Part shown: positions 1 through 64,000 of the stretch, in pieces | Layout of the letters: every line of letters starts with the position of its first letter | Numbering within the stretch: the stretch's first letter is position 1 | Assembly: GCF_021502585.1 (NCBI RefSeq) | Contig: NZ_JAKFGM010000001.1 | Span: forward strand, 496,001-560,000 | Direction of reading: 5' to 3' | DNA: 64,000 nucleotides | From: Sphingomonas cremea | Lineage (GTDB): Bacteria; Pseudomonadota; Alphaproteobacteria; Sphingomonadales; Sphingomonadaceae | Notes under the pieces: model-generated | Told to the model about the DNA's origin: nothing | Databases searched by the model: none | The model's input: the letters and a program-made list of their open reading frames with translations, nothing else | Made by a program: the position numbers and the translations under genes

Positions 1-1389
1 GGCGGCATCGCCAATGCACTTGCAACCGGCGATCAGGCTGCGGTCGGCGAAGAGGACGCCGAAGCAATGCGGCGTTCTGGCCTTGCACATCTCCTCTCGG
101 TCAGCGGGCTGCACATTGCAGCCGTAGTCGGCGCGGCAATGCTGCTCGCGTTGAGGCTGTTGGCCCTGAGCGAGCGCCTTGCCCTGCGCTTCAACCTGGT
201 GCTGGTGGCAGCTGGGGTCGGAGCGATCGCGGGCATTGCCTATACCCTATTGACCGGAATGCAGGTGCCGACTGTTCGTTCATGTATCGCTGCGCTGCTG
301 GTCCTCGGAGGAATTGCGCTTGGGCGCGATGCTATCAGCCTTCGGCTGGTAGCAGTGGGGGCGCTGCTCGTGCTGCTGTTCAGACCCGAGGCAATGGCCG
401 GCGCCAGCTTCCAGATGAGCTTCGCGGCGGTAACCGCGATTATCGTGCTGCACCAATGGGCATCCGTGCGCCATTGGCTTTCCCCGCGCGAGGAAGGTTG
501 GCCTTTGCGTGTGGTACGGGGATTGGTTGGATTGCTGCTTAGCGGCCTCGTCGTCGAGGTCGCGCTGATGCCCTTCGCGCTATACCATTTCCATCGTGCC
601 GGACTTTACGGCGTTGCTGCCAACCTGGTCGCAATCCCGTTGACCACCTTTGTCATCATGCCGCTTGAGGCCGCCGCTCTGCTCCTCGATTCAGTGGGTT
701 TTGGCGGGCCGATTTGGGTTGCGGTCGGGTGGACCATCGACGCGCTGCTCGGCCTTGCGCGCCATATTGGGTCGGCCGAGGGATCCGTTGCCATGCTACC
801 GACGATGCCGCGCTGGGCGTTCGCCTCGATGATCGGTGGCGGACTGTGGCTGTGCCTTTGGACCAGCCGGATCCGGCGGTGGGGCCTTGTTCCCTTCATG
901 GCCGGCGCGCTTGGCGCGGCCCTCGCACCGGTGCCGAGCTTGCTGGTCACCGGTGACGGCCAGCATTTGGCGCTAGTCCGTCACGATGGCGTGCCGGTCC
1001 TGCTGCGCAGCCGGAGCGGCGATTTCGTGCGAGACTTGATGAGCGAGGCTTCGGCCTATGACGGCGATCCGCTGCCGCTGGAGGAGCAACGCTTCGCCCG
1101 CTGCAGCCGCGATGCCTGCATCGCCGATATCGTCGAAGGCAAATCGGCCTGGCGGCTGCTTGCCATTCGCAGCCGGAACCGCATGGATTGGGCAGAGCTC
1201 ACCGGCGCTTGCGCGAACGCGGATATTGTCGTCGCCGACCGGTGGCTTCCGAAGGGGTGCAGTCCGCGCTGGTTGAAGCTCGACCGCAAGGCGCTGGAGC
1301 AGACGGGCGGAGTGGCGATCTATCTTAACGAAGCGCCAAGAGTGGAAAGCGTCTCAAGCCGCATCAGGGCCCACCCGTGGGCGAGTTGA
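1..1389 (+). CDS. comEC: ComEC/Rec2 family DNA-uptake channel protein (5' end outside window)
   Basis: The frame is open from base 1, so the N-terminus is missing and 462 residues are visible. ComEC forms the inner-membrane channel for transforming DNA. Early in the visible part is the family hallmark LLSVSGLHIA, followed by several hydrophobic helices of the competence domain. The last ~150 residues are a soluble domain with conserved-looking RCSRDACIADI but no HxHxDH metal motif of a true metallo-beta-lactamase. An internal ATG at 67 would cut into the hallmark region and is not the start. It converges on the VOC/lexA genes. Family assignment is firm; competence in this organism is not shown. 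Confidence 0.9.
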   Translation, partial: GGIANALATGDQAAVGEEDAEAMRRSGLAHLLSVSGLHIAAVVGAAMLLALRLLALSERLALRFNLVLVAAGVGAIAGIAYTLLTGMQVPTVRSCIAALLVLGGIALGRDAISLRLVAVGALLVLLFRPEAMAGASFQMSFAAVTAIIVLHQWASVRHWLSPREEGWPLRVVRGLVGLLLSGLVVEVALMPFALYHFHRAGLYGVAANLVAIPLTTFVIMPLEAAALLLDSVGFGGPIWVAVGWTIDALLGLARHIGSAEGSVAMLPTMPRWAFASMIGGGLWLCLWTSRIRRWGLVPFMAGALGAALAPVPSLLVTGDGQHLALVRHDGVPVLLRSRSGDFVRDLMSEASAYDGDPLPLEEQRFARCSRDACIADIVEGKSAWRLLAIRSRNRMDWAELTGACANADIVVADRWLPKGCSPRWLKLDRKALEQTGGVAIYLNEAPRVESVSSRIRAHPWAS

Positions 1390-1391
1390 GC

Positions 1392-1730
1392 CTAGCGTTC
1401 GCTCCATGCAGCCAGCTCGCTGCCGGACGGATCGATGAAGTGGAATCGACGACCGCCCGGAAATGAAAAGATCGGCCGTGAAATGACGCCGCCCGCCGCC
1501 GCGACCGCGTCCAGCGTGGCGTCCAGATCATCGACCCGGATGACCGGAAGCGGAGCCGCAAGCGCCTCGTTCGGCTGACCGTTGAGGCCAAGGTCGACGT
1601 CGCCGCTCGTCGTTGCTGAATAGTCGCCGCCAAAGTCGGTGAACTGCCATCCGAACGCTTTGGAATAAAAGCCGCGCGTCAGCTCATGCGCAGTGACGCT
1701 GGGAAGCTCCACATAATCGATCCGGGCCAT
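1392..1730 (-). CDS. VOC (glyoxalase/bleomycin-resistance fold) family protein
   Basis: 112-aa single-domain VOC protein of unknown substrate. The N-terminal strand ARIDYVELP and the C-terminal DPSGSELAAW supply the usual acidic metal ligands, and GFYSKAFGW is typical of the family. I chose the ATG at 1730. A TTG at 1736, overlapping the lexA stop codon, is an alternative that adds two residues. It lies immediately downstream of lexA on the same strand and is probably co-transcribed with it. Many such proteins act on small electrophiles or are orphan isomerases; nothing here fixes a reaction. Confidence 0.8.
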   Translation of the reverse strand: MARIDYVELPSVTAHELTRGFYSKAFGWQFTDFGGDYSATTSGDVDLGLNGQPNEALAAPLPVIRVDDLDATLDAVAAAGGVISRPIFSFPGGRRFHFIDPSGSELAAWSER

Positions 1731-1732
1731 CG

Positions 1733-2392
1733 TCAATAACGCCGGATCAGGCCGGAAAGCCGGCCCTGAATGGTTACTCGGCCCTCTTCATAGCGCTGCG
1801 GCTCATATGACCGATTGGCCGGGTCGAGCCGGATCATTTGCCCTTCGCGCCTGTAAGTCTTGAGTGTCGCTTCCTCATTGTCAATCAACGCCACCACAAT
1901 CTCGCCGTCGCGCGCGCTGTCGACCTTGCGGATCAGCGCATAGTCGCCGTCGAGAATGCCTTCTTCGACCATCGAATCGCCGGAAACCTCCAGCGCATAA
2001 TGTTCGCCTGGGCCAAGCAGCGCGGCAGGCACGGCAAAGGCTTCCGTGCCCTGAAGCGCCTCGATCGGCGTGCCGGCGGCAATCCGGCCGTGCAGGGGAA
2101 TTTCGACCGTATCATTTGCGGCCACCGGCACCGCCAGCCGCGTCGCCATTGCGGCAGCGGCAACGGCCGGGGCAGCGATTTCTGGCATTTTCAGCACTTC
2201 AAGCGCCCGTGCCCGATTGGGCAGGCGGCGGATGAACTGCCGTTCCTCGAGAGCCGAAATCAGCCGATGCACGCCCGACTTCGATTTGAGATCCAGCGCC
2301 TCGCGCATTTCATCAAAGCTCGGGGAAACTCCCGTCGCGGACAGGCGATCATGGATAAAGTGCAGCAACTCATGTTGCTTTGCAGTGAGCAT
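1733..2392 (-). CDS. lexA: LexA SOS repressor / autopeptidase
   Basis: 219-aa transcriptional repressor of the SOS regulon. The N-terminal winged helix-turn-helix begins [13 protein letters not shown]. The Ala106-Gly107 cleavage site sits in GRIAAG, the catalytic Ser140 in GDSMVEEG and Lys178 in EATLKTY, all intact. The open frame continues upstream but the ATG at 2392 gives the usual length and N-terminus. A GTTC-N7-GTTC operator lies 16 bp upstream, consistent with autoregulation. trpG ends 55 bp upstream and the VOC gene follows directly. Confidence 0.97.
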
Positions 2393-2408
2393 CGGCCCCT
2401 CCGTATCG

Positions 2409-2423
2409 GAACGAACAGGGAAC
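2409..2423 (-). promoter_or_regulatory. LexA operator (SOS box) of lexA
   Basis: On the minus strand the sequence reads GTTC, seven bases, GTTC, which is the direct-repeat LexA box established for Alphaproteobacteria. It lies 16 bp before the lexA ATG, where bound repressor would cover the promoter or initiation region. Confidence 0.8.
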
Positions 2424-2447
2424 GTGTAGGCAACGAAACGGCTGCCG

Positions 2448-3032
2448 TCAAGCGGCAACGCGGCAGCTGTGGATGAAGGCGGCCAATAACGCCTCACCTT
2501 GCTCCGATGCGATGCTCTCTGGGTGGAACTGGATGCCATGGACCGGTGCAGCGATGTGGCGCATCGCCATGACCGTTCCGTCATTGCTCCATGCATTGGC
2601 AACCAGGGGCGGGCGCGGATCCTGCACCGCCAGGGAATGATAGCGGGTCGCGGCGAAAGGTGAGGGAATGCCCCTAAACAGGCCGCTACCGTCATGGCGC
2701 AACTCTGCGACCTTGCCGTGGACAGGCGGCGTCCGCTCGACCCTCGATCCGCAGGCGATGGCAATGGCCTGGTGGCCAAGGCAAACCCCCAGCAACGGAA
2801 ATTTTCGCTCGATGCACGCAGCCGCCAGGGCGACCGAAATACCGGCGTCTTCCGGCTTTCCGGGACCGGGCGAAATCAGGATCCCGCTCGCTCCCGAACC
2901 AATGGCTTCGTCGATGTCCAGCGCGTCGTTTCGCTTTACGGCGACGTCGGCTCCCAGCGTGGCAAGATAATCGACCAGCATGAAGGTGAAGCTGTCGACA
3001 TTATCGACCACGAGGACGCGCGGAACGCTCAT
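2448..3032 (-). CDS. trpG: Anthranilate/aminodeoxychorismate synthase glutamine amidotransferase subunit
   Basis: 194-aa class I glutamine amidotransferase that supplies ammonia to TrpE (anthranilate) or PabB (p-aminobenzoate). The nucleophile Cys84 lies in GVCLGHQ and the His170/Glu172 pair in FHPES; the N-terminal [14 protein letters not shown] is canonical. It starts 19 bp after the ppiD-like stop and is followed by lexA. No trpE, trpD, trpC or pabB is in view, so the partner must be encoded elsewhere. Sequence cannot decide between TrpG, PabA or a dual-use subunit. Confidence 0.9.
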
Positions 3033-3051
3033 GGCCGCCGGTCGCGCCCGG

Positions 3052-4989
3052 TCATTGATCGGCGCCGGTAATCCGTCGCTTGGCTGCCTGGATCGCTTTT
3101 TCGTCCCTCTTTACGCCCTGGTCGGCCTTCATCGCCGCCAGCAGCTGCTGGCCAAGCTCATCCGGGACTGTCCGCTGGAATTCGGTCTGGGTCTGCGCAA
3201 TCAGGAGCGGGTTGGTGATGGCATTACCCGGCGTGATCTTGTTCGTCTTGATGATGAAGAAGCCGCGATCCTTCGGGTCGGCCATCAGCCGGCTCTTGCC
3301 TTCGGTGAGCGAGAACAACATGCGGAGCGGGGCTACCGCGTCCGGATTGGCCTGTGCGATCTGGATCCTGCGGGCGGAAATCTCCTGTGCTGGGGGGAGT
3401 GGGACACCCGCCTCGGCGACGGCCTTGTCGACCGCCATGCCACCAGCAACCTTGGCGGCGATCTGCGACGCGATTGCCCGGGCGCGATCCGAAGCCTTGC
3501 GATGAATCCAATCCTCGCGAACCTGGTCCTTGATTTCGGCCAGCGGGGCCGGCGCGGCCTCGATGACGCTATCCACCGCAACGACGGCAAATCCTGCCTC
3601 ATTGGGCAGCGTGACGACCTCCGGATCGTCATCGGGCATCATTGCAAAGCCTGCCTTCACCACCGGCGCAAGCTCCGCTGGAAGGCGGTAGGCCGGGTCT
3701 TTGCGCGATGCGCCGCCGCTGTTGATCGGCGGTGTGGTCGTCACCGGCAACTTCGCCGCACCGACGGCTTCGGCAAAGCTTGCTCCTCCGTCGATCTGAT
3801 CTTCGACCTTGGTCACCAGTTCGGTCAGAGCTTCCTTGCGCTTGTTGGTCGCAAGTTGGGCGGCAATTTCGCCGCGAACCTGGGCAAGGCTCTTGCCGGT
3901 TGCTCCGCGGATCTCGTCGATCTTGATCACGTGCCAGCCAAGGTCTGAGCGGATCGGGCCGACGATCGCCCCATTGGCGGCGGTGAAAGCGGAGTTTGCA
4001 ACCGCTTCCCCAGCCAGGCCAGCAAATTGCGCCCGATCCTGCGGCCCCACGCTTACGTCTTCGGCCGAAAGGCCAAAAGGCGCTGCTGCCGCGGCGAAGG
4101 CCGCGCCGGCGCGGGCACGAGCCGCAATCGCATCGGCCTGCTTCTTGTCCTGGACGACGGCCTGACTGATGACGCGGGTTTCAGCGCCTCCATAAGTCGC
4201 CTGGTTGGCCTTGTAATAAGCGGCAATTTCGGCGTCGCTGGGGGCGACGTTCGCAACGGATTCCGGACCGATCTTGGCGATCCGGATGACGCGCTGCTCG
4301 CCGACTGTGTAGCGCTGCCGGTTCTGGGCATAGAAGGACTGTATGTCGCCGTCCGAGGGGTTGAGGCCCGCACGGAAGGCCTTTGTCGGCACCAGCACGA
4401 GCTGGCCCTGGCGGCCCTCGAGAAGCATGGCCGCATAGTTTCGCGCCACGCCCACCGGTATTCGAGCATCTACCGCCGCCGGGGCAAGGACCAGGCGCTG
4501 GGTCAGCCCGGCCGTAATAAGTCGGCGGACGTCCGCGTCGGTCATTTGCTGCTGCTGCAGGAATGTCCGGTATGCCGTCTCGCTGAACTTGCCGTTCAAT
4601 CCGCGATTTTGCGGCAGCTCGGCGATTTCCTTGTCGATCAGCCGTTTGGACAGGGCGAACCCATGATCATCGGCGAAGGCAAGCAGGGCGCGCTCGTCGA
4701 TCAGCGATCCCAGGATCGGATCGAACTGATTGGCGAGCGTCGCATAGCTTGCTTCCGGATTTTCCTGCCGGGCCTGATTGAGCGCCCGGCGCATCGCGTT
4801 GCTCAGGTCGCGTTCGGTCAGCTCTTCATCGCCTACCTTGACGAGCGTGCCTTTGCTCAGTCCGGCACCGCCCGAAAAAACGCTGCGGATGTCCTGCATG
4901 GCAAAGCCGGCAAGGATCATCAGCAGGACAATAACCATCAAGGATGTGCCGACCGCGGATTTGGACAGGCGGCGGAATGAAGCAAGCAT
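3052..4989 (-). CDS. PpiD-type membrane-anchored peptidylprolyl isomerase/chaperone
   Basis: 645 aa. A short cytoplasmic N-terminus (FRRLSKSAVGTS) is followed by one membrane anchor at about residues 13-31, a SurA_N-like chaperone region, and a parvulin-like rotamase domain around residues 260-370 (GWHVIKIDEIRG). The architecture matches PpiD, which helps newly exported proteins fold at the Sec translocon. It is divergent from tpiA and upstream of trpG. Parvulin active-site residues look partly degenerate, as is common in PpiD, so chaperone activity may dominate. Confidence 0.85.
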   Translation of the reverse strand: MLASFRRLSKSAVGTSLMVIVLLMILAGFAMQDIRSVFSGGAGLSKGTLVKVGDEELTERDLSNAMRRALNQARQENPEASYATLANQFDPILGSLIDERALLAFADDHGFALSKRLIDKEIAELPQNRGLNGKFSETAYRTFLQQQQMTDADVRRLITAGLTQRLVLAPAAVDARIPVGVARNYAAMLLEGRQGQLVLVPTKAFRAGLNPSDGDIQSFYAQNRQRYTVGEQRVIRIAKIGPESVANVAPSDAEIAAYYKANQATYGGAETRVISQAVVQDKKQADAIAARARAGAAFAAAAAPFGLSAEDVSVGPQDRAQFAGLAGEAVANSAFTAANGAIVGPIRSDLGWHVIKIDEIRGATGKSLAQVRGEIAAQLATNKRKEALTELVTKVEDQIDGGASFAEAVGAAKLPVTTTPPINSGGASRKDPAYRLPAELAPVVKAGFAMMPDDDPEVVTLPNEAGFAVVAVDSVIEAAPAPLAEIKDQVREDWIHRKASDRARAIASQIAAKVAGGMAVDKAVAEAGVPLPPAQEISARRIQIAQANPDAVAPLRMLFSLTEGKSRLMADPKDRGFFIIKTNKITPGNAITNPLLIAQTQTEFQRTVPDELGQQLLAAMKADQGVKRDEKAIQAAKRRITGADQ

Positions 4990-5070
4990 GCGGATCTCGT
5001 GCTTTGATAAAGTTCGACGGCCGCTTTAGGGGCGGCATCTACTGACGGCAAGCAAAGGAAGGCGTTCGAC

Positions 5071-5823
5071 GTGGCAAGGGGCAAGCTGGTGGCGGGTAAC
5101 TGGAAGATGCACGGGGTTTCGGCCGACCTTGGCGAGGTAACGAGTATCTCGCTCGCGGCTGAAACGGCGGGAATCGATGTGGCCTTGTGCCTGCCGGCGA
5201 CACTGATCGAGCGCGCGGCGCGCGCCGCTCCGGGTTTCGCGATCGGCGGGCAGGACGTCCACCACGCCGAAAAGGGCGCGCACACCGGCTGCATTGCTGC
5301 GGCAATGCTGCTCGATGCCGGCGCAAGGCTGACAATCGTCGGCCACAGCGAGCGGCGCGAGGCCCAAGGGGAGAGCGACGCGGACATCCGGGCAAAGGCG
5401 GAGACGGCGCTGGCTGCGGGACTGGATGTGATTCTCTGCGTAGGCGAAAGCGACCAGGTGCGCGAAGCAGGGAAGGCGGTCGAAACCGTGTCGGCCCAGC
5501 TCGATGCTTCGCTTCCCGCGGCGATCGCCGATCCCGCCCGCTTCTCGGTCGCTTATGAGCCGATCTGGGCGATCGGGACGGGCAAGGTGCCGTCGGTCGG
5601 GGACATTGGCGAAATGCATTCGGCGCTTCGCGCCCGGCTACAGGCTGCTTTCGGAGGGGCGGGCAATCAGGTCCGGATCCTTTACGGCGGTTCGGTCAAG
5701 CCATCCAACGCGGCGGAGATTTTTGCCGTCCCCGACGTCGATGGAGCGCTCGTCGGCGGAGCCAGTCTCAAGTCCGCCGACTTCCTACCTATCGTCGAAG
5801 CGGCTTGCGCCTGCGCCGAATGA
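5071..5823 (+). CDS. tpiA: Triosephosphate isomerase
   Basis: 250-aa TIM-barrel enzyme interconverting dihydroxyacetone phosphate and glyceraldehyde-3-phosphate. Lys12 in AGNWKMHG, His92 in IVGHSERR and Glu163 in YEPIWAIGTG are all present, as is the C-terminal phosphate loop ILYGGSVKPSNA. The start is GTG at 5071. It is divergently arranged with the ppiD-like gene and followed by an exported protein gene and secG. Confidence 0.97.
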   Translation: MARGKLVAGNWKMHGVSADLGEVTSISLAAETAGIDVALCLPATLIERAARAAPGFAIGGQDVHHAEKGAHTGCIAAAMLLDAGARLTIVGHSERREAQGESDADIRAKAETALAAGLDVILCVGESDQVREAGKAVETVSAQLDASLPAAIADPARFSVAYEPIWAIGTGKVPSVGDIGEMHSALRARLQAAFGGAGNQVRILYGGSVKPSNAAEIFAVPDVDGALVGGASLKSADFLPIVEAACACAE

Positions 5824-5894
5824 GCCATTCGCTCTCTTGCCGATCGGCCAAGGGGCGCTAAGAAAACTCGTTCTTCTCAATCGGAAAGGTCGAA

Positions 5895-6392
5895 ATGCGC
5901 ATTTCTATCGTTGTTGCTTCCGTGGCCCTGGCGCTCGCTGCGCCGCTTTCTCCTGCTTTTGGCCAGGCTGCCAGCGGATTCACCGTTGGCGCGCAGGTTA
6001 CCGACGCCAATGGCGGCCCGGTCGGCACCGTGACCGCCGTCAATGGCGATGTCGTCACGATCAAGACTGACAAATTTGAAACCAATTTGTCGAAGTCCAG
6101 CTTTGCCGACCAGGACGGCAAGCTGCTGGTCGGCATGGCCCAGGCCGACCTCAATGCGGCGATCGAAAAGGACCAGGCGGCGGCCGAGGCCTCGCTCGCC
6201 GTCGGCGCGGAGGTTAAGGATACCGCCGGCGCTTCGGCGGGAACGATTCATGCAATCAACGCCGAATTCGTCACGCTCAAGCTTGCTTCGGGCAAGTCGA
6301 TCCGAATTCCGCGCGCCGGAATCGCCGGCAGCGCAAACGGGGCGGTGATTGGCCTCTCCGCTGGTGACCTCGAAGCCCAGGCCACCGACTAA
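5895..6392 (+). CDS. Exported protein with two copies of a VGAxVxD...GT motif
   Basis: 165 aa with a clear Sec signal peptide (about residues 1-25, cleavage near FGQA). The mature part has two related ~30-residue segments at 31-60 and 103-132, each with the pattern VGAxVxDxxG, then GT, AxN and VTxK. This resembles a duplicated small beta-rich unit of the PRC/KOW-like kind. I do not recognise a named family or function. It lies between tpiA and secG on the same strand with its own spacing. Confidence 0.75.
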   Translation: MRISIVVASVALALAAPLSPAFGQAASGFTVGAQVTDANGGPVGTVTAVNGDVVTIKTDKFETNLSKSSFADQDGKLLVGMAQADLNAAIEKDQAAAEASLAVGAEVKDTAGASAGTIHAINAEFVTLKLASGKSIRIPRAGIAGSANGAVIGLSAGDLEAQATD

Positions 6393-6395
6393 GGA

Positions 6396-6437
6396 CCAGC
6401 CAAGGCCGGCGCGCGTTGAGTTTTCCGCGCGCGCTGG
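6396..6437 (+). terminator. Imperfect GC-rich inverted repeat downstream of the exported-protein gene
   Basis: CCAGC at 6396-6400 can pair with GCTGG at 6433-6437, and an inner GCGCGCG with CGCGCGC, around a loop that contains TTTT. There is a bulge and no downstream T-tract, so it may be a weak terminator or only a processing hairpin. Confidence 0.3.
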
Positions 6438-6476
6438 CTAAGGCCCCCGAAACCTCAAGACAGACTGGCAGTTTTC

Positions 6477-6833
6477 ATGTTCACCTTCCTCCTGATCGTC
6501 CAGACGCTGGTTGCCGCGTCGCTGGTCGCGGTAATTCTCATGCAGCGGTCGGAAGGGGGCGGGCTTGGCGTCGGCGGGTCTTCGGCGGGGTTGATGACCG
6601 CGCGCGGCGCGGCGGACTTCCTGACTCGCGCGACCGCGATCCTTGGCGGCCTGTTCATCTTCCTCTCGATCCTGCTTGCCGCGATCGCCGGAGTCAGCCG
6701 CGAATCGACCACGGTCGATACGTCGCTGGTCAAGGAACAGCCGTTCCAGCCCGCCGGACAGGCGCCAGCGGCACCGCCGGCAACCGGTCCCGCCTCCAAC
6801 GAAACCGCTCCGGCAGTACCGCTCGCGCAGTAG
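6477..6833 (+). CDS. secG: Preprotein translocase subunit SecG
   Basis: 118 aa. Two membrane helices (about residues 3-23 and 53-75) flank the conserved loop MQRSEGGGLG...SSAGLM that defines SecG. A Pro/Ala-rich C-terminal tail of ~35 residues is typical of alphaproteobacterial SecG. It stimulates SecYEG-mediated export. It sits upstream of pyrG, with a hairpin between them. Confidence 0.95.
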   Translation: MFTFLLIVQTLVAASLVAVILMQRSEGGGLGVGGSSAGLMTARGAADFLTRATAILGGLFIFLSILLAAIAGVSRESTTVDTSLVKEQPFQPAGQAPAAPPATGPASNETAPAVPLAQ

Positions 6834-6844
6834 GGACAGGCGCA

Positions 6845-6863
6845 GGCAATCCGGGGGATTGCC
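6845..6863 (+). terminator. Perfect hairpin after secG
   Basis: GGCAATCC, loop GGG, GGATTGCC: a perfect 8-bp stem starting 12 bp after the secG stop. A run of six T appears only about 19 nt later, so it is not a textbook intrinsic terminator. It most likely ends or stabilises the secG transcript. Confidence 0.5.
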
Positions 6864-6904
6864 GAGCATGAGCCTCAGTCGCTTTTTTCAAGCTTATTTG
6901 AATT

Positions 6905-6933
6905 GGGCGCTTGCCTTGATTGGCAAAGCGCCC
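6905..6933 (+). promoter_or_regulatory. Hairpin in the pyrG leader
   Basis: GGGCGCTTGCC pairs with GGCAAAGCGCCC (one bulged A) around a 6-nt loop and ends 16 bp before the pyrG ATG. It could influence pyrG translation or be a second part of the secG terminator region. No T-tract follows. Confidence 0.35.
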
Positions 6934-6949
6934 GTAAGGCCCGACTCCC

Positions 6950-8584
6950 ATGGCGCGGTATATTTTCATCACCGGCGGCGTGGTCTCTTCGCTTGGCAAG
7001 GGTCTATTGGCTGCCTCACTCGGGGCGCTCCTCCAGGCGCGCGGCTATTCGGTCCGCATCAGGAAATTCGACCCCTATCTGAACGTCGATCCGGGGACGA
7101 TGTCGCCGTACCAGCATGGCGAGGTCTATGTGACCGACGACGGGGCGGAAACCGACCTCGATCTCGGCCATTATGAGCGTTTCACCGGCGTTTCCGCGCA
7201 TCAGTCCGACAACATCACCTCGGGACGCATCTATCGCGACATCATCGCCCGGGAACGGCGCGGCGATTATCTCGGCGCGACCGTGCAGGTGGTCCCGCAC
7301 GTCACCAACGCGATCAAGGAATTCGCCCAGGCCGATATCGACGGGCTCGACTTCGTCATCTGCGAAATCGGCGGCACCGTCGGCGACATTGAAAGCCTTC
7401 CGTTCGTCGAAGCGATTCGCCAACTGAAGAACGACCTCGGCCGCGGCCAGGCCTGCTTCGTCCACACCACGCTGGTGCCCTACATCGCTGCGGCCGGCGA
7501 GCTGAAGACCAAGCCGACCCAGCATTCGGTCAGGGAACTGACCAGCTACGGCATCCAGCCCGACGTGCTGCTGTGCCGCGCCGACCGGCCGATCCCGGAA
7601 AGCGACCGCGCCAAGATCGCCCTATTCTGCAACGTTCCCCAGGAAGCCGTGATCCAGGCGCTCGACGCGCGGTCGATCTACGACGTCCCGCTGCAATATC
7701 ATGCGGAGGGCCTCGATGCCGAAGTGCTGAAGGTGTTCGGCATCACCGACGCGCCCGAGCCGGAGTTGGCGCGCTGGGACGACATAATGGATCGCATCGA
7801 CCATCCCGAGGGTGAGGTGACGATCGGCGTTGTCGGCAAATATGTCGGCCTGCCCGACGCCTATAAGAGCCTGCGCGAAGCACTGGTCCACGGCGGCATT
7901 GCCAACCGGGTCAAGGTCAACATCCAGTGGCTCGATGCGGAGATGTTCGAAGGGGAGGATGTCGAGCTGGCTGCCAAGCTCGAGCCGCTCCACGGCATCC
8001 TGGTTCCCGGCGGGTTCGGGGAGCGTGGCAGCGAAGGCAAGATCGCCAGCGTCCAGTTCGCCCGCGAGCGCGAAGTGCCCTTCTTCGGAATCTGCCTCGG
8101 CATGCAGATGGCCTGCATCGAGGGTGCCCGCAACACCGCCGGCATCTCGGCCGCCTCGACCACTGAATTCGGCGAAACCAGCGAGCCGGTGGTCGGCCTG
8201 ATCACCGAATGGATGAGCCCGGAAGGCTTGCAGAAGCGCAATGCCGATACCGACCTCGGCGGGACCATGCGGCTCGGCGCTTATCCCGCCAAGCTCGGCC
8301 ACAACAGCAAGGTTGCCGAGCAATATGGCACGACCGAGATCAGCGAGCGCCACCGGCACCGCTACGAGGTCAATGTCCACTATCGCGACGCGCTGGAAAA
8401 GGGCGGCCTGATCTTCTCCGGAATGTCGCCCGACGGAGAGCTGCCCGAGATCGTGGAGCGGCCAGACCATCCCTGGTTCATCGGGGTGCAATTCCATCCG
8501 GAGCTGAAGAGCCGGCCGTTCGATCCGCATCCCCTCTTCGCCGGCTTCGTCGGTGCCGCGGTCAAGCAGTCTCGCCTTGTCTAA
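6950..8584 (+). CDS. pyrG: CTP synthase (glutamine-hydrolysing)
   Basis: 544 aa, the usual length. The N-terminal amidoligase domain begins [17 protein letters not shown] and contains [18 protein letters not shown]. The C-terminal class I glutaminase has the nucleophile Cys382 in [10 protein letters not shown] and the catalytic pair in [15 protein letters not shown]. It converts UTP to CTP using ATP and glutamine, the last step of pyrimidine nucleotide synthesis. Long antisense open frames across it are codon-bias shadows. Confidence 0.98.
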
Positions 8585-8696
8585 CCTGTTAAGTGCAAGT
8601 TCTGCGAGGCCGGCTGGTTTAGTTGCTTTGGCGAAATGCCTTGCCAAGACAGGGTAAGGGGTATTGTCTCCCCTGCTTCCTGAATGGGAGGCAATC

Positions 8697-9209
8697 ATGA
8701 AATCCTCGATCGTGATTCCGGCCAGCATGGCGCTGGTCCTGTCAGTAGCCGCTTGCGATCGTAAGTCCGCGCCCACCGCGGCCAATGTGGCGGAGACAGC
8801 GGAAGGAGCCACGGCTGATGCCGCGACGGTCAAGCAGGACTTTGCGGCTTTCAACGCGGATATCGCGGCCAAAAATCTGGACGCGATCAAGGCGCATTAT
8901 GCCAGCGATGCGGTGATGGTCATACCCAACCAGGCTCCGTTCGAGGGCGTCGACGCCATCATCGGTGACTATAAGCAATATGCGGCCGATGCAGCGGGCA
9001 AATATGCTCCTGGCGCGGAAACGACTACAGTCTCACCCGGCGGCGACGTGGCCTACGGGGAGGTCACTTACCAAACCACCTTCACCAATCTGACGACTAA
9101 GGCGGTCGAAACGCGCGACCGGTACAACATCTCCATCTATAAGAAACAACCGGACGGCAGCTGGAAGATCGTCCGGGACATCAATACCGACGTGCCGAAG
9201 GCCGACTGA
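8697..9209 (+). CDS. Lipoprotein with SnoaL/NTF2-like (DUF4440-type) domain
   Basis: 170 aa. The signal peptide ends in a lipobox, LSVAAC, with the lipidated Cys at residue 20. The remainder is a cone-shaped NTF2-like fold: KQDFAAFNADIAAKNLDAI, then HYASDAVMVIPNQAPFEG, ending DGSWKIVRDINT. The open frame begins earlier, but the ATG at 8697 has GGGAGG just upstream and gives the lipoprotein signal. Such domains bind small hydrophobic molecules or act as enzymes; no catalytic set is obvious. It stands alone between pyrG and a small exported protein gene. Confidence 0.8.
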   Translation: MKSSIVIPASMALVLSVAACDRKSAPTAANVAETAEGATADAATVKQDFAAFNADIAAKNLDAIKAHYASDAVMVIPNQAPFEGVDAIIGDYKQYAADAAGKYAPGAETTTVSPGGDVAYGEVTYQTTFTNLTTKAVETRDRYNISIYKKQPDGSWKIVRDINTDVPKAD

Positions 9210-9214
9210 TCGAA

Positions 9215-9253
9215 GTGCGGGCCCGAGGTATTAAACGCGCTTCCGGCCCGCAC
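9215..9253 (+). terminator. Perfect 9-bp inverted repeat after the lipoprotein gene
   Basis: GTGCGGGCC at 9215-9223 pairs exactly with GGCCCGCAC at 9245-9253, five bases after the lipoprotein stop. The loop is 21 nt and no T-tract follows. It probably acts as a 3' hairpin for the lipoprotein mRNA. Confidence 0.45.
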
Positions 9254-9355
9254 CTGCCGTCTGCTTCTGCGGCTGGTGTCTGCCATAAGCCGTGATTATT
9301 GATCCATTCGTATGATTCATTTGCCGTTCATCAGCAGAGGCGTTACCTTTCAGAC

Positions 9356-9574
9356 ATGCAGGGGCGATTCATCATCGGCGCAATCGCATTGGCGGCCTTC
9401 GGATCGTCCGCCGCCATTGCCGCTGAGCCGGTGAAACGCTGGGCCTGCAACAAGACCGAACAGACGCAGCAGCGCCAGCAGCCGGCGCAGCCGCAACGGG
9501 CCAAGCCGCAAGGATGCTCGGTGCAGCGCATGATCCCGCCGGTTGTCGATCCGACCCCGACCTTCCTGCTCTGA
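9356..9574 (+). CDS. Small exported Gln-rich protein
   Basis: 72 aa from the ATG at 9356: a signal peptide (GRFIIGAIALAAFGSSAAIAA), then ~50 residues containing two Cys and a Gln/Arg/Pro-rich stretch (TQQRQQPAQPQRAK). No family recognised. The frame continues upstream to 9299, but that part is polar and would bury the signal peptide. Two cysteines in the mature part could form a disulfide in the periplasm. Weak RBS, so moderate confidence. Confidence 0.5.
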   Translation: MQGRFIIGAIALAAFGSSAAIAAEPVKRWACNKTEQTQQRQQPAQPQRAKPQGCSVQRMIPPVVDPTPTFLL

Positions 9575-9620
9575 ATTCCACCCCATTGCCGCCACGCGAC
9601 TCGCACCCTAATTGATCGCG

Positions 9621-10589
9621 ATGAGCAATGTCATTTCCAGTCGCCTGATCGTTCTCGGCTCGGGCCCCGCGGGCTACACCGCCGCCATCTATGCCGCGCG
9701 CGCGGGCCTCAACCCGATCGTCGTCCAGGGCATCCAGCCCGGCGGCCAGCTGACCACGACCGCCGATGTCGAAAATTATCCGGGCTTCCGCAACGTCATC
9801 CAGGGACCCTGGCTGATGGAGGAAATGCAGGCCCAGGCCGAGCATGTCGGGACCAAGGTCGTCTGGGATCATGTTTCGGAAGTCGACCTGTCGCGCCGCC
9901 CATTCGTGCTGAAAGGCGACGGCGGCGCCGAATATCATGCCGATGCATTGGTCATCGCCACCGGTGCCCAGGCCAAGTGGCTCGGCCTTCCGTCGGAAGA
10001 GCATATGAAGGGCAAGGGCGCTTCCGCCTGCGCTACCTGTGACGGCTTCTTCTACCGCGGCAAGAAGGTCGCGGTGATCGGCGGCGGCAATACCGCGGTC
10101 GAGGAAGCGCTTTACCTCACCAATCACAGCCATGACGTGACCCTGATCCACCGCCGCGACTCGCTGCGCGCCGAGAAGATCCTGCAGGACCGGCTGTTCG
10201 CCCATCCCAACATCAAGATCGTCTGGGACAGTGAAGTCGCCGAATTTGTCGCCGGCGGGATGCCCGAAGCCTTGGTCGGCCTCGATATCCGCAATGTGAA
10301 GAGCGGCTCGATCACACGGATCGACGTCGACGGAGCGTTCGTCGCGATCGGCCACAAGCCGGCGACGGAGTTGTTCGAAGGCAAGTTAAAGCTCGACAGC
10401 GACGGCTATATCGAGGTCGAGACGGGCACGACCCGGACTTCAATCCCGGGCGTATTCGCCTGCGGCGACGTCATGGACAAAATCTATCGCCAGGCGGTCA
10501 CTGCCGCCGGAACCGGTTGCATGGCCGCGCTCGACGCCGAGAAATTCCTCGCCGCCGAGGAGTTTGGGGCGCTTCAGGCGGCCGAATAG
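9621..10589 (+). CDS. trxB: Thioredoxin-disulfide reductase
   Basis: 322-aa FAD/NADPH flavoprotein that keeps thioredoxin reduced. The FAD-binding [19 protein letters not shown] is near the N-terminus, the redox pair Cys137/Cys140 in [10 protein letters not shown], the NADPH-binding [10 protein letters not shown] at 154-163, and a C-terminal [10 protein letters not shown]. The ATG at 9621 is preferred to the TTG at 9612 because it gives the standard N-terminus. Followed by a ~300-bp gap. Confidence 0.96.
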
Positions 10590-10895
10590 ATGGCTGATAC
10601 AACGTTTGTTTTGGTGGTGAGCGGGCTCCCGCATTTCGGTAGTTGAGTCCGACCGTCAAATTTGCGCAAGCTCCAGCGGTGCGGTCCTCCCAGACGGCCC
10701 CGTCGGAGTACAATACGGGGTGAGCGGAAGCCGGATGATCGGCACCGTTCGCAACGTTTTGGGGCCGCCGACTGTTTTGTAAATTGCTACCAGTCGCAAG
10801 ACGGTTTGGGGTGCCCGCGGCGCCCTCCTCCTATCTTTAACGTCTCCTAGCCAACAGGCCGCCAATTCTGGCGCCTGGAAACGAAGGAACTAACG
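10590..10895. other. 306-bp gap between trxB and the cold-shock-like gene
   Basis: No convincing coding frame or RNA gene seen. It contains a small hairpin, GCGGG CT CCCGC at 10621-10632, that could end the trxB transcript. The remainder is presumably promoter and leader of the downstream cold-shock-like gene, whose RBS region (AACGAAGGAACTAACG) precedes the ATG. Confidence 0.4.
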
Positions 10896-11105
10896 ATGAA
10901 GTATTTTGGCACCGTCAATTCATTTGACATCGATAAGGGCCGTGGCTCGATCAAGCCGGAAACCGGTGGCGAAAATCTCGCGTTTGAGAAGAGCGCCATG
11001 TCGTGGGACAGCAAGGTGACACCGCCCACGGTCGGCCAGCGTTTATCATACGAGGTCGGCACGAAGGACGAAAAGCCCTGCGCGCTGAATCTCGAAACGA
11101 TCTAA
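10896..11105 (+). CDS. Small cold-shock-domain-like protein with divergent RNA-binding motifs
   Basis: 69 aa. The start MKYFGTVNSFDIDKGRGSIKP aligns with the opening of CspA-type proteins (usually KGTVKWFNxxKGFGFI). Length and the closing segment also fit a cold-shock domain. The aromatic RNP1 residues are replaced (KGRGSI in place of KGFGFI), and RNP2 appears as NLAFEKS. It may retain the fold while binding nucleic acid weakly or differently. A strong terminator follows, indicating a monocistronic unit. Confidence 0.75.
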   Translation: MKYFGTVNSFDIDKGRGSIKPETGGENLAFEKSAMSWDSKVTPPTVGQRLSYEVGTKDEKPCALNLETI

Positions 11106-11111
11106 GCTGAT

Positions 11112-11137
11112 GAGGCGGGAGTAGGACCTCCCGCCTC
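11112..11137 (+). terminator. Intrinsic terminator of the cold-shock-like gene
   Basis: GAGGCGGGAG and CTCCCGCCTC form a perfect 10-bp stem around a 6-nt loop, seven bases after the stop codon, followed by a pyrimidine-rich TCTTCCTT. Confidence 0.75.
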
Positions 11138-11323
11138 TCTTCCTTGGGATGCCCGGGCCGCTCGTGAAATGAGGGCGAGCGAATTGATGCAAGGTTCGGC
11201 CATTAAAGGCGTATGGTCCGACTCCGTCCTTCTCCTGGGTGTTGTTTCGACCCCGCTTTCGTGAACGACGCTGCCGGGTTGGCTTTCATTTCGCGAACCT
11301 TCCGGCTCCCGAAGGCCTTGGCC

Positions 11324-12349
11324 ATGGAATTTTTCACGCCCCTGCATGCTGACACCTCACCCGGCCTCGCCATGGCGCTTGTCGCCTCGTCGCAAGCGCC
11401 CTTGCTGCTTCTCGACGATGACATCGCTATCGTCGGAGCGAGCAGGTCATTCTGCGACGCGTTTGGATGCGACCCCGATACCGTCAACGGCCTTGCTTTG
11501 GCCAAGCTGGGCGCAGGCGAGTGGAACGCTCCGCAACTTCACGCCCTGCTGCGGGCCACTTTCAGCGGCGCCGCCGCGATTGATGCCTATGAGATGGATC
11601 TTGTCCGCGAAGGCCAGAAGCCGGCCCGCCTGCTGCTCAATGCGCTCAGGCTCGACTATGGCGATGGCGAAGTGCCAAGAGTGTTGCTGACTGTCACCGA
11701 CGTCACCACGGCGCTCCTCGCCGCCAAGCTCAGGGATGACATGGTGCAGGAGAAGGACATCCTGCTTCAGGAGCTTCAGCACCGCGTCGCCAATAGCCTC
11801 CAGATCATCGCCTCGGTTCTAATGCAGAGTGCGCGCCGGGTGCAGTCGGAGGAAACGCGAGTTCAGCTTCACAACGCCCATCATCGTGTCATGTCGATTG
11901 CCACCCTGCAGAGACAGCTTGCGATTTCGAGCAGCGACGACGTTGCGCTACGAAAATATTTTGAGGATCTATGCGCGAGCCTCGGCGCATCGATGATCGA
12001 CAATGCCGATCGCATTTCGTTGGTGTCGAGTGCGGACGATACCGTGACCAAGGCAAACGTCTCAGTCAGCTTGGGCCTGATCGTTACCGAACTGGTCATC
12101 AATTCGCTCAAGCACGCGTTTCCCAGCCGTAAAAAGGGAGGCCACATCAACGTCGATTATCTCGCCGACGAAAAGGGCTGGACGTTGACGGTCGACGACG
12201 ATGGTGTGGGGATGCCGCAAGGCGAAGGAGCACTGAAGCCCGGACTAGGCACGGGAATTGTCGAGGCATTGTCGCGACAGCTCGGTGCTATCGTTGAGGT
12301 GGCTGATCGGGCGCCCGGAACCAAGGTCTCCATCGTTCACGTCGCATAG
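11324..12349 (+). CDS. Cytoplasmic PAS-like HisKA_2 sensor histidine kinase
   Basis: 341 aa with no membrane segment. Residues ~20-130 form a PAS-like sensor (QAPLLLLDDDIAIVGASRSF). The phosphoacceptor His153 is in LQHRVANSLQ, the HisKA_2 signature. The ATPase domain has Asn260 in ELVINSLKHAF, the G1 box DDDGVGMP and a GLGTGIVEAL loop. ATG 11324 was chosen because upstream in-frame codons (back to 11213) do not look like kinase sequence. The adjacent single-domain response regulator is the likely partner. Such kinases in Alphaproteobacteria often feed the general stress response; that link is inference. Confidence 0.88.
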   Translation: MEFFTPLHADTSPGLAMALVASSQAPLLLLDDDIAIVGASRSFCDAFGCDPDTVNGLALAKLGAGEWNAPQLHALLRATFSGAAAIDAYEMDLVREGQKPARLLLNALRLDYGDGEVPRVLLTVTDVTTALLAAKLRDDMVQEKDILLQELQHRVANSLQIIASVLMQSARRVQSEETRVQLHNAHHRVMSIATLQRQLAISSSDDVALRKYFEDLCASLGASMIDNADRISLVSSADDTVTKANVSVSLGLIVTELVINSLKHAFPSRKKGGHINVDYLADEKGWTLTVDDDGVGMPQGEGALKPGLGTGIVEALSRQLGAIVEVADRAPGTKVSIVHVA

Positions 12350-12360
12350 TCGATTTGATA

Positions 12361-12382
12361 CCCGCCAAGGCGGGCCCTTTTG
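12361..12382 (+). terminator. Short GC-rich terminator after the histidine kinase
   Basis: CCCGC, CAAG loop, GCGGG, then CCCTTTT: a 5-bp stem and short T-tract 12 bases after the kinase stop. Confidence 0.55.
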
Positions 12383-12472
12383 AACTCGCCGGGAGTTGTA
12401 GCGGTAGCACAGGCGGTCCTGAGGGTCGGTGTTGCGTAGCATTGGCGCTCCGCCTTCTCAGCGGAGTCCCCC

Positions 12473-12817
12473 ATGCACGCACTCATTATCGAAGATGATG
12501 ACTTGATCGCAATGTCGATCGAAGAAGTCCTTTCGGACTGTGGCTTCACCACCTTCGATGTGGCGGCGTCACTCGATGAGGCGGTTGCCGCAGCCACCGC
12601 GCGATGCCCTGACTTGATCACCGCAGATGTGGAGTTGAACGCCAGTTCCGGCATCGATGCGGTGCAAACCATCTGTTCGAGCAGCGTGATACCGGTCATA
12701 TTTATCACCGGACGGGCAGATACAGCGCGGTCGCGCATGCCTCAGCATATCATCCTGAGCAAGCCGTTCCAGGTCAACGAAGTGCAAGCCGCGGTTCGGG
12801 AAGTCCTGAACCAGTAA
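12473..12817 (+). CDS. Single-domain response regulator (CheY-like)
   Basis: 114 aa, receiver domain only. The acidic pocket is Asp8/Asp9 (IIEDDD), the phosphoacceptor is Asp52 (LITADVEL), Thr79 lies in FITG and Lys97 in LSKPF. With no output domain it probably relays phosphate or acts by protein binding. It is 123 bp downstream of the HisKA_2 kinase on the same strand but separated by a hairpin, so it may have its own promoter. Confidence 0.9.
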   Translation: MHALIIEDDDLIAMSIEEVLSDCGFTTFDVAASLDEAVAAATARCPDLITADVELNASSGIDAVQTICSSSVIPVIFITGRADTARSRMPQHIILSKPFQVNEVQAAVREVLNQ

Positions 12818-12838
12818 GTCCTGACTTCGTACCGGGAA

Positions 12839-13063
12839 TTACGTTGCGAACCAACCCGCGATTACCACCATGACCGCCACGGCACTCAAGCCGAGCGCCA
12901 CGAGTAACAGCAGAGCCGCGATGGTCGGGTTGCTGCCTTTTGCCACGGCAATATTGTTCAGGCGGCGCAACACCGGACGGCCTACCGGGTTCAACCATGC
13001 AGCCATTGCCGCGATCATGAAGATCACGGCGAAGCTCGCGAAAATGCGTGCGGCATCAAGCAT
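12839..13063 (-). CDS. Small two-helix membrane protein
   Basis: 74 aa with two hydrophobic helices (ASFAVIFMIAAMAAW and IAALLLLVALGLSAVAVMVV) joined by a basic loop containing PVGRPVLRRL. No family recognised. The ATG at 13063 has GAGG upstream. Its first codons overlap the end of the micro-protein gene 13056-13277 by 8 bp, so the two are probably translated together. It converges on the response regulator gene. Confidence 0.6.
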   Translation of the reverse strand: MLDAARIFASFAVIFMIAAMAAWLNPVGRPVLRRLNNIAVAKGSNPTIAALLLLVALGLSAVAVMVVIAGWFAT

Positions 13064-13277
13064 CGTCGACACCCTCGTGTCCCTGGCCGGAACGGGCCGG
13101 ATAGATCGAGCAGGGCAAAGCGCTAGCAAGGTCATTCGTTTGTGTTTCAGCAGAACTTGCCTTTACGCTGTAGCGCCCCGCAAGATCGTAATGAACTAAT
13201 CTAGCTTCGGAACTCGCTGCATTTTGAGCCAATTTTAAGGAAGCGCGTTTCCGGCCGAGCCAATATGCTTTTTCCAT
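13056..13277 (-). CDS. Micro-protein, YW-RKR...LVH family (copy 1)
   Basis: 73 aa. Residues 5-45 carry the pattern YWxxRKRxSLKLAQxAASSEARLVHYDLAGRY, written here with variable sites as x. The pattern recurs in the genes at 14075 and 14716. The segment should form one or two amphipathic helices; there is no signal peptide or membrane span. GGGAGA precedes the ATG at good spacing. I recall similar unnamed sphingomonad proteins but know no function. A motif shared with other small genes lies ~33 bp upstream. Confidence 0.6.
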   Translation of the reverse strand: MEKAYWLGRKRASLKLAQNAASSEARLVHYDLAGRYSVKASSAETQTNDLASALPCSIYPARSGQGHEGVDDA

Positions 13278-13309
13278 TATCTTCTCCCGTGAGCGAGATT
13301 ATTGAAGTG

Positions 13310-13322
13310 TTTCTCTGTCACA
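13310..13322 (-). promoter_or_regulatory. Degenerate copy of the micro-gene upstream motif
   Basis: On the minus strand it reads TGTGACAGAGAAA, 32 bp before the ATG of gene 13056-13277. It resembles the TGTGACTGAGAGAC element found at the same distance before two other small genes on this strand. Confidence 0.35.
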
Positions 13323-13451
13323 GGGCGCTCGCTTGCGATCTCAGGTGATGAGTTCATTTAGACTGCTGCCGATGAACGGTGCGTGACGATAACCAATCTA
13401 TATCCGCAATAGGGAGAAGCCGGACATCGGACCCAGTGGTGCTTCTAAGGG

Positions 13452-13781
13452 CTAGTAAATCAGTTTGCGTCGCGCCTCAAAACTGTCGTCCATTTGCTGA
13501 ATCAGGTTGGCCCGTTCCGCCCAGCTGGCCGAACTAGCTTCCATCCGCAACCGTCCATTTTTGGTCGTCATCGCCGCTGCGGCAAGGAGGTCGGCGGCGG
13601 CGCGATCCATGCAGCCCGTCACTGTATCCGCCGGCAATTTCAATGAGCGGGGCCTTCTAACGGATCGCCACTCGCGAGCGGGTGCAAGGCTGCCCCCGTC
13701 ATCCAGCCATCCATCGATCGCAAGTCGATCGGTGACTGGCGGCGGACGCTTCGGCAAAAGCGATTGCGATTTTGAGGACAT
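13452..13781 (-). CDS. Small soluble protein, unknown
   Basis: 109 aa from the ATG at 13781. The first half is Pro/Arg-rich and likely disordered. The second half is a predicted helical segment (DRAAADLLAAAAM, then SSASWAERANLIQQMDDSF, ending EARRKLIY). This half looks like a conserved domain from memory of sphingomonad hypotheticals, but no function is known to me. An ATG 10 codons upstream is possible. AAGGTG lies at RBS distance. A motif shared with gene 14716-14877 lies 31 bp upstream. Confidence 0.5.
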   Translation of the reverse strand: MSSKSQSLLPKRPPPVTDRLAIDGWLDDGGSLAPAREWRSVRRPRSLKLPADTVTGCMDRAAADLLAAAAMTTKNGRLRMEASSASWAERANLIQQMDDSFEARRKLIY

Positions 13782-13811
13782 GGTTTTCACCTTCGGCAAG
13801 CGAGAGCGCAA

Positions 13812-13828
13812 TGTCTCTCAGTCACAAG
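13812..13828 (-). promoter_or_regulatory. Shared micro-gene upstream motif
   Basis: Minus strand reads CTTGTGACTGAGAGACA. The 11-mer GACTGAGAGAC is identical to that upstream of gene 14716-14877, and both lie 31-36 bp before a start codon. It could be part of a promoter or an operator. Confidence 0.45.
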
Positions 13829-14074
13829 TTGCTTGTGGCCACAGCAGGTGATGCATGCGTCATAGCACGGCGGCTACTCTCCCGCCATGCGGGCCATCGG
13901 CAATCTATTTCAGGCTCCCCCTTGTAAGCTAATTCAGCCCCACCACTTCGAACCCTGGAACCATTCGCAACGACGGTGATTGGCGCTAAGCCGCTCCTTT
14001 CCCCTTCCTTACGAAAGCTGGCGACGGAATGATCCGGCCCGAATACGGTCGTTTCAACGAAAAGGAATGGGCAA

Positions 14075-14335
14075 GTGGAAGTCGAACTGGACTATTGGGT
14101 TACCCGCAAGCGGGTGGAAATCGAAATGGCCCGGTGCGCGACTTCGAATGAAGCGCGACTGGTTCATGAGGAAATGGCAGATCGATATTGCGCCAAGGCG
14201 CGCGAGGCCGAGGCGGCCTCACTTGTCGGGCCGGTTGTCGCGCAGTTGCCGCCCTACTTCCACGTTGTCGATGACTTTATGCACACAATCATCGGTGACC
14301 CGGTCATCGAACCTGTGCGTTGCCTGAGGCATTAA
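14075..14335 (+). CDS. Micro-protein, YW-RKR...LVH family (copy 2)
   Basis: 86 aa starting at GTG 14075, with AAAGGA eight bases upstream. Residues 6-45 match the family pattern: DYWVTRKRVEIEMARC, then SNEARLVHEEMADRYCAKARE. The C-terminal half (VAQLPPYFHVVDDFMHTIIGDPV) is not shared with the other copies. It lies on the plus strand between two minus-strand groups of micro-genes. No signal peptide; function unknown. Confidence 0.6.
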   Translation: MEVELDYWVTRKRVEIEMARCATSNEARLVHEEMADRYCAKAREAEAASLVGPVVAQLPPYFHVVDDFMHTIIGDPVIEPVRCLRH

Positions 14336-14371
14336 ACCCCTTGCTAGTGGTCGGCGCGGTTCTGCATGCGG

Positions 14372-14545
14372 CTAGGCATCCCGCCTGATGATCTTGGTTA
14401 GATCCGCGCGAATGCTCTTTCCTGAAAGATGGGCATCCACGCTGGGATAGCCCTCTCTTTTCAGCTTGGCCCTGATTTCCTCGACATTGGCTGACCCTTC
14501 GGCGAGCTGGAACGCTCGCTCGATGATATTTGGCGTTTGGGTCAT
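14372..14545 (-). CDS. 57-aa basic micro-protein (third gene of a micro-operon)
   Basis: Reads MTQTPNIIERAFQLAEG, then a helical NVEEIRAKLKREGYPSVDAHL and a basic end (SIRADLTKIIRRDA). Rich in Arg/Lys with a plausible helix-turn-helix-sized fold, but no named domain recognised. It begins six bases after the stop of the 55-aa gene upstream, with AAAGTGAG near RBS distance, so it is the distal gene of the 14877-to-14372 operon. Confidence 0.6.
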   Translation of the reverse strand: MTQTPNIIERAFQLAEGSANVEEIRAKLKREGYPSVDAHLSGKSIRADLTKIIRRDA

Positions 14546-14551
14546 TCGGAC

Positions 14552-14719
14552 TCACTTTCCGGGTGAAGGGTCGCCGCCACGCTTGGCCGCGGCGAGGGCG
14601 TCGCGGGCATTGGTGTACCGAAATCCGCCCCACGTATAGACTTTCGTCGGCACGGTGATGATGCCGTATCGGTTTAGCTCGCTTTGCTCTGTCTTTTGCG
14701 AAGGCACAGGCTGGGTCAT
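14552..14719 (-). CDS. 55-aa micro-protein (second gene of a micro-operon)
   Basis: Starts MTQPVPSQKTEQSELNRYG and continues with IITVPTKVYTWGGFRYTNA, then ARDALAAAKRGGD. The VYTWGGFRYTNARDAL segment looks like a conserved core. Its ATG overlaps the stop of the upstream 53-aa gene (ATGA), which argues strongly that both are translated. Function unknown. Confidence 0.6.
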   Translation of the reverse strand: MTQPVPSQKTEQSELNRYGIITVPTKVYTWGGFRYTNARDALAAAKRGGDPSPGK

Positions 14720-14877
14720 CGCGCCAGCACCAGGGTTCCGTTCAGCTTGGCGTCCGCGATTTGATCCGCATAGCCTTCCGCCAGCTTCTCATGGACCATT
14801 CGCGAACAATCGCAGGCGGCCCGCTCGGCCATCTGCAGGGAAACGCAATATCGCTGGTATAGATAGTTGAGGTCCAT
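14716..14877 (-). CDS. 53-aa micro-protein, YW-RKR...LVH family (copy 3, operon leader)
   Basis: Starts MDLNYLYQRYCVSLQMAERA and continues ACDCSRMVHEKLAEGYADQI. The spacing of Y, R, SL, A, R-VH, LA and Y matches the genes at 13056 and 14075, so I infer a common family. Three Cys are present. It is the first gene of a tightly packed three-gene unit, with ATGA overlap to the next. The shared GACTGAGAGAC motif lies 36 bp upstream. Confidence 0.65.
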   Translation of the reverse strand: MDLNYLYQRYCVSLQMAERAACDCSRMVHEKLAEGYADQIADAKLNGTLVLAR

Positions 14878-14912
14878 GACGGCTCCAAACTGGTAAGCGG
14901 GAGCACGTGCAG

Positions 14913-14926
14913 GTCTCTCAGTCGCA
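14913..14926 (-). promoter_or_regulatory. Shared micro-gene upstream motif
   Basis: Minus strand reads TGCGACTGAGAGAC, 36 bp before the ATG of the three-gene micro-operon. It contains the same 11-mer as the element at 13812-13828. Confidence 0.45.
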
Positions 14927-15067
14927 CATCGCCTACGAAAATTCAGGGGTGCGATAGAACGCTTTTAACATAACGCCGACCAAAGCCCTAATCGGACCGC
15001 AGGCGCGCGGGCGTTAACCTGAAGCAGAGATCGTTGCCTTAGATGTGCAGCGTCAGGAGACGCTATC

Positions 15068-15241
15068 ATGAAATTCATTTTGTTGAAGTCGCGCGGCGGC
15101 GACTATCTGGTCGTCGCGGAAAACGTCGCCTGGTTGCGCGCGCATGAAAATGGCCAAACCCAGGTGGGCGTTATCGGGGGAGCTCCAATCCTCGTGGCCG
15201 GAACCATCGAAGAAACGGCTTCCACAATCCTGGCCGGCTGA
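15068..15241 (+). CDS. 57-aa soluble beta-rich micro-protein
   Basis: Reads MKFILLKSRGGDYLVVAENV, then WLRAHENGQTQVGVIGG and ends APILVAGTIEETASTILAG. Alternating hydrophobics suggest a small beta-sheet plus a C-terminal helix. TCAGGAGACG gives a strong RBS before the ATG at 15068. I recall similar unnamed small proteins in sphingomonads. It is transcribed away from the micro-operon at 14877 and ends just before the ACP gene on the other strand. Confidence 0.7.
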   Translation: MKFILLKSRGGDYLVVAENVAWLRAHENGQTQVGVIGGAPILVAGTIEETASTILAG

Positions 15242-15268
15242 ACAGGTCTGCGGCCTGGCGGGCGCATC

Positions 15269-15562
15269 TCAATGCAGGGAAAGCGCCCGGGTCCTGGACA
15301 GCAGCCGGCCAAAGGTCATGAAGTCCTCGGCCTCGACGTCGTCATCCTCGATCAGGATGCCGAAGCGCTCCTCAATTCCGGTGAGCAGATTGGCGACCGC
15401 CATCGAATCGAACTCGGGAAGTGCGCCGAACAATTCGGTCTCGCTGTCGAACCCGGCGACACGAGCCGAGCTGAGGCCGAGCACCTCGACCAGCAGCGCA
15501 CGCAGCGTCGCTTCGACTTCGCCGCCATCCTCCAACGCCAAGACGCCTTCCCCCATGACCAT
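15269..15562 (-). CDS. Acyl carrier protein (exosortase-A-cassette type)
   Basis: 97 aa. The phosphopantetheine attachment site is Ser53 in EFDSMAVANLL, and an acidic helix (ILIEDDDVEAEDF) follows. A second ATG two codons later (15556) is equally possible. It is divergent from an AMP-dependent acyl ligase with 77 bp between them, so the two probably share a promoter region. It would carry the acyl or amino-acyl group activated by that ligase. This kind of ACP accompanies the exosortase A/PEP-CTERM locus in other proteobacteria. Confidence 0.85.
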   Translation of the reverse strand: MVMGEGVLALEDGGEVEATLRALLVEVLGLSSARVAGFDSETELFGALPEFDSMAVANLLTGIEERFGILIEDDDVEAEDFMTFGRLLSRTRALSLH

Positions 15563-15639
15563 TTCGCCCGCGCCCCTAGGAAAAGCGGAGCGCGGAGGCA
15601 AGCTTTGCACGGTTGGTTGTGGGGCGCTAGGCGGGGGGC

Positions 15640-17136
15640 GTGACCGCGCCTGACCCGACGCCATATCCGCTGGACCATTTGACGCTGCGCGGCGCGCCGG
15701 AGGCCGAGGCACTAATTGTTGGCGAAGAGCGGCTGACCTATCGCCAGCTCGACGCCAAGGTAGGCGCGACCGCAGCAGCATTGCTCACGACCGGTCTGCA
15801 ACCTGGAGATCGGGTCGCCACCTGGATGGCGAAAACCATTTTGGCGTGCCTCATGCCGCTGGCCGCATCGCGGGCCGGGCTAGTGCATGTTCCCATCAAC
15901 CCAGTCCTGAAGCACGCCCAGGCCGCGCATATCCTCGCCGACAGCGGTGCCAGGCTGCTGATTGCCAACCGGTCGCGGCTGGATAGCCTTGAGAGCGGCG
16001 ACCTGGCGGATGCCATGGCCATCGCGCTCGAGGATTGGACTGAAGGAGGCGACGCGCTGCCGCCGTCGGTGCGCGATCCGCAGGAACTTGCGGCGTTGCT
16101 CTATACCAGCGGCTCCACCGGGCGACCCAAGGGCGTGATGTTGAGCCATGCCAACCTCTGGCTCGGCGCGATCAGCGTGGCGCATTACCTTGGACTCAAG
16201 CCCGACGACCGCACGCTTGCGGTGCTGCCACTGGCATTCGACTATGGCCAGAACCAAATGCTCTCGACCTGGGCTGCGGGCGGTTGCGCGATCGGCTTCG
16301 ACTACCTCCTGCCGCGCGACGTGGTTCGCGCGGTCGGGCGTCATGAAGTCACCGTCCTCGCCGGAGTACCGCCGCTCTGGCTCCAGCTAGCTGAACAGCA
16401 GTGGGGTGAAGCGGGCAATAGCCTCCGCACCTTGACCAACAGCGGCGGTCATCTGCCAGAGCCGCTGGTTCGGCGCTTGCGGGCGTTGTTTCCCACGGCC
16501 AAGCTCCATTTGATGTACGGCCTCACCGAAGCCTTCCGCTCGTCGAGCCTCGACCCAGCGCTGGTCGACCAGCACCCAGATAGCATCGGCACCGCCATTC
16601 CATTCGCAGAATTGATGGTCGTCCGGCCTGACGGCAGTGAAGCTGCAGCGGGCGACGAAGGCGAACTGGTTCACGCCGGGCCTCTGGTTGCGCAGGGTTA
16701 TTGGCGCGATGCCGATCGGACAGCCGAGCGGTTCAGGCCGGCGCCTGCCTTCAGCGCCTATGGCGGCACCGCCGTCTGGTCAGGCGATACAGTTGTGAAA
16801 GGCAAGGACGGCCTCCTCCGCTTCCGCGGCCGTGACGATGCGATGATTAAGGTCAGCGGCAACCGCATCAGCCCAACTGAAATCGAGGAGGCGGCGCTTG
16901 CCAGCAATGCCGTCAGCGACGCCGCCGCCTTTGGCATTGCAGACGAGAAGCTGGGCCAGGCGATCATTCTTGTAGCGGTAGCCAGGGGCGAAGCGCCGGA
17001 CGAGCGACTGAAGGCATATCTCCGCCGCGAATTGCCGCCCCACATGCAGCCTCAGACAATATTGTGGAAGGATAGCTTGCCGGTCGGTCCCAATGGCAAG
17101 CTCGATCGCTCCGCGCTGAAGGCCGAAATCGCATGA
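15640..17136 (+). CDS. AMP-dependent acyl-CoA ligase, exosortase-A-associated type
   Basis: 498 aa, GTG start. ANL-superfamily motifs: A3 P-loop LYTSGSTGRPKG at ~155-166, LMYGLTEAFRSS around the A5 region, and A10 PVGPNGKLDRSAL with catalytic Lys487. The N-terminal wording (LIVGEERLTYRQLDAK, RAGLVHVPINPVL) matches the ligase family described with exosortase A systems (TIGR03098, from memory). It adenylates a carboxylic acid for transfer to CoA or the ACP. ATGA overlap with the decarboxylase gene shows coupling. Confidence 0.88.
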   Translation: MTAPDPTPYPLDHLTLRGAPEAEALIVGEERLTYRQLDAKVGATAAALLTTGLQPGDRVATWMAKTILACLMPLAASRAGLVHVPINPVLKHAQAAHILADSGARLLIANRSRLDSLESGDLADAMAIALEDWTEGGDALPPSVRDPQELAALLYTSGSTGRPKGVMLSHANLWLGAISVAHYLGLKPDDRTLAVLPLAFDYGQNQMLSTWAAGGCAIGFDYLLPRDVVRAVGRHEVTVLAGVPPLWLQLAEQQWGEAGNSLRTLTNSGGHLPEPLVRRLRALFPTAKLHLMYGLTEAFRSSSLDPALVDQHPDSIGTAIPFAELMVVRPDGSEAAAGDEGELVHAGPLVAQGYWRDADRTAERFRPAPAFSAYGGTAVWSGDTVVKGKDGLLRFRGRDDAMIKVSGNRISPTEIEEAALASNAVSDAAAFGIADEKLGQAIILVAVARGEAPDERLKAYLRRELPPHMQPQTILWKDSLPVGPNGKLDRSALKAEIA

Positions 17137-18350
17137 AGGCACTTGGGCCGATTCCACCGGGTTTCGAGGCAAATCCTGAAGGGCGCCTGCTGATCGGGGG
17201 CTGGGATGTCGAAGCGCTGGTCGCCGAAGCCCGCGGCACGCCCTTGTTCGTTTATGACACGCGCCGCGTCGCGGACCAGGCGGCGCGGTTCCGGGCAGCC
17301 TTCCCGGGTGTGGCGCTGCATTATGCCGTCAAGGCAAACCCGTACGGGCCGTTGCTTGAAGCCATGGCAACCATGGTCGACGGGTTCGATGTCGCATCGG
17401 CAGGCGAATTGGGCCGCGTCGCTCACCTCGGCCTGCCAATCAGCTTCGCTGGCCCCGGCAAGCGCGATCAGGAGTTGGAGACCGCGATCCGCGCCGGGAT
17501 TACGATCAATCTCGAGAGCGAGGGCGAGGCAGAGCGGGCGCTGGCGATCTGCGCACGCGAAGGGCTGAAGGCCAAGCTGGCGGTGCGGGTCAATCCGCCT
17601 TTTGGCCTGAAGGGCTCGGGCCAGAAGATGGGCGGCTTGCCCAGCCAGTTCGGGATCGACCACGACCGCGCACCGGCGCTCGTCCGGCGGATCGTCGAAG
17701 CAGGCGCGGATTGGCGCGGACTCCACATCTTCGCCGGTAGCCAGGCGCTCCACGCCGACGCGCTGATCGACCTGCAGCGTGAGACTGTCGTGCTTGCCGC
17801 CGCGATCGCCGAGCAAGCAGGGCAAGCGCCGCCTGAAATCAATCTGGGTGGTGGCTTCGGCATTCCCTATTTCGCCAAGGACGATCGGCTGGACGTCGAT
17901 GCAGTGGGAACAGCACTTGCCAACACATTGGCCGAGCGCCCGAAAATTCTCTCCGAAACCAAATTCGCAATCGAACTTGGGCGTTGGCTGGTAGGCGAGG
18001 CCGGGGTCTATCTGACCCGAATCGTCGACCGGAAGGAAAGTAGGGGCCGGACATTCCTCGTCACCGACGGCGGGCTACAGCACCAGCTCGCCGCTACCGG
18101 CAATTTCGGTCAGCTCCTCCGCCGCAACTACCCCGTCGCCATCGCCAGCCGCTTCGGCGCCGAATCGGTCGAGGAAGCAACCATAACCGGCTGCCTCTGC
18201 ACCCCGCTCGACCTGCTTGCCGACGAGGCAATGTTACCGATGGCCGAGGTCGGTGACTTGGTCGCGATCTTTTGCGCCGGCGCCTATGGCCTGACTGCTA
18301 GCCCGACCGCGTTCCTCAGCCAGCCGATGGCGCGGGAGATGCTCGTCTAG
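17133..18350 (+). CDS. PLP-dependent group III decarboxylase, exosortase-A-associated type
   Basis: 405 aa, alanine-racemase-fold/ornithine-DAP decarboxylase family. The PLP Lys67 is in [10 protein letters not shown], the phosphate-binding GGGFGIPYF around residue 245, and CAGAYGLT near the C-terminus supplies the second-subunit Cys. Closest in wording to the decarboxylases found with exosortase A loci (TIGR03099, from memory) rather than LysA. Translationally coupled to the ligase; 4-bp convergent overlap with truA. Substrate unknown. Confidence 0.88.
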
Positions 18351-19087
18351 GGGTAAATCGCCTCGACGAAATACAACCCCTCCGGCGGCGCATTCAGTCC
18401 CAACGCCTGCCGATCCCTTGCTTCAAGCGCCGTCCTCACGTCCTCCGGCGTCCAACGCCCACGTCCGACTAACGCCAGGCAACCGACCATCGATCGCACC
18501 TGATGATGCAGGAAGCTGCGTGCTGCGGCGCGGATGTGGATTTCCTCTCCCGTCCGCTCGACCGTCAAGCTGTCGAGCGTCTTCACCGGGCTTGCCGACT
18601 GGCAATGGACCGATCGGAAGGTGGTGAAGTCGTGGTTGCCGACCAGATGCATCGCCCCCTCGGCCATCGCCTCGGCATCCAGCGCAACCGGCACATGCCA
18701 CACCTTGCCCTTGTAGAGCGCCGGCGGCGCCCTGCGGTTGAGGATCCGGTAGAGGTAGCGCCGCCCGATGCACGAAAAGCGCGCGTGCCAGTCATCGGCG
18801 ACCGGTGAGACGTCCGTCACGCTGACCGGCGCGGGACGGACCAGCGCGTTCAACCCTTCGCGCAGGCGATGCTGGGTCAAATGCTTCACCACATCGACAT
18901 GGGCGGTCATCGCCAGAGCATGGACCCCGGCATCGGTCCGGCCCGCGGCATGCAGCGTTGCCAGCTCACCCGTCATTCGAAACAGCGCCTGCTCGACAGT
19001 TTCCTGCACCGACGGACCATGGTCCTGCCGCTGCCATCCCATGAACGGCCCGCCGTCAAATTCGATCGTTAGGCGCCATCGCGTCAT
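18347..19087 (-). CDS. truA: tRNA pseudouridine(38-40) synthase
   Basis: 246 aa, normal length. Catalytic Asp52 in [25 protein letters not shown] at the N-terminus and [13 protein letters not shown] near the C-terminus are family signatures. It modifies U38-40 of the tRNA anticodon arm. Its ATG overlaps the fmt stop (ATGA), so it is the distal gene of an fmt-truA unit. Confidence 0.97.
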
Positions 19088-19989
19088 TTAAGGCGCGTTC
19101 CTTCGAGGATCGGAAATCCGCGCAGCAACTCATCCCTGCTCATCGCTCCCTTGCCTGCACGCTGCAAAAGCGTCGGCCGAAGCGCGCCATTGCCACAGGC
19201 GATGGTCAGTTCGCCGTCGAGTATTTCTCCCGGAGTGCCGTGGCCGCGTGCGCCTTCGGCGGCCAGCAGCTTGATCCGCTCGCCATCGACCTCGAACCAG
19301 GCGCCCGGGAAAGGCGCAAGGGCCTGGACATGACGCCTGAGCTCGCGCGCGGGCCGCGCCCAATCGATCCGCGCCTCCTCCTTCTTGATCTTGGCAGCGT
19401 AGGTGATCCCGTCCTCGGGCTGGGGGATCGGTTCGAACGAGGGCAGGTCGGCCAGCACTTCAACCATCATGGCCGCGCCAAGTTTCGCCAATTCGTCAGT
19501 CAGTTGTGCAGCGTTCTTGTCCTCGATTTCAACCGCGCGCTTCAGCAGCATCGGCCCGGTATCGAGCCCCGCTTCCATCTGCATGATGGTCACGCCGGTG
19601 ACCTCGTCCCCGGCCATGATCGCGCGCTGCACCGGTGCCGCGCCGCGCCAGCGCGGCAGCAGCGAGCCGTGGACGTTGATGCAACCGAACATCGGCGCAT
19701 CAAGGATCGGCTGGGGCAGGATCAGGCCGTAAGCGGCGACGACCGCAACATCCGCATCCAGCTCCGCAAACGCCTCTTGCTCAGCCTCGCTGCGCAGCGA
19801 CTTGGGGCTCCGCACTTCGATGCCCAGCTCGCCTGCGCGATCCTCGACCGGTGTCGGCCTTTCCGCCTTGCCACGCCCGGCAGGTCGGGGCGGCTGGGTG
19901 TAAGCCGCGACCAGTTCATGACCCGCCTCGACGAGCGCATCGAGGGTCGGCACGGCGAAGTCGGGACTGCCCATGAAGATAACTCTCAT
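19084..19989 (-). CDS. fmt: Methionyl-tRNA formyltransferase
   Basis: 301 aa. Asn105, His107 and Asp143 form the catalytic set ([15 protein letters not shown] and GLDTGPM). The N-terminal [15 protein letters not shown] is canonical. It formylates initiator Met-tRNA using 10-formyl-THF; the partner deformylase gene def lies 0.7 kb away. Divergent from recR. Confidence 0.97.
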
Positions 19990-20047
19990 GGCTCTCGCCT
20001 ATGGCGCGGCTTGCGCCCGCCGCCAAGCGCCGCCTATGTCGCGGCTA

Positions 20048-20644
20048 ATGGCCAGCCATCAGATCGAAGCATTGACGCAAGCCTTGGCGCGCCTGCCAGG
20101 CCTCGGGCCGCGCTCGGCGCGGCGCGCGGTGCTGCACCTGATGAAAAAGCGGGAGGGCGCGCTGGAGCCGCTGCTCGCCGCGCTTCAGGCGGTGTCGGAA
20201 ACGCTTTCGACCTGCTCGACGTGCGGCAATGTCGACACCAGCGATCCCTGCAGCATCTGCCGCGATCCGCGCCGTGACGAGCGGCTGATGTGCGTTGTCG
20301 AGGAAGTGGCCGACCTGTGGGCACTGGACCGATCGCGGCTATTTCCCGGTCGCTATCATGTTCTCGGCGGCCGCCTTTCGGCCCTGGAAGGGGTGCGGCC
20401 CGAGGACCTGTCGATCGACAAGCTGGTCGCCCGGGTAGCCGCCGGCGGGATCGATGAGGTCGTGCTGGCGATGAATGCCACGCTGGAAGGCCAGACCACC
20501 GCTCATTATCTGGCCGAGCGGCTGGAGAAATTTCCTATTCGCCTCACCCAGTTGGCGCACGGTCTTCCGGTCGGGGGGGAGCTCGACTATCTCGACGAAG
20601 GCACGCTTGCCCAGGCCCTTCGCGCGCGCCGCCCTGTTGCTTGA
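20048..20644 (+). CDS. recR: Recombination mediator protein RecR
   Basis: 198 aa. A helix-hairpin-helix region ([19 protein letters not shown]) is followed by a zinc finger with Cys56, Cys59, Cys68 and Cys71 and a Toprim domain ([13 protein letters not shown], then [15 protein letters not shown]). With RecF/RecO it loads RecA at gaps. ATG 20048 gives the family length; ATG 20036 is an alternative adding four residues. Followed by def. Confidence 0.96.
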
Positions 20645-20675
20645 ACCCCTTGCCCTGAAAGACTAAATCGCCGCC

Positions 20676-21224
20676 ATGGCCATTTTGCGCATTTTCGAAA
20701 CGCCCGATCCGATGCTCCGCCAGATTTCGACCCCGGTCGACAAGGTGGACGATGAGCTGCGCGCGCTGATCGCTGACATGTTCGAAACGATGTACCAGGC
20801 GCCGGGAATTGGCCTTGCCGCGGTTCAGGTCGGCGTTCCCAAGCGCGTCCTCGTCATGGACCTGCAGGAGCCGGAGGATCCGGAAGATCCGGAAAGCAAG
20901 CCGGTCAAAGAACCGCGGGTGTTCATCAACCCCGAAATCCTGTCGCACTCGGATCATGAGGTTCCCTACACAGAGGGCTGCCTGTCGGTCCCCGATCAAT
21001 ATGCCGAGGTCATGCGGCCCGACCGCATCCGCGCCCGCTGGCTCGACGAACATGGCAAGAGCCACGAGCAAGACCTCGACGGGCTATTGGCGGTCTGCCT
21101 GCAGCACGAGATGGATCATCTCGAGGGAGTATTGTTCATCGACCATCTGTCGAAGCTGAAGCGCGACATGGTCCTGAAAAAGCTCGCCAAGGCGCGGAAA
21201 GAGCGAGCTTTACACGCGGCCTAG
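20676..21224 (+). CDS. def: Peptide deformylase
   Basis: 182 aa. The three motifs are [10 protein letters not shown] (45-54), EGCLSVP with Cys102, and QHEMDHLEG with His144, Glu145 and His148, which ligate the catalytic metal. It removes the N-formyl group from new proteins. An acidic insert ([16 protein letters not shown]) in the middle is common in alphaproteobacterial enzymes. Its end overlaps the convergent hydrolase gene by 4 bp. Confidence 0.97.
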
Positions 21225-23140
21225 CGGACGATTGGCAACATCACCGCACTGGCGTTCTCGCCGCCCCACCAGATGGTCTGCGTCGCCCGGTGATAGTCGC
21301 CGGGCTTGGCGTAGAAGATATTGTCGACATAGGTTTGGGGATTGCGGTCGTAGAGCGGGAACAGGCTCGACTGCACCTGGATCATGATCCGGTGCCCCGG
21401 CAGGAACACATGGTCGACGTTCGGAAGCGCCCAGCGATAATGCTCGACCTTGCCCGGCTTTAGCGGCTCCGGCTTCGCGAAGCTGTGGACGTAACGACCG
21501 CGGAAAATCTCGATTCCTATCGGCAACTCGAACCCCGACATGTCGGGCTTTGAACCCTGTGTGGCCGCCTCGGGCGCTTCATTCGGATAGACGTCGATCA
21601 ACTTGACGACCCAGTCGCTGTCCGTCCCGCTGGTTGCGGCGAACAGGTCGACCTCGGGCGCGCCCATGATATGGACCGCGCTCGTCAGCGGGGCCGTCGT
21701 GTAGCTGAGCACGTCCGGACGATCGGAGACGAAGCGCTGGTCGCGGACCAGCCAGGTCCTCCACTGATCGGGGTCTGCCACATTGATCGGGCGCGGGATG
21801 AACGGCACGGGCTTGGCCGGGTCGGACACATAATCGTCATGGCCAGGCGCCGCAGGCTTGTCGAAGCTGGCCCCGTTGCCGTCGCGCAGGAACAGCGGCG
21901 TCGGCGTTCCCATGGGCCAGCGCGGCGATTCATTCCATCGGTTCACGCCGGTCGCATAGGTAAGCACGGGCGGAATGCGCGGGTCCGGGGCGCCTTTCAG
22001 ATAATGGTCGAAGAAGGGCTTCACCCAGCGCGTGCGCCATTCCGCCGCCGTGTCGCCGGTAAAGGTCAGCGCCCCCAGGTCATAGCCATAATGGTTGGCG
22101 CCGGAGTGCCGCCACGGGCCAATGACCAAATGGAGCAGGCCGGTGCCTTCATATTTGGGCGCTAGCGCCTTGTAGACGGCCGGTCCGCCATAGCTGTCTT
22201 CCTGGTCCCACTGTCCCACCTCGATCATGGTCGGCACGGTAAACGGGTGCGCGGCCATCCATTTGTCGACTGCCTGGCCCGACCAGAATTCAGTGTAGGC
22301 AGGGTTCTGGAACAGCTTTTGTACGAACGGATAATGATCGATACCCAGCTTGCGGGCATAATCGGCCATCGAGCCGCCCTCGAGATAGCGGGTGTAATCG
22401 TCCCCGCTGCCCAGCGCGAGGCCGCTGCCTTCGGCTTTGCCGGTACTTTGCGACACGGCGAAGCCCAGGCTGAACGTCCGGAACGCGCCATTGTGGAACC
22501 AGTCGTCGCCTATCCAGCCGTCGACCATGGGGCTCTCAGGCACCGCGGCCTTGAGCGCGGGGTGCGGGTTGATCTCCGCCGACAGCGTGGTGAAGCCAAG
22601 GTAGGATGAACCGATCACCCCGACCTTGCCATTAGCTTCCGGAATATTCTTCACCAGCCATTCGATGGTGTCATGGGCGTCGGTCGATTCATCGATCCCG
22701 GTAGGATTGAGCGGCCCAGCGATCGGCCGGTTCATGACGAATTCGCCCTCCGAATTATGGAGGCCGCGGATGTCCTGGTAGACACGGATATAGCCGTCGT
22801 TGACGAACTCCTTGTCCATGATCGGCAAAATGTCGACGATCGACTGGCTGGCTGTCCGCGCAGTCGTGCCCTTGGCATCGTAGGGCGTGCGCGAAAGCAG
22901 GATCGGCCCGCCAGATGTACCTTTTTTGAAGACGATGACGGTGTAGAGCTTCACTCCATCGCGCATCGGCACCATTGCGACGCGCCGGATGAAATCAGCC
23001 TCGGGCCGGACCTGGTCGTAGCTCGCGACGCCGTCCGGCGTCATCGGCGCCAGTGTTGCGGGCGGCGCGGCCGCGATGGGCGCGCTGGCGAGGATCAGCG
23101 ACAGGGTCGCAAGGGTTGGGCGGGTCAAATGCTTGTGCAT
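21221..23140 (-). CDS. Secreted CocE/NonD-type hydrolase (X-Pro dipeptidyl peptidase fold)
   Basis: 639 aa with a signal peptide (cleavage around PIAAA). An alpha/beta-hydrolase domain has the nucleophile Ser179 in GSSYLGFTT and a helical cap. The C-terminal jelly-roll domain ([37 protein letters not shown]) is typical of the CocE/NonD and glutaryl-7-ACA acylase group. These cleave amide or ester bonds, often of N-acylated peptides or beta-lactams. Substrate cannot be read here. It separates def from rmuC together with the Cys-rich protein gene. Confidence 0.88.
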
Positions 23141-23179
23141 TGGCGAAGGCTAGAAGCTGCCCGCCCACATCGCAATCGG

Positions 23180-23569
23180 CTAAGCGATCGACGCAGCCGC
23201 GTTGGCGCAGTCGCTGGCGCATTCGCGGCAGATCAAGCCGCACAGCCTGCAATGCTCATGATTGTGACACTCGCACTCCGCGGCGCATTGCTCGCACATC
23301 CGCCCGCATAGCTCGAGCAGTTCGCGCAGCATCGGCTGGTCGTTGCCTGTCCGCCTGAGGCCTAGCCGCGCCGTCGCTTCGCATATGTCCGAACAATCGA
23401 GGCAAAGGCGCACGCACTGGGTCATGTCCATTGTTTCGGCCATGCAGGAGTCGGCGCAGCTCAGGCACATTTTCGCGCAGTACATCAGGTGATGCACGGC
23501 GTCGGCCAGCGCCTGGTTGAAATGACCCTTCGACGCCGGATGCAGCGAGATCATCTTGCGAATGGACAT
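23180..23569 (-). CDS. Four-helix-bundle copper-storage-like protein (18 Cys)
   Basis: 129 aa, no signal peptide. Eighteen cysteines occur mostly in CxxxC and CxxC spacings along predicted helices (YCAKMCLSCADSC, LCLDCSDIC, LCGRMCEQCAAECEC, ICRECASDC). This is the Csp/DUF326 pattern in which Cys thiolates inside a helical bundle bind many Cu(I) ions. The start at 23569 has GGGAGAGC as RBS; the frame is open further upstream but that part has no family similarity. Lack of a Tat/Sec signal suggests a cytosolic store. Confidence 0.88.
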   Translation of the reverse strand: MSIRKMISLHPASKGHFNQALADAVHHLMYCAKMCLSCADSCMAETMDMTQCVRLCLDCSDICEATARLGLRRTGNDQPMLRELLELCGRMCEQCAAECECHNHEHCRLCGLICRECASDCANAAASIA

Positions 23570-23643
23570 ATGCTCTCCCTTTTCCTTGCCAACCGGACCA
23601 TGGGCCTTAGGTTCCGCTTGAGCAAGTGCAAGCGGTCGCGTAT

Positions 23644-23658
23644 GTTCCCATTTCGTTC
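23644..23658 (+). promoter_or_regulatory. Probable LexA operator upstream of rmuC
   Basis: GTTC, seven bases, GTTC: an exact match to the alphaproteobacterial LexA consensus, 17 bp before the rmuC start and in the same gene-relative orientation as the box at lexA. Confidence 0.65.
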
Positions 23659-23675
23659 CGCATTCGGAGGGCCGG

Positions 23676-25019
23676 TTGGACGTGAATCTCGTCTTTGTCG
23701 CCATCGCTGGGTTAGCGCTCGGTGCGCTGGTCGGTTGGCTGTTTGGCAGCCGCTCGGGTGCAGCGGCGCGCGAGGTGATCGATTCGCTTCGCCTGCAGCT
23801 CGACGGCGTTCGCGAGGAACGGGACGAACATCGCGCTGCCGCGCAGGAGCTTGCCGCCCTGAAGGCCGCGCAGGGCGAGCGCGAAAAGGCATTCCGCGAA
23901 CAGATCGAATCGTTACGGGAAGCCAAGGAGGCGCTCTCGGCGCAATTCTCCGAAATCGGCGGCAAGCTATTGGGGGAGGCTCAAAAAGCCTTCCTCGAAC
24001 GGGCCGATGCCCGCTTCAACCAGGCTGGCGAAAAGCATGAGGAAAAGCTCAAGTCGCTGCTCGAGCCGGTCCAGACCACGCTGAAGCGCTACGAAGAGGG
24101 GCTGGCCAAGGTAGAGAAGGAGCGGGTCGACCATTATGCCGGCCTTCGCGAGGCGGTCGAGCTGGTGCGCACGGGGCAGGGGCAGGTCCGGGACGAGACT
24201 CGCAACCTCGTCAATGCGCTTCGCTCATCCCCAAAGGCGCGCGGCCGCTGGGGCGAGCAAAGCCTTCGCAACGTGCTCGAGCAGGCAGGGCTTAGCCCCT
24301 ACGCCGACTTCCGTTCGGAAGTTTCGGTCGACACCGACGATGGGCGCCTTCGGCCGGATGTGATTGTCCGCCTCCCGGGCGGCCGGCACTTGATCATCGA
24401 CGCCAAATGTTCGCTGAATGCCTATCTGGACGCTTGCGATGAGGTGGATGAGGACAAGCGGGCCGCAAGTATCCGCTCCCATGTCGCCTCGATGCGGAAC
24501 CATGCCCAGCAACTGGGCTCGAAAGCCTATTGGGCGCAGTTCGGGGATGCCGCCGACTATGTCGTCATGTACATTCCGGGCGAACATTTCCTGACCGCCG
24601 CATTAGAGCAGGACGACAGCCTTTGGGACTGGGCGTTCGAACGCCGGGTTCTGCTCGCGACGCCGACCAACCTGGTCGCCATCGCCCGCACCGTTTCCAG
24701 TGTCTGGCAACAGGAAAAGCTGAGCGAAGCGGCAAGTGAAATTGCGGCTTTGGGCAAGGAGCTGCACTCGCGTCTTGCGACCATGGCGCAACATATGGAG
24801 CGGGTCGGCAAGAACCTCTCCACCGCCAACATCGCCTACAACCAGATGGTGGGAAGTTTCGAAAGCCAGGTGTTCACCCAGGCACGCCGTTTCGAAGCGC
24901 TTGGCGCCGGCAGCGCCAAGGAACTGCCGGAGCCGCCAATGGTCGAAGCCGCGCCGCGCCCGATGACCAAGCTGGCATCACCCAAGCCGACCGCCAACGA
25001 GGATGACGCCGCGGCCTGA
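23676..25019 (+). CDS. rmuC: DNA recombination protein RmuC
   Basis: 447 aa. An N-terminal hydrophobic segment (VFVAIAGLALGALVGWLFG), a long coiled coil (about residues 30-150) and the RmuC nuclease-like domain (GRWGEQSLRNVLEQAGL, then IIDAKCSLNAYLDA with the PD-(D/E)xK-like core). It is thought to limit inversions between short inverted repeats. TTG 23676 has GGAGG five bases upstream; GTG 23682 is an alternative. A LexA-type box just upstream suggests SOS control. Confidence 0.93.
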   Translation: MDVNLVFVAIAGLALGALVGWLFGSRSGAAAREVIDSLRLQLDGVREERDEHRAAAQELAALKAAQGEREKAFREQIESLREAKEALSAQFSEIGGKLLGEAQKAFLERADARFNQAGEKHEEKLKSLLEPVQTTLKRYEEGLAKVEKERVDHYAGLREAVELVRTGQGQVRDETRNLVNALRSSPKARGRWGEQSLRNVLEQAGLSPYADFRSEVSVDTDDGRLRPDVIVRLPGGRHLIIDAKCSLNAYLDACDEVDEDKRAASIRSHVASMRNHAQQLGSKAYWAQFGDAADYVVMYIPGEHFLTAALEQDDSLWDWAFERRVLLATPTNLVAIARTVSSVWQQEKLSEAASEIAALGKELHSRLATMAQHMERVGKNLSTANIAYNQMVGSFESQVFTQARRFEALGAGSAKELPEPPMVEAAPRPMTKLASPKPTANEDDAAA

Positions 25020-25176
25020 TCAATTGGCTGGCATTGTAGGAATGTATTTGCCAGCGTTTCGGCGGATCTTTGAACCGTCGAACTATAGAAACCCCGAAAT
25101 CGCCGCCGACCCCTTAACCTCACAAAAATGGCGCCTGGCCCCATGAAATTAGTGAATTTAAGGGCTGTCGATCGAC

Positions 25177-26067
25177 CTAATCCGCCCGGACGAGGTCGAT
25201 CGAGCCGGCGCGGTTGCTGAGTGTCAGCTGATTGCCGACGCCTGAGATGGTCATCGGATCGGCGAGGATTGCCGAACCCTGATTCTCGAAGCTCATATCG
25301 GGGCAGGCCATGCGCGTCGCCATCACGGCTCCCGCATCCACCACATTCCCGGTCTGGGTGTAACCCGCGCCCAGCGAGTTGCATCCGAACTTGGCGCTGA
25401 TCCGGTCGGGCATGAAGTTGATGTAGAAATTGCTCGCCGGAGTGCGGGTGCCGTTGATCGCCACCACGCGCCAATTGGTTCCGCTCAAATTCGCCACGGG
25501 AGTCCCCGGATAATTGGGTTGGCCGGTTTCGCCGACCTGGCTGAAAAAGGCGTTCGGCGCGCCGCAGCCGCGATACTGGCGGCCATCGACATAGACTTGG
25601 ACGGTGTCGGGATAGGTGCGATCGCTCATCCCATCGCTGCATCGCGAATGGACGATGTTCACCTCCAGCCGCTGCGTTCGATAGATTTCCCCTGCCGTTC
25701 CGTTGATCGGCCGCGGCGTCGGCTGGACCACGCTCATATTATTGCCGCGATCGGTGAAGGTGAGATTCTGGCCGATCTCCAGGTCCCAGAAGGGCTCGGT
25801 ACCGATAGCGCGATAACTGGCTTCGCCCGACGGATAGCCTGGCTGGGGATATCCCGGCTGCGGGTATCCAGGCGCGGGGTAAGCAGGACCGGGTGGATAA
25901 GGCGGTCCGCCGGGGCCCGGATAAGCGGGGCCGGGCGGGTAGGGCGGATAGCCGGTCGAGTCCTGCGGATAGGGCTGCGGACCGCCCGGATAGCCGGGAC
26001 CTTGAGGATATGGCTGGCAGGCGGCGAGGCCGAGAACTAGCAGCGGAAGCGCGATAATCGTTTTCAT
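25177..26067 (-). CDS. Lipoprotein with Pro/Gly/Tyr repeat, COG3650-like and META domains
   Basis: 296 aa. Lipobox LGLAAC with Cys17. Residues ~18-80 are a low-complexity Pro-Gly-Tyr tract with repeated GYPQP and PAYP units, likely an extended spacer from the membrane. Then a COG3650-type domain (YRAIGTEPFWDLEIG) and a C-terminal META/HslJ-like domain (LSGTNWRVVAING, FGCNSLGAGY, ATRMACPDM). Probably an envelope-stress or heat-shock-type lipoprotein; function not established. Confidence 0.82.
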   Translation of the reverse strand: MKTIIALPLLVLGLAACQPYPQGPGYPGGPQPYPQDSTGYPPYPPGPAYPGPGGPPYPPGPAYPAPGYPQPGYPQPGYPSGEASYRAIGTEPFWDLEIGQNLTFTDRGNNMSVVQPTPRPINGTAGEIYRTQRLEVNIVHSRCSDGMSDRTYPDTVQVYVDGRQYRGCGAPNAFFSQVGETGQPNYPGTPVANLSGTNWRVVAINGTRTPASNFYINFMPDRISAKFGCNSLGAGYTQTGNVVDAGAVMATRMACPDMSFENQGSAILADPMTISGVGNQLTLSNRAGSIDLVRAD

Positions 26068-26090
26068 GGCGGAACAAACCTCCGAGCCTT

Positions 26091-26894
26091 TTATGAGTTC
26101 CGCCAGCTTGCCCTAACCTGAAAGGCCATCACTGCCGCAGCAACCGCGGCATTGAGGCTGTCGGCGCGGCCCAGCATCGGCATTTTCACCAGAAGGTCGC
26201 ATTCCGCCTCATACTCCTCGGGAAGTCCCTGGCTTTCATTTCCGATGAGCAGGAAGCAGGGCCGCTCATAGACCGGATTGAGATAGTCTTTATCGGTCTT
26301 CAGGCTGGTACCGACCAGCTGCCCGGGACCCGAACGAAGCCAGGGAATGAACTCGTCCCAGCGCGCGGTCGCCACCTGCTGGGTGAAGATCGCTCCCATC
26401 GACGCCCGAACCGCTTCGACCGAGAAGGGATCCGCACTGTCGTCGATGAGGATCAAGCCGCCCGCCCCGGTGGCGTCTCCGGTCCTCAGGATTGTGCCGA
26501 TATTTCCCGGGTCACGCAGCGCCTGTGCGACGATCCAAAGTGGAGAGATGGTGCGGTCGATGGCGGCTAGGGACGTGTCTGGCTGGCGATAGGCGCCGAG
26601 AATCGCCTGCGGATTGTCCTTCCCGGACATCTTCGAAAGGATGTCGGGCGAGGTTTCAATGACGTCCGCGCCCGCTGACTCAGCATCAGCTATGATCTCG
26701 GCGGCCAGCGGATGAACGCCTCCTGCCGGCGAATAGGCAATGATTTCCGGCAATCGGCCGCTATCCCGCGCCTCGGCCAAGATGCGCAATCCTTCGGCCA
26801 GGAACAGTCCTTCGCTCTTGCGGGCCTTCTTGTCGCGCAGCGCGCGCAGCCGCTTCACGGTCTCGTTGGAAAAGGATGTGATCTGGCGAGGCAC
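26091..26894 (-). CDS. SpoU/TrmH-family RNA 2'-O-methyltransferase
   Basis: 267 aa, GTG start overlapping the HPr stop. N-terminal substrate-binding domain (KKARKSEGLFLAEGLRIL) and SPOUT domain with motif 1 DPGNIGTILRTGDATG (129-144), motif 2 IGNESQGLPEE (217-227) and motif 3 SLNAAVAAAV (246-255). It methylates rRNA or tRNA ribose; which site is not deducible. Last gene of the chvI-chvG-hprK-rapZ-EIIA-HPr cluster. Confidence 0.92.
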   Translation of the reverse strand: MPRQITSFSNETVKRLRALRDKKARKSEGLFLAEGLRILAEARDSGRLPEIIAYSPAGGVHPLAAEIIADAESAGADVIETSPDILSKMSGKDNPQAILGAYRQPDTSLAAIDRTISPLWIVAQALRDPGNIGTILRTGDATGAGGLILIDDSADPFSVEAVRASMGAIFTQQVATARWDEFIPWLRSGPGQLVGTSLKTDKDYLNPVYERPCFLLIGNESQGLPEEYEAECDLLVKMPMLGRADSLNAAVAAAVMAFQVRASWRNS

Positions 26895-27166
26895 TATTCC
26901 TCGCCGAACCTGCCCTCGACCAAGGCCGTCAACTCGGCCATCGCCTGGTCGCACCCGTCGCCCTCGCAATGGATGGTAATGCTGTCGCCCATCGCGGCGC
27001 CAAGCATCATCAAGCCCATGATCGACGTGCCGACGACCCGATTGCCATCCTTCTCGACCTCGACCTTGGCCGATAGCCCCGAAGCAACGTTGACGAATTT
27101 TGCGCTCGCCCGGGCGTGAAGGCCCCTGCGATTGGTGATTTCGATCGTCTTTGAGCAGCCGCTCAA
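26894..27166 (-). CDS. ptsH: HPr phosphocarrier protein
   Basis: 90 aa. Phosphoacceptor His17 in RRGLHARASAKF, and Ser48 in VVGTSIMGLMML, the usual HPr-kinase target. No ATG or GTG exists in the N-terminal part; the TTG at 27166 overlaps the EIIA stop codon and gives a normal HPr length. It passes phosphate from EI (not in window) to the EIIA encoded just upstream. HprK in the same cluster probably controls Ser phosphorylation. Confidence 0.93.
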   Translation of the reverse strand: MSGCSKTIEITNRRGLHARASAKFVNVASGLSAKVEVEKDGNRVVGTSIMGLMMLGAAMGDSITIHCEGDGCDQAMAELTALVEGRFGEE

Positions 27167-27570
27167 GCGGCCGCCTCGCCAAGTATCTCCGATGCGACCG
27201 AAATATATTTGCGGCCAGCTTCCCGGGCCGCCGCGACCGCTGCGCGGACCGACATTGCCTTTCGGGCGCCCTCCAGGCGTATCAGCATGGGCAGGTTCAC
27301 CCCGGCGATCACCTCGATATTCTCGCTCTTCATCAGGCTGATCGCCAGGTTGGACGGAGTCCCGCCGAACAGGTCGGTCAGGATGATGACTCCTTCGCCC
27401 TGATCGCAACGCTGGATGGCGTCGGCAATCTCGGTGCGGCGCATCTCCATGTCGTCTTCGGCATCGATGCAAATACCTTCGACCGCCTGTTGGGGCCCGA
27501 CGACATGTTCCATTGCGGTGATGAACTCGGCCGCGAGTCGGCCGTGGGTCACCAGCACTAATCCGATCAT
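27163..27570 (-). CDS. PTS EIIA, mannose-type fold
   Basis: 135 aa. Phosphorylated His9 in VLVTHGRLA; LTDLFGGTPSNLA is the mannose-family EIIA signature. No EIIB/EIIC is nearby, so as in many Alphaproteobacteria this is probably a regulatory PTS branch, not a sugar importer. Translationally coupled to HPr downstream and 16 bp after rapZ. Confidence 0.93.
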   Translation of the reverse strand: MIGLVLVTHGRLAAEFITAMEHVVGPQQAVEGICIDAEDDMEMRRTEIADAIQRCDQGEGVIILTDLFGGTPSNLAISLMKSENIEVIAGVNLPMLIRLEGARKAMSVRAAVAAAREAGRKYISVASEILGEAAA

Positions 27571-27586
27571 TCACTCACCCGCTTCA

Positions 27587-28507
27587 TCACTCGCCCGCGC
27601 CCCTGGATTTCGCGGGTTGCTCCTCGATCGTATCGCTCGGCGGCGTAGCGAGGTCGCGGTGTCGGACATTCGGAGAAAATCCCGCGCCGCGCAACCGTTC
27701 CGCCATTTCGACTGCAGCGGCCACCGACCGGTGACGCCCTCCCGTGCAGCCAAACGCCACCGTCAGATAGCTTTTGCCGGCGGCCCAATAGCGGGGAATG
27801 AGTCCGATTAACAGCGATTCAATTTGTTCCATCATCGGGTTCCACGCGGGGTCCTCCGCGCAATAGTCGCGAACTGACTGATCCTGTCCCGTCAACGGCC
27901 GTAAATCATCGACCCAGTGAGGGTTTGCGACAAAGCGCAAATCGAACACGAGATCGGCCGAACGCGAAATTCCCCGCGCGAATCCGAATGACGTAACGGT
28001 CAGCACCGGCTGGTCGACATCGCCGCCGTAGCGGCGAAGCAATTCTTCGCGCAATTCCGCGGGGGTCAGATCGGTCGTGTCGATTACCGCGTCTGCGAGC
28101 CTGCGGAGCGGTGCCGTAATATCGCGTTCGCGTGCAATGCCGTCTTCCGGTGGGCGGTCCGGGGCAAGGGGGTGGCGCCGCCTGGTCTCGTCATAACGCC
28201 TGACCAGCTCGGATCCAGCGCAGTCGAGGTAGAGGATTTCGGGTCTGACCCCTTCAATTGATCTTAAAAGTGCGGGTAGGTCCCAAGGGTCAAAGCCCCG
28301 GCTGCGAACGTCCATGCCAACCGCTACCGGAATCGTTTGCCGAGCTTCGCGCTCTCCGTGGACGAAATGCTCGAGCAGCGCAGTGGGCAAGTTATCGACG
28401 CAGTCCCAGCCCATGTCCTCAAGCGCGTCGAGAACCGTCGACTTGCCGGCGCCGGACATGCCGGTGACGAGAAGCAGGCGCGGCAAGGTTGGTGGCGGCA
28501 AGTCCAC
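27587..28507 (-). CDS. rapZ: RNase adapter protein RapZ (YvcJ family P-loop protein)
   Basis: 306 aa. Walker A GMSGAGKST at 16-24 and the conserved C-terminal CTGGRHRSVA, both hallmarks of the RapZ/YvcJ family. In E. coli it controls glmS small RNAs; in other bacteria it links cell-wall precursor sensing to regulation. Located between hprK and the EIIA gene, the usual alphaproteobacterial order. Whether it handles sRNAs here is unknown. Confidence 0.93.
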   Translation of the reverse strand: MDLPPPTLPRLLLVTGMSGAGKSTVLDALEDMGWDCVDNLPTALLEHFVHGEREARQTIPVAVGMDVRSRGFDPWDLPALLRSIEGVRPEILYLDCAGSELVRRYDETRRRHPLAPDRPPEDGIARERDITAPLRRLADAVIDTTDLTPAELREELLRRYGGDVDQPVLTVTSFGFARGISRSADLVFDLRFVANPHWVDDLRPLTGQDQSVRDYCAEDPAWNPMMEQIESLLIGLIPRYWAAGKSYLTVAFGCTGGRHRSVAAAVEMAERLRGAGFSPNVRHRDLATPPSDTIEEQPAKSRGAGE

Positions 28508-28510
28508 GCC

Positions 28511-28951
28511 CTAAAACTTCAGCCCCAACAGGTCGAGCGCGAGCGCAACTTTGGATGGAGCGGAAGCGGTCATCGCATCGACGCTTATCAGGGGGATCGC
28601 CGCACCGAGGATCAGCCGTTCGCGGGCATCATCCGGCAGGCGCTGAATATCGCTCCTAAGCTCGACCACCATTGCTACGGGCACATCGGAAACCGTGTTC
28701 ATCTCCACAATTCCGACGCCGCGGACCTCCAGCTTGCCTTTGATCGTTTCGGGGGCTGACGCGACGAGCCGGCTATCCTCTCTGCGAACGATCGTTCGAT
28801 CGTCGCTGACCAATGTAAATCCTCGGTCCAACAAGCGAAGCGCGAGGTCGGACTTGCCCGATCCCGATGGACCTGAAATCAGCACCGCGCGACCTTCGAC
28901 AGCCACCGTCGAGGCATGGAGATTCTCGGAACTCAATCGTGATCCGTTCAT
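28511..28951 (-). CDS. hprK: HPr kinase/phosphorylase, short alphaproteobacterial form
   Basis: 146 aa, the C-terminal catalytic domain only, as is typical of Alphaproteobacteria. Walker A SGPSGSGKSD at 26-35, DD at 50-51, and the HprK signature LEVRGVGIVEMN at 74-85. It phosphorylates and dephosphorylates the Ser of HPr. Its start overlaps the chvG stop by 4 bp. Confidence 0.92.
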   Translation of the reverse strand: MNGSRLSSENLHASTVAVEGRAVLISGPSGSGKSDLALRLLDRGFTLVSDDRTIVRREDSRLVASAPETIKGKLEVRGVGIVEMNTVSDVPVAMVVELRSDIQRLPDDARERLILGAAIPLISVDAMTASAPSKVALALDLLGLKF

Positions 28952-30522
28952 GCGCGGTCCGCCGCTTTCAGCTTGATCGTAAAGCGTGCGCCCGAAGGCG
29001 CGTCATCGCGGTCGGCCACGTCAATCTCCCCATCATGGCCTTCGACGATCGCGCGCGCGATTGCCAGGCCTAATCCCGAATGGCGGCCAAAGCTTTCGGC
29101 CTTCGGTCTTACTGAATGGAAGCGGTTAAAAATCGCCTCACGAAGCTCATGAGGAACGCCGGGTCCTTCATCGTCAATCCGGATAAGGATTTCATCTCCG
29201 ACGTGGGTGGCGGCGATCTCGACCAGGCCGCCGGGCGGCGAGAAGCTGATTGCGTTGTCGATGATGTTGTCGATCGCGCGGGCAAGGCGGCCCGGCTCCC
29301 CCATGACGATCGCGCTCGCCCTACGTGGCCGGGCGAACGCGATCCGGACATTTCCAGTTTCGCGCCGGGTTTCCCAGGCGGAGACCAGTTGTCCGATCAA
29401 TGCGCCAAGGTCCACCGGCTCAAACCGTGCACGGGCGAGCTCGGCATCGGTGCGTGCTGCTTCGCCAACATCACTGATCAACCGGTCGAGGCGAACGACA
29501 TCCTGGCGGATAACATCGACCAATTGCTTGCGAAGTGCGGGATCTTCAATCCGCTCGAGACCCTCCACAGCCGAGCGCAAGGAAGCGAGTGGATTCTTGA
29601 GCTCATGAGTAACGTCGGCAGCGAACGCTTCGATATTGTCGATGCGATGTCGCAGAGACTGGCTCATGTCGCTTATCGAGCGGGCAAGCAGGCCGATCTC
29701 GTCCGTCCGCGATGGCAGGCGCGGCACCTTGACCTCACGCGCCCGGCCCAGTCGCACACGGTGAGCTGCGAAGGCAATTCGGCGCAATGGCCTGACGATG
29801 GTTCGAGCAAGGAAGAGCGATAACAGGATCGACAAGATTGCCACCGCGCCAAGGGCGACCATCAATGACCTACGCTGTTTCCGCACGGTCCGGGTGAAGG
29901 CGCGGTCATTATCCGTAACGAGGAGAGTGTATCCGCCAGCGGCAGGCGCGGCCGCCGAAAAGACAGGGGTCAGCTCAGGTGCCTGGCGAATTTCCGTTTC
30001 AGTGCGGCCCGAGCGTCGCGAAGCCATGACCTCTTGCCAGGCATCCGCGGTATCAGCTGCCGGCTCTACAAATTCGTCCGGGCTCTCTTCCCCGACAAGA
30101 GCATTGAAACCGCGATCCAGCGCGCGGGCAACGTCCTTTGTCCATTTTTGGGTGGTTGGGTCACGCAGGCGATAAGTCGGGCCAGTGAGATGCCAGCTGT
30201 CGAGCGCCAATTTGCCGTCCGGTCCATAAAGGCGGATGCGGCTTTCATTATGGCGCGACAAGTCGGCGAGCAGGGCTTCGTGGCGGCCGGGCGGCACTGA
30301 TTTAAGCGCGATCGCGGCCATACTGGCCTCGGCGGAAACCTTGTGGATGCGCTCCTTCTCCAGTCGATTGCGGTAACTGTCGAGGTAGACAATAGCGAGC
30401 GCGACTAGAGCGAGTGTCAGCACATTGACCGCAAGGATGCGGTGCGCGAGCGTCCAACGTCCCGACCAGGTCAGGGCCAGGTCGACTTCGTCATTCTTCT
30501 CCAAAACGGTATCCGACGCCAT
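28948..30522 (-). CDS. chvG: ChvG-type envelope sensor histidine kinase
   Basis: 524 aa. Two membrane helices (about 31-48 and 219-239) enclose a ~170-residue periplasmic sensor. A HAMP domain (240-292), the phosphoacceptor His306 in [13 protein letters not shown] and an HATPase domain with DEGPGVP and [10 protein letters not shown] follow. With ChvI it senses acid or envelope stress in Alphaproteobacteria. It overlaps the chvI 3' end by 32 bp. Confidence 0.93.
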
Positions 30523-31219
30523 AAAGGGTTTCTATCGCATCGAATTCGGGATCGACGCCACGGAACTTGCGGCGAATTCGTTTGATGTGGCTGTCGATTG
30601 TCCGGTCGTCGACATAGACGTCGTCCTGGTATGCGATGTCGAGAAGTTGATTGCGCGATTTCACTACGCCCGGGCGCTGGGCAAGTGCCTCTAGGATCAG
30701 GAATTCGGTAACTGTCAGGGTGACGTCCTTCCTGTCCCACAGAACCTTGTGCCGCGCCGGGTCCATGACGAGCCTTCCGCGATCTATCAGCGGCAGTTCC
30801 TCGTCGCCATTGTCCGTAGCGGCCGCGCCGGTACCGCGCGCAAGATCCTGTCGCCTTAACAAGGCACGAATGCGCGCTATCAACAGCCGCTGGGAAAACG
30901 GCTTCGATATATAGTCGTCGGCGCCCATCGCCAGTCCGAGCGCTTCGTCCAGTTCATCATCCTTTGAGGTCAGGAAGATAACGGGCATCGTGCCCGCAGG
31001 GCCGCCCATTTCGCGCACCCGGCGCAGAAGCTCCATGCCGTCCATCTGGGGCATCTTGATGTCGAAGACGCCGAGATCAGGCGGATTGTCGATGAACGCT
31101 TTCAGCGCGGTCTGACCATCGGTGTAGACGCGCGTCAAAAAACCCTCGGCCTGGAGCGCGATTGAAACCGAAGTCAGGATGTTGCGATCGTCATCGACGA
31201 GCGCGATCACATAACTCAT
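30491..31219 (-). CDS. chvI: ChvI-type OmpR-family response regulator
   Basis: 242 aa. Receiver with Asp9-Asp11, phosphoacceptor Asp53 ([11 protein letters not shown]), Thr84 and Lys106; winged-helix output domain ending TLYGVGYRF. The ATG at 31219 gives the standard N-terminus [13 protein letters not shown]; the frame upstream is spurious. First gene of the cluster, divergent from pckA with a 14-bp palindrome in the shared intergenic region. Confidence 0.94.
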
Positions 31220-31325
31220 GCCGGCTCCTATGGCTCCGGCGAAGACCGATAGCCAACGCGATCTTGCGAAACAAGGGTGGGCCAGGCCGCTTTGACCCGG
31301 ACCCCGCCGATATGTATAGGCCCCT

Positions 31326-31339
31326 CGCATACGTATGCG
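31326..31339. promoter_or_regulatory. 14-bp palindrome between chvI and pckA
   Basis: CGCATACGTATGCG is a perfect dyad in the 169-bp divergent region, ~50 bp before the pckA start. The size and symmetry suit a dimeric regulator (for example a GntR- or LacI-type protein), but the binding protein is not identified. Confidence 0.45.
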
Positions 31340-31388
31340 GCGGCGTCCGGGGATGGGCGTCGCCCTTGATATTTAAGGGAGAATCGGC

Positions 31389-32996
31389 GTGAGCGAGCGG
31401 ACCCCGGCGCATCGGCTGGAGGCACAGGGCATCGAAACGGCTGCAAAGGTTCACTGGAACCTAATGACTGCGCCGCTGGTCGAAATTGCCGTGTCTCGCG
31501 GTGAGGGGCATCTCGCCAAGGACGGTCCGCTGGTGGTCAAGACCGGCAAGCACACCGGCCGTTCGGCCCAGGACAAGTTCACCGTTCGCGACGCCGAGAC
31601 GGAGAACACCGTATGGTGGGGGAAGTCGAACAAGCCGATGAGCCCGGAAGCGTTCGCCTCATTGAAGGCTGATTTCCTTGCTCATTTGAAGACGAGCGAG
31701 ACGCTTTTCGTGGCCGACCTGTTCGGCGGCTCACAGCCCGAGCATCGCGTCAACGTCCGCGTGATCAACGAATATGCCTGGCACAATTTGTTCATCCGCA
31801 CGATGCTGGTGCGGCCGGAGACGGCCGAGCTGGCCTCGTTCGTGCCCGAATTCACGATCATCGACCTGCCGAGCTTCCGCGCCAGCCCGGACAAGCACGG
31901 CTGTCGCAGCGAGACGGTGATTGCGGTCAATTTGAGCGAGAAGCTGATCCTGATCGGCGGCACCGAATATGGCGGCGAGATGAAGAAGTCGGTCTTCGGC
32001 CTGCTCAACTATATTCTGCCGGCCGAGGGCACCATGCCGATGCACTGTTCGGCGAACATCGGCCCCAAGGGTGATACGGCAATCTTTTTCGGCCTTTCCG
32101 GCACTGGCAAGACCACTCTGTCGGCCGACCCGAACCGCACGCTGATCGGCGACGACGAGCATGGCTGGTCGGATACCGCCGTGTTCAATTTCGAGGGCGG
32201 CTGCTACGCCAAGATGATCCGCCTTTCGGCTGAGAGCGAGCCGGAGATCTATGCGACGACCAAGCGGTTCGGCACGGTCCTCGAGAATGTCGTGATGGAT
32301 GAGGTGACGCGCGAGCTTGACCTCGACGATGCGACCCTCGCCGAGAATAGCCGCGGCGCCTATCCGATCGAGTTCATCCCGAATTCGTCGGAAAAGAATA
32401 TGGGCCCGGTGCCGAAGAACATCGTGATGCTGACCGCTGATGCGTTCGGCGTGTTGCCGCCGATCGCCAAGCTTACACCCGACCAGGCGATGTATCACTT
32501 CCTGTCGGGCTACACCGCCAAGGTCGCCGGCACCGAGATCGGCGTGACCGAACCGGAAGCGACCTTTTCGACTTGTTTCGGCGCCCCGTTCATGCCGCGC
32601 CATCCGGCGGTCTACGGCAATCTGCTCAAGGAGCGGATCGCCAAGGGCGGCGTCGATTGCTGGCTGGTCAACACCGGCTGGACCGGCGGCAAATATGGCA
32701 CCGGCAAGCGCATGCCGATCAAGGAGACGCGCGCGTTGCTGAACGCGGCGCTCGACGGGTCGCTGAAGAATGTCGAATTCCGCAAGGACCCGAACTTCGG
32801 CTTTGACGTGCCGGTGGCGGTCCCGGGGGTCGACACCTCCATCCTTGATCCGCGTTCGACCTGGGCCGACAAGGCAGATTACGACCGCACCGCGGCCAAG
32901 CTCGTCGACCTGTTCGTCGAGAATTTCGCCGAGTTCGCGGAGCATGTCGAGGAGGGAGTGCGACAAGCGGGGCCCCAAGTAAGCGCCGCCGCCTGA
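31389..32996 (+). CDS. pckA: Phosphoenolpyruvate carboxykinase (ATP)
   Basis: 535 aa, GTG start with AAGGGAG seven bases upstream. Kinase-1a P-loop GLSGTGKTT at 235-243, the metal-binding DDEHGW shortly after, and LVNTGWTGG further on. It makes PEP from oxaloacetate, the entry step of gluconeogenesis. Divergence from chvI is common in Alphaproteobacteria. A weak inverted repeat (GCCCG...CGGGC, then TCCTT) follows the stop. Confidence 0.97.
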
Positions 32997-33043
32997 TCCG
33001 CCCGGTCATCCGATCGGGCTCCTTCGAAAGAAAGTCCGAAAAG

Positions 33044-33490
33044 ATGACCGAGTTTCCCGTTCGCCATTTCCTGTCCGACGATGCCGTCGCCCATATTGGC
33101 GAGGGCCTTTTGTCACGCACCCTGCCTCGCGAGGAATGGACCCATGAGGCCCACCTCGCCGCGACCACTTACCTGACGCTTCGCCGCTTGGATATCGACC
33201 TCGACACTGAGTTGCCCGGGATCATCTCCCGCTACAACGAGAGCGTAGGCGGGGTGAACGACGATACTCAGGGCTATCATGACACGATCACGCGTGCCTT
33301 TTTGCGCGGAGTTCGGCTGTTCCTGGACGAAGCGGATACTCGCCGGCCGATCCATGAGCTGGTCAACGAACTGTTGCATTCGCCGATGGGCAAGCGCGAC
33401 TGGCCGCTGCGTTTCTGGTCGAAGGACCGGCTGATGTCCGTCGAGGCGCGGCGAAAGTGGATCGAACCGGACCTTCAGGATATGCCGTGA
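33044..33490 (+). CDS. Conserved protein of unknown function
   Basis: 148 aa, soluble. Noticeable segments are PREEWTHEAHLAATTYLTL, GIISRYNESVGGVNDDTQGYHDTITRAFL (split by no gap) and LHSPMGKRDWPLRFWSKDRL. The repeated His, Glu and Asp positions (EWTHEAH, DTQGYHDT) suggest a helical metal or ligand site. I remember this as a widespread unnamed family but cannot give a function. It ends at a hairpin that includes its stop codon. Confidence 0.75.
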   Translation: MTEFPVRHFLSDDAVAHIGEGLLSRTLPREEWTHEAHLAATTYLTLRRLDIDLDTELPGIISRYNESVGGVNDDTQGYHDTITRAFLRGVRLFLDEADTRRPIHELVNELLHSPMGKRDWPLRFWSKDRLMSVEARRKWIEPDLQDMP

Positions 33491-33505
33491 CCCCGTATCG
33501 GGGTC
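33489..33505 (+). terminator. Hairpin at the end of gene 33044-33490
   Basis: GACCCCG, TAT, CGGGGTC: a perfect 7-bp stem that begins within the stop codon. No T-tract follows, so it may protect the 3' end rather than terminate. Confidence 0.4.
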
Positions 33506-33646
33506 GCTAAATTCACTATTTTCACGGGCCTCGGCGCCATTTTTGTGAAGTTAGGGCCCGCGTCGTTCAAGCTATACCGGCGATGAGAAAGAGCCGGCCC
33601 GCCATCCCACAGCTTGTCGCCTGTAGGACAGGAATTTTTGACAGGC

Positions 33647-33678
33647 TAATGACCGGAATGGGTGGAAAGCGGTCATTA
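33647..33678 (+). repeat. Oriented inverted-repeat element, copy 1
   Basis: Left arm TAATGACCGG, spacer AATGGGTGGAAA, right arm GCGGTCATTA. The last three bases are the stop codon (TAA on the minus strand) of gene 33676-34161. Confidence 0.85.
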
Positions 33679-34161
33679 CGCTAACGCTCGTTCGCGGCAT
33701 CGTTTGACCACGTCCCACACGCCCATCGGGTGAACATGCAGGTCGTCGAGCGAAGCTGCGCCCGAGACGCTTCCAGCTCGTATTAGGACAGCGGACTTGC
33801 CGCTGCTCTGTTCGAGTTCCAGGTCGGCGACTTCGGACCATTTCAAGTCGAGGGGTCTCCCAGTCCAGCCTCGTAGGGTTATGCCATTGTCGTCGACCGC
33901 TATGGCCGGCTCCCCATTGTGATAGGCCCTTATCCTGCGCCAAATCCCCAAACCGAAAACAATTGGCGTTGTCCATGCAGCCGCTGCGACAAACCAAATC
34001 CCGTAGTTGTCGAACGCATTTCCGGACCGTTGATTTGGATCCAATACCGTGACGATGGCAGCGGCTGTAAGCCCAACGGCAAGCGCGAGTGTCCCCGCCG
34101 TCGGGAGGTAAGCGCCCAAGCGAGGCGGTCGAGCAAAGCGGAACTGGTGATGGCGCGTCAT
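33676..34161 (-). CDS. Two-helix membrane protein with PH-like C-terminal domain
   Basis: 161 aa. Two hydrophobic helices (GTLALAVGLTAAAIVTVL and IWFVAAAAWTTPIVFGLGIW) are followed by a small beta-rich domain (AIAVDDNGITLRG, LDLKWSEVADLELEQ) with the look of a bacterial PH domain. A basic N-terminus faces the cytoplasm. No function known. Its stop codon lies inside a repeat element and another element lies just upstream of its start. Confidence 0.7.
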   Translation of the reverse strand: MTRHHQFRFARPPRLGAYLPTAGTLALAVGLTAAAIVTVLDPNQRSGNAFDNYGIWFVAAAAWTTPIVFGLGIWRRIRAYHNGEPAIAVDDNGITLRGWTGRPLDLKWSEVADLELEQSSGKSAVLIRAGSVSGAASLDDLHVHPMGVWDVVKRCRERALA

Positions 34162-34185
34162 GGGCGCACCCTATTGGCACCTACC

Positions 34186-34217
34186 TAATGACCGCAATGG
34201 GTCGAAAGCGGACATTA
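34186..34217 (+). repeat. Oriented inverted-repeat element, copy 2
   Basis: Left arm TAATGACCGC, spacer AATGGGTCGAAA, right arm GCGGACATTA. It lies between the start of gene 33676-34161 and the 3' end of the PilZ gene. Confidence 0.85.
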
Positions 34218-34235
34218 GCTGCGGCGCGCAAGTTC

Positions 34236-34589
34236 TTAATCCCGGATTTTCATTCGGACGTCGAGGGCTCTGGATCGATCGATCAGGGCCGCGACGTCCC
34301 GCGCGTCCAGTTCGCTGTCGAAGCAAATGCCCATTACCCCGGCGCTGTTCCACCTGACCACCGCACCACGGCCAAGCGTCCCACAGTCCAAAATCACCGT
34401 CGTTCCGGTTGGCAGGCTTGCCGCACAGTCCAGCTTCGCGCCACCGGGAGATAGGTCGAGGAGCCGGACAGCATGGCGCTCTTCGTTGGCCTGCAGAAAC
34501 GCCGGTAACGCCACCGGGACCCGCGGATAGACGCGGCGATCCTCATAAGGATCATGGTTCAAGGGGGATGGGACGGGGTTTGCCATCAT
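34236..34589 (-). CDS. PilZ domain protein (putative c-di-GMP receptor)
   Basis: 117 aa. The c-di-GMP-binding RxxxR motif appears as DRRVYPRVPV (Arg19-Arg23) and the second motif as LLDLSPGGAKL (45-50). A single PilZ domain with no partner domain. It probably binds c-di-GMP and acts on a partner protein not identifiable here. It is flanked by repeat elements and unrelated genes. Confidence 0.88.
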   Translation of the reverse strand: MMANPVPSPLNHDPYEDRRVYPRVPVALPAFLQANEERHAVRLLDLSPGGAKLDCAASLPTGTTVILDCGTLGRGAVVRWNSAGVMGICFDSELDARDVAALIDRSRALDVRMKIRD

Positions 34590-34685
34590 TTCTCGCGACT
34601 GTGATGGCCTAGCACTGGGATGCTACTAGGAAGTAAATATTGAGGCTGAAATGGGCGGAGCGAGGAAATTAAGGCCGGCGCCCTT

Positions 34686-35057
34686 CTAGGCAGGCATCCA
34701 CGGCAGGCGTTCGCCCGCATGGCTTGAGGTAACGGGCTCGAATGAACTGGGGTCATCAAAGCTGCCGAGATGCAGAAACAACATGCCGGTTGCCGCCGCT
34801 TCCTCAAATGTGAGGGTGGAACCGCAGACCGCACAAAAGCCACGCATTACTCCAGGCGAGCTCTGAAAATAGGCTGGTCGACCTTTCGTATATTCGACAT
34901 TGTCGCGGTTGTAGTCAGCGAAACAGCTAGCAGGCGCACCAGTGTGTTTGCGGCAACTGCTGCAGTGGCACCAACCTACGCTAACGGGTTCGCCAATGGC
35001 GCGGAACCTGACCGCTCCGCAGAGACAACCCCCAGTGTACGATCCGCACAGGTCCAC
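34686..35057 (-). CDS. GFA family (formaldehyde-activating-like) zinc protein
   Basis: 123 aa. Seven cysteines in GFA spacing: Cys11/Cys13 (GGCLCGAV), Cys30/Cys32/Cys35 (WCHCSSCRK) and Cys75/Cys78 (FCAVCGS). GFA proteins bind zinc and are related to glutathione-dependent formaldehyde-activating enzyme; most are of unknown substrate. Complete domain. Confidence 0.9.
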   Translation of the reverse strand: MDLCGSYTGGCLCGAVRFRAIGEPVSVGWCHCSSCRKHTGAPASCFADYNRDNVEYTKGRPAYFQSSPGVMRGFCAVCGSTLTFEEAAATGMLFLHLGSFDDPSSFEPVTSSHAGERLPWMPA

Positions 35058-35069
35058 GCGACCCCCATT

Positions 35070-35103
35070 AGTGAAGTCCGCAATGGGTGGAAAGCAGTCA
35101 TTA
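35070..35103 (+). repeat. Oriented inverted-repeat element, copy 3 (degenerate)
   Basis: Left arm degenerate (AGTGAAGTCCGC), spacer AATGGGTGGAAA, right arm GCAGTCATTA. Lies between the divergent GFA and CDF genes. Confidence 0.7.
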
Positions 35104-35149
35104 TCTCACTCGCTGGACTTGGTTGCCGTTTCATGTTCAGGCCGGTTGG

Positions 35150-36085
35150 ATGACGACTGGGTCGGTAGAGTGCGGTCACGTGCACGGAGGCGCCGGACAT
35201 AGTCACGCGCCTGCCAATTTCGGACGCGCATTCCTGATCGGTACATTGCTCAATGTCGGGTTTGTCATCGTCGAGGCCGGCTATGGCATTGCGGTCAACT
35301 CGGTCGCGCTGCTCGCCGACGCAGGTCATAACCTGTCCGATGTATTCGGCCTGCTGATCGCATGGGGGGCGGCAACGCTGTCGAAGCGCAAGCCCAGCGC
35401 ACACTACTCCTACGGGCTGAGGCGAACCTCGATACTCGCGGCGTTGTTCAATGCCGTGTTCCTGTTGGTTGCCATTGGCGCAATCGCTTTCGAGGCGGTG
35501 CAACGCCTGATCCATCCGCAACCCGTCGAGGGCAGTGTCATTATGGCCGTCGCTGCCGTGGGCATAGTAATTAATGGCTTCACCGCATTGCTCTTCGCCG
35601 GCGGCTTGAAAAGCGACATCAATATCAGGGGAGCGTTCCTGCACATGGCGGCGGACGCGGCGGTGTCGGCGGGCGTGGTCGTCGCCGGTTTCCTCGTTAC
35701 GCGCACCGGTTGGTTGTGGCTTGATCCGGCGACAAGCCTCGTCATCGTCATCGTCATCCTGATTGGAACCTGGGGGTTGCTGCGTAGCTCCGTCGCCATG
35801 TCGCTGGATCGGGTACCGGATGGGATCGCGCCCGCCGAAGTGGAATCGGCCCTGATGGCGTTACCCGGCGTAATCCGTGTCCATGACCTCCACATCTGGC
35901 CAATGAGCACGACGGATGTCGCGTTGACCTGCCACCTAGTTATGCCCGCAGGCTGCCCGGGAGATTCCTTCCTCCACGACGCGAGCGCCATGCTTCACGA
36001 CCGGTTCGAGATAGATCATTCGACCATCCAGGTGGAGCGGGACGAACATGAAGCCTGCGCCCTGGCCCCCGCCACGGTGATTTAG
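35150..36085 (+). CDS. Cation diffusion facilitator (CzcD/ZitB type) metal exporter
   Basis: 311 aa. A His-rich N-terminus (CGHVHGGAGHSHA) precedes six predicted membrane helices. Metal-site residues are Asp57, His60, Asp64 (ADAGHNLSD) and the second HMAADA motif; a cytoplasmic C-terminal domain (VHDLHIWPMST) follows. Exports Zn or related divalent ions by proton exchange. The ATG at 35150 was chosen because the upstream frame runs through a repeat element. Confidence 0.92.
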   Translation: MTTGSVECGHVHGGAGHSHAPANFGRAFLIGTLLNVGFVIVEAGYGIAVNSVALLADAGHNLSDVFGLLIAWGAATLSKRKPSAHYSYGLRRTSILAALFNAVFLLVAIGAIAFEAVQRLIHPQPVEGSVIMAVAAVGIVINGFTALLFAGGLKSDINIRGAFLHMAADAAVSAGVVVAGFLVTRTGWLWLDPATSLVIVIVILIGTWGLLRSSVAMSLDRVPDGIAPAEVESALMALPGVIRVHDLHIWPMSTTDVALTCHLVMPAGCPGDSFLHDASAMLHDRFEIDHSTIQVERDEHEACALAPATVI

Positions 36086-36112
36086 CCGTCCTGGCGGGAA
36101 GAGCAGTTGGGC

Positions 36113-36143
36113 TAATGGCCTTAATGGGTCGAAAGCAGACATT
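36113..36143 (+). repeat. Oriented inverted-repeat element, copy 4
   Basis: Left arm TAATGGCCTT (degenerate), spacer AATGGGTCGAAA, right arm GCAGACATT. Lies between the CDF gene and gene 36191-37357. Confidence 0.75.
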
Positions 36144-36190
36144 CGGCGCGAAAGGCGTAATAATCTGGCCAGAGGCGAAGGGAGATTGCG

Positions 36191-37357
36191 ATGCCGGCCC
36201 ATGCAGCCGATGCGATCCGCATAATGTCCGGCTTCGCGGAGCGGACGGGGTTAACCTCCGATGCCGGGCCGAAACGCTATCTCTGGACGGATGCGTTCGC
36301 GCTCTGCAACTGGCTGGAGCTCTATCGAGAGAGCCGGGACGAGCGCTACCGTGACCTGGCCGCGACACTCATCGAACAAGTCCACCTCGTCCTTGGCCGC
36401 CACCGCCCGGACGATAGCAGAACGGGCTGGTTGAGTGGCCTGCCCGAGGAAGAAGGAGCGCTCCACCCGACGGCGGGCGGGCTTCGGATCGGAAAGCCAC
36501 TTCCGGAGCGTCGGACGAACGAGCCGTTCGACGATCGCCTCGAATGGGAGCGCGAGGGGCAATATTTCCATTATCTGACGAAATGGATCGATGCGCTCAT
36601 CCGGGCAGCGGTCATTCTCGACGCGCCCCATTTCCGTACGCAGGCGGCGGAGTTGGCCAAAGCCGTATTCAGACCCTTCCTGCTGACCTCACCAAGCGGA
36701 CGCCCGGTCGGCCTATCATGGAAGATGAGCATGGATCTTTCGCGCCCGCTGGTTGCGGGGAGCAATCCTCACGATGCTTTGGATGGATACGTCACTTATC
36801 GCTTGGTCGAGGAGATTGGCGGGGGTTCCAACTCCCCGCAAATCAGCAGCGAGATCAACGTGCTGCGTCAGCTTTGCATCGACGTTCAGTGGGGCACAAG
36901 CGATCCGCTGGGCATCGGCGGGCTTTTGCTCGACGCATTCCGGCTCGCAACCCTGCCGGACTTGCAAACCTCGGAAAAGCAGCTCCTTGGCAACATCATA
37001 TTCGGCGCTGAAGCGGGCGTTCAGCAGTTCTTGCGAAGCGGTGCGATGCAGGGGCAGCCCGCGATGCGCCTTGCATTCCGGGAGCTGGGCCTGGCGATCG
37101 GATTGCAGGCGTTGCCGGCCATCGCCATCGCAGCAAATCGCCTGGGAATGATGACTGGGAGCATCGCAGCCTCTCTCAGCTCGCTATTGTCGTTTGGCAA
37201 AGTCGACCGGGCCATCGTGGATTTCTGGTCCGAGCTGCAAAACCAGAGGGTCTCAACCTGGCAAGATCACCGCGACATCAACGAGGTGATGCTGGTCGCG
37301 GCGATACTTCATTCGCAGGTTGGAACGGCTCCGCTTCCTGCACCTCAAACTGCGTAG
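36191..37357 (+). CDS. 388-aa conserved protein, probable helical-barrel fold, function unknown
   Basis: Soluble and helix-rich. Conserved-looking segments: KRYLWTDAFALCNWLELYR, DDSRTGWLSGLPEEEG, HPTAGGLRIGKPLPER, then DDRLEWEREGQYFHYLTKW. The pattern of aromatic and acidic helices suggests an (alpha/alpha)6-type barrel as in some glycosidases, but no catalytic set is recognised. Standing alone between the CDF gene and the peptidase gene. ATG 36191 has AAGGGAG upstream. Confidence 0.7.
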   Translation: MPAHAADAIRIMSGFAERTGLTSDAGPKRYLWTDAFALCNWLELYRESRDERYRDLAATLIEQVHLVLGRHRPDDSRTGWLSGLPEEEGALHPTAGGLRIGKPLPERRTNEPFDDRLEWEREGQYFHYLTKWIDALIRAAVILDAPHFRTQAAELAKAVFRPFLLTSPSGRPVGLSWKMSMDLSRPLVAGSNPHDALDGYVTYRLVEEIGGGSNSPQISSEINVLRQLCIDVQWGTSDPLGIGGLLLDAFRLATLPDLQTSEKQLLGNIIFGAEAGVQQFLRSGAMQGQPAMRLAFRELGLAIGLQALPAIAIAANRLGMMTGSIAASLSSLLSFGKVDRAIVDFWSELQNQRVSTWQDHRDINEVMLVAAILHSQVGTAPLPAPQTA

Positions 37358-37467
37358 CTTCTCTCTCGCCTGCCACTTCCGCCCTTCGTCCGCCTGTCGA
37401 ACGATGCGTTGACGGTCGCGCGTGGTGCGGCCACCGTTCGGGTCGATATTCCGGAGGGGTAATTTCA

Positions 37468-39564
37468 TTGCGCACCATCCTGTTCGCCGCGCTGTCCGCG
37501 GCCGTTTCCACTTCCGCGCTGGCGCAGGCGGAGGATCCCAATCTCTGGCTTGAGGATATCGAGGGCCAGCGGGCGATCGCGCAGGTCAAGCAATGGAATG
37601 CGGCGACTGAGGCCAGCCTGACAACCATGCCGGGATTCGAGGAACGGCGGGCGCGTGCGCTGAAGCTGCTCAACGATCCCAACCAGATCGCAACCCCTGA
37701 TGAGGTGATGGGCGACCTGGTCGCCAATCACTGGGTTGATGCCGACCACAAGCGGGGGTTGTGGCGCGTGTCGCCGCTGTCCGCTTACCTGGCCGGCAAG
37801 CCCGTGTGGCGGACGCTGATCGACGTCGATGCGCTGGGCAAAGCCGAGGGCAAGAGCTGGGTCTGGCACGGCGCCAATTGCCTTCCGCCCGAATATCAGC
37901 GCTGCCTCGTTTCGCTGAGCCCAGGCGGCAGCGATGCCGACGTCGTTCGCGAGTTCGACCTCGCCGCCGGCAAATTCGTCGAAGGCGGGTTCACCGTGCC
38001 CGAGAGCAAGAACAGCGTCACCTGGGCGGATCGCGACACGCTTCTTGTCGCAATGGCCGAAGGCGAGGGGACCGTGACCCGCTCCGGCTATGCGCGGATC
38101 GTCAAGGAGTGGAAGCGCGGAACGCCGTGGAGTGCGGCGACCAAGGTTGCGGAAGCGAGTGAGAGCGATATCGGGATCAGTCCATTCGCGGTGATGGATG
38201 GCGATATCCGCCGCGTCGCAATCAGCCGCAACGTCGGCTTCTATGCGGCACGCGTGTCGATGCGCGCGCCCGATGGGCATTGGGTCGAGCTGCCGATTCC
38301 CGAGACCGCGATTTTCGACGCGGTTGTCTCGGGCCAGGCGATAGCCAGGCTAGTCGAGTCGCTGGGCCAGCTGAAGCCGGGCTCGGTCGTGGCGTTCGAC
38401 ATCGCGCAGATGCTCAGCGGCCAGAAACCCGAGCCGGCGCTGGTCATGGAACCGACCAAGAGCCAGGCGATCGAGGAGGTTGCCGCCACCGACAATGTGC
38501 TTTGGGTGAAGGCGCTGGACGATGTTTCGGGGAAATTGTTCGCGCTTCGCCGCCAGCCGGACGGCAGCTGGTCGAGCAAGGCCATGCCGCTTCTCGACCA
38601 CAGCACGGTTCACATTGCGGGTACGGCGGACAAGCAGGACATTGCCTTCGCCGCCGTCGAAGGAATGCTAAGCCCGACAACGTTGATGTCGGTGGATTCG
38701 ACCGGCAAGGCGGCCACGATCCAGGCCCTTCCGGCCCAGTTCGACGCGTCGAAGTTCAGCGTCGACCAGCGCTTCGCGACATCGAAGGACGGGACCCGCG
38801 TTCCTTATTTCCTGGTTCGCCGGAAGGGCGATAGCAGGCCGACCGGCGCGCTGATCCATGCCTATGGCGGCTTCCGCGCCGCGCAGACGCCGACCTATCT
38901 GACGGCCCAGCCCTATCGTTCCGGCCCGCTCGGCCTGTTTTGGGTGGAGCAGGGCGGCGCCTTCGTGCTGGCCAATATCCGGGGAGGCGGCGAATATGGG
39001 CCGGCGTGGCACCAGGCCGCGCTGCGCGAAAAGCGCCAGAACAGCTTCGACGACCTGGAGGCGGTTGCCCGCGACCTGATCCGCACCGGTGTGGCCCGCA
39101 AGGACGGCGTGGCGATTTCCGGCCGGTCGAACGGCGGCGTTCTGGTCGGAGCGGCGATGACCCAGCATCCCGAGCTTTATTCGGCGGTGATTGCCGGTTC
39201 GCCGCTGCTCGACATGAAGCGCTATTCGCACCTGCTCGCCGGCGCGTCCTGGGTCGACGAATATGGCGACCCCGACAAGCCCGGGGATTGGGCGTTCCTG
39301 TCCAATTACTCGCCCTATCAGAATGTGCGGCCAGGCGTTCGCTATCCGCCGACCTTCTTCTACCTGTCGACCAAGGACGACCGGGTGCATCCCGGCCATG
39401 CCCGCAAGATGGCGGCTAGGCTCAGCGCCGACGGCAATCGCATCTATTTTCACGAATATATGGAAGGCGGCCACTCGGTCGGGGCGGATCGCAGCGAAGA
39501 CGCCATGCGCGCCGCCCTGCTATGGGCCTTTTTGACCAAGGAGATTGGGTCTGGTGCGGACTAA
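37468..39564 (+). CDS. Secreted prolyl oligopeptidase family (S9A) serine peptidase
   Basis: 698 aa, TTG start with GGAGGGG upstream. Signal peptide (LFAALSAAVSTSALAQA), an N-terminal beta-propeller region, and a C-terminal alpha/beta-hydrolase with Ser554 in SGRSNGGVLVG, an Asp in TKDDRVHPGH and a His in MEGGHSVGAD. It should cut short peptides after Pro or a related residue in the periplasm or outside. A repeat element lies 26 bp past its stop. Confidence 0.93.
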   Translation: MRTILFAALSAAVSTSALAQAEDPNLWLEDIEGQRAIAQVKQWNAATEASLTTMPGFEERRARALKLLNDPNQIATPDEVMGDLVANHWVDADHKRGLWRVSPLSAYLAGKPVWRTLIDVDALGKAEGKSWVWHGANCLPPEYQRCLVSLSPGGSDADVVREFDLAAGKFVEGGFTVPESKNSVTWADRDTLLVAMAEGEGTVTRSGYARIVKEWKRGTPWSAATKVAEASESDIGISPFAVMDGDIRRVAISRNVGFYAARVSMRAPDGHWVELPIPETAIFDAVVSGQAIARLVESLGQLKPGSVVAFDIAQMLSGQKPEPALVMEPTKSQAIEEVAATDNVLWVKALDDVSGKLFALRRQPDGSWSSKAMPLLDHSTVHIAGTADKQDIAFAAVEGMLSPTTLMSVDSTGKAATIQALPAQFDASKFSVDQRFATSKDGTRVPYFLVRRKGDSRPTGALIHAYGGFRAAQTPTYLTAQPYRSGPLGLFWVEQGGAFVLANIRGGGEYGPAWHQAALREKRQNSFDDLEAVARDLIRTGVARKDGVAISGRSNGGVLVGAAMTQHPELYSAVIAGSPLLDMKRYSHLLAGASWVDEYGDPDKPGDWAFLSNYSPYQNVRPGVRYPPTFFYLSTKDDRVHPGHARKMAARLSADGNRIYFHEYMEGGHSVGADRSEDAMRAALLWAFLTKEIGSGAD

Positions 39565-39590
39565 AGCGCGCGATTGGATGCTGTAGGTTG

Positions 39591-39622
39591 TTATGGCCGG
39601 AATGGGTGGAAAGCGGTCATTA
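39591..39622 (+). repeat. Oriented inverted-repeat element, copy 5
   Basis: Left arm TTATGGCCGG, spacer AATGGGTGGAAA, right arm GCGGTCATTA. Lies between the converging peptidase gene and gene 39644-40183. Confidence 0.85.
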
Positions 39623-39643
39623 GCTAATTGGCTTTTGAGCGCC

Positions 39644-40183
39644 TCAACGATCTTCGGTTAGCATCGCAATGTGCTGGGTCATAAACCGCGCGTCCGGGTA
39701 TGTTGTCAGCCCAGCCCGGAAGGTTTGAGAGGGTGTGACAATCCGCCATTCGGAGGAAGTCATGGGCTTGCCCTTTACCTTCTTCACCTTGTCGGGCTGA
39801 GGCACAAGCGTTCCACCCAATCGGCCAGCAAGCGTTTGAAGTCTGTTGGCAAACTGGGACCGAGTTGCGTCCTCACTAGCTTCCACAATTTCCAAGGCGC
39901 AGACGCCGTTTGTTTCAATATGCACCAAGGCTCGCAATTCGGTTTGCTGGTCTTGAACATCCCAGAAAGGCTGCCCCTTGGACTCCGGCCTTATCTCGTT
40001 GACGGTTTTGGCGCTCAATTTCGTGAACTTAAATCGAGCGGGATCGACAGGCGTCTCGACCTTGGCAACGGTGCTGCCACAAAGATCAAAAAACACCGCC
40101 ACTCCCGCTGTTGCGCGGGGATCTTCGGCTACATTTGGCGATTGCGCTGCGAGGGCCGCAGCAGCGAAGGACGCGATGATCAT
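39644..40183 (-). CDS. Exported protein of unknown function
   Basis: 179 aa with a short signal peptide (IIASFAAAALAAQS). The mature part contains FFDLCGSTVAKVETP, PFWDVQDQQTELRALVHIE and a C-terminal SSEWRIVTPSQTFRAGLTTY. Base composition looks lower in GC than flanking genes, consistent with later acquisition. It resembles a recurrent sphingomonad exported family (NMCC_0638-like, from memory), unnamed. Flanked on both sides by repeat elements. Confidence 0.65.
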   Translation of the reverse strand: MIIASFAAAALAAQSPNVAEDPRATAGVAVFFDLCGSTVAKVETPVDPARFKFTKLSAKTVNEIRPESKGQPFWDVQDQQTELRALVHIETNGVCALEIVEASEDATRSQFANRLQTLAGRLGGTLVPQPDKVKKVKGKPMTSSEWRIVTPSQTFRAGLTTYPDARFMTQHIAMLTEDR

Positions 40184-40206
40184 CCAAGGCTTTTGGCAGT
40201 AGGGTC

Positions 40207-40238
40207 TAATGACCGCAATGGGTCGAAAGCTGCCACTA
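40207..40238 (+). repeat. Oriented inverted-repeat element, copy 6a
   Basis: Left arm TAATGACCGC, spacer AATGGGTCGAAA, right arm degenerate (GCTGCCACTA). First member of a tandem pair with copy 6b, four bases apart. Confidence 0.8.
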
Positions 40239-40242
40239 TGGC

Positions 40243-40273
40243 TTATGGCCGGAATGGGTGGAAAGAAGCCATT
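40243..40273 (+). repeat. Oriented inverted-repeat element, copy 6b
   Basis: Left arm TTATGGCCGG, spacer AATGGGTGGAAA, right arm degenerate (GAAGCCATT). Second member of the first tandem pair. Confidence 0.8.
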
Positions 40274-40276
40274 CCA

Positions 40277-40375
40277 CTACGAATAATGTGGCAGGGCTTT
40301 CCAGTAGACGACGACCGCAATCAGCAACATCGCGGTAGCGGCCCACAACATCCACTGACCGCCACCGAAAAACAC
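40277..40375 (-). CDS. Possible 32-aa single-helix membrane peptide or gene remnant
   Basis: GTG-initiated frame reading FFGGGQWMLWAATAMLLIA, then VVVYWKALPHYS. One hydrophobic helix. The same frame continues upstream past an in-frame TGA into another hydrophobic stretch (NFVGRLFSLGATILLL), so it may be the tail of a decayed two-helix protein. No clear RBS or ATG. Reported because it is the only coding-like stretch between repeat pairs. Confidence 0.25.
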   Translation of the reverse strand: MFFGGGQWMLWAATAMLLIAVVVYWKALPHYS

Positions 40376-40491
40376 CTTTCAGAGCAAGAGAATGGTAGCA
40401 CCTAGGGAGAACAGTCGTCCCACGAAGTTTAGTCGCCTTTCCGGCGTAGAGCTGATGTTTCTAATGTCAAAGGATAATGGACTTAGGGCGG

Positions 40492-40522
40492 AATGACCGC
40501 AATGGGTCGAAAGCGGACATTA
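40492..40522 (+). repeat. Oriented inverted-repeat element, copy 7a
   Basis: Left arm AATGACCGC, spacer AATGGGTCGAAA, right arm GCGGACATTA. First of the second tandem pair. Confidence 0.85.
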
Positions 40523-40525
40523 CGC

Positions 40526-40557
40526 TTATGGCCAGTTTGGGTGGAAAGCGGCCATTA
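40526..40557 (+). repeat. Oriented inverted-repeat element, copy 7b
   Basis: Left arm TTATGGCCAG, spacer TTTGGGTGGAAA, right arm GCGGCCATTA. Ends two bases before the stop codon of gene 40560-40775. Confidence 0.8.
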
Positions 40558-40559
40558 GC

Positions 40560-40775
40560 TCAATGCGGCTTGGAGGCTCGGCGTTGCCACAATCCCCAGC
40601 CAAACTTACCCAGGTTCCAGATGGCCAGCATACCGACCACTAGCCAAAACCAAGCGGTCGGCACGTCTTCAACGAAGCTCTTAAGCAGGCCCGAACGGAG
40701 CAGAAGCCAGAAGATTGCAAGGAAGGCGATCCCGCCCGCCCAAAGCTTCCATGAGTTTCGCAGGTCTTCGCTCAT
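40560..40775 (-). CDS. Small two-helix membrane protein
   Basis: 71 aa: MSEDLRNSWKLWAGG, helix IAFLAIFWLLL, loop with KSFVEDVPTA, second helix FWLVVGMLAIWNLGKF, basic tail. No family recognised. Compact, well-formed frame with an ATG start, bracketed by repeat elements on both sides (2 bp from its stop, 22 bp from its start). Confidence 0.55.
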   Translation of the reverse strand: MSEDLRNSWKLWAGGIAFLAIFWLLLRSGLLKSFVEDVPTAWFWLVVGMLAIWNLGKFGWGLWQRRASKPH

Positions 40776-40797
40776 GATGAGACAATAGCCTTTGCGC

Positions 40798-40829
40798 TAA
40801 TGACCGCAATGGGTCGAAAGCGGCCATTA
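40798..40829 (+). repeat. Oriented inverted-repeat element, copy 8
   Basis: Left arm TAATGACCGC, spacer AATGGGTCGAAA, right arm GCGGCCATTA. Last copy seen in the window, just before the 3' end of the DUF885 gene. Confidence 0.85.
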
Positions 40830-40852
40830 GACCCATTGCGGTTCGCCCTTGA

Positions 40853-42715
40853 TCAGGCCGCGGACGCTTTCGTTATCGCAATATATTCGTCGATGTTCCT
40901 GGCGAGCACGTCGAGCGGGACGTTGCCGCCCTTGACTACCGTGTCGTCGAAATCGCGAAGGTCGTAGCGGGCGCCGAGCGCCTTCTGCGCACGGCTGCGC
41001 TGGCGGACGATCTCCGTATGGCCGATCTTGTAGCCGCAGGCCTGGCCGACCCAGCTGCAATAGCGGTCGACTTCGCTTGCCACTTCCTCGGGCTTCGAGC
41101 CGTTGGTCTCGACGAAGTAACGGACGCCCTGCTCGCGGGTCCAGCGCTTGTGGTGGATGCCGGTGTCGACGACCAGGCGGATGGCGCGGAAAGCCAGGCT
41201 CTGCAGATAGCCGAGGCGACCGACCGGGAAATCGTCGTAGACGCCCAGTTCGTCGGCCAGCTGCTCGGCATAGAGCGCCCAGCCTTCGGAATAGGCGTTG
41301 AACGCCAGCTGGGCGCGGATCAGCGGCAGCTGGTTCGAATATTCGCCCTGCCAGACATGGCCCGGGATCGCCTCATGGTGGGCAAGGTCGGGCAGGTCGT
41401 ACTTGCGGTGCAGGTCGGTAGTGCGAAGGTTGATCCAGAATCTGCCGGGGATCGAACCATCGATCGACCCGGCGCCGCCATAGGCGCCGGGTGCGCCGGG
41501 CTCTTCCTCGGGCGGCAGGCGCTTCACTTCAAGGTTGCCTGGGACCAGCGTGCGGAAGGCGCGGGGAAGCTGGGCGCGGATGATCTTCAGCCGTTCCTGG
41601 ATGAAGGCCATGATCTCGGCCCGTCCGGCATCGCCCTCCGGGAATTTATATCGCGGATCGTCCGAGAGCGCGGTCATGCGCGCGCCGACCGAACCCTGCG
41701 TATAGCCGAGGCTCTTCAGGATCACGTCCATCCGGCCATGCAGCTCGGCGACCTGGTCGAGGCCCATCTGGTGGATTTCGTCCGGGGTCATCGTGGTGGT
41801 GGTCGATGCACGCAGGGCCCAGCGGTAGAATTCCGGGCCATGCGGGCGCGCCCACATGCCGGCGTCCATCGTCGCTCGGGCGCGCTGGGCGGTCAGCTCG
41901 GCCAACTGCCGTTCGAGGGCGGGGGCGACCTTCTGCTGGGCGATGGCCCGGGCGCGATTGGCCCAGTCGCCCGGAATATCCTTGGTTCGCCGATCCAGCG
42001 ATTCGACCAGCCCGCCCCCTTCGCGGGCACCTTTGACGCTCATCGTCATCTGGTTGGTCGCCTTGTCGATCAGGAAGGCGGGGGCGATCAGGTCCTGCGC
42101 GCCGGCGGCCTTGAGCCGCCCGAGCTCCCCATCCAGCTGGACCGCATAGCTTTCGAGGCGGGCGAGATAGGCGTCGGCATCCGCCGCATTTTTGACCGGG
42201 TGCTCGCTGTCGAGGAAGCGCGGCACGTCGAGGTAAGCGCCGACATTCTGAATCACGACATAGGGGGTGTTGCGCCAGCCGCCGACCGCGACATCGCCAT
42301 AGGGCTGGGCAAGGCCGTCAAGCGCGACGCGATATGCCGATTTCACGACCTCGACGCTGGTCTTGGTGGAGTGGGTAAGCGCGGCGGTGTTGACTGCTTC
42401 GGCGCGCGCGAGGTCGGCGCGAAGCGTTTTGGCAAGCCCGTCCTGCCCAGCCTGGCTGCGATCGGCGAGCTTCGAACGGAGATAGGCGCGTGCGCCGGTA
42501 TCGACGCCGAGGCTGGTGGCGCCTTCGGGTGACAAGGCGAGGAGGTTCTCGCCGATCGAATCGAGCAGTGCGGTGACGCCCGCCTCATCGGCCGCGGACG
42601 GACCGGTCGCGAGGGCTCGGGCACCGCCGGGCAGGGCAATGGCGGCAACACCTGCCGAGAGGGCGCCAAGCGCCTGGCGGCGCGAGAAGCTGAGATCGTT
42701 CACTACATTCTCCAA
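40853..42715 (-). CDS. DUF885 family protein, Tat-exported putative metallopeptidase
   Basis: 620 aa. A twin-arginine signal (SFSRRQALGALSAGVAAIALPG) targets it to the periplasm folded. The hallmark DLAHHEAIPGHVWQ contains the HExxPGH metal site of the DUF885 family, related to thermolysin-like peptidases. Substrate unknown. An antisense 504-aa open frame across it is a shadow. The NfeD gene starts upstream on the same strand, 4 bp away. Confidence 0.9.
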   Translation of the reverse strand: MENVVNDLSFSRRQALGALSAGVAAIALPGGARALATGPSAADEAGVTALLDSIGENLLALSPEGATSLGVDTGARAYLRSKLADRSQAGQDGLAKTLRADLARAEAVNTAALTHSTKTSVEVVKSAYRVALDGLAQPYGDVAVGGWRNTPYVVIQNVGAYLDVPRFLDSEHPVKNAADADAYLARLESYAVQLDGELGRLKAAGAQDLIAPAFLIDKATNQMTMSVKGAREGGGLVESLDRRTKDIPGDWANRARAIAQQKVAPALERQLAELTAQRARATMDAGMWARPHGPEFYRWALRASTTTTMTPDEIHQMGLDQVAELHGRMDVILKSLGYTQGSVGARMTALSDDPRYKFPEGDAGRAEIMAFIQERLKIIRAQLPRAFRTLVPGNLEVKRLPPEEEPGAPGAYGGAGSIDGSIPGRFWINLRTTDLHRKYDLPDLAHHEAIPGHVWQGEYSNQLPLIRAQLAFNAYSEGWALYAEQLADELGVYDDFPVGRLGYLQSLAFRAIRLVVDTGIHHKRWTREQGVRYFVETNGSKPEEVASEVDRYCSWVGQACGYKIGHTEIVRQRSRAQKALGARYDLRDFDDTVVKGGNVPLDVLARNIDEYIAITKASAA

Positions 42716-42719
42716 TTGA

Positions 42720-43178
42720 TCAGGCCGGGGGTAAGGGTCGCAATGTCTCGACGATCAGGCAGTTGCCTTCGACTCCAATCACTTTCGCCCTCTCTCCCGG
42801 ATCTGCGGGACCGCCACGAGCATTCCATTCGCCATCGCCAACGCGAACTCGTCCGCCATGGTCGTCGACCTGGTCGACGACCGTCACCGTCTTTCCGACC
42901 AACCGTCGCGCAGGGTCGTTGAGCCGCAAATTCTCGTCGATCGAATGAGGCTCCCCATACCAGCGCTTGCCGATCATTACCGCCAGCGCGGAATAGATTG
43001 CGAACAGGACGATCTGCGGCACGATCCCCAGGTCGAACAACAGGGTGAACAGGCCGGTCGCGATCGCCGCAACACCGACGAAAACGAGGAAGAACCCCGG
43101 GGCGATGATCTCCGCGATCAGCAGGAGGACCCCGGCGATCGCCCAGATCCAACCCGGCTCGATATCCAGACCCATCAT
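42720..43178 (-). CDS. NfeD family membrane protein
   Basis: 152 aa. Hydrophobic N-terminal helices (IWAIAGVLLLIAEIIAPGFF, ATGLFTLLFDLGIVPQIVLF) and a C-terminal OB-fold domain (LVGKTVTVVDQVDDHGGRV, GEWNARGG). NfeD proteins pair with SPFH proteins, as here: its ATG overlaps the stop of the SPFH gene. Confidence 0.93.
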   Translation of the reverse strand: MMGLDIEPGWIWAIAGVLLLIAEIIAPGFFLVFVGVAAIATGLFTLLFDLGIVPQIVLFAIYSALAVMIGKRWYGEPHSIDENLRLNDPARRLVGKTVTVVDQVDDHGGRVRVGDGEWNARGGPADPGERAKVIGVEGNCLIVETLRPLPPA

Positions 43179-44146
43179 TGGCCGGCCTTGGGTACGCTCG
43201 CCTTGATGGCCGGCGTGCCGCCCACTTCCTTGCCCAGCACTTCCTTGGCGAGTTCGCCGATCCCGCCGAGCGTTCCCATCAATTGGGTGGCCTCGACAGG
43301 GAACAGGATGGTCTTGGCATTGGGCGAAGTGGCGAACATCCCGATCGCCTCGACATATTTTTGAGCGATGAAATAGTTGATCGCCTGGGCGCTGCCGCTT
43401 TCGATCGCGTCGCTGACCGCCTTCGTTGCCGAAGCTTCGGCCTGGGCGGAACGTTCGCGGGCCTCGGCTTCGCGGAAGGCGGCTTCCTTCAGGCCCTCCG
43501 CCTGGAGGATCTTGGCCTGCTTCTCGCCCTCGGCACGGAGAATCTCGGAGGCGCGCATGCCTTCCGATTCCAGGATGGCGGCGCGCTTTTCACGCTCGGC
43601 CTTCATCTGGCGGGTCATGGCGTTGACGATGTCGGCGGGCGGGCGGATGTCCTTCAGCTCGACCCGGGTAATCTTGACCCCCCATGCCTCCGTCGCCTGA
43701 TCAACCACCACGAGGAGGCGCGCGTTGATCTCGTCACGTTTCGACAAGGTCTCGTCGAGATCCATCGAGCCCATCACGGTGCGCAAATTGGTCGTCGAAA
43801 GCGCCATGATCGCGGTGTAGAGATCGCTGACTTCATAGGCCGCCTTGGCCGCATCGAGCACCTGGAAGAAAACCACCCCGTCGACCGCCACCATGGCGTT
43901 GTCCTTGGTGATGATCTCCTGCCCCGGGATGTCGACCACTTGCTCCATTACGTTGATCTTGTGGCCGACGCGATAGACGAACGGAGTCACCAGGTTCAGG
44001 CCCGGTTCCGCGACCCGGACGAACCGGCCGAAACGCTCGATCGTGTAACGGTAACCCTGGCTGACGATCTTGACGCTCATCATGATGACGATCAGCACCA
44101 GTACGGCCAATGCGATCAGGAAAATCTGCAGCATGTTTATCCCCAA
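43175..44146 (-). CDS. SPFH/stomatin-like membrane protein (QmcA type)
   Basis: 323 aa. One N-terminal membrane helix (IFLIALAVLVLIVIMMSVKI), SPFH domain (ERFGRFVRVAEPGLNLVTPF, GVKITRVELKDIRPP) and a coiled-coil tail rich in Ala/Glu (KQAKILQAEGLKEAAFREAE). Forms oligomeric membrane platforms that influence protease activity. In an operon with NfeD. Confidence 0.93.
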   Translation of the reverse strand: MGINMLQIFLIALAVLVLIVIMMSVKIVSQGYRYTIERFGRFVRVAEPGLNLVTPFVYRVGHKINVMEQVVDIPGQEIITKDNAMVAVDGVVFFQVLDAAKAAYEVSDLYTAIMALSTTNLRTVMGSMDLDETLSKRDEINARLLVVVDQATEAWGVKITRVELKDIRPPADIVNAMTRQMKAEREKRAAILESEGMRASEILRAEGEKQAKILQAEGLKEAAFREAEARERSAQAEASATKAVSDAIESGSAQAINYFIAQKYVEAIGMFATSPNAKTILFPVEATQLMGTLGGIGELAKEVLGKEVGGTPAIKASVPKAGQ

Positions 44147-44197
44147 AAAAGCCCCTCATGATGGAACGGCTTTTCAGCTTCGTGAAGGAAAATCGGC

Positions 44198-44997
44198 ATG
44201 ACGCCGGACCTGTTCGACAAAAGGGCGCTGCTATTCCTTCCCGCCAGCAATCCGCGCGCCATTGCAAAGGCGCGGGAAAGCGACGCCGACCTCGTCATCA
44301 TCGACCTGGAAGATGCGGTAAAGCCCGAGGACAAGGTCGCCGCGCGCAAAGCCGCAGTAGCTGCGGTCGCGGAAGACTGGCCGATGCCGGTCGCCATCCG
44401 GATCAACAGCCCACATTCCCACTGGCATGGCGAAGACGTCGTTGCGGTCATGCATTCGAAGGCGCAACTGGTCGTCGTTCCACGGGTCGAAAAGAAGGAA
44501 GAGCTGGGCTTCGTCCGCAATCAGACGGGGCGGCCGGTCCTGGCGATGATCGAAACGGCGAAGGGCGTGGTGGCCGCTCATGTCATTGCGCATGAGGCCT
44601 CGGCGCTGATTGCAGGAACCAACGATCTTGCTGCCGACCTGCGGCTGCCGCCGGGGGCACGCCGGGCGTCGCTGCAGATGGCGCTCCAATCGATCGTGCT
44701 TGCTGCCCGGGCTCAAGGCGTTGCGGTATTCGACGGCGTGTATAACCGCCTGGACGACGAGCAGGGCTTCCTGGCGGAAGCCATGGAAAGCCGGATGCTC
44801 GGTTTCGACGGAAAATCGCTGATTCATCCCAACCAGATTGCGCCATGCCACGCTGCATTTGCGCCGACGCATGCGGAAATCGAGCGGGCCGAAAGGCTGA
44901 TAGCGGCCGCCACCGGCGGTGCCGAGCGGTTCGAAGGGGAGATGGTCGAGCAGATGCATGTCGACGCTGCGAGGCGCCTGCTGACGCGAGCGAAGAG

Positions 44998-45001
<4 letters not shown>
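44198..45001 (+). CDS. HpcH/HpaI (citrate lyase beta-like) CoA ester lyase
   Basis: 267-aa TIM barrel. KRALLFLPASNPRAIAKA binds the substrate, IIDLEDAV supplies an acidic residue, and MIETAKGV and AGTNDLAADL match the CitE/Mcl family. No citrate-lyase alpha or gamma genes are near, so it is a stand-alone member, probably cleaving a malyl-, citramalyl- or similar CoA ester. Confidence 0.88.
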
Positions 45002-47015
<2,014 letters not shown>

Positions 47016-47018
47016 GCC

Positions 47019-48197
47019 ATGACTCCATCGGCGCGCGTCCAGGCAGCGATCGAGATCCTCGACGAGGTCATTGCTTCCGCCCGTGACGATGGCCCACCGG
47101 CGGACGCGATCGTCCAGCGATACTTCAAGGCGAGGCGTTATGCCGGGTCCAAGGACCGGCGCGCCGTTCGAGAGCTGGTCTATCGCGCCATTCGGCGGAG
47201 CGGGGACATGCCCGAAACCGGCCGGGCCGCTATGCTGGGCGTTGCGGAAGAAGACGAGGAAATTGCCGGACTGTTCGATGGTTCGGTCCATGGACCGGCA
47301 GCGCTTCGCCCGGGCGAGACCGGGACGCCCGCCGCGCTATTGCCGAGTTGGATCGCCCCACAGCTTTCGACACTGGTAACCGAGGACGAATGGCCAGCAC
47401 TTCTTGAGCGCGCTCCGCTGGATCTCAGGATCAATATCGCACGAAGATCGCGCGAAGCGATGGTCGCCGAGTTCGAAGGAGCTGGGCCAACATGGCTAAG
47501 CCCATGGGGGCTGCGCCTACCGGCGGATTCCCGAGTGGATAATCATCCTGCATTCGCCCAAGGGCTCGTCGAAGTGCAGGACGAGGGCAGTCAGCTGATC
47601 GCCCTTGCCTGCAAGCCGGAACGCGGCGCTCAAATCCTCGATCTTTGCGCAGGTGCTGGTGGCAAGGCCCTTGCGCTCGCCGCGGCAGTTCCCAAGGCAG
47701 CGATCATCGCCAGCGACACCAACCGTGCGCGATTGGCCCAGCTTGGTCCTCGTGCCGAGCGGGCGGGTGCGACGATCGCGGTGCGGTTACTTGACGGCGG
47801 TCGCGAATCCGTACAGCTGGCCGAGCTGGATGGTCAGTGCGACGTCGTTTTGGTCGACGCGCCGTGTAGCGGCTCGGGAACGTGGCGACGCAATCCCGAG
47901 GGACGCTGGCGATTGACGCCGGGCCGGCTCGACCGCGTGGTGAAGCTGCAGGCCCGATTGCTCGATATCGCAGCGCCGCTCGTGAAGCCCGGCGGAGCGC
48001 TGGTTTACGCCACCTGCTCCTTGATTGCGGCCGAAGGCGCTGAGCAAGCGAGGAACTTCTTAGGACGCCATTCATCTTGGATCGTGCAGGATGTGCCATT
48101 CGCTGGCGGGCGTGCCGATGGGCCGGGACGGCTCCTGACCCCCAAGCACGACGCCACGGACGGCTTTTTCGTCGCGCGTTTTGTTCGGCCATGCTAG
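47019..48197 (+). CDS. RsmB-like rRNA cytosine-C5 methyltransferase
   Basis: 392 aa. N-terminal NusB-like RNA-binding part, then a SAM methyltransferase domain with LDLCAGAGGKALALA, motif IV Cys283 in VDAPCSGSGTWRRNP and motif VI Cys333 in YATCSL, the two-Cys arrangement of m5C enzymes. Likely methylates 16S rRNA. Three bases downstream of guaB, so probably co-transcribed. Confidence 0.92.
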   Translation: MTPSARVQAAIEILDEVIASARDDGPPADAIVQRYFKARRYAGSKDRRAVRELVYRAIRRSGDMPETGRAAMLGVAEEDEEIAGLFDGSVHGPAALRPGETGTPAALLPSWIAPQLSTLVTEDEWPALLERAPLDLRINIARRSREAMVAEFEGAGPTWLSPWGLRLPADSRVDNHPAFAQGLVEVQDEGSQLIALACKPERGAQILDLCAGAGGKALALAAAVPKAAIIASDTNRARLAQLGPRAERAGATIAVRLLDGGRESVQLAELDGQCDVVLVDAPCSGSGTWRRNPEGRWRLTPGRLDRVVKLQARLLDIAAPLVKPGGALVYATCSLIAAEGAEQARNFLGRHSSWIVQDVPFAGGRADGPGRLLTPKHDATDGFFVARFVRPC

Positions 48198-48223
48198 GGC
48201 TGCGCGATTGGTTGGAGATGATA

Positions 48224-48721
48224 ATGCGCCTTACACCGCTTGTACTTTGCCTTGGTCTTGCCGCCTCGACCATGTCGGTCGCGGTGGTCGGACAGCGGCC
48301 CGACGACCAGATCGCGCCCAAGTCGGTGGAGCTTATGAAGCGGGGCGAGACATTGCTGGCCCAAGGCAAATATGTCGAAGCCGATGACGCACTGGAAACG
48401 GCGCTTGCGGTGGATCCGAAGAACCGTGCCGCCTTTACCGTGATGGCTCGGGTGGCGATCAAGGAAAAGCTGTTCGGCCAGGCCATCCGCCTGACCAACA
48501 AGGCGCTGGCGCTGGAACCGACCGACCGCGACGCGCTTGCCGTTCAAGGTGAGGCGATGGTTGAGCTGGGGGCGCTACCTCGGGCCAAGGAAAACCTCGC
48601 CAAGCTGCAACAGCTATGCGGGAACGCCGGATGCCCGCAGGTGGCAGTGCTTTCGACCGCGATTGCGCGTGGTCCCGCACTTGCGGCGGTCAAGGCCCCT
48701 GAAATTCCGAAGAAAAACTAG
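48224..48721 (+). CDS. Exported TPR-repeat protein
   Basis: 165 aa. A signal peptide ([20 protein letters not shown]) followed by about two and a half TPR-like helical repeats ([60 protein letters not shown]). ATG 48224 was chosen over 48218 because GGAG then has proper spacing. Its end overlaps rsmA by 4 bp on the other strand. Partner unknown. Confidence 0.78.
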
Positions 48722-49527
48722 GACAGTCGTCGCGCCAAGGCGACATATTCCTCGACGCTGACCGTTTCGGCTCGGCGCTCCGAATCTATGCCGAGTTCGG
48801 CCAGGGCATCGAGAGCGCCCGGCATTCCTTTCACGCTCGATCGAAGCATTTTTCGTCGCTGGCCGAATGCAGCAGCGGTCAGCTTTTCCAGTACCAGCGG
48901 GTCGACGCCGGGTGGTTCCCCTGCGGGTACGATGTGCACCACAGCCGAGGCAATCTTGGGTGGCGGGACAAAGGACGACCGGTGGACGGCCATTGCGATG
49001 CGCGGGGTCGAACGCCACTGGGCCGCCACCGACAGTCGCCCGTAATGCTCACTTCCCGGCCTGGCTACGATCCGTTCGGCAACCTCACGCTGGAACATCA
49101 GCGTGAGTGACGACCACCATGGCGGCCAGGGGCCTTCGAGCCAGCGCAGCAGCAGGGCGGTGCCGACATTGTAGGGAAGGTTGGCGACGATGTGCGCGCC
49201 GTCTCCGGCTTCGCGACGCTCGTCGATCTCAAGCGCGTCACCGGAAATGACGCGCAGGCAGTCGGGAAATTCATTTTCGAGTTCGGCGAGGGCGGGGAGG
49301 CATCGCCGATCGCGCTCGACCGCAACGACCTTTGCCCCGGTGTCGAGTAGCGCACGGGTCAATCCCCCGGGGCCCGGCCCGACTTCATAGACCGTCGCGC
49401 CGTTCAGCGATCCCGGGATGGCAGCAATGCGAGCCAGCAATTGGCGATCGAGGATGAAATTCTGTCCGAGGGACTTGGTCGCCTGCAGGCCGTGCCGGGC
49501 AATGACGTCGCGTAGCGGCTCCGGCAC
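48718..49527 (-). CDS. rsmA: 16S rRNA dimethyladenosine transferase
   Basis: 269 aa. Motifs: [26 protein letters not shown] (SAM), [13 protein letters not shown] (motif IV). Dimethylates A1518 and A1519 of 16S rRNA. Last gene of lptD-surA-pdxA-rsmA; 5 bp from pdxA. Confidence 0.97.
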
Positions 49528-49532
49528 GAAAG

Positions 49533-50537
49533 CTAGGCCGCAACGGCTGCGCGGTGGACCACGCTTTGTGCGGCAACGCGGATGGCCGCGGCCATCGCCC
49601 GGGGATCGGCCCGGTCCTGACCGGCGATATCGAATGCCGTGCCGTGATCGGGCGCCGTGCGGATGATCGGCAGGCCGAGGGTGATGTTGACGCCGTCTTC
49701 GAAATGCAGCGCCTTCAGCGGGATCAAGGCCTGATCATGATACATGCACAGCGCGCAATCATAGTTTGCGCGCGCCGCGGCATGGAACATGGTGTCGGCG
49801 GGATGCGGTCCCGTCACCCGCCATCCTTCGGCGCGCAACGCCTCGATAGCGGGTATGATGAGGTCGATTTCCTCCCGCCCCAGCGTTCCCCCCTCTCCGG
49901 CATGCGGATTGATGCCGGCAACCGCCAGCTTCGGGTCGGAAATGCCGAAGTTGCGCTGGAGACCGCGCAATGCAGCCCGACCCCGGGCTTCGATCAGGCT
50001 TGGCGTCAGCGTTTCGACAACCGCGCCGAGCGGGATGTGGGTAGTCACCGGCACCGTGCGCAGGGTCGGCCCGGCAAGCATCATCGCAACATTGGCGGGC
50101 GACACGCCGCAGCGTTCGGCGACGAATTCGGTTTGGCCCGGGTGGCTGAATCCGATGCCGTAAAGCTGTTGCTTGGAAACCGGGCCCGTCACCACCGCAG
50201 CGGCCGATCCCGATCGGGCCAATCCGACTGCAAGCTCCAGCGCATCGAGCGAACAATGAGCCCCGGCAACGCTCGGGTGCCCAGGCAGGTCGGCTTCGAC
50301 CGAGGCGATGGGAAGAATGGGCAGGCCGACATCGAATGCGCTGTCGGCTTCGCGCGGATCGTCGATCGTTGCGATGGGGCCGTCCCAGACAGCCGCCAGG
50401 CTGCGCGGATCGCCGATGGCGACGAAAGGAGGCAGGTCGAAGCGCGCGCGGTGGTCCCAGCACTTGCCGACGACCTCTGGGCCGACTCCCGCGGGATCGC
50501 CAAGCGAAACCGCCAGGGGTCGATAGATAGTTGCCAT
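49533..50537 (-). CDS. pdxA: 4-hydroxythreonine-4-phosphate dehydrogenase
   Basis: 334 aa. Metal-binding His residues lie in [15 protein letters not shown] and [12 protein letters not shown]; ILTxxPxTVSKQ-type wording appears as [13 protein letters not shown]. It catalyses a step of the DXP-dependent vitamin B6 pathway. In the operon between surA and rsmA. Confidence 0.97.
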
Positions 50538-50548
50538 AGGCCCCCGCC

Positions 50549-51922
50549 TTAGCGGTAGTCGATCACCGCGTCACGTCGCAGGTCGCGCAGATATCGGCGC
50601 GAGCGAGTGTTGATGCGTTCCTCGTTGAGCTGGGCATAGACTTGATCGAAACTTGGCACGCTGGGATCAACCTCATCACGACCGCACAAAACGAGGATTC
50701 GGACACCGTCTTCGATCGATCCGAATGGACGCGTGGCCTGGCCGACCTGCATTTGCAGAATCATGTCCTGCAGCGCCGGTGGAAGGTCGCGAACCTTGAC
50801 CTGGTCGGATTCGACCACTTCGCCGTTCATTTCTGCAGCAAGCTTGTCCGCGCCACCGCAGCCCCCGATATTCAGGGCGCCCTGGGAGAAGCGAGCGATT
50901 TGAGGCTCAGCGGCCTGGCGGGTCGTTCCCTTGGGGAAAAGCACCGTTACCTGCTTCAGGCTGAGGACCGCGTTGCGCGGATCCGCCGTAAGGACCTTGC
51001 GGGTATCCTGAACGGCGACGATCGAATAGCCGCCGGGGACCTTGATGGGTTGCGAAATCATGCCCGGGCGCATCTGCTCAACTACGCTGGCCAGCTCCGC
51101 CGGGAGCAGTTCGGGCCGCATCCAGCCGAGGTCGCCGCCAACCGCCTGTGACGAGGACTGCGAATATTGGCGTGCATAGCCCACGAACGAGCCGCCCTGC
51201 TGCAGCGCGCTATAGATCTGCTGGGCCTGAGCCTGCGCCTCCGCGTCGTTGGCGCTGTTGGCCGCGATGAAAATCTCGCCAACCCGGAATTCTTCGGCGC
51301 CCTTTGAAGCGTTCAACTTGTCGATGACCGCCTGGACTTCCTCGTCGCCGACACTGATGCCGCTTTCGATCTTCTTCGACTGAAGTCGACGCCAGGCGAT
51401 TTCACCCATGATCTGTCGGCGGATCGAGCGAATCGACGAGCCGCGAGCCTTCAAATATTCGGCCATCTGTTCCGGGGTCTGCTTTACGTTCCCGGCGACG
51501 CGTTCGACCGTCTTGTCGACATCCGCATCGCTAATCACAATTTCTTCGGCCTTCGCCGCCTGAATCTGGAGCGTTTCGTCGATCAGGTTACTGAGGACCT
51601 GTTGGCGCAGCCGATCGACCTGGTCAGCGGGAATGGGCGAATTGTTGGCGATGGCGAGAAGGGCCAGGCGCTGATCGATGTCGGTCTGGGTGATGACTTC
51701 GCCGTTGACGATGGCTGTCGCCTTGATCACCGACGGTAGCGGCGATCCGAACACCTGAGGATTATCCGGCAGGTTGAGCGTGCTGACGGAGCTGGGAGAA
51801 TCCTGCTGTGCGAGTCCGGCCGTCGCGATGGCGAGGCCGAGAGCGAGCGGGAAAGCCCGCGTCAATCGCGCAGTATGCTTGATCTGATTCACTACCACCC
51901 TCAAAATTCCCTTTGTCGCCAA
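50549..51922 (-). CDS. surA: SurA-type periplasmic peptidylprolyl isomerase chaperone
   Basis: 457 aa. A signal peptide follows a basic start (LTRAFPLALGLAIATAGLAQ). The SurA_N chaperone region (IVNGEVITQTDIDQRLALLA) precedes a parvulin domain (FVGYARQYSQSSSQAVGGDL, GWMRPELLP). Escorts outer-membrane proteins, including LptD, whose gene lies directly upstream. The exact start codon is uncertain by up to ~11 residues. Confidence 0.93.
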   Translation of the reverse strand: MATKGILRVVVNQIKHTARLTRAFPLALGLAIATAGLAQQDSPSSVSTLNLPDNPQVFGSPLPSVIKATAIVNGEVITQTDIDQRLALLAIANNSPIPADQVDRLRQQVLSNLIDETLQIQAAKAEEIVISDADVDKTVERVAGNVKQTPEQMAEYLKARGSSIRSIRRQIMGEIAWRRLQSKKIESGISVGDEEVQAVIDKLNASKGAEEFRVGEIFIAANSANDAEAQAQAQQIYSALQQGGSFVGYARQYSQSSSQAVGGDLGWMRPELLPAELASVVEQMRPGMISQPIKVPGGYSIVAVQDTRKVLTADPRNAVLSLKQVTVLFPKGTTRQAAEPQIARFSQGALNIGGCGGADKLAAEMNGEVVESDQVKVRDLPPALQDMILQMQVGQATRPFGSIEDGVRILVLCGRDEVDPSVPSFDQVYAQLNEERINTRSRRYLRDLRRDAVIDYR

Positions 51923-51965
51923 CGCTGTAAGGAGTCGCCTTTACGCAGGCGGGCTGAACCGCAGC

Positions 51966-54287
51966 TTAGCGGCCTATGCCTTTCAGCGCGAAATTAATAG
52001 AAAATGTGCTGCCTGCCTTAAACTGTCCGACGCGTTCATAGTCGCGCTTCCACGCCACGCCAAGTTCAAGGCATTCGTCCTCATATATGATCCCTAGACG
52101 GTGCCGCACCTGCTGAAAACCGTCGGCCAAATTCAACGGGTCTTCGGCCTGCCCGGTCAGGTCAAACACGGTCGATCCGAACACGGACAAATAGCGCATG
52201 ACTTGCCAGCGGCCGGCCAGGCGAACCTCTTCCTTGTCCCGCAAATCTTCCACGGTCGGGGAAATATCGCGGTTGAGCCTTAGGTAGGCGGCCTGCACAT
52301 AAGTGAGATCGGTGCCGACGGTGAGGTCGACCTCGCTGCGGCGAAGCGCCAGATTGTCCTTGTCGAGGCGGAATCGGTGAGTGATGTCGACAAGGCTGCC
52401 AAAGCGAACGCGGGTCCGTCCGACGATGTCCGAGAATCGATCGGTGAGCCCGGTTCCATCGGGGAAGAGGCTGGGCTCCCGGGTGAGGCGGTAGCTTTGG
52501 CCAATGTCCGCCTGGAGGGACCATTTGGGGCGGTCGAATGCCCAACTCACTCCATAGGTTATCCTCGACCCGTCTTCCCACCGGTCATAACCCGCGAACC
52601 GGCTAAGCGCGAACAGGTTGGTGTCCTCAAGGTCGATCGAGCGCGAATCCTCGTTGGGGATATCCATGTTGTCGGTCTGCGGCGTCACGACGAGCTGGAT
52701 CCTGGGTGTCACCCGATGAGTGCCGCCCCAAAGCGGACCGACCAGTGGCCAGCGCAAATCAGCGGCAAGCGCTCCAATGCCGCGGAACTGCCAGCCATCG
52801 CGTCCCCGATAGATGTCGACCGGCGTCTTCAGGGATTCGTCGGTGTGATAGGCGTCCGCGCGAGCCAGGGCGGTGAAGGTAATTTCCTGGCCCATTGGCG
52901 TCAGGCGGCGGAGGTCCCACCGGGCACTGGCGAACGCGCGCTGGGTGTCCTGGCCATCCAGCCGGAGAATTGCCAGGCTGTTGGCCTGCACCTCCACCTG
53001 TCCGCCAAGAACGTCCTCGAACCTGAAGCGGGCATCGATGGCTGGAAGCGCGAACGGGATCCGATCCTGCTTGTCGGTGCTGCGCAGGCCCTGGAACGCC
53101 CAGCCTTCGATAGAGACATAGCTGTCGAGGGATATCCGTTCCGCGTTGATAAAGCTCCGCAACCGGTCATCGCGGGTGATGTCATATTGTCGGGTGATGG
53201 TCTTGTCTGTCGCGGCGCGAAGCGAACTGCTTACGGTCCAATATGGATCGAGCTGAAAGCGGCCGTTGGCTTCGAAATAGCCGCGAATGCCCTTGCGGCT
53301 CTCCGGATTGATGTCAACGGCATCTGAATCCGGGACCCGTCCGTAAGTGACAAAGCCACCTACCTGGTAGGCGCCGATCGAGGTGAGATGACGCCAGCGA
53401 GCTTCCAGCGCGGGGGCTGCACCGGTGTACAAATGTGGAGTGACGGTCAGGTCGCGATTGCGGTCGAAGCGCCAATAATAGGGAAGGTTGAATTCCAGCC
53501 CATTGTTGCTGTTGATCCGGATTCCGGGGACCAGCACTCCGTCATATCCGCCTGTCTGCGTGCCACCGCCAATTGCGAAGATGGGCAGCAGCGGCAGCGT
53601 CACTCCGAGTATCGTCAGCCGGCCGCCGACAAAGTGGATCCGGCCGGTGGTACGATCCTGAACGATTCGGGCGGCTGAGATTTTCCAGCTTGGGTTCTTG
53701 GGGCAGCCGCTGTCGGTCGTTACCGGACAGGGAGTATAGACCGAATTGACCAGCTCGGTCTGGGTTTCGCTGCGAGTTCCCCGAACTGCTGCAATCCGCC
53801 CGCCGCTTTCCAGCACCAGCAGCAAGTTTTCAACGGTTCCGTCACGCAATGTGTCGGTCAGATCGATATGGTCGCCGATCAGCTTATCGCCTTCGGGATT
53901 GACGACGACGATATTTCCTTCGGCGATGACGCGCCCGGTCTTTCGGTCCCAAGTAACCCGATCGGCGGCGAGATAATTGCCGTCGCGCTCCATTCGAACT
54001 TGGCCTTGAGCACTGACGACATCAGCGTTGGTGTCGTAGGTGACCTCGTCAGCGCTGAACTCGATCTGGGATTCGACTTCCGATTGGGTTGAAACCGGGG
54101 CTTGCTGGGCCCACGCCGCGCTCGGCAGTGCCAGGAACAGTGGCAGGGCGGTCAAACACAGGCCAATCGATCGCACTGCAACAAGTCCCGCCCGCTCCAA
54201 ACTGATGGAAACCAGCCTATTGCACCTTGTGCCAAAGGCGGCAATCCGCCTTCGGCCTAAGCGCCCCTTTGCCATGGCGCGGCGCAC
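51966..54287 (-). CDS. lptD: LPS-assembly outer-membrane protein LptD
   Basis: 773 aa. Signal peptide ending PSAAWAQQ, an OstA-type periplasmic domain (IEFSADEVTYDTNADVVSAQ, then AEGNIVVVNPEGDKLIGD), and a long C-terminal beta-barrel. Cysteines that form the usual inter-domain disulfides are few (YTPCPVTTDSGCP). It inserts LPS into the outer leaflet. First gene of the operon. ATG choice between 54287 and 54275 is uncertain. Confidence 0.95.
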   Translation of the reverse strand: MRRAMAKGRLGRRRIAAFGTRCNRLVSISLERAGLVAVRSIGLCLTALPLFLALPSAAWAQQAPVSTQSEVESQIEFSADEVTYDTNADVVSAQGQVRMERDGNYLAADRVTWDRKTGRVIAEGNIVVVNPEGDKLIGDHIDLTDTLRDGTVENLLLVLESGGRIAAVRGTRSETQTELVNSVYTPCPVTTDSGCPKNPSWKISAARIVQDRTTGRIHFVGGRLTILGVTLPLLPIFAIGGGTQTGGYDGVLVPGIRINSNNGLEFNLPYYWRFDRNRDLTVTPHLYTGAAPALEARWRHLTSIGAYQVGGFVTYGRVPDSDAVDINPESRKGIRGYFEANGRFQLDPYWTVSSSLRAATDKTITRQYDITRDDRLRSFINAERISLDSYVSIEGWAFQGLRSTDKQDRIPFALPAIDARFRFEDVLGGQVEVQANSLAILRLDGQDTQRAFASARWDLRRLTPMGQEITFTALARADAYHTDESLKTPVDIYRGRDGWQFRGIGALAADLRWPLVGPLWGGTHRVTPRIQLVVTPQTDNMDIPNEDSRSIDLEDTNLFALSRFAGYDRWEDGSRITYGVSWAFDRPKWSLQADIGQSYRLTREPSLFPDGTGLTDRFSDIVGRTRVRFGSLVDITHRFRLDKDNLALRRSEVDLTVGTDLTYVQAAYLRLNRDISPTVEDLRDKEEVRLAGRWQVMRYLSVFGSTVFDLTGQAEDPLNLADGFQQVRHRLGIIYEDECLELGVAWKRDYERVGQFKAGSTFSINFALKGIGR

Positions 54288-54333
54288 AGCCTAAGGAGCG
54301 CGCTACTTCGCCCGATTGCACTTGAGGAAATCC

Positions 54334-55800
54334 ATGCAGATCCGTTTTGCCGATGCCCGCCCGACCGGTGATTTCGCCCTGGTACTCCCTTCCGCAGGAT
54401 CCGTTCGGCCTGGGCTCGATAGCCTTGGTACGGCCAAGGCTGCGGTTGAAGCAGCGATCAAGCGCAACCGGTTCGATGGCGATTCAGGTTCGGTCGTGGA
54501 AGCTTTCCTGGATGAAGGCGGACGGCGGCTGCTGGTGATTGGCACCGGCTCCGACGCGAAACCGGCTGATGCGGCGGAAAAGTTGGGCGGGACGGCGGTC
54601 GCACGGCTTCTGATTTCTGGCGAAACCGATGCGGTGATCGATCTAAGCGGCCTCGGCTATGATGCCGACGCGGCGGCCAAAGTCGCGTTGGCCGCGGCCC
54701 TGCGCAGCTGGCGTTACGACCATTATCGCACGCGGCTTAAGGACAAGCAGAAGCCCACTTTGATCAGCGTGACAATCGTCGGTGGGGGCGCCGAGGCGGA
54801 ACAGCGCTACGCCAGTCGCTATGCGGGGTTGGTGGACGGCGTGTCGCTGACGCGCGAACTGGTCACCGAACCGGCAAACATCATCTATCCGGACACGTTC
54901 GTTGATCGGGTCCTTGAAAGCGTGAAAGGTGTCGGCCTCGAGTTTGAGGTCCTGGACCGCGCGGCGATGGCCAAGCTGGGGATGGGCGCTTTGCTCGGAG
55001 TCGCGCAGGGTTCGGTCCGCGAACCCAAGATGCTGATCCTCAAGTGGAATGGCGGCAAGCCGGGCGACACGCCAGTGGTGTTCGTCGGCAAGGGAGTGAC
55101 CTTTGATACCGGCGGCATTTCGATCAAGCCGGCCCAGAACATGGAAGCAATGAAGTGGGACATGGGCGGTGCCGGCGCGGTAGCGGGAGCGATGAAAGCG
55201 CTCGCATCTCGCAAGGCAAAGGCCAATGTCGTCGGTATTTGCGGCCTGGTCGAGAATATGCCGGACGGCAATGCGCAGCGGCCCGGAGACGTCGTCACTA
55301 CGATGTCGGGCCAGACGGTCGAGGTCATTAACACCGACGCGGAAGGCCGCCTGGTGCTGTGCGACGCGATGACCTGGGCGCAAAAGAACATTCGGCCCAA
55401 GGTGATGATCGACCTGGCGACGCTGACCGGGGCAATGGTTATCACGTTCGGCCATGAATATGCCGGCGTCTTTTCGAACGACGAGAAGCTGGCGGGGGAT
55501 CTCATCAAGGCGGCTGGCACGAGCGGCGACAAGCTGTGGCGACAGCCGCTGGCCGAGGCATACGACCGGCTGATCGACTCCCAGATTGCGGACATGAAGA
55601 ATGTCGGCCCGCGCGAAGCAGGGTCGATCACCGCAGCACAATTCCTCAAGCGCTATGTCGACGATGGTGTTGCCTGGGCTCACCTCGACATCGCCGGTGT
55701 GGCCTGGTCGGACAAGGCATCGGCAACCTATGACAAGGGTGCCACAGGCTATGGGGTGCGGCTGCTCGACCAGTATATCGCCGATACCGTCGAAGCCTGA
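54334..55800 (+). CDS. pepA: Leucyl aminopeptidase (M17)
   Basis: 488 aa. Two-metal site in GKGVTFDTGGISIKP and NTDAEGRLVL, with Lys and Arg of the catalytic set present. ATG 54334 follows GAGGAAATCC; a TTG at 54316 is less likely. Cuts N-terminal residues from peptides and in some bacteria binds DNA. Divergent from lptD; holC follows 14 bp later, the common gene order. Confidence 0.96.
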   Translation: MQIRFADARPTGDFALVLPSAGSVRPGLDSLGTAKAAVEAAIKRNRFDGDSGSVVEAFLDEGGRRLLVIGTGSDAKPADAAEKLGGTAVARLLISGETDAVIDLSGLGYDADAAAKVALAAALRSWRYDHYRTRLKDKQKPTLISVTIVGGGAEAEQRYASRYAGLVDGVSLTRELVTEPANIIYPDTFVDRVLESVKGVGLEFEVLDRAAMAKLGMGALLGVAQGSVREPKMLILKWNGGKPGDTPVVFVGKGVTFDTGGISIKPAQNMEAMKWDMGGAGAVAGAMKALASRKAKANVVGICGLVENMPDGNAQRPGDVVTTMSGQTVEVINTDAEGRLVLCDAMTWAQKNIRPKVMIDLATLTGAMVITFGHEYAGVFSNDEKLAGDLIKAAGTSGDKLWRQPLAEAYDRLIDSQIADMKNVGPREAGSITAAQFLKRYVDDGVAWAHLDIAGVAWSDKASATYDKGATGYGVRLLDQYIADTVEA

Positions 55801-55814
55801 CCGAGGGCGCCGGC

Positions 55815-56252
55815 GTGCGGGTGGATTTTTACCAGCTCGGCGCGGCGCCACCCGACGAAGTCGTCGCCAGCATTTCCGGAAAACTGCTCGAGGCCGGGCA
55901 ACGGCTACTGGTCGTTGCCGGCGACGAAGGCACGCTCGCCAGGCTCGATCGCCAATTGTGGGACCAGGGCGCGGCCAGCTTCCTTCCGCACGGACTGGCT
56001 GGTGGAGCGGACGACGCGGCCCAGCCAATATTGTTGTCGACCGGAACCGATGCGCCGAACCTGGCGCGCAATATTCTCATCGCCGACGGCGAATGGCGAG
56101 AGGCTGCGCTGGGATATGACCGCTCATTCTACTTGTTCGATGCGGACACGCTGGAAGGAGCGCGGTTGGCGTGGAAATTACTCGCGGGCCGGGAAGGCGT
56201 CGAGCGCAACTATTGGGCGCTTGAGGATGGCAAGTGGGTCAAGAAGGCCTGA
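55815..56252 (+). CDS. holC: DNA polymerase III subunit chi
   Basis: 145 aa, GTG start. Family wording: RVDFYQLGAAPPDEVVASIS, RLLVVAGDEGTLARLDRQLW, SFLPHGLAGG, and AILLA-type segment ILIADGEWREAALGYDRSFY. Links SSB to the polymerase clamp loader. Located just downstream of pepA, as usual. Confidence 0.92.
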   Translation: MRVDFYQLGAAPPDEVVASISGKLLEAGQRLLVVAGDEGTLARLDRQLWDQGAASFLPHGLAGGADDAAQPILLSTGTDAPNLARNILIADGEWREAALGYDRSFYLFDADTLEGARLAWKLLAGREGVERNYWALEDGKWVKKA

Positions 56253-56324
56253 GCCTTGCCCTTCTCCCACGCTCCGGCTAGTGGCGCGGCCAATCCCAAC
56301 CCCTGACAATCTGGAGCCCTTGCA

Positions 56325-56747
56325 ATGGCGGTTAACCGCACCTTTTCGATCATCAAGCCCGATGCCACCCGCCGCAACTTGACCGGCGCGGTCACCAAGA
56401 TGCTGGAAGATGCGGGCCTGCGCGTCGTCGCTTCGAAGCGCATCCACATGACCCGTGACCAGGCTGAGGGCTTCTATGCCGTCCACAAGGAACGGCCCTT
56501 CTACAATGACCTGTGCACCTTCATGACGTCGGGTCCAGTGGTTGTGCAGGTGCTCGAGGGCGAGGATGCAGTGAAGCTCAACCGCGACGTGATGGGCGCA
56601 ACCAACCCGGCCGACGCCGCGGAAGGCACCATCCGCAAGAGCTATGCCGAGTCGATCGAGGCCAATTCGGTCCACGGATCGGACAGCGATGAAAATGCGG
56701 CGATCGAGATCGCATTCTTCTTCAAGCCGGAAGAAATCGTCGGCTGA
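56325..56747 (+). CDS. ndk: Nucleoside diphosphate kinase
   Basis: 140 aa. Phosphoacceptor His117 in [14 protein letters not shown]-terminal [17 protein letters not shown]. Balances NTP pools using ATP. Followed by a strong terminator. Confidence 0.98.
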
Positions 56748-56771
56748 AGCCTTCCTAGGTTCGCAAGGTGA

Positions 56772-56802
56772 GGGCCGTCCGGGCAATCCGGGCGGCCTTT
56801 TC
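56772..56802 (+). terminator. Intrinsic terminator after ndk
   Basis: GGCCGTCCGG pairs with CCGGGCGGCC (one G-T pair) around a short loop, followed by TTTTCC. It also lies just before the converging cardiolipin synthase gene end. Confidence 0.72.
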
Positions 56803-56808
56803 CATGCG

Positions 56809-58251
56809 TCAGAGGATCGGGCTAAGCATGGCCATTCCGTTCTGCCAGAGCCGCGCGGCAAGGCTAAAGTCGGCGATTACTTCCGCGGTGACCAAATCCG
56901 ACTGGGCGATGAACTCGTCCTGGCGAGCACGAATAACCTCTGCGAATGCCGGGTCGGCGAACAGGATATTGTTTTCGAAATTGAGTTCGAAGCTTCGCCT
57001 GTCGAGATTTGCTGAACCGATCAGCCCGACGCTTCGATCGACGACCATCGTCTTGGCGTGGAGCAATCCGCAGCGATACTCCAGGACCTTCACCCCGGCA
57101 TCGATCAAGTCTCCATAATAGCTGCGGCAGGTGGCCGCGACGATCCTGCTGTCGTTGCGCTTGGGCAAGGCAAGTGTGGTGTCGACCCCGCGCCGGGCCG
57201 CGGAGGTCAGCGCATACAGGACCTGTTCGTCGGGGACGAAATAAGGGGTCGTGATGACGAGCTCCCGTCGAGCGGAGTGAATGAGTTCGGCAAAGCAGGA
57301 CGGCATCGCGTCGAAATCGATGGTCGGCCCGGTGCCCAGCACCTGTGCTACGATCGTTCCCGAATCAGGCGCTTCTGCCGGCCACGGCTCCGAAAGGAGG
57401 CCGCTGATGTCGCAGCCGCCTTCGCCCATCCAGTCGGAGACGAACAGGAACTGGCAGTGTCGGGCGGCCGGGCCCACCCATCGCGTCATGATGTCGACCC
57501 ACGGCGCGTAATGAGGTTTTACCCGGAATTCCGGATCGGCGACATTCTGGCTTCCACACCAGGCGATCCGATTGTCGACGATCAACAGCTTGCGGTGATT
57601 GCGCAGGTCGACCCTGCCGCGGATCCAGGTCCAGAGCGGATTGCCGACCGGGAGGGCAACGCGGACATCGACGCCGGCGTTTGCAAGTTCTTGCCAATGC
57701 ACCGACCTGATGAACTGACGCGATCCCAGCGCATCGGCCAGCGCGCGAACGGCGACGCCGCGACCTGCGGCGCGGATGCAAGCGTCCTTGATCTTGCAGC
57801 CGTTCCCGTCGCCTAGCCAGATATAGGTGCAGAGATGGACGCTGCTCGAGGCGGCGTCGATGTCTTCGACCATGGCATCGATGGCCGCATTGCTGTCGGC
57901 GGCAAGCAGCGCGCTATTTCGGCCGGTCGGGCCAAGCCCGTTGATTGAATGGGCAAGGGCAAATGGCGAGACATATGCGCCGTTTGCGAGCGCCTTGACG
58001 CTAGCGGCGTCGGCGGCCGGCCGCGGAAGGCTGGCGTCGATCTCCCGGCCTTTCTGGCGGCGGGAGTAGCTGATGCGGGCTTCGCCGAGGAGCAAATAGG
58101 CGATCAACCCGATTATCGGCACGACGAGGATCACGATCACCCATGCCAGCCGCGACGCCGGCTCTCGATTCGGCCGAAGGATCGCGCGCATCAGCACCGC
58201 GATCTCGGCAATGAGAATCAGCCCGGTAACGATCGCTTGAAACGGCTGCAT
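56809..58251 (-). CDS. cls: Cardiolipin synthase (PLD superfamily)
   Basis: 480 aa. Two N-terminal membrane helices (AIVTGLILIAEIAVLMRAIL, ILVVPIIGLIAYLLLG) and two HKD motifs (NHRKLLIVDNRIAWCGSQN and LHAKTMVVDRSVGLIGSANL). Joins two phosphatidylglycerol molecules. Converges with ndk. Confidence 0.94.
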   Translation of the reverse strand: MQPFQAIVTGLILIAEIAVLMRAILRPNREPASRLAWVIVILVVPIIGLIAYLLLGEARISYSRRQKGREIDASLPRPAADAASVKALANGAYVSPFALAHSINGLGPTGRNSALLAADSNAAIDAMVEDIDAASSSVHLCTYIWLGDGNGCKIKDACIRAAGRGVAVRALADALGSRQFIRSVHWQELANAGVDVRVALPVGNPLWTWIRGRVDLRNHRKLLIVDNRIAWCGSQNVADPEFRVKPHYAPWVDIMTRWVGPAARHCQFLFVSDWMGEGGCDISGLLSEPWPAEAPDSGTIVAQVLGTGPTIDFDAMPSCFAELIHSARRELVITTPYFVPDEQVLYALTSAARRGVDTTLALPKRNDSRIVAATCRSYYGDLIDAGVKVLEYRCGLLHAKTMVVDRSVGLIGSANLDRRSFELNFENNILFADPAFAEVIRARQDEFIAQSDLVTAEVIADFSLAARLWQNGMAMLSPIL

Positions 58252-58305
58252 GCTCGGGTTTGGCGCAATTCCCCGGTCAGCGTCCAGTCATCGTCGTCCC
58301 GTCGA

Positions 58306-59268
58306 TCAAAACTCGTTGGCGATCCGTATCATTTTGGTCAAACGCGCCGGCGCCATCGCTTGCCAGCTGCGCTGAAGCCAATTCATGACATGATCCCAAT
58401 CGACCCGTGGCCGGTCGAGTCTGATCCCGATCCAATCGGACGGTCCATAATAGGCCGGGCGGAAGTAAAGGTCGGGCTCGGCCTCGATCAGCTGCGCCAT
58501 TTCATCCTGGCCGCTGCATTTCACCAGCACCCCGACCGATTCCTCGCCATGGTGCCGATTCCACATGATCGCGAAGAATTTGCTGCTGCTTTGGCTACCG
58601 ACTTTCCAGCCGGGCGATCCATGGCTGGTCTGGTACCGTGATTCGGGAAGGGTAAGGGCGAGTTCGCCGACCTTATTCGAGATCCAGTCGAAATCGCGGG
58701 TGCGGCCTAGATATTGGCCAAGGATCCGAGGATAAAGCTGGTGCTCGGCGACCAAGACCCGTTCGGCCAGCGTATCCGGCGTGTCTCCAGGAAGCACCGC
58801 GACCTGGACCTGGCCAAGTGTTTCTCCGGAATCCAGTTCAGCGGTGACAAGGTGAACCGTCGCGCCCGTGATCCGTTCGCCTGCGTCAAGACAGGCCTGG
58901 TGGGGCTTCAAACCCTTGTGCCTTGGCAGGAGTGAAGGGTGGATATTGACGATCCGGCCCTCCCACCGGGCGAGAAAATCGTCGGGAATGATGCGCATGA
59001 AGCCGGCCAGCGCAACCAGGTCGACGCCGGCCGCTTCAAGGGCGGACTGCAAGCCAGCGAAGAACTGCGTCTTGTCTTTTGCGCTTGGCAGGCGGGCAAT
59101 CGGAACGCCTTCGGCTTCCGCCAAAACCAGCCCGGGTGCGTCGGGCTTGTCGCTTGCAACGACCGCAACCTCATAGGGGCAATCGTCGGCGCGGGCTGCG
59201 TAGATCAGCGCAGCCATGTTCGAGCCGCGGCCAGAGATGAGTACCGCGACCCGGCTGCGTTCATCCAT
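58306..59268 (-). CDS. purN: Phosphoribosylglycinamide formyltransferase fused to an MmcQ/YjbR-like domain
   Basis: 320 aa, longer than usual PurN (~190-220). The first ~205 residues carry [13 protein letters not shown], the catalytic Asn/His/Asp set ([18 protein letters not shown]), and formyl-THF binding. From ~210 the frame continues, without a stop, into a YjbR-like domain ([48 protein letters not shown]). The start at 59268 overlaps the purM stop by 8 bp. Transfers the first formyl group in purine synthesis. Confidence 0.9.
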
Positions 59269-60352
59269 GGTGAATTGCCGACCAGTCTTCGCGCGCGCTC
59301 CAAGTGCCGGCATCGCCCCTGACGGTGCATCCCATTTCACCGGATTCGATCTGGCCGATTCGGTGGACCTGCTCCCCGGCGGCTTCAAGGCTTGCTGTCA
59401 CGTCGGAGGCGTCTTCGGCGCGGACAATGGCGATCATTCCGATCCCGCAGTTGAAAGTGCGCGCCAATTCGGCCGGCTCGATCGCGCCACCGGCCTGAAG
59501 GAAGGCGAACAGGCGGGGAAGGGGCCAATTGTCGGCATTCACGACGGCATGGGCGCCTTCAGGCAGGACGCGAGGAATATTCTCCAGCAACCCGCCACCG
59601 GTAATATGTGCCAGCGCACTGATCTTCCCTTCGCGGACCAGGGGAAGCAAGCTCTTCACATAGATGCGGGTCGGTTCGAGCAGGATATCGCCGAGCAGCC
59701 GATCCTGATCGAACAGGGCGGGTCGATCGAGCTTCCAGCCGTTGACCTCGATTAGTCGCCGGACCAGCGAGTAGCCGTTCGAATGGACGCCTGAACTAGC
59801 CAGGCCAAGGATCACATTGCCGGGCGCGACCCGATTGCCAGTTAGTGCCTTTGCGCGGTCGACTGCCCCGACGCAGAAGCCGGCAAGGTCATAGTCGCCC
59901 GGCGCATACATGCCGGGCATTTCCGCAGTCTCTCCGCCGATTAGGGCGCAGCCGGCCTGGCGGCATCCTTCGGCGATCGAGGCGACCACCGACGCTGCAA
60001 CCTCATTGTCGAGCTTTGCGGTCGCATAATAGTCGAGGAAGAACAGGGGTTCGGCGCCCTGAACAATCAGGTCGTTGGCGCACATTGCGACGAGGTCGAT
60101 CCCAACGCCGTCATGCTTGCCGGTGTCGATCGCCAGCTTGAGCTTGGTTCCGACGCCGTCATTGGCCGCCACCAGCAGCGGGTCGTCATATCCCGCCGCC
60201 TTGAGGTCGAAGAATCCGCCGAATCCGCCGAGCTCGGCATTGGCGCCGGGCCGAGCGGTGGATTTGGCCAATGGCGCGATGGTTTTCACAAGCGCGTTGC
60301 CAGCGGCAATCGAGACGCCCGCGTCGGCGTAGGTAAGCGGCTTTTCCGTCAT
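59261..60352 (-). CDS. purM: Phosphoribosylformylglycinamidine cyclo-ligase
   Basis: 363 aa. Typical motifs [40 protein letters not shown] and [17 protein letters not shown] 60352 gives the standard N-terminus; the frame extends eight codons upstream. Makes AIR from FGAM. Upstream of purN in the same operon; divergent from the gene at 60415. Confidence 0.97.
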
Positions 60353-60414
60353 GGAAATGCCGCCTAGCCATATCATGCTTGGATTTCCACGCCATTGTCG
60401 CCAAAAGCCCCCTG

Positions 60415-61647
60415 ATGCTGTTCCGCCGGTCCGCCGCCATCATTGCCGCTGCCTTCCTCGTGCTCGCCGGACTGGGCGGCGCCGTCATTGCCCAGATGGA
60501 GAGCGGGGAGCGCGGAATCCTGCCGATCGACAGTTCGGGCACGCTGGAGATCACCGGCATCCAGGTCGATGTCGGCGGCAAGGATGCCGATAGCGCGCGA
60601 TACGCCGGCTGGCGGATTGCCCAGCGCGAGGGTTTCAAGGCGCTATGGGCCAAGACGAACAAGCGCCCGGCAAGCGAAGCTCCCAACCTATCCGATTCCA
60701 CCCTGGACGGGCTGGTGAGTTCAATCGTCGTCGAGCGCGAGCAGATCGGTCCCAATCGCTATATCGCAACCCTCGGATTGTTGTTCGACCGGGCGCGTGC
60801 TGGCGAACTACTTGGCTTCGCCGGCCAGATAAGGCGGTCGGCGCCAATGCTGCTGATCCCGGTCCTTGTTTCGGGGGGAACCGCAACCAGCGTCGAACTG
60901 CGTAATCCGTGGCAGCGAGCATGGGCCCAGTTCCGGACCTCGCAAAGTCCGATCGATTATGTCCGCGTTAGCGGGCTTGGGGTTGATCCGCTGCTTGTCA
61001 ACGCAGCCCAGACGCGCCGGCCCGGGCGGGGTTGGTGGCGGAATATCCTCGACCTCTATGGCGCCGCCAACATCCTGGTCGCCGAGGTGCGTCTCGACCG
61101 CCTTTATCCGGGCGGGCCGAGCAAGGCGCTGTTCGTTGGAAGATTCGGACCCGACGGAGAGACCATCGGCAGCTTCGAGCTGACCGCCAAGGATGGCAAT
61201 GACCTTCCGCGCATGATGAGCGAGGGCGTTCAGCGGATGGATGACCTTTTTGCCCAGGCGCTGGCGGCAGGGATCGTCCGCGGCGATCCCGACCTCATCA
61301 TCCAGCTGCCCCCGCCGCCCGTTGAAGAGGAAGAGGAAGCGCCGACAGCGCCTGTCATCCAGCCGACGGTCGTGCAGGTGCTCGTCACCGAGCGTGGAGA
61401 TGCGGGCGCAGTGGCGCAGAGCGTCGCTCAAATACGGGGCCTTGCCGGCGTCATCTGGGTCACCCAGGCTGCATTGCCGAATGGAGGCGCCAATCTCTCG
61501 GTCAATTTCCGCGGCGACGCGTCGGCTCTCGGATCGCTACTGACTTCGCGCGGATGGGCGGTCACCAATCGGGGCGGGGTCCTCTATGTCACTCGCGGAG
61601 CTGCGCCAGGCATCGCGCCAGTTCCGCCGCCAGGCCAGTCGCAATGA
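60415..61647 (+). CDS. Exported protein upstream of hdaA, DUF2066-like
   Basis: 410 aa with an N-terminal signal or anchor ([19 protein letters not shown]). The segment [20 protein letters not shown] and [20 protein letters not shown] suggest a DUF2066-type fold. An acidic Pro-rich linker ([15 protein letters not shown]) leads to a C-terminal small domain ([20 protein letters not shown]). Function unknown. ATG 60415 used. Translationally coupled to hdaA (ATGA overlap). Confidence 0.75.
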
Positions 61648-62273
61648 AGACGCCCGCGGATCAGATCGCGCTACCGCTCGACTGGCCGCAAGCGCAGGAC
61701 GACAGCCGGTTTATCCTGTCTGAAGCCAATCGCGCGGCGTTCGACCATTTTCGCAACTGGAGCCTGTGGCCCGTAAAGGCGACGATGCTGACGGGGCCGC
61801 GCCGCTCGGGTCGTTCACTACTGGCCCGGGCATTCGTTGCGCGAGTTCGAGGGCGCTTGTTCGAATCGGCCGAGCAACATGACGAGACAGAACTGTTCCA
61901 TGCCTGGAACGCGGCCCAGGATAGCGGTCTTCCGATTGTCATGGTTGTCGACGAAGTACCCCCGGCATGGGAAGTGGCCTTGCCTGACCTTCGAACGCGG
62001 CTGGCGATCACCCCGGTGGCGCGCATAGAGCAGCCTGACGATGCGCTGTTTCGCTCCCTGATTCGCCTGCTGTTCGCCGACCGCGGATTGCACATGCCCG
62101 ATGAAGGCCTCAAATTTATCGGTGAGCGGGTCGAGCGAAGCTATTTGATGGCCGAGCGGGTCGTTGAAGCCATCGATAGATTTGCAATTGCCGAGCGCGC
62201 CCGACTTACCCTTCCGACGATTCGCCGTGCGCTTGGCGAAGGCGGCATCATCGATACCCGAGGTGCGGCATGA
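61644..62273 (+). CDS. hdaA: DnaA-like regulator of initiation (HdaA type)
   Basis: 209 aa, a truncated DnaA-type AAA+ protein without a DNA-binding domain. QIALPLDWP contains the clamp-binding motif, TGPRRSGRSLLARAF the degenerate Walker A, and VVDEVP the Walker B. In Caulobacter the homologue promotes ATP-DnaA hydrolysis after initiation. ATGA-coupled to genes on both sides (60415 gene and ppk). Confidence 0.88.
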   Translation: MKTPADQIALPLDWPQAQDDSRFILSEANRAAFDHFRNWSLWPVKATMLTGPRRSGRSLLARAFVARVRGRLFESAEQHDETELFHAWNAAQDSGLPIVMVVDEVPPAWEVALPDLRTRLAITPVARIEQPDDALFRSLIRLLFADRGLHMPDEGLKFIGERVERSYLMAERVVEAIDRFAIAERARLTLPTIRRALGEGGIIDTRGAA

Positions 62274-64000
62274 CCGTGCAGGGAGAGGCGATCAGGGCCG
62301 CTCCGGCCAGGCTGTTCAACCGTGAGTTGAGCTGGCTAGCCTTCAACCGGCGTGTCTTGGAAGAAGCCACCAATACGGCGCACCCGCTGCTTGAGCGCCT
62401 GCGCTTCCTTTCGATTTCGGGAATCAACCTGGATGAGTTCTTCATGGTCCGGGTCGCGGGCCTTATGGGTCACCAGCTGCAGGGAATTGAGGATTTAAGC
62501 GCAGACGGAATGACCGCAACGCAGCAGCTCGACGCCATCTCGGAGCAAGCTGACTCGCTTGTGGTTGCCCAACAGACGGAGTGGATCCTGCTTCGAGAAG
62601 CCCTGGCCGACGAAGGGTTGCAGGTCATCGGCGAAGATGAGCTGACGGCGACCGAACGCGAATGGCTCGCCGATCATTTTCGCGAACAGATATTGCCCGT
62701 TCTGACGCCCCAGGCAATCGACCCCTCTCACCCGTTCCCGTTCATCCCGAATGGCGGCTTCAGCCTGGTGTTCGACCTAAAGCGAGGGAAGAAGGCCGAA
62801 ACTGTCGTAGAGCTGCTGATGATTCCGCCGACGCTGCCGCGTTTCCTGAAACTTCCCGGCGCGAAGGTTCGATTCATCTCGATCGAAAATACGATCCGCG
62901 CCCATTTCGACCAGCTTTTCCCGGGCTTCGACAAGATCCACGCAGGTGCATTCCGGCTCATCCGCGACAGCGACATCGAGGTTCAGGAAGAAGCGGAGGA
63001 TCTGGTCCGCTACTTCCGCAGCGCCATCAAGCGCCGCCGCCGCGGGCGGGTCATCCGGCTCGAATTCGCAGCCGACACTCCGTCCGACCTCGAGAAGATG
63101 GTCCGAGATGGCCTAAACGCCGATACCGCACTGGTCGTCGAAAGCGCGGGATTTATCGGCATTGCCGACCTGGGCCAATTGGTCGACGTCGATCGGCCCG
63201 ATTTGAAATTCCCGCCCTACACGCCCCGCTTTCCCGAGCGAATCCTGGAGCATGACGGCGACTGTTTCGCCGCCATCAAGGCCAAGGATTTCATCGTTCA
63301 CCACCCCTATGAGAGCTTTGAGGTGGTGGTTGCATTTCTTCGGCAGGCTGCCGAGGATCCGGACGTGGTCGCGATCAAGCAGACGCTTTATCGCGCGGGA
63401 AAGCAATCGGCGATTATCGATGCGCTGGTAGCGGCGGCCGAGGCCGGCAAATCGGTCACTGCCGTCGTCGAGCTGAAAGCCAGGTTCGACGAGGAGCAGA
63501 ACTTGCTCTGGGCAAGCCGTCTCGAACGTGCCGGGGTGCAGGTCATCTACGGTTTCGTCGAATGGAAAACCCACGCCAAAGTGTCGATGGTCATCCGTCG
63601 CGAAGGCGGTGTGATGCGAACCTACTGCCATTTCGGGACCGGCAATTATCACCCGACCACCGCCAAAATTTATACAGACCTCAGCTATTTCACCTCATCG
63701 CGCCGCGCGGCGAGGGATGCCGCCAAGCTGTTCAACCTCACCACGGGATATGTGCAGCCCAAAGGTCTTGAGCTGCTGACGCTCAGCCCGGTCGGCATGC
63801 GCGAGAAGATATTGGCCCTAATCGATGCGGAGATCGCCAACGCGAAAGACGGGCAGCCGTCGGCAATCTGGGCCAAGATGAACAGCCTGGTCGATAACGC
63901 CGTTATCGAAAAGCTATATCAGGCCAGTGAGGCGGGCGTTTCAATCGAGCTTGTCATACGCGGTGTTTGCTGCCTGAGGCCGGGCGTGCCTGGGTTATCC
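62270..64000 (+). CDS. ppk: Polyphosphate kinase 1 (3' end outside window)
   Basis: 577 residues visible, frame open to the end. N-terminal LFNRELSWLAFNRRVLEEA, VELKARFDEEQN, the phosphoacceptor His435 in VEWKTHAKV (same number as in E. coli), and FGTGNYHPTTAKIYTDLSYF. Makes polyphosphate from ATP. Its ATG overlaps the hdaA stop. The second conserved His lies beyond the window. Confidence 0.97.
   Translation, partial: MTVQGEAIRAAPARLFNRELSWLAFNRRVLEEATNTAHPLLERLRFLSISGINLDEFFMVRVAGLMGHQLQGIEDLSADGMTATQQLDAISEQADSLVVAQQTEWILLREALADEGLQVIGEDELTATEREWLADHFREQILPVLTPQAIDPSHPFPFIPNGGFSLVFDLKRGKKAETVVELLMIPPTLPRFLKLPGAKVRFISIENTIRAHFDQLFPGFDKIHAGAFRLIRDSDIEVQEEAEDLVRYFRSAIKRRRRGRVIRLEFAADTPSDLEKMVRDGLNADTALVVESAGFIGIADLGQLVDVDRPDLKFPPYTPRFPERILEHDGDCFAAIKAKDFIVHHPYESFEVVVAFLRQAAEDPDVVAIKQTLYRAGKQSAIIDALVAAAEAGKSVTAVVELKARFDEEQNLLWASRLERAGVQVIYGFVEWKTHAKVSMVIRREGGVMRTYCHFGTGNYHPTTAKIYTDLSYFTSSRRAARDAAKLFNLTTGYVQPKGLELLTLSPVGMREKILALIDAEIANAKDGQPSAIWAKMNSLVDNAVIEKLYQASEAGVSIELVIRGVCCLRPGVPGLS

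What the first reader, a model, noticed from the sequence alone, without database searches (positions are those of the whole stretch)
33647..40829. Ten copies of an oriented ~32-bp inverted-repeat element in one 7-kb accessory stretch
The element has arms near AATGACCGC and GCGGWCATT around a constant asymmetric spacer AATGGGTSGAAA. It occurs at 33647, 34186, 35070, 36113, 39591, 40207, 40243, 40492, 40526 and 40798. All ten face the same way whatever the direction of flanking genes, and I saw none in the other ~57 kb. A REP-like family would be expected in both orientations, so a directional role (replication or segregation polarity, transcript 3' ends, or a mobilising enzyme with strand preference) is worth considering. 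No RAYT transposase is in the window.
Basis: partly seen in the sequence, partly recalled or inferred. Interest (0 to 1): 0.78.

Follow-up and report, generated by a model that had tools for sequence, protein, structure and literature searches.

The report
Gene-cassette arrays built by a mini-recombinase
The ten repeats look like directional, lox-like recombination sites that separate exchangeable gene cassettes in soil Sphingomonas bacteria, apparently served by a small dedicated recombinase and not by an integron, which would add a further way in which bacteria shuffle genes.

Summary
In detail: ten elements, one orientation, none elsewhere in the window. The assembly holds 62 exact cores, in islands whose neighbours agree in direction (121 of 122 pairs in loci of two genomes) although islands lie on both strands. 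They are not maintained hairpins: the two arms assort almost independently while each arm is internally linked, and in two near-identical cassette pairs (97.9%, 98.6%) homology starts and stops inside the core (A/T)(A/T)TGGGTSGA. That is the signature of site-specific recombination within the core. In related genomes the sites flank a small (about 180-207 aa) tyrosine recombinase of one supported clade: 18 of 18 loci, every site above 18 bits pointing away from the gene (35 of 35 left, 27 of 27 right), against 3 of 36 sister-group loci, 0 of 23 Xer-type and other loci, and 2 of 15 further integrase loci. Centres GGGTGG lie next to the recombinase, GGGTCG at most array ends. The window's island (about 33475-40876) is absent at this locus from all ten relatives fetched; its assembly keeps arrays but has no such recombinase. 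It works like an integron or a dif-module system but failed membership tests for both. No wet-lab evidence; the enzyme-site match rests on linkage and co-distribution.

The parts
33475..40876 (.). Accessory island made of a cassette array; between an ORF next to PEPCK (33044-33490) and the DUF885 gene (40853-42715, -). Ends are alignment ends, not exact
   Evidence: In 3 of 10 relatives (L064, L068, L069) the flanking genes adjoin with under 100 bp between; 5 of 10 have other inserts there (0.7-2.5 kb), 2 of 10 are not collinear here; none of the 10 stretches holds this content
33533..33631 (+). Leader-like repeat: GGCGCCATTTTTGTGAA (33533) and CCTGTAGGACAG (33620-33631), 16 bp before the AATG arm of the first site; role unknown
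33645..33680 (+). recombination site 1, centre GGGTGG (type G)
34184..34219 (+). recombination site 2, centre GGGTCG (type C)
35070..35105 (+). recombination site 3, type G
36111..36146 (+). recombination site 4, type C
39589..39624 (+). recombination site 5, type G
40205..40240 (+). recombination site 6, type C (doublet with site 7)
40241..40276 (+). recombination site 7, type G
40489..40524 (+). recombination site 8, type C (doublet with site 9)
40524..40559 (+). recombination site 9, type G (TTTGGGTGGAAA)
40796..40831 (+). recombination site 10, type C, end of the array, 21 bp from the 3' end of the DUF885 gene
33676..34161 (-). ORF between sites 1 and 2; borderline bacterial PH domain
   Evidence: PF10756 at 22.0 bits, equal to its cut-off; not picked up by my gene caller
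34236..34589 (-). PilZ-domain gene between sites 2 and 3
   Evidence: PF07238, 39.5 bits
34686..35057 (-). GFA-family gene between sites 2 and 3
   Evidence: PF04828, 87.9 bits
35180..36085 (+). cation-efflux (CzcD-like) gene between sites 3 and 4
   Evidence: PF01545 and PF16916 on 35087-36085; start as chosen
36191..37357 (+). gene without Pfam match, between sites 4 and 5
37468..39564 (+). 698-aa gene, called prolyl-oligopeptidase-like from recall only (not scanned against Pfam); between sites 4 and 5; in the 11 relatives fetched around its homologue the window's neighbours do not align next to it
39644..40183 (-). ORF without Pfam match, between sites 5 and 6

Best explanation
The elements are crossover sites of a gene-cassette system. 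Each site is two inverted arms (GCTAATGWCCGCTTT and AAAGCGGWCATTAGC, each with alleles) around an asymmetric centre GGGTSG, the layout of lox, FRT and dif sites (that comparison is recalled). A small tyrosine recombinase, about 180-207 aa and consisting of little more than the catalytic domain, is inferred to bind the arms and exchange strands in the core. Because the centre is directional, cassettes join head to tail, which gives co-oriented arrays. The recombinase gene sits at the head of two arrays that run away from it; the sites next to it mostly have centre GGGTGG, and array ends mostly GGGTCG (in the window's genome both types also alternate inside arrays). Tyrosine recombinases need matching overlaps (known for Cre, Flp and Xer; recalled), so G should recombine with G and C with C, and a G-x-C unit would move by exchange at both ends. 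SHOWN by sequence: site architecture, local co-orientation, islands absent in relatives, cassette copies cut inside the cores, arms in near-equilibrium across the core, divergent placement of sites around one recombinase clade. INFERRED: that this enzyme acts on these sites, circular intermediates, G/C incompatibility, and that the window's genome once had the enzyme.
For: Recombinase association: 18 of 18 clade-I loci (best hit of each of 18 genomes; 20 near-complete copies in 71 genomes, fragments not counted) carry sites, all divergent above 18 bits (35 of 35 and 27 of 27), against 3 of 36 sister-group and 0 of 23 Xer-type and other loci; the nearest site is type G in 31 of 34 cases. The matrix was trained on two genomes without this enzyme. 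Clade I is one side of a branch (98/88) and in the order sample of 296 genomes was seen only in this genus (best elsewhere 62%); the elements are likewise concentrated there (54 of 61 genomes; elsewhere single matches in 7 of 39). Genomes with clade I hold more cores (16 against 45 genomes, p = 5e-4). Crossover in the core: linkage z about 19 within the left arm, 16 within the right, at most 3.0 between the arms (219 sites). Cassette copies: own genome C2:151402-151781 and C2:715180-715559, 97.9% over 380 bp, cut inside both cores; S. rhizophila, 351 bp, 98.6%, cut inside a G core and a C core; recombinase unit twice in one genome, 2356 bp, 91.3%, ending at the flanking sites. Order: 14 of 16 arrays in G049 end in C, 4.8 expected. 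R42, K70, H139, R142, H165 and Y174 are invariant in 15 homologues (catalytic roles recalled).
Against: The window's genome and G049 are rich in sites but have no clade-I recombinase (0 matches; three tyrosine recombinases in G000), although one G000 cassette pair looks recent; a plasmid missing from the assembly, a recent loss or another enzyme must be invoked. G032 is a third such genome, though fragmented. Two of 15 other integrase loci (L229, L231, both in the most element-rich genome G060) also have sites nearby, and one 17.7-bit hit at a clade-I locus points the wrong way (L248:2257). The S base is linked weakly to both sides (to +16 z 3.5, to -1 z 3.6; up to 5.6 to -1 in G000 and 4.9 to -9 in the pooled set), so the crossover is placed only within the core, not at one base. 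67 of 130 segments between sites hold no gene by my caller, so 'gene cassette' is not proven for all. The empty site in G049 shows no site-like sequence, so how the first site arrived is unexplained. In G000 the rule that arrays end in C is weak (12 of 18, p = 0.049). At some older junctions G stands against C. A small excess of complementary arm pairs remains (89 against 76.2; 141 against 128.5).
Confidence: 0.85

Rival explanations
1. REP-like family of hairpins spread by a RAYT or another Y1 transposase, or transcript-end hairpins.
For: Short imperfect palindromes, in the window between genes; many copies per genome.
Against: No Y1_Tnp in the own genome; 3 of 71 genomes of the genus have one, and these hold 24, 5 and 1 cores; the arms do not co-vary as a stem; locally one orientation; no Rfam match in the window at gathering scores.
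Confidence: 0.03
2. Integron-type array (attC sites, IntI, or a cluster of attC sites without integrase).
For: Head-to-tail units, arrays without enzyme, a distinct end site; a gene family familiar from integron cassettes (GFA, recalled).
Against: The recombinase scores 16.6 bits against a 265-bit cut-off for TIGR02249 in one of three copies scanned and is not listed for the other two; sites are about 36 bp without attC boxes (box motifs recalled; no attC program was run); near-free assortment of the arms does not fit a folded single-strand site.
Confidence: 0.04
3. XerC/XerD act on the sites, as in Acinetobacter dif modules.
For: Xer-like recombinases are present in G000, which lacks the small enzyme; a 6-bp centre between inverted arms.
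Against: The Xer-type loci carry no sites (0 of 23 loci, some of them other integrases), though linkage is not required of Xer; Xer is universal while the sites are concentrated in one genus and follow clade I; the arms do not resemble dif (recalled).
Confidence: 0.06
4. Inert repeats on which general homologous recombination acts, with no dedicated enzyme today.
For: G000 and G049 have no clade-I gene; repeats share 20-30 bp.
Against: In the two clearest copies all four breakpoints fall in the core; strict local orientation and divergent placement around one recombinase clade.
Confidence: 0.05

Closest known systems
Acinetobacter dif (pdif) modules with XerC/XerD
   Same: Genes moved between short sites of two arms and a 6-bp spacer; exchanges between sites with identical or near-identical spacers (PMC13141974, passages).
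   Different: There, modules lie between inversely oriented sites (C/D and D/C alternate) on plasmids and use the Xer pair; here sites are in direct orientation on large contigs and flank a dedicated small enzyme.
Integrons and clusters of attC sites
   Same: Arrays of units in one orientation, enzyme at the head, a different site at one end, arrays without the enzyme (integron features recalled).
   Different: No IntI, no attC recognised; enzyme at the head of two divergent arrays; sites behave as two independent arms; genes lie either way.
FimB/FimE-type small tyrosine recombinases
   Same: About 200 aa (recalled); weak family match (NF007370, tyrosine-type DNA invertase, 27.5 bits against a 221-bit cut-off).
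   Different: Those invert one promoter (recalled); here arrays of many sites.
Cre/lox and cassette exchange with unlike lox sites (laboratory tool, recalled)
   Same: Inverted arms around a directional centre; two centre types at the two ends of a unit.
   Different: Here a natural chromosomal arrangement; G/C incompatibility not tested.

Membership tests
Integron / attC array | integron integrase (TIGR02249) | tested here: not met
   16.6 bits against 265 in one of three copies, not listed for two
Integron / attC array | folded single-strand attC with conserved boxes | tested here: inconclusive
   No attC search program was run; arms assort nearly freely, which speaks against a folded site; box motifs are recalled
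dif modules (XerCD) | neighbouring sites alternate in orientation | tested here: not met
   121 of 122 neighbour pairs co-oriented
dif modules (XerCD) | XerC/XerD perform the exchange | not testable with these tools
   0 of 23 Xer-type and other recombinase loci carry sites, which is only indirect
REP/RAYT | Y1 transposase in the genomes that hold the repeats | tested here: not met
   0 in the own genome, 3 of 71 in the genus
Tyrosine recombinase family (PF00589) | catalytic domain with R, K, H, R, H, Y | tested here: met
   PF00589 75.3 bits; residues invariant in 15 sequences
Tyrosine recombinase family (PF00589) | strand exchange activity | not testable with these tools
   needs experiment
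Lox-like directional site | crossover inside an asymmetric centre between inverted arms | tested here: met
   linkage breaks between position 1 and the right arm; two cassette pairs cut within the core; the exact base is not resolved

The most novel reading that the evidence does not exclude
A gene-cassette platform independent of integrons and of Xer: a catalytic-domain-sized tyrosine recombinase at the head of two divergent arrays assembles chromosomal cassettes through 36-bp double-strand sites with two incompatible centres, so that cassettes are added at G sites and locked or swapped between G and C sites, a natural form of recombinase-mediated cassette exchange that has shaped islands across a genus.
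Probability: 0.45. Interest if true: 0.88.

Novelty: new variant of a known kind. Interest (0 to 1): 0.8.

Why it matters
Gene cassettes are known chiefly from integrons, with dif modules a second case. A further platform, with simple double-strand sites and one small enzyme, could explain part of the accessory gene content of these soil Sphingomonas genomes and would give a direct test of how catalytic-domain-sized recombinases choose sites. The two centre types offer a natural case of cassette exchange. If active, it is also a compact tool for directed insertion.

Tried and rejected
REP/RAYT: searched Y1_Tnp in the own genome and 71 genomes of the genus; rejected. IS200/IS605-like ends (G = left end, C = right end) were my first model; dropped for lack of Y1 and because cassette copies break inside the cores.

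Replichore polarity: orientation changes many times along contigs; rejected without a formal skew test.

Leader as the key (attI-like) part: TGTAGGACAGnnnWWTY is a separate repeat (51 of 61 genomes; reversed control 1 match in each of 4 genomes) and does not follow element number; kept only as an associated feature. I at first thought that cassette genes mostly point against the sites; the count (41 to 30) does not support it.

A shared gene near the leaders: among ORF families found in two or more of 18 leader loci none looked like a recombinase (ORFs in single loci were not looked at). Relics of the recombinase in the G000 and G049 loci held: only chance-level matches.

Sister-group (clade II) enzymes: flanking inverted sites sought in 12 loci; none convincing save L261, whose two C sites point towards the gene; isolated GGGGCG-centred look-alikes at L268 and L269, and at L217. 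No array shown.

Literature: eight searches of the open library. (core letters): 35 papers hold at least one of five words; the 15 listed are unrelated by title, the other 20 were not seen. This does not show that nothing is in print. PMC8138268 and PMC13141974 were seen as found passages only; all other papers as search listings.

Structure prediction: not obtained.
Full report
WHAT IS THERE. The ten elements are real, at the stated places and all on +. A 36-position matrix built from 119 seeds gave 111 hits at 10 bits or more in 266 kb of element-bearing loci (mirror hits included) and none in the same sequence reversed; it finds no other copy in the window. The own genome (2.55 Mb, 9 contigs; window = C1:496001-560000) has 62 exact cores. 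Of 100 genomes searched with the core plus GC (own included), 54 of 61 of the genus have a match, with up to 61 per genome; of the 39 others 7 have one match each, against 2 of 39 for the reversed pattern.

ISLANDS. In 3 of 10 relatives whose PEPCK region I fetched, the genes that flank the window's island adjoin with under 100 bp between them; 5 of 10 have other inserts and 2 of 10 are not collinear; none of the stretches holds the 7.4 kb of the window. A second island of G000 (C1:594236-598735) is missing in G041 with 15 bp in its place, while G049 has 1.35 kb of other content there. In the loci of G000 and G049, 121 of 122 neighbouring pairs within 2.5 kb face the same way, while islands lie on both strands.

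TWO SITE TYPES. The variable base of the core is ordered. The window alternates G and C; of 14 close doublets (34-37 bp) in G000, 12 read C then G, one C-C, one G-G. In G049, 14 of 16 arrays end in a C site, 4.8 expected by shuffling within arrays; in G000, 12 of 18 (8.3 expected, p = 0.049).

NOT A HAIRPIN BUT A CROSSOVER SITE. Over 219 sites, alleles within the left arm are linked (z up to 19), those within the right arm too (z 16), but the two arms hardly (at most 3.0); the AA/TT pair at positions 0-1 goes with the left arm (z 5.2 and 3.9 to -5); S at 7 is linked weakly to both sides (for the first 151 sites). The break therefore lies to the right of position 1 and before the right arm. Two cassette copies show it directly: in G000 a cassette at C2:151402-151781 and C2:715180-715559 is nearly identical from inside the left core to inside the right core, with unlike arms outside; in S. 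rhizophila a 351-bp cassette stands once behind a leader and once beside the recombinase gene, cut inside TTTGGGTGG and AATGGGTCGA. Older pairs often end at or near sites on one side. With the TT allele the site is a 15-bp inverted arm, GGGTSG, and the second arm.

THE RECOMBINASE. G000 has only three tyrosine recombinases: two Xer-like (recalled) and one longer. Other genomes rich in elements have a gene of about 200 aa between divergent arrays. Searched in 71 genomes, the close relatives (67% identity or more, 18 genomes, 20 near-complete copies) carry sites at all 18 loci examined, one per genome: above 18 bits 35 of 35 to the left are on -, 27 of 27 to the right on +, and the nearest is type G in 31 of 34. 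Controls: 3 of 36 loci of the more distant group and 0 of 23 Xer-type and other loci; of 15 further integrase loci, 2 in the most element-rich genome have sites nearby. One weaker hit, L248:2257 at 17.7 bits, points the wrong way. The close group is one side of a branch with support 98/88 (midpoint root) and was not seen outside the genus among 296 genomes of the order (best elsewhere 62%); the best plasmid match in the listed rows is 66% in Bosea, which the tree puts outside the group on a long branch. Genomes with it have more cores (p = 5e-4), though G000, G049 and G032 have many without it. It matches PF00589, is far below every NCBIfam cut-off listed, integron integrase included, has XerD and XerC-like chains as closest solved structures (E 3e-7 and weaker), and keeps R, K, H, R, H and Y at the expected places (roles recalled). 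The recombinase unit itself occurs twice in G021, 91.3% alike and bounded by its sites.

HOW IT MOST LIKELY WORKS. The enzyme binds the two arms and exchanges strands in the directional core; head-to-tail arrays follow. G sites near the enzyme would be the place of capture, and a C site closes the array. If unlike centres do not recombine, G-x-C units are locked or exchanged as a whole, which the S. rhizophila copy fits. Circles, capture point and incompatibility are inferred. G000 and G049 would be arrays that outlived their enzyme.

LIMITS. Half of the segments between sites (67 of 130) have no gene by my simple caller, which also misses some of the window's ORFs. Genes lie either way. The origin of the first site of an island is unknown. 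The leader found 16-18 bp before the first site at many arrays is a separate repeat whose part is unclear. Linkage z-values treat sites as independent, which related sites are not; the contrast within against between arms is the argument. Loci were chosen because they hold exact cores, so array counts are not a random sample. No experiment was possible and no structure model was obtained.

COMPARISON. It works like integrons and like dif modules. The integrase test fails for integrons and the orientation test for dif modules; attC folding was not tested by program. Eight literature searches listed no account of these sites, within a library that lacks most subscription journals.

Noticed in passing
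window 33533-33631; 61 genomes of the genus: A leader-like repeat (GGCGCCATTTTTGTGAA ... TGTAGGACAGnnnWWTY), at several loci preceded by tandem 8-10 bp repeats; 0-14 per genome; stands 16-18 bp from the first site at many arrays, usually with G forward, in a few (L182, L183, L146) with a reversed C site.
   Followed up: partly
window 25135 (-): A copy of the GGCGCCATTTTTGTGAG part of that leader without any site near it.
   Followed up: no
L147, L148, L150, L152, L154, L155, L166: The TGTAGGACAG word also follows GAGTCG and TAACC...GGTT; promoter or RNA start suspected.
   Followed up: no
L076:3316-3579 (G049): Two divergent arrays head to head with 263 bp between and no recombinase: looks like the head of a platform that lost its enzyme.
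   Followed up: partly
L268:1331, L269:2186, L217:1287: Look-alike single sites with centre GGGGCG near sister-group recombinases.
   Followed up: partly
L270 (Bosea plasmid pNBC550), L273 (E. coli plasmid p1): Relatives of the recombinase (66% and 55%) on plasmids; in Bosea AATGTCCGCT-type repeats lie about 113 bp from the gene on both sides.
   Followed up: partly
L081, L076, L091, L040, L046: Small membrane-protein-like families recur in different arrays (FEFFFSFYGLLLG-like and VGWELAIVTLGV-like); function unknown.
   Followed up: no
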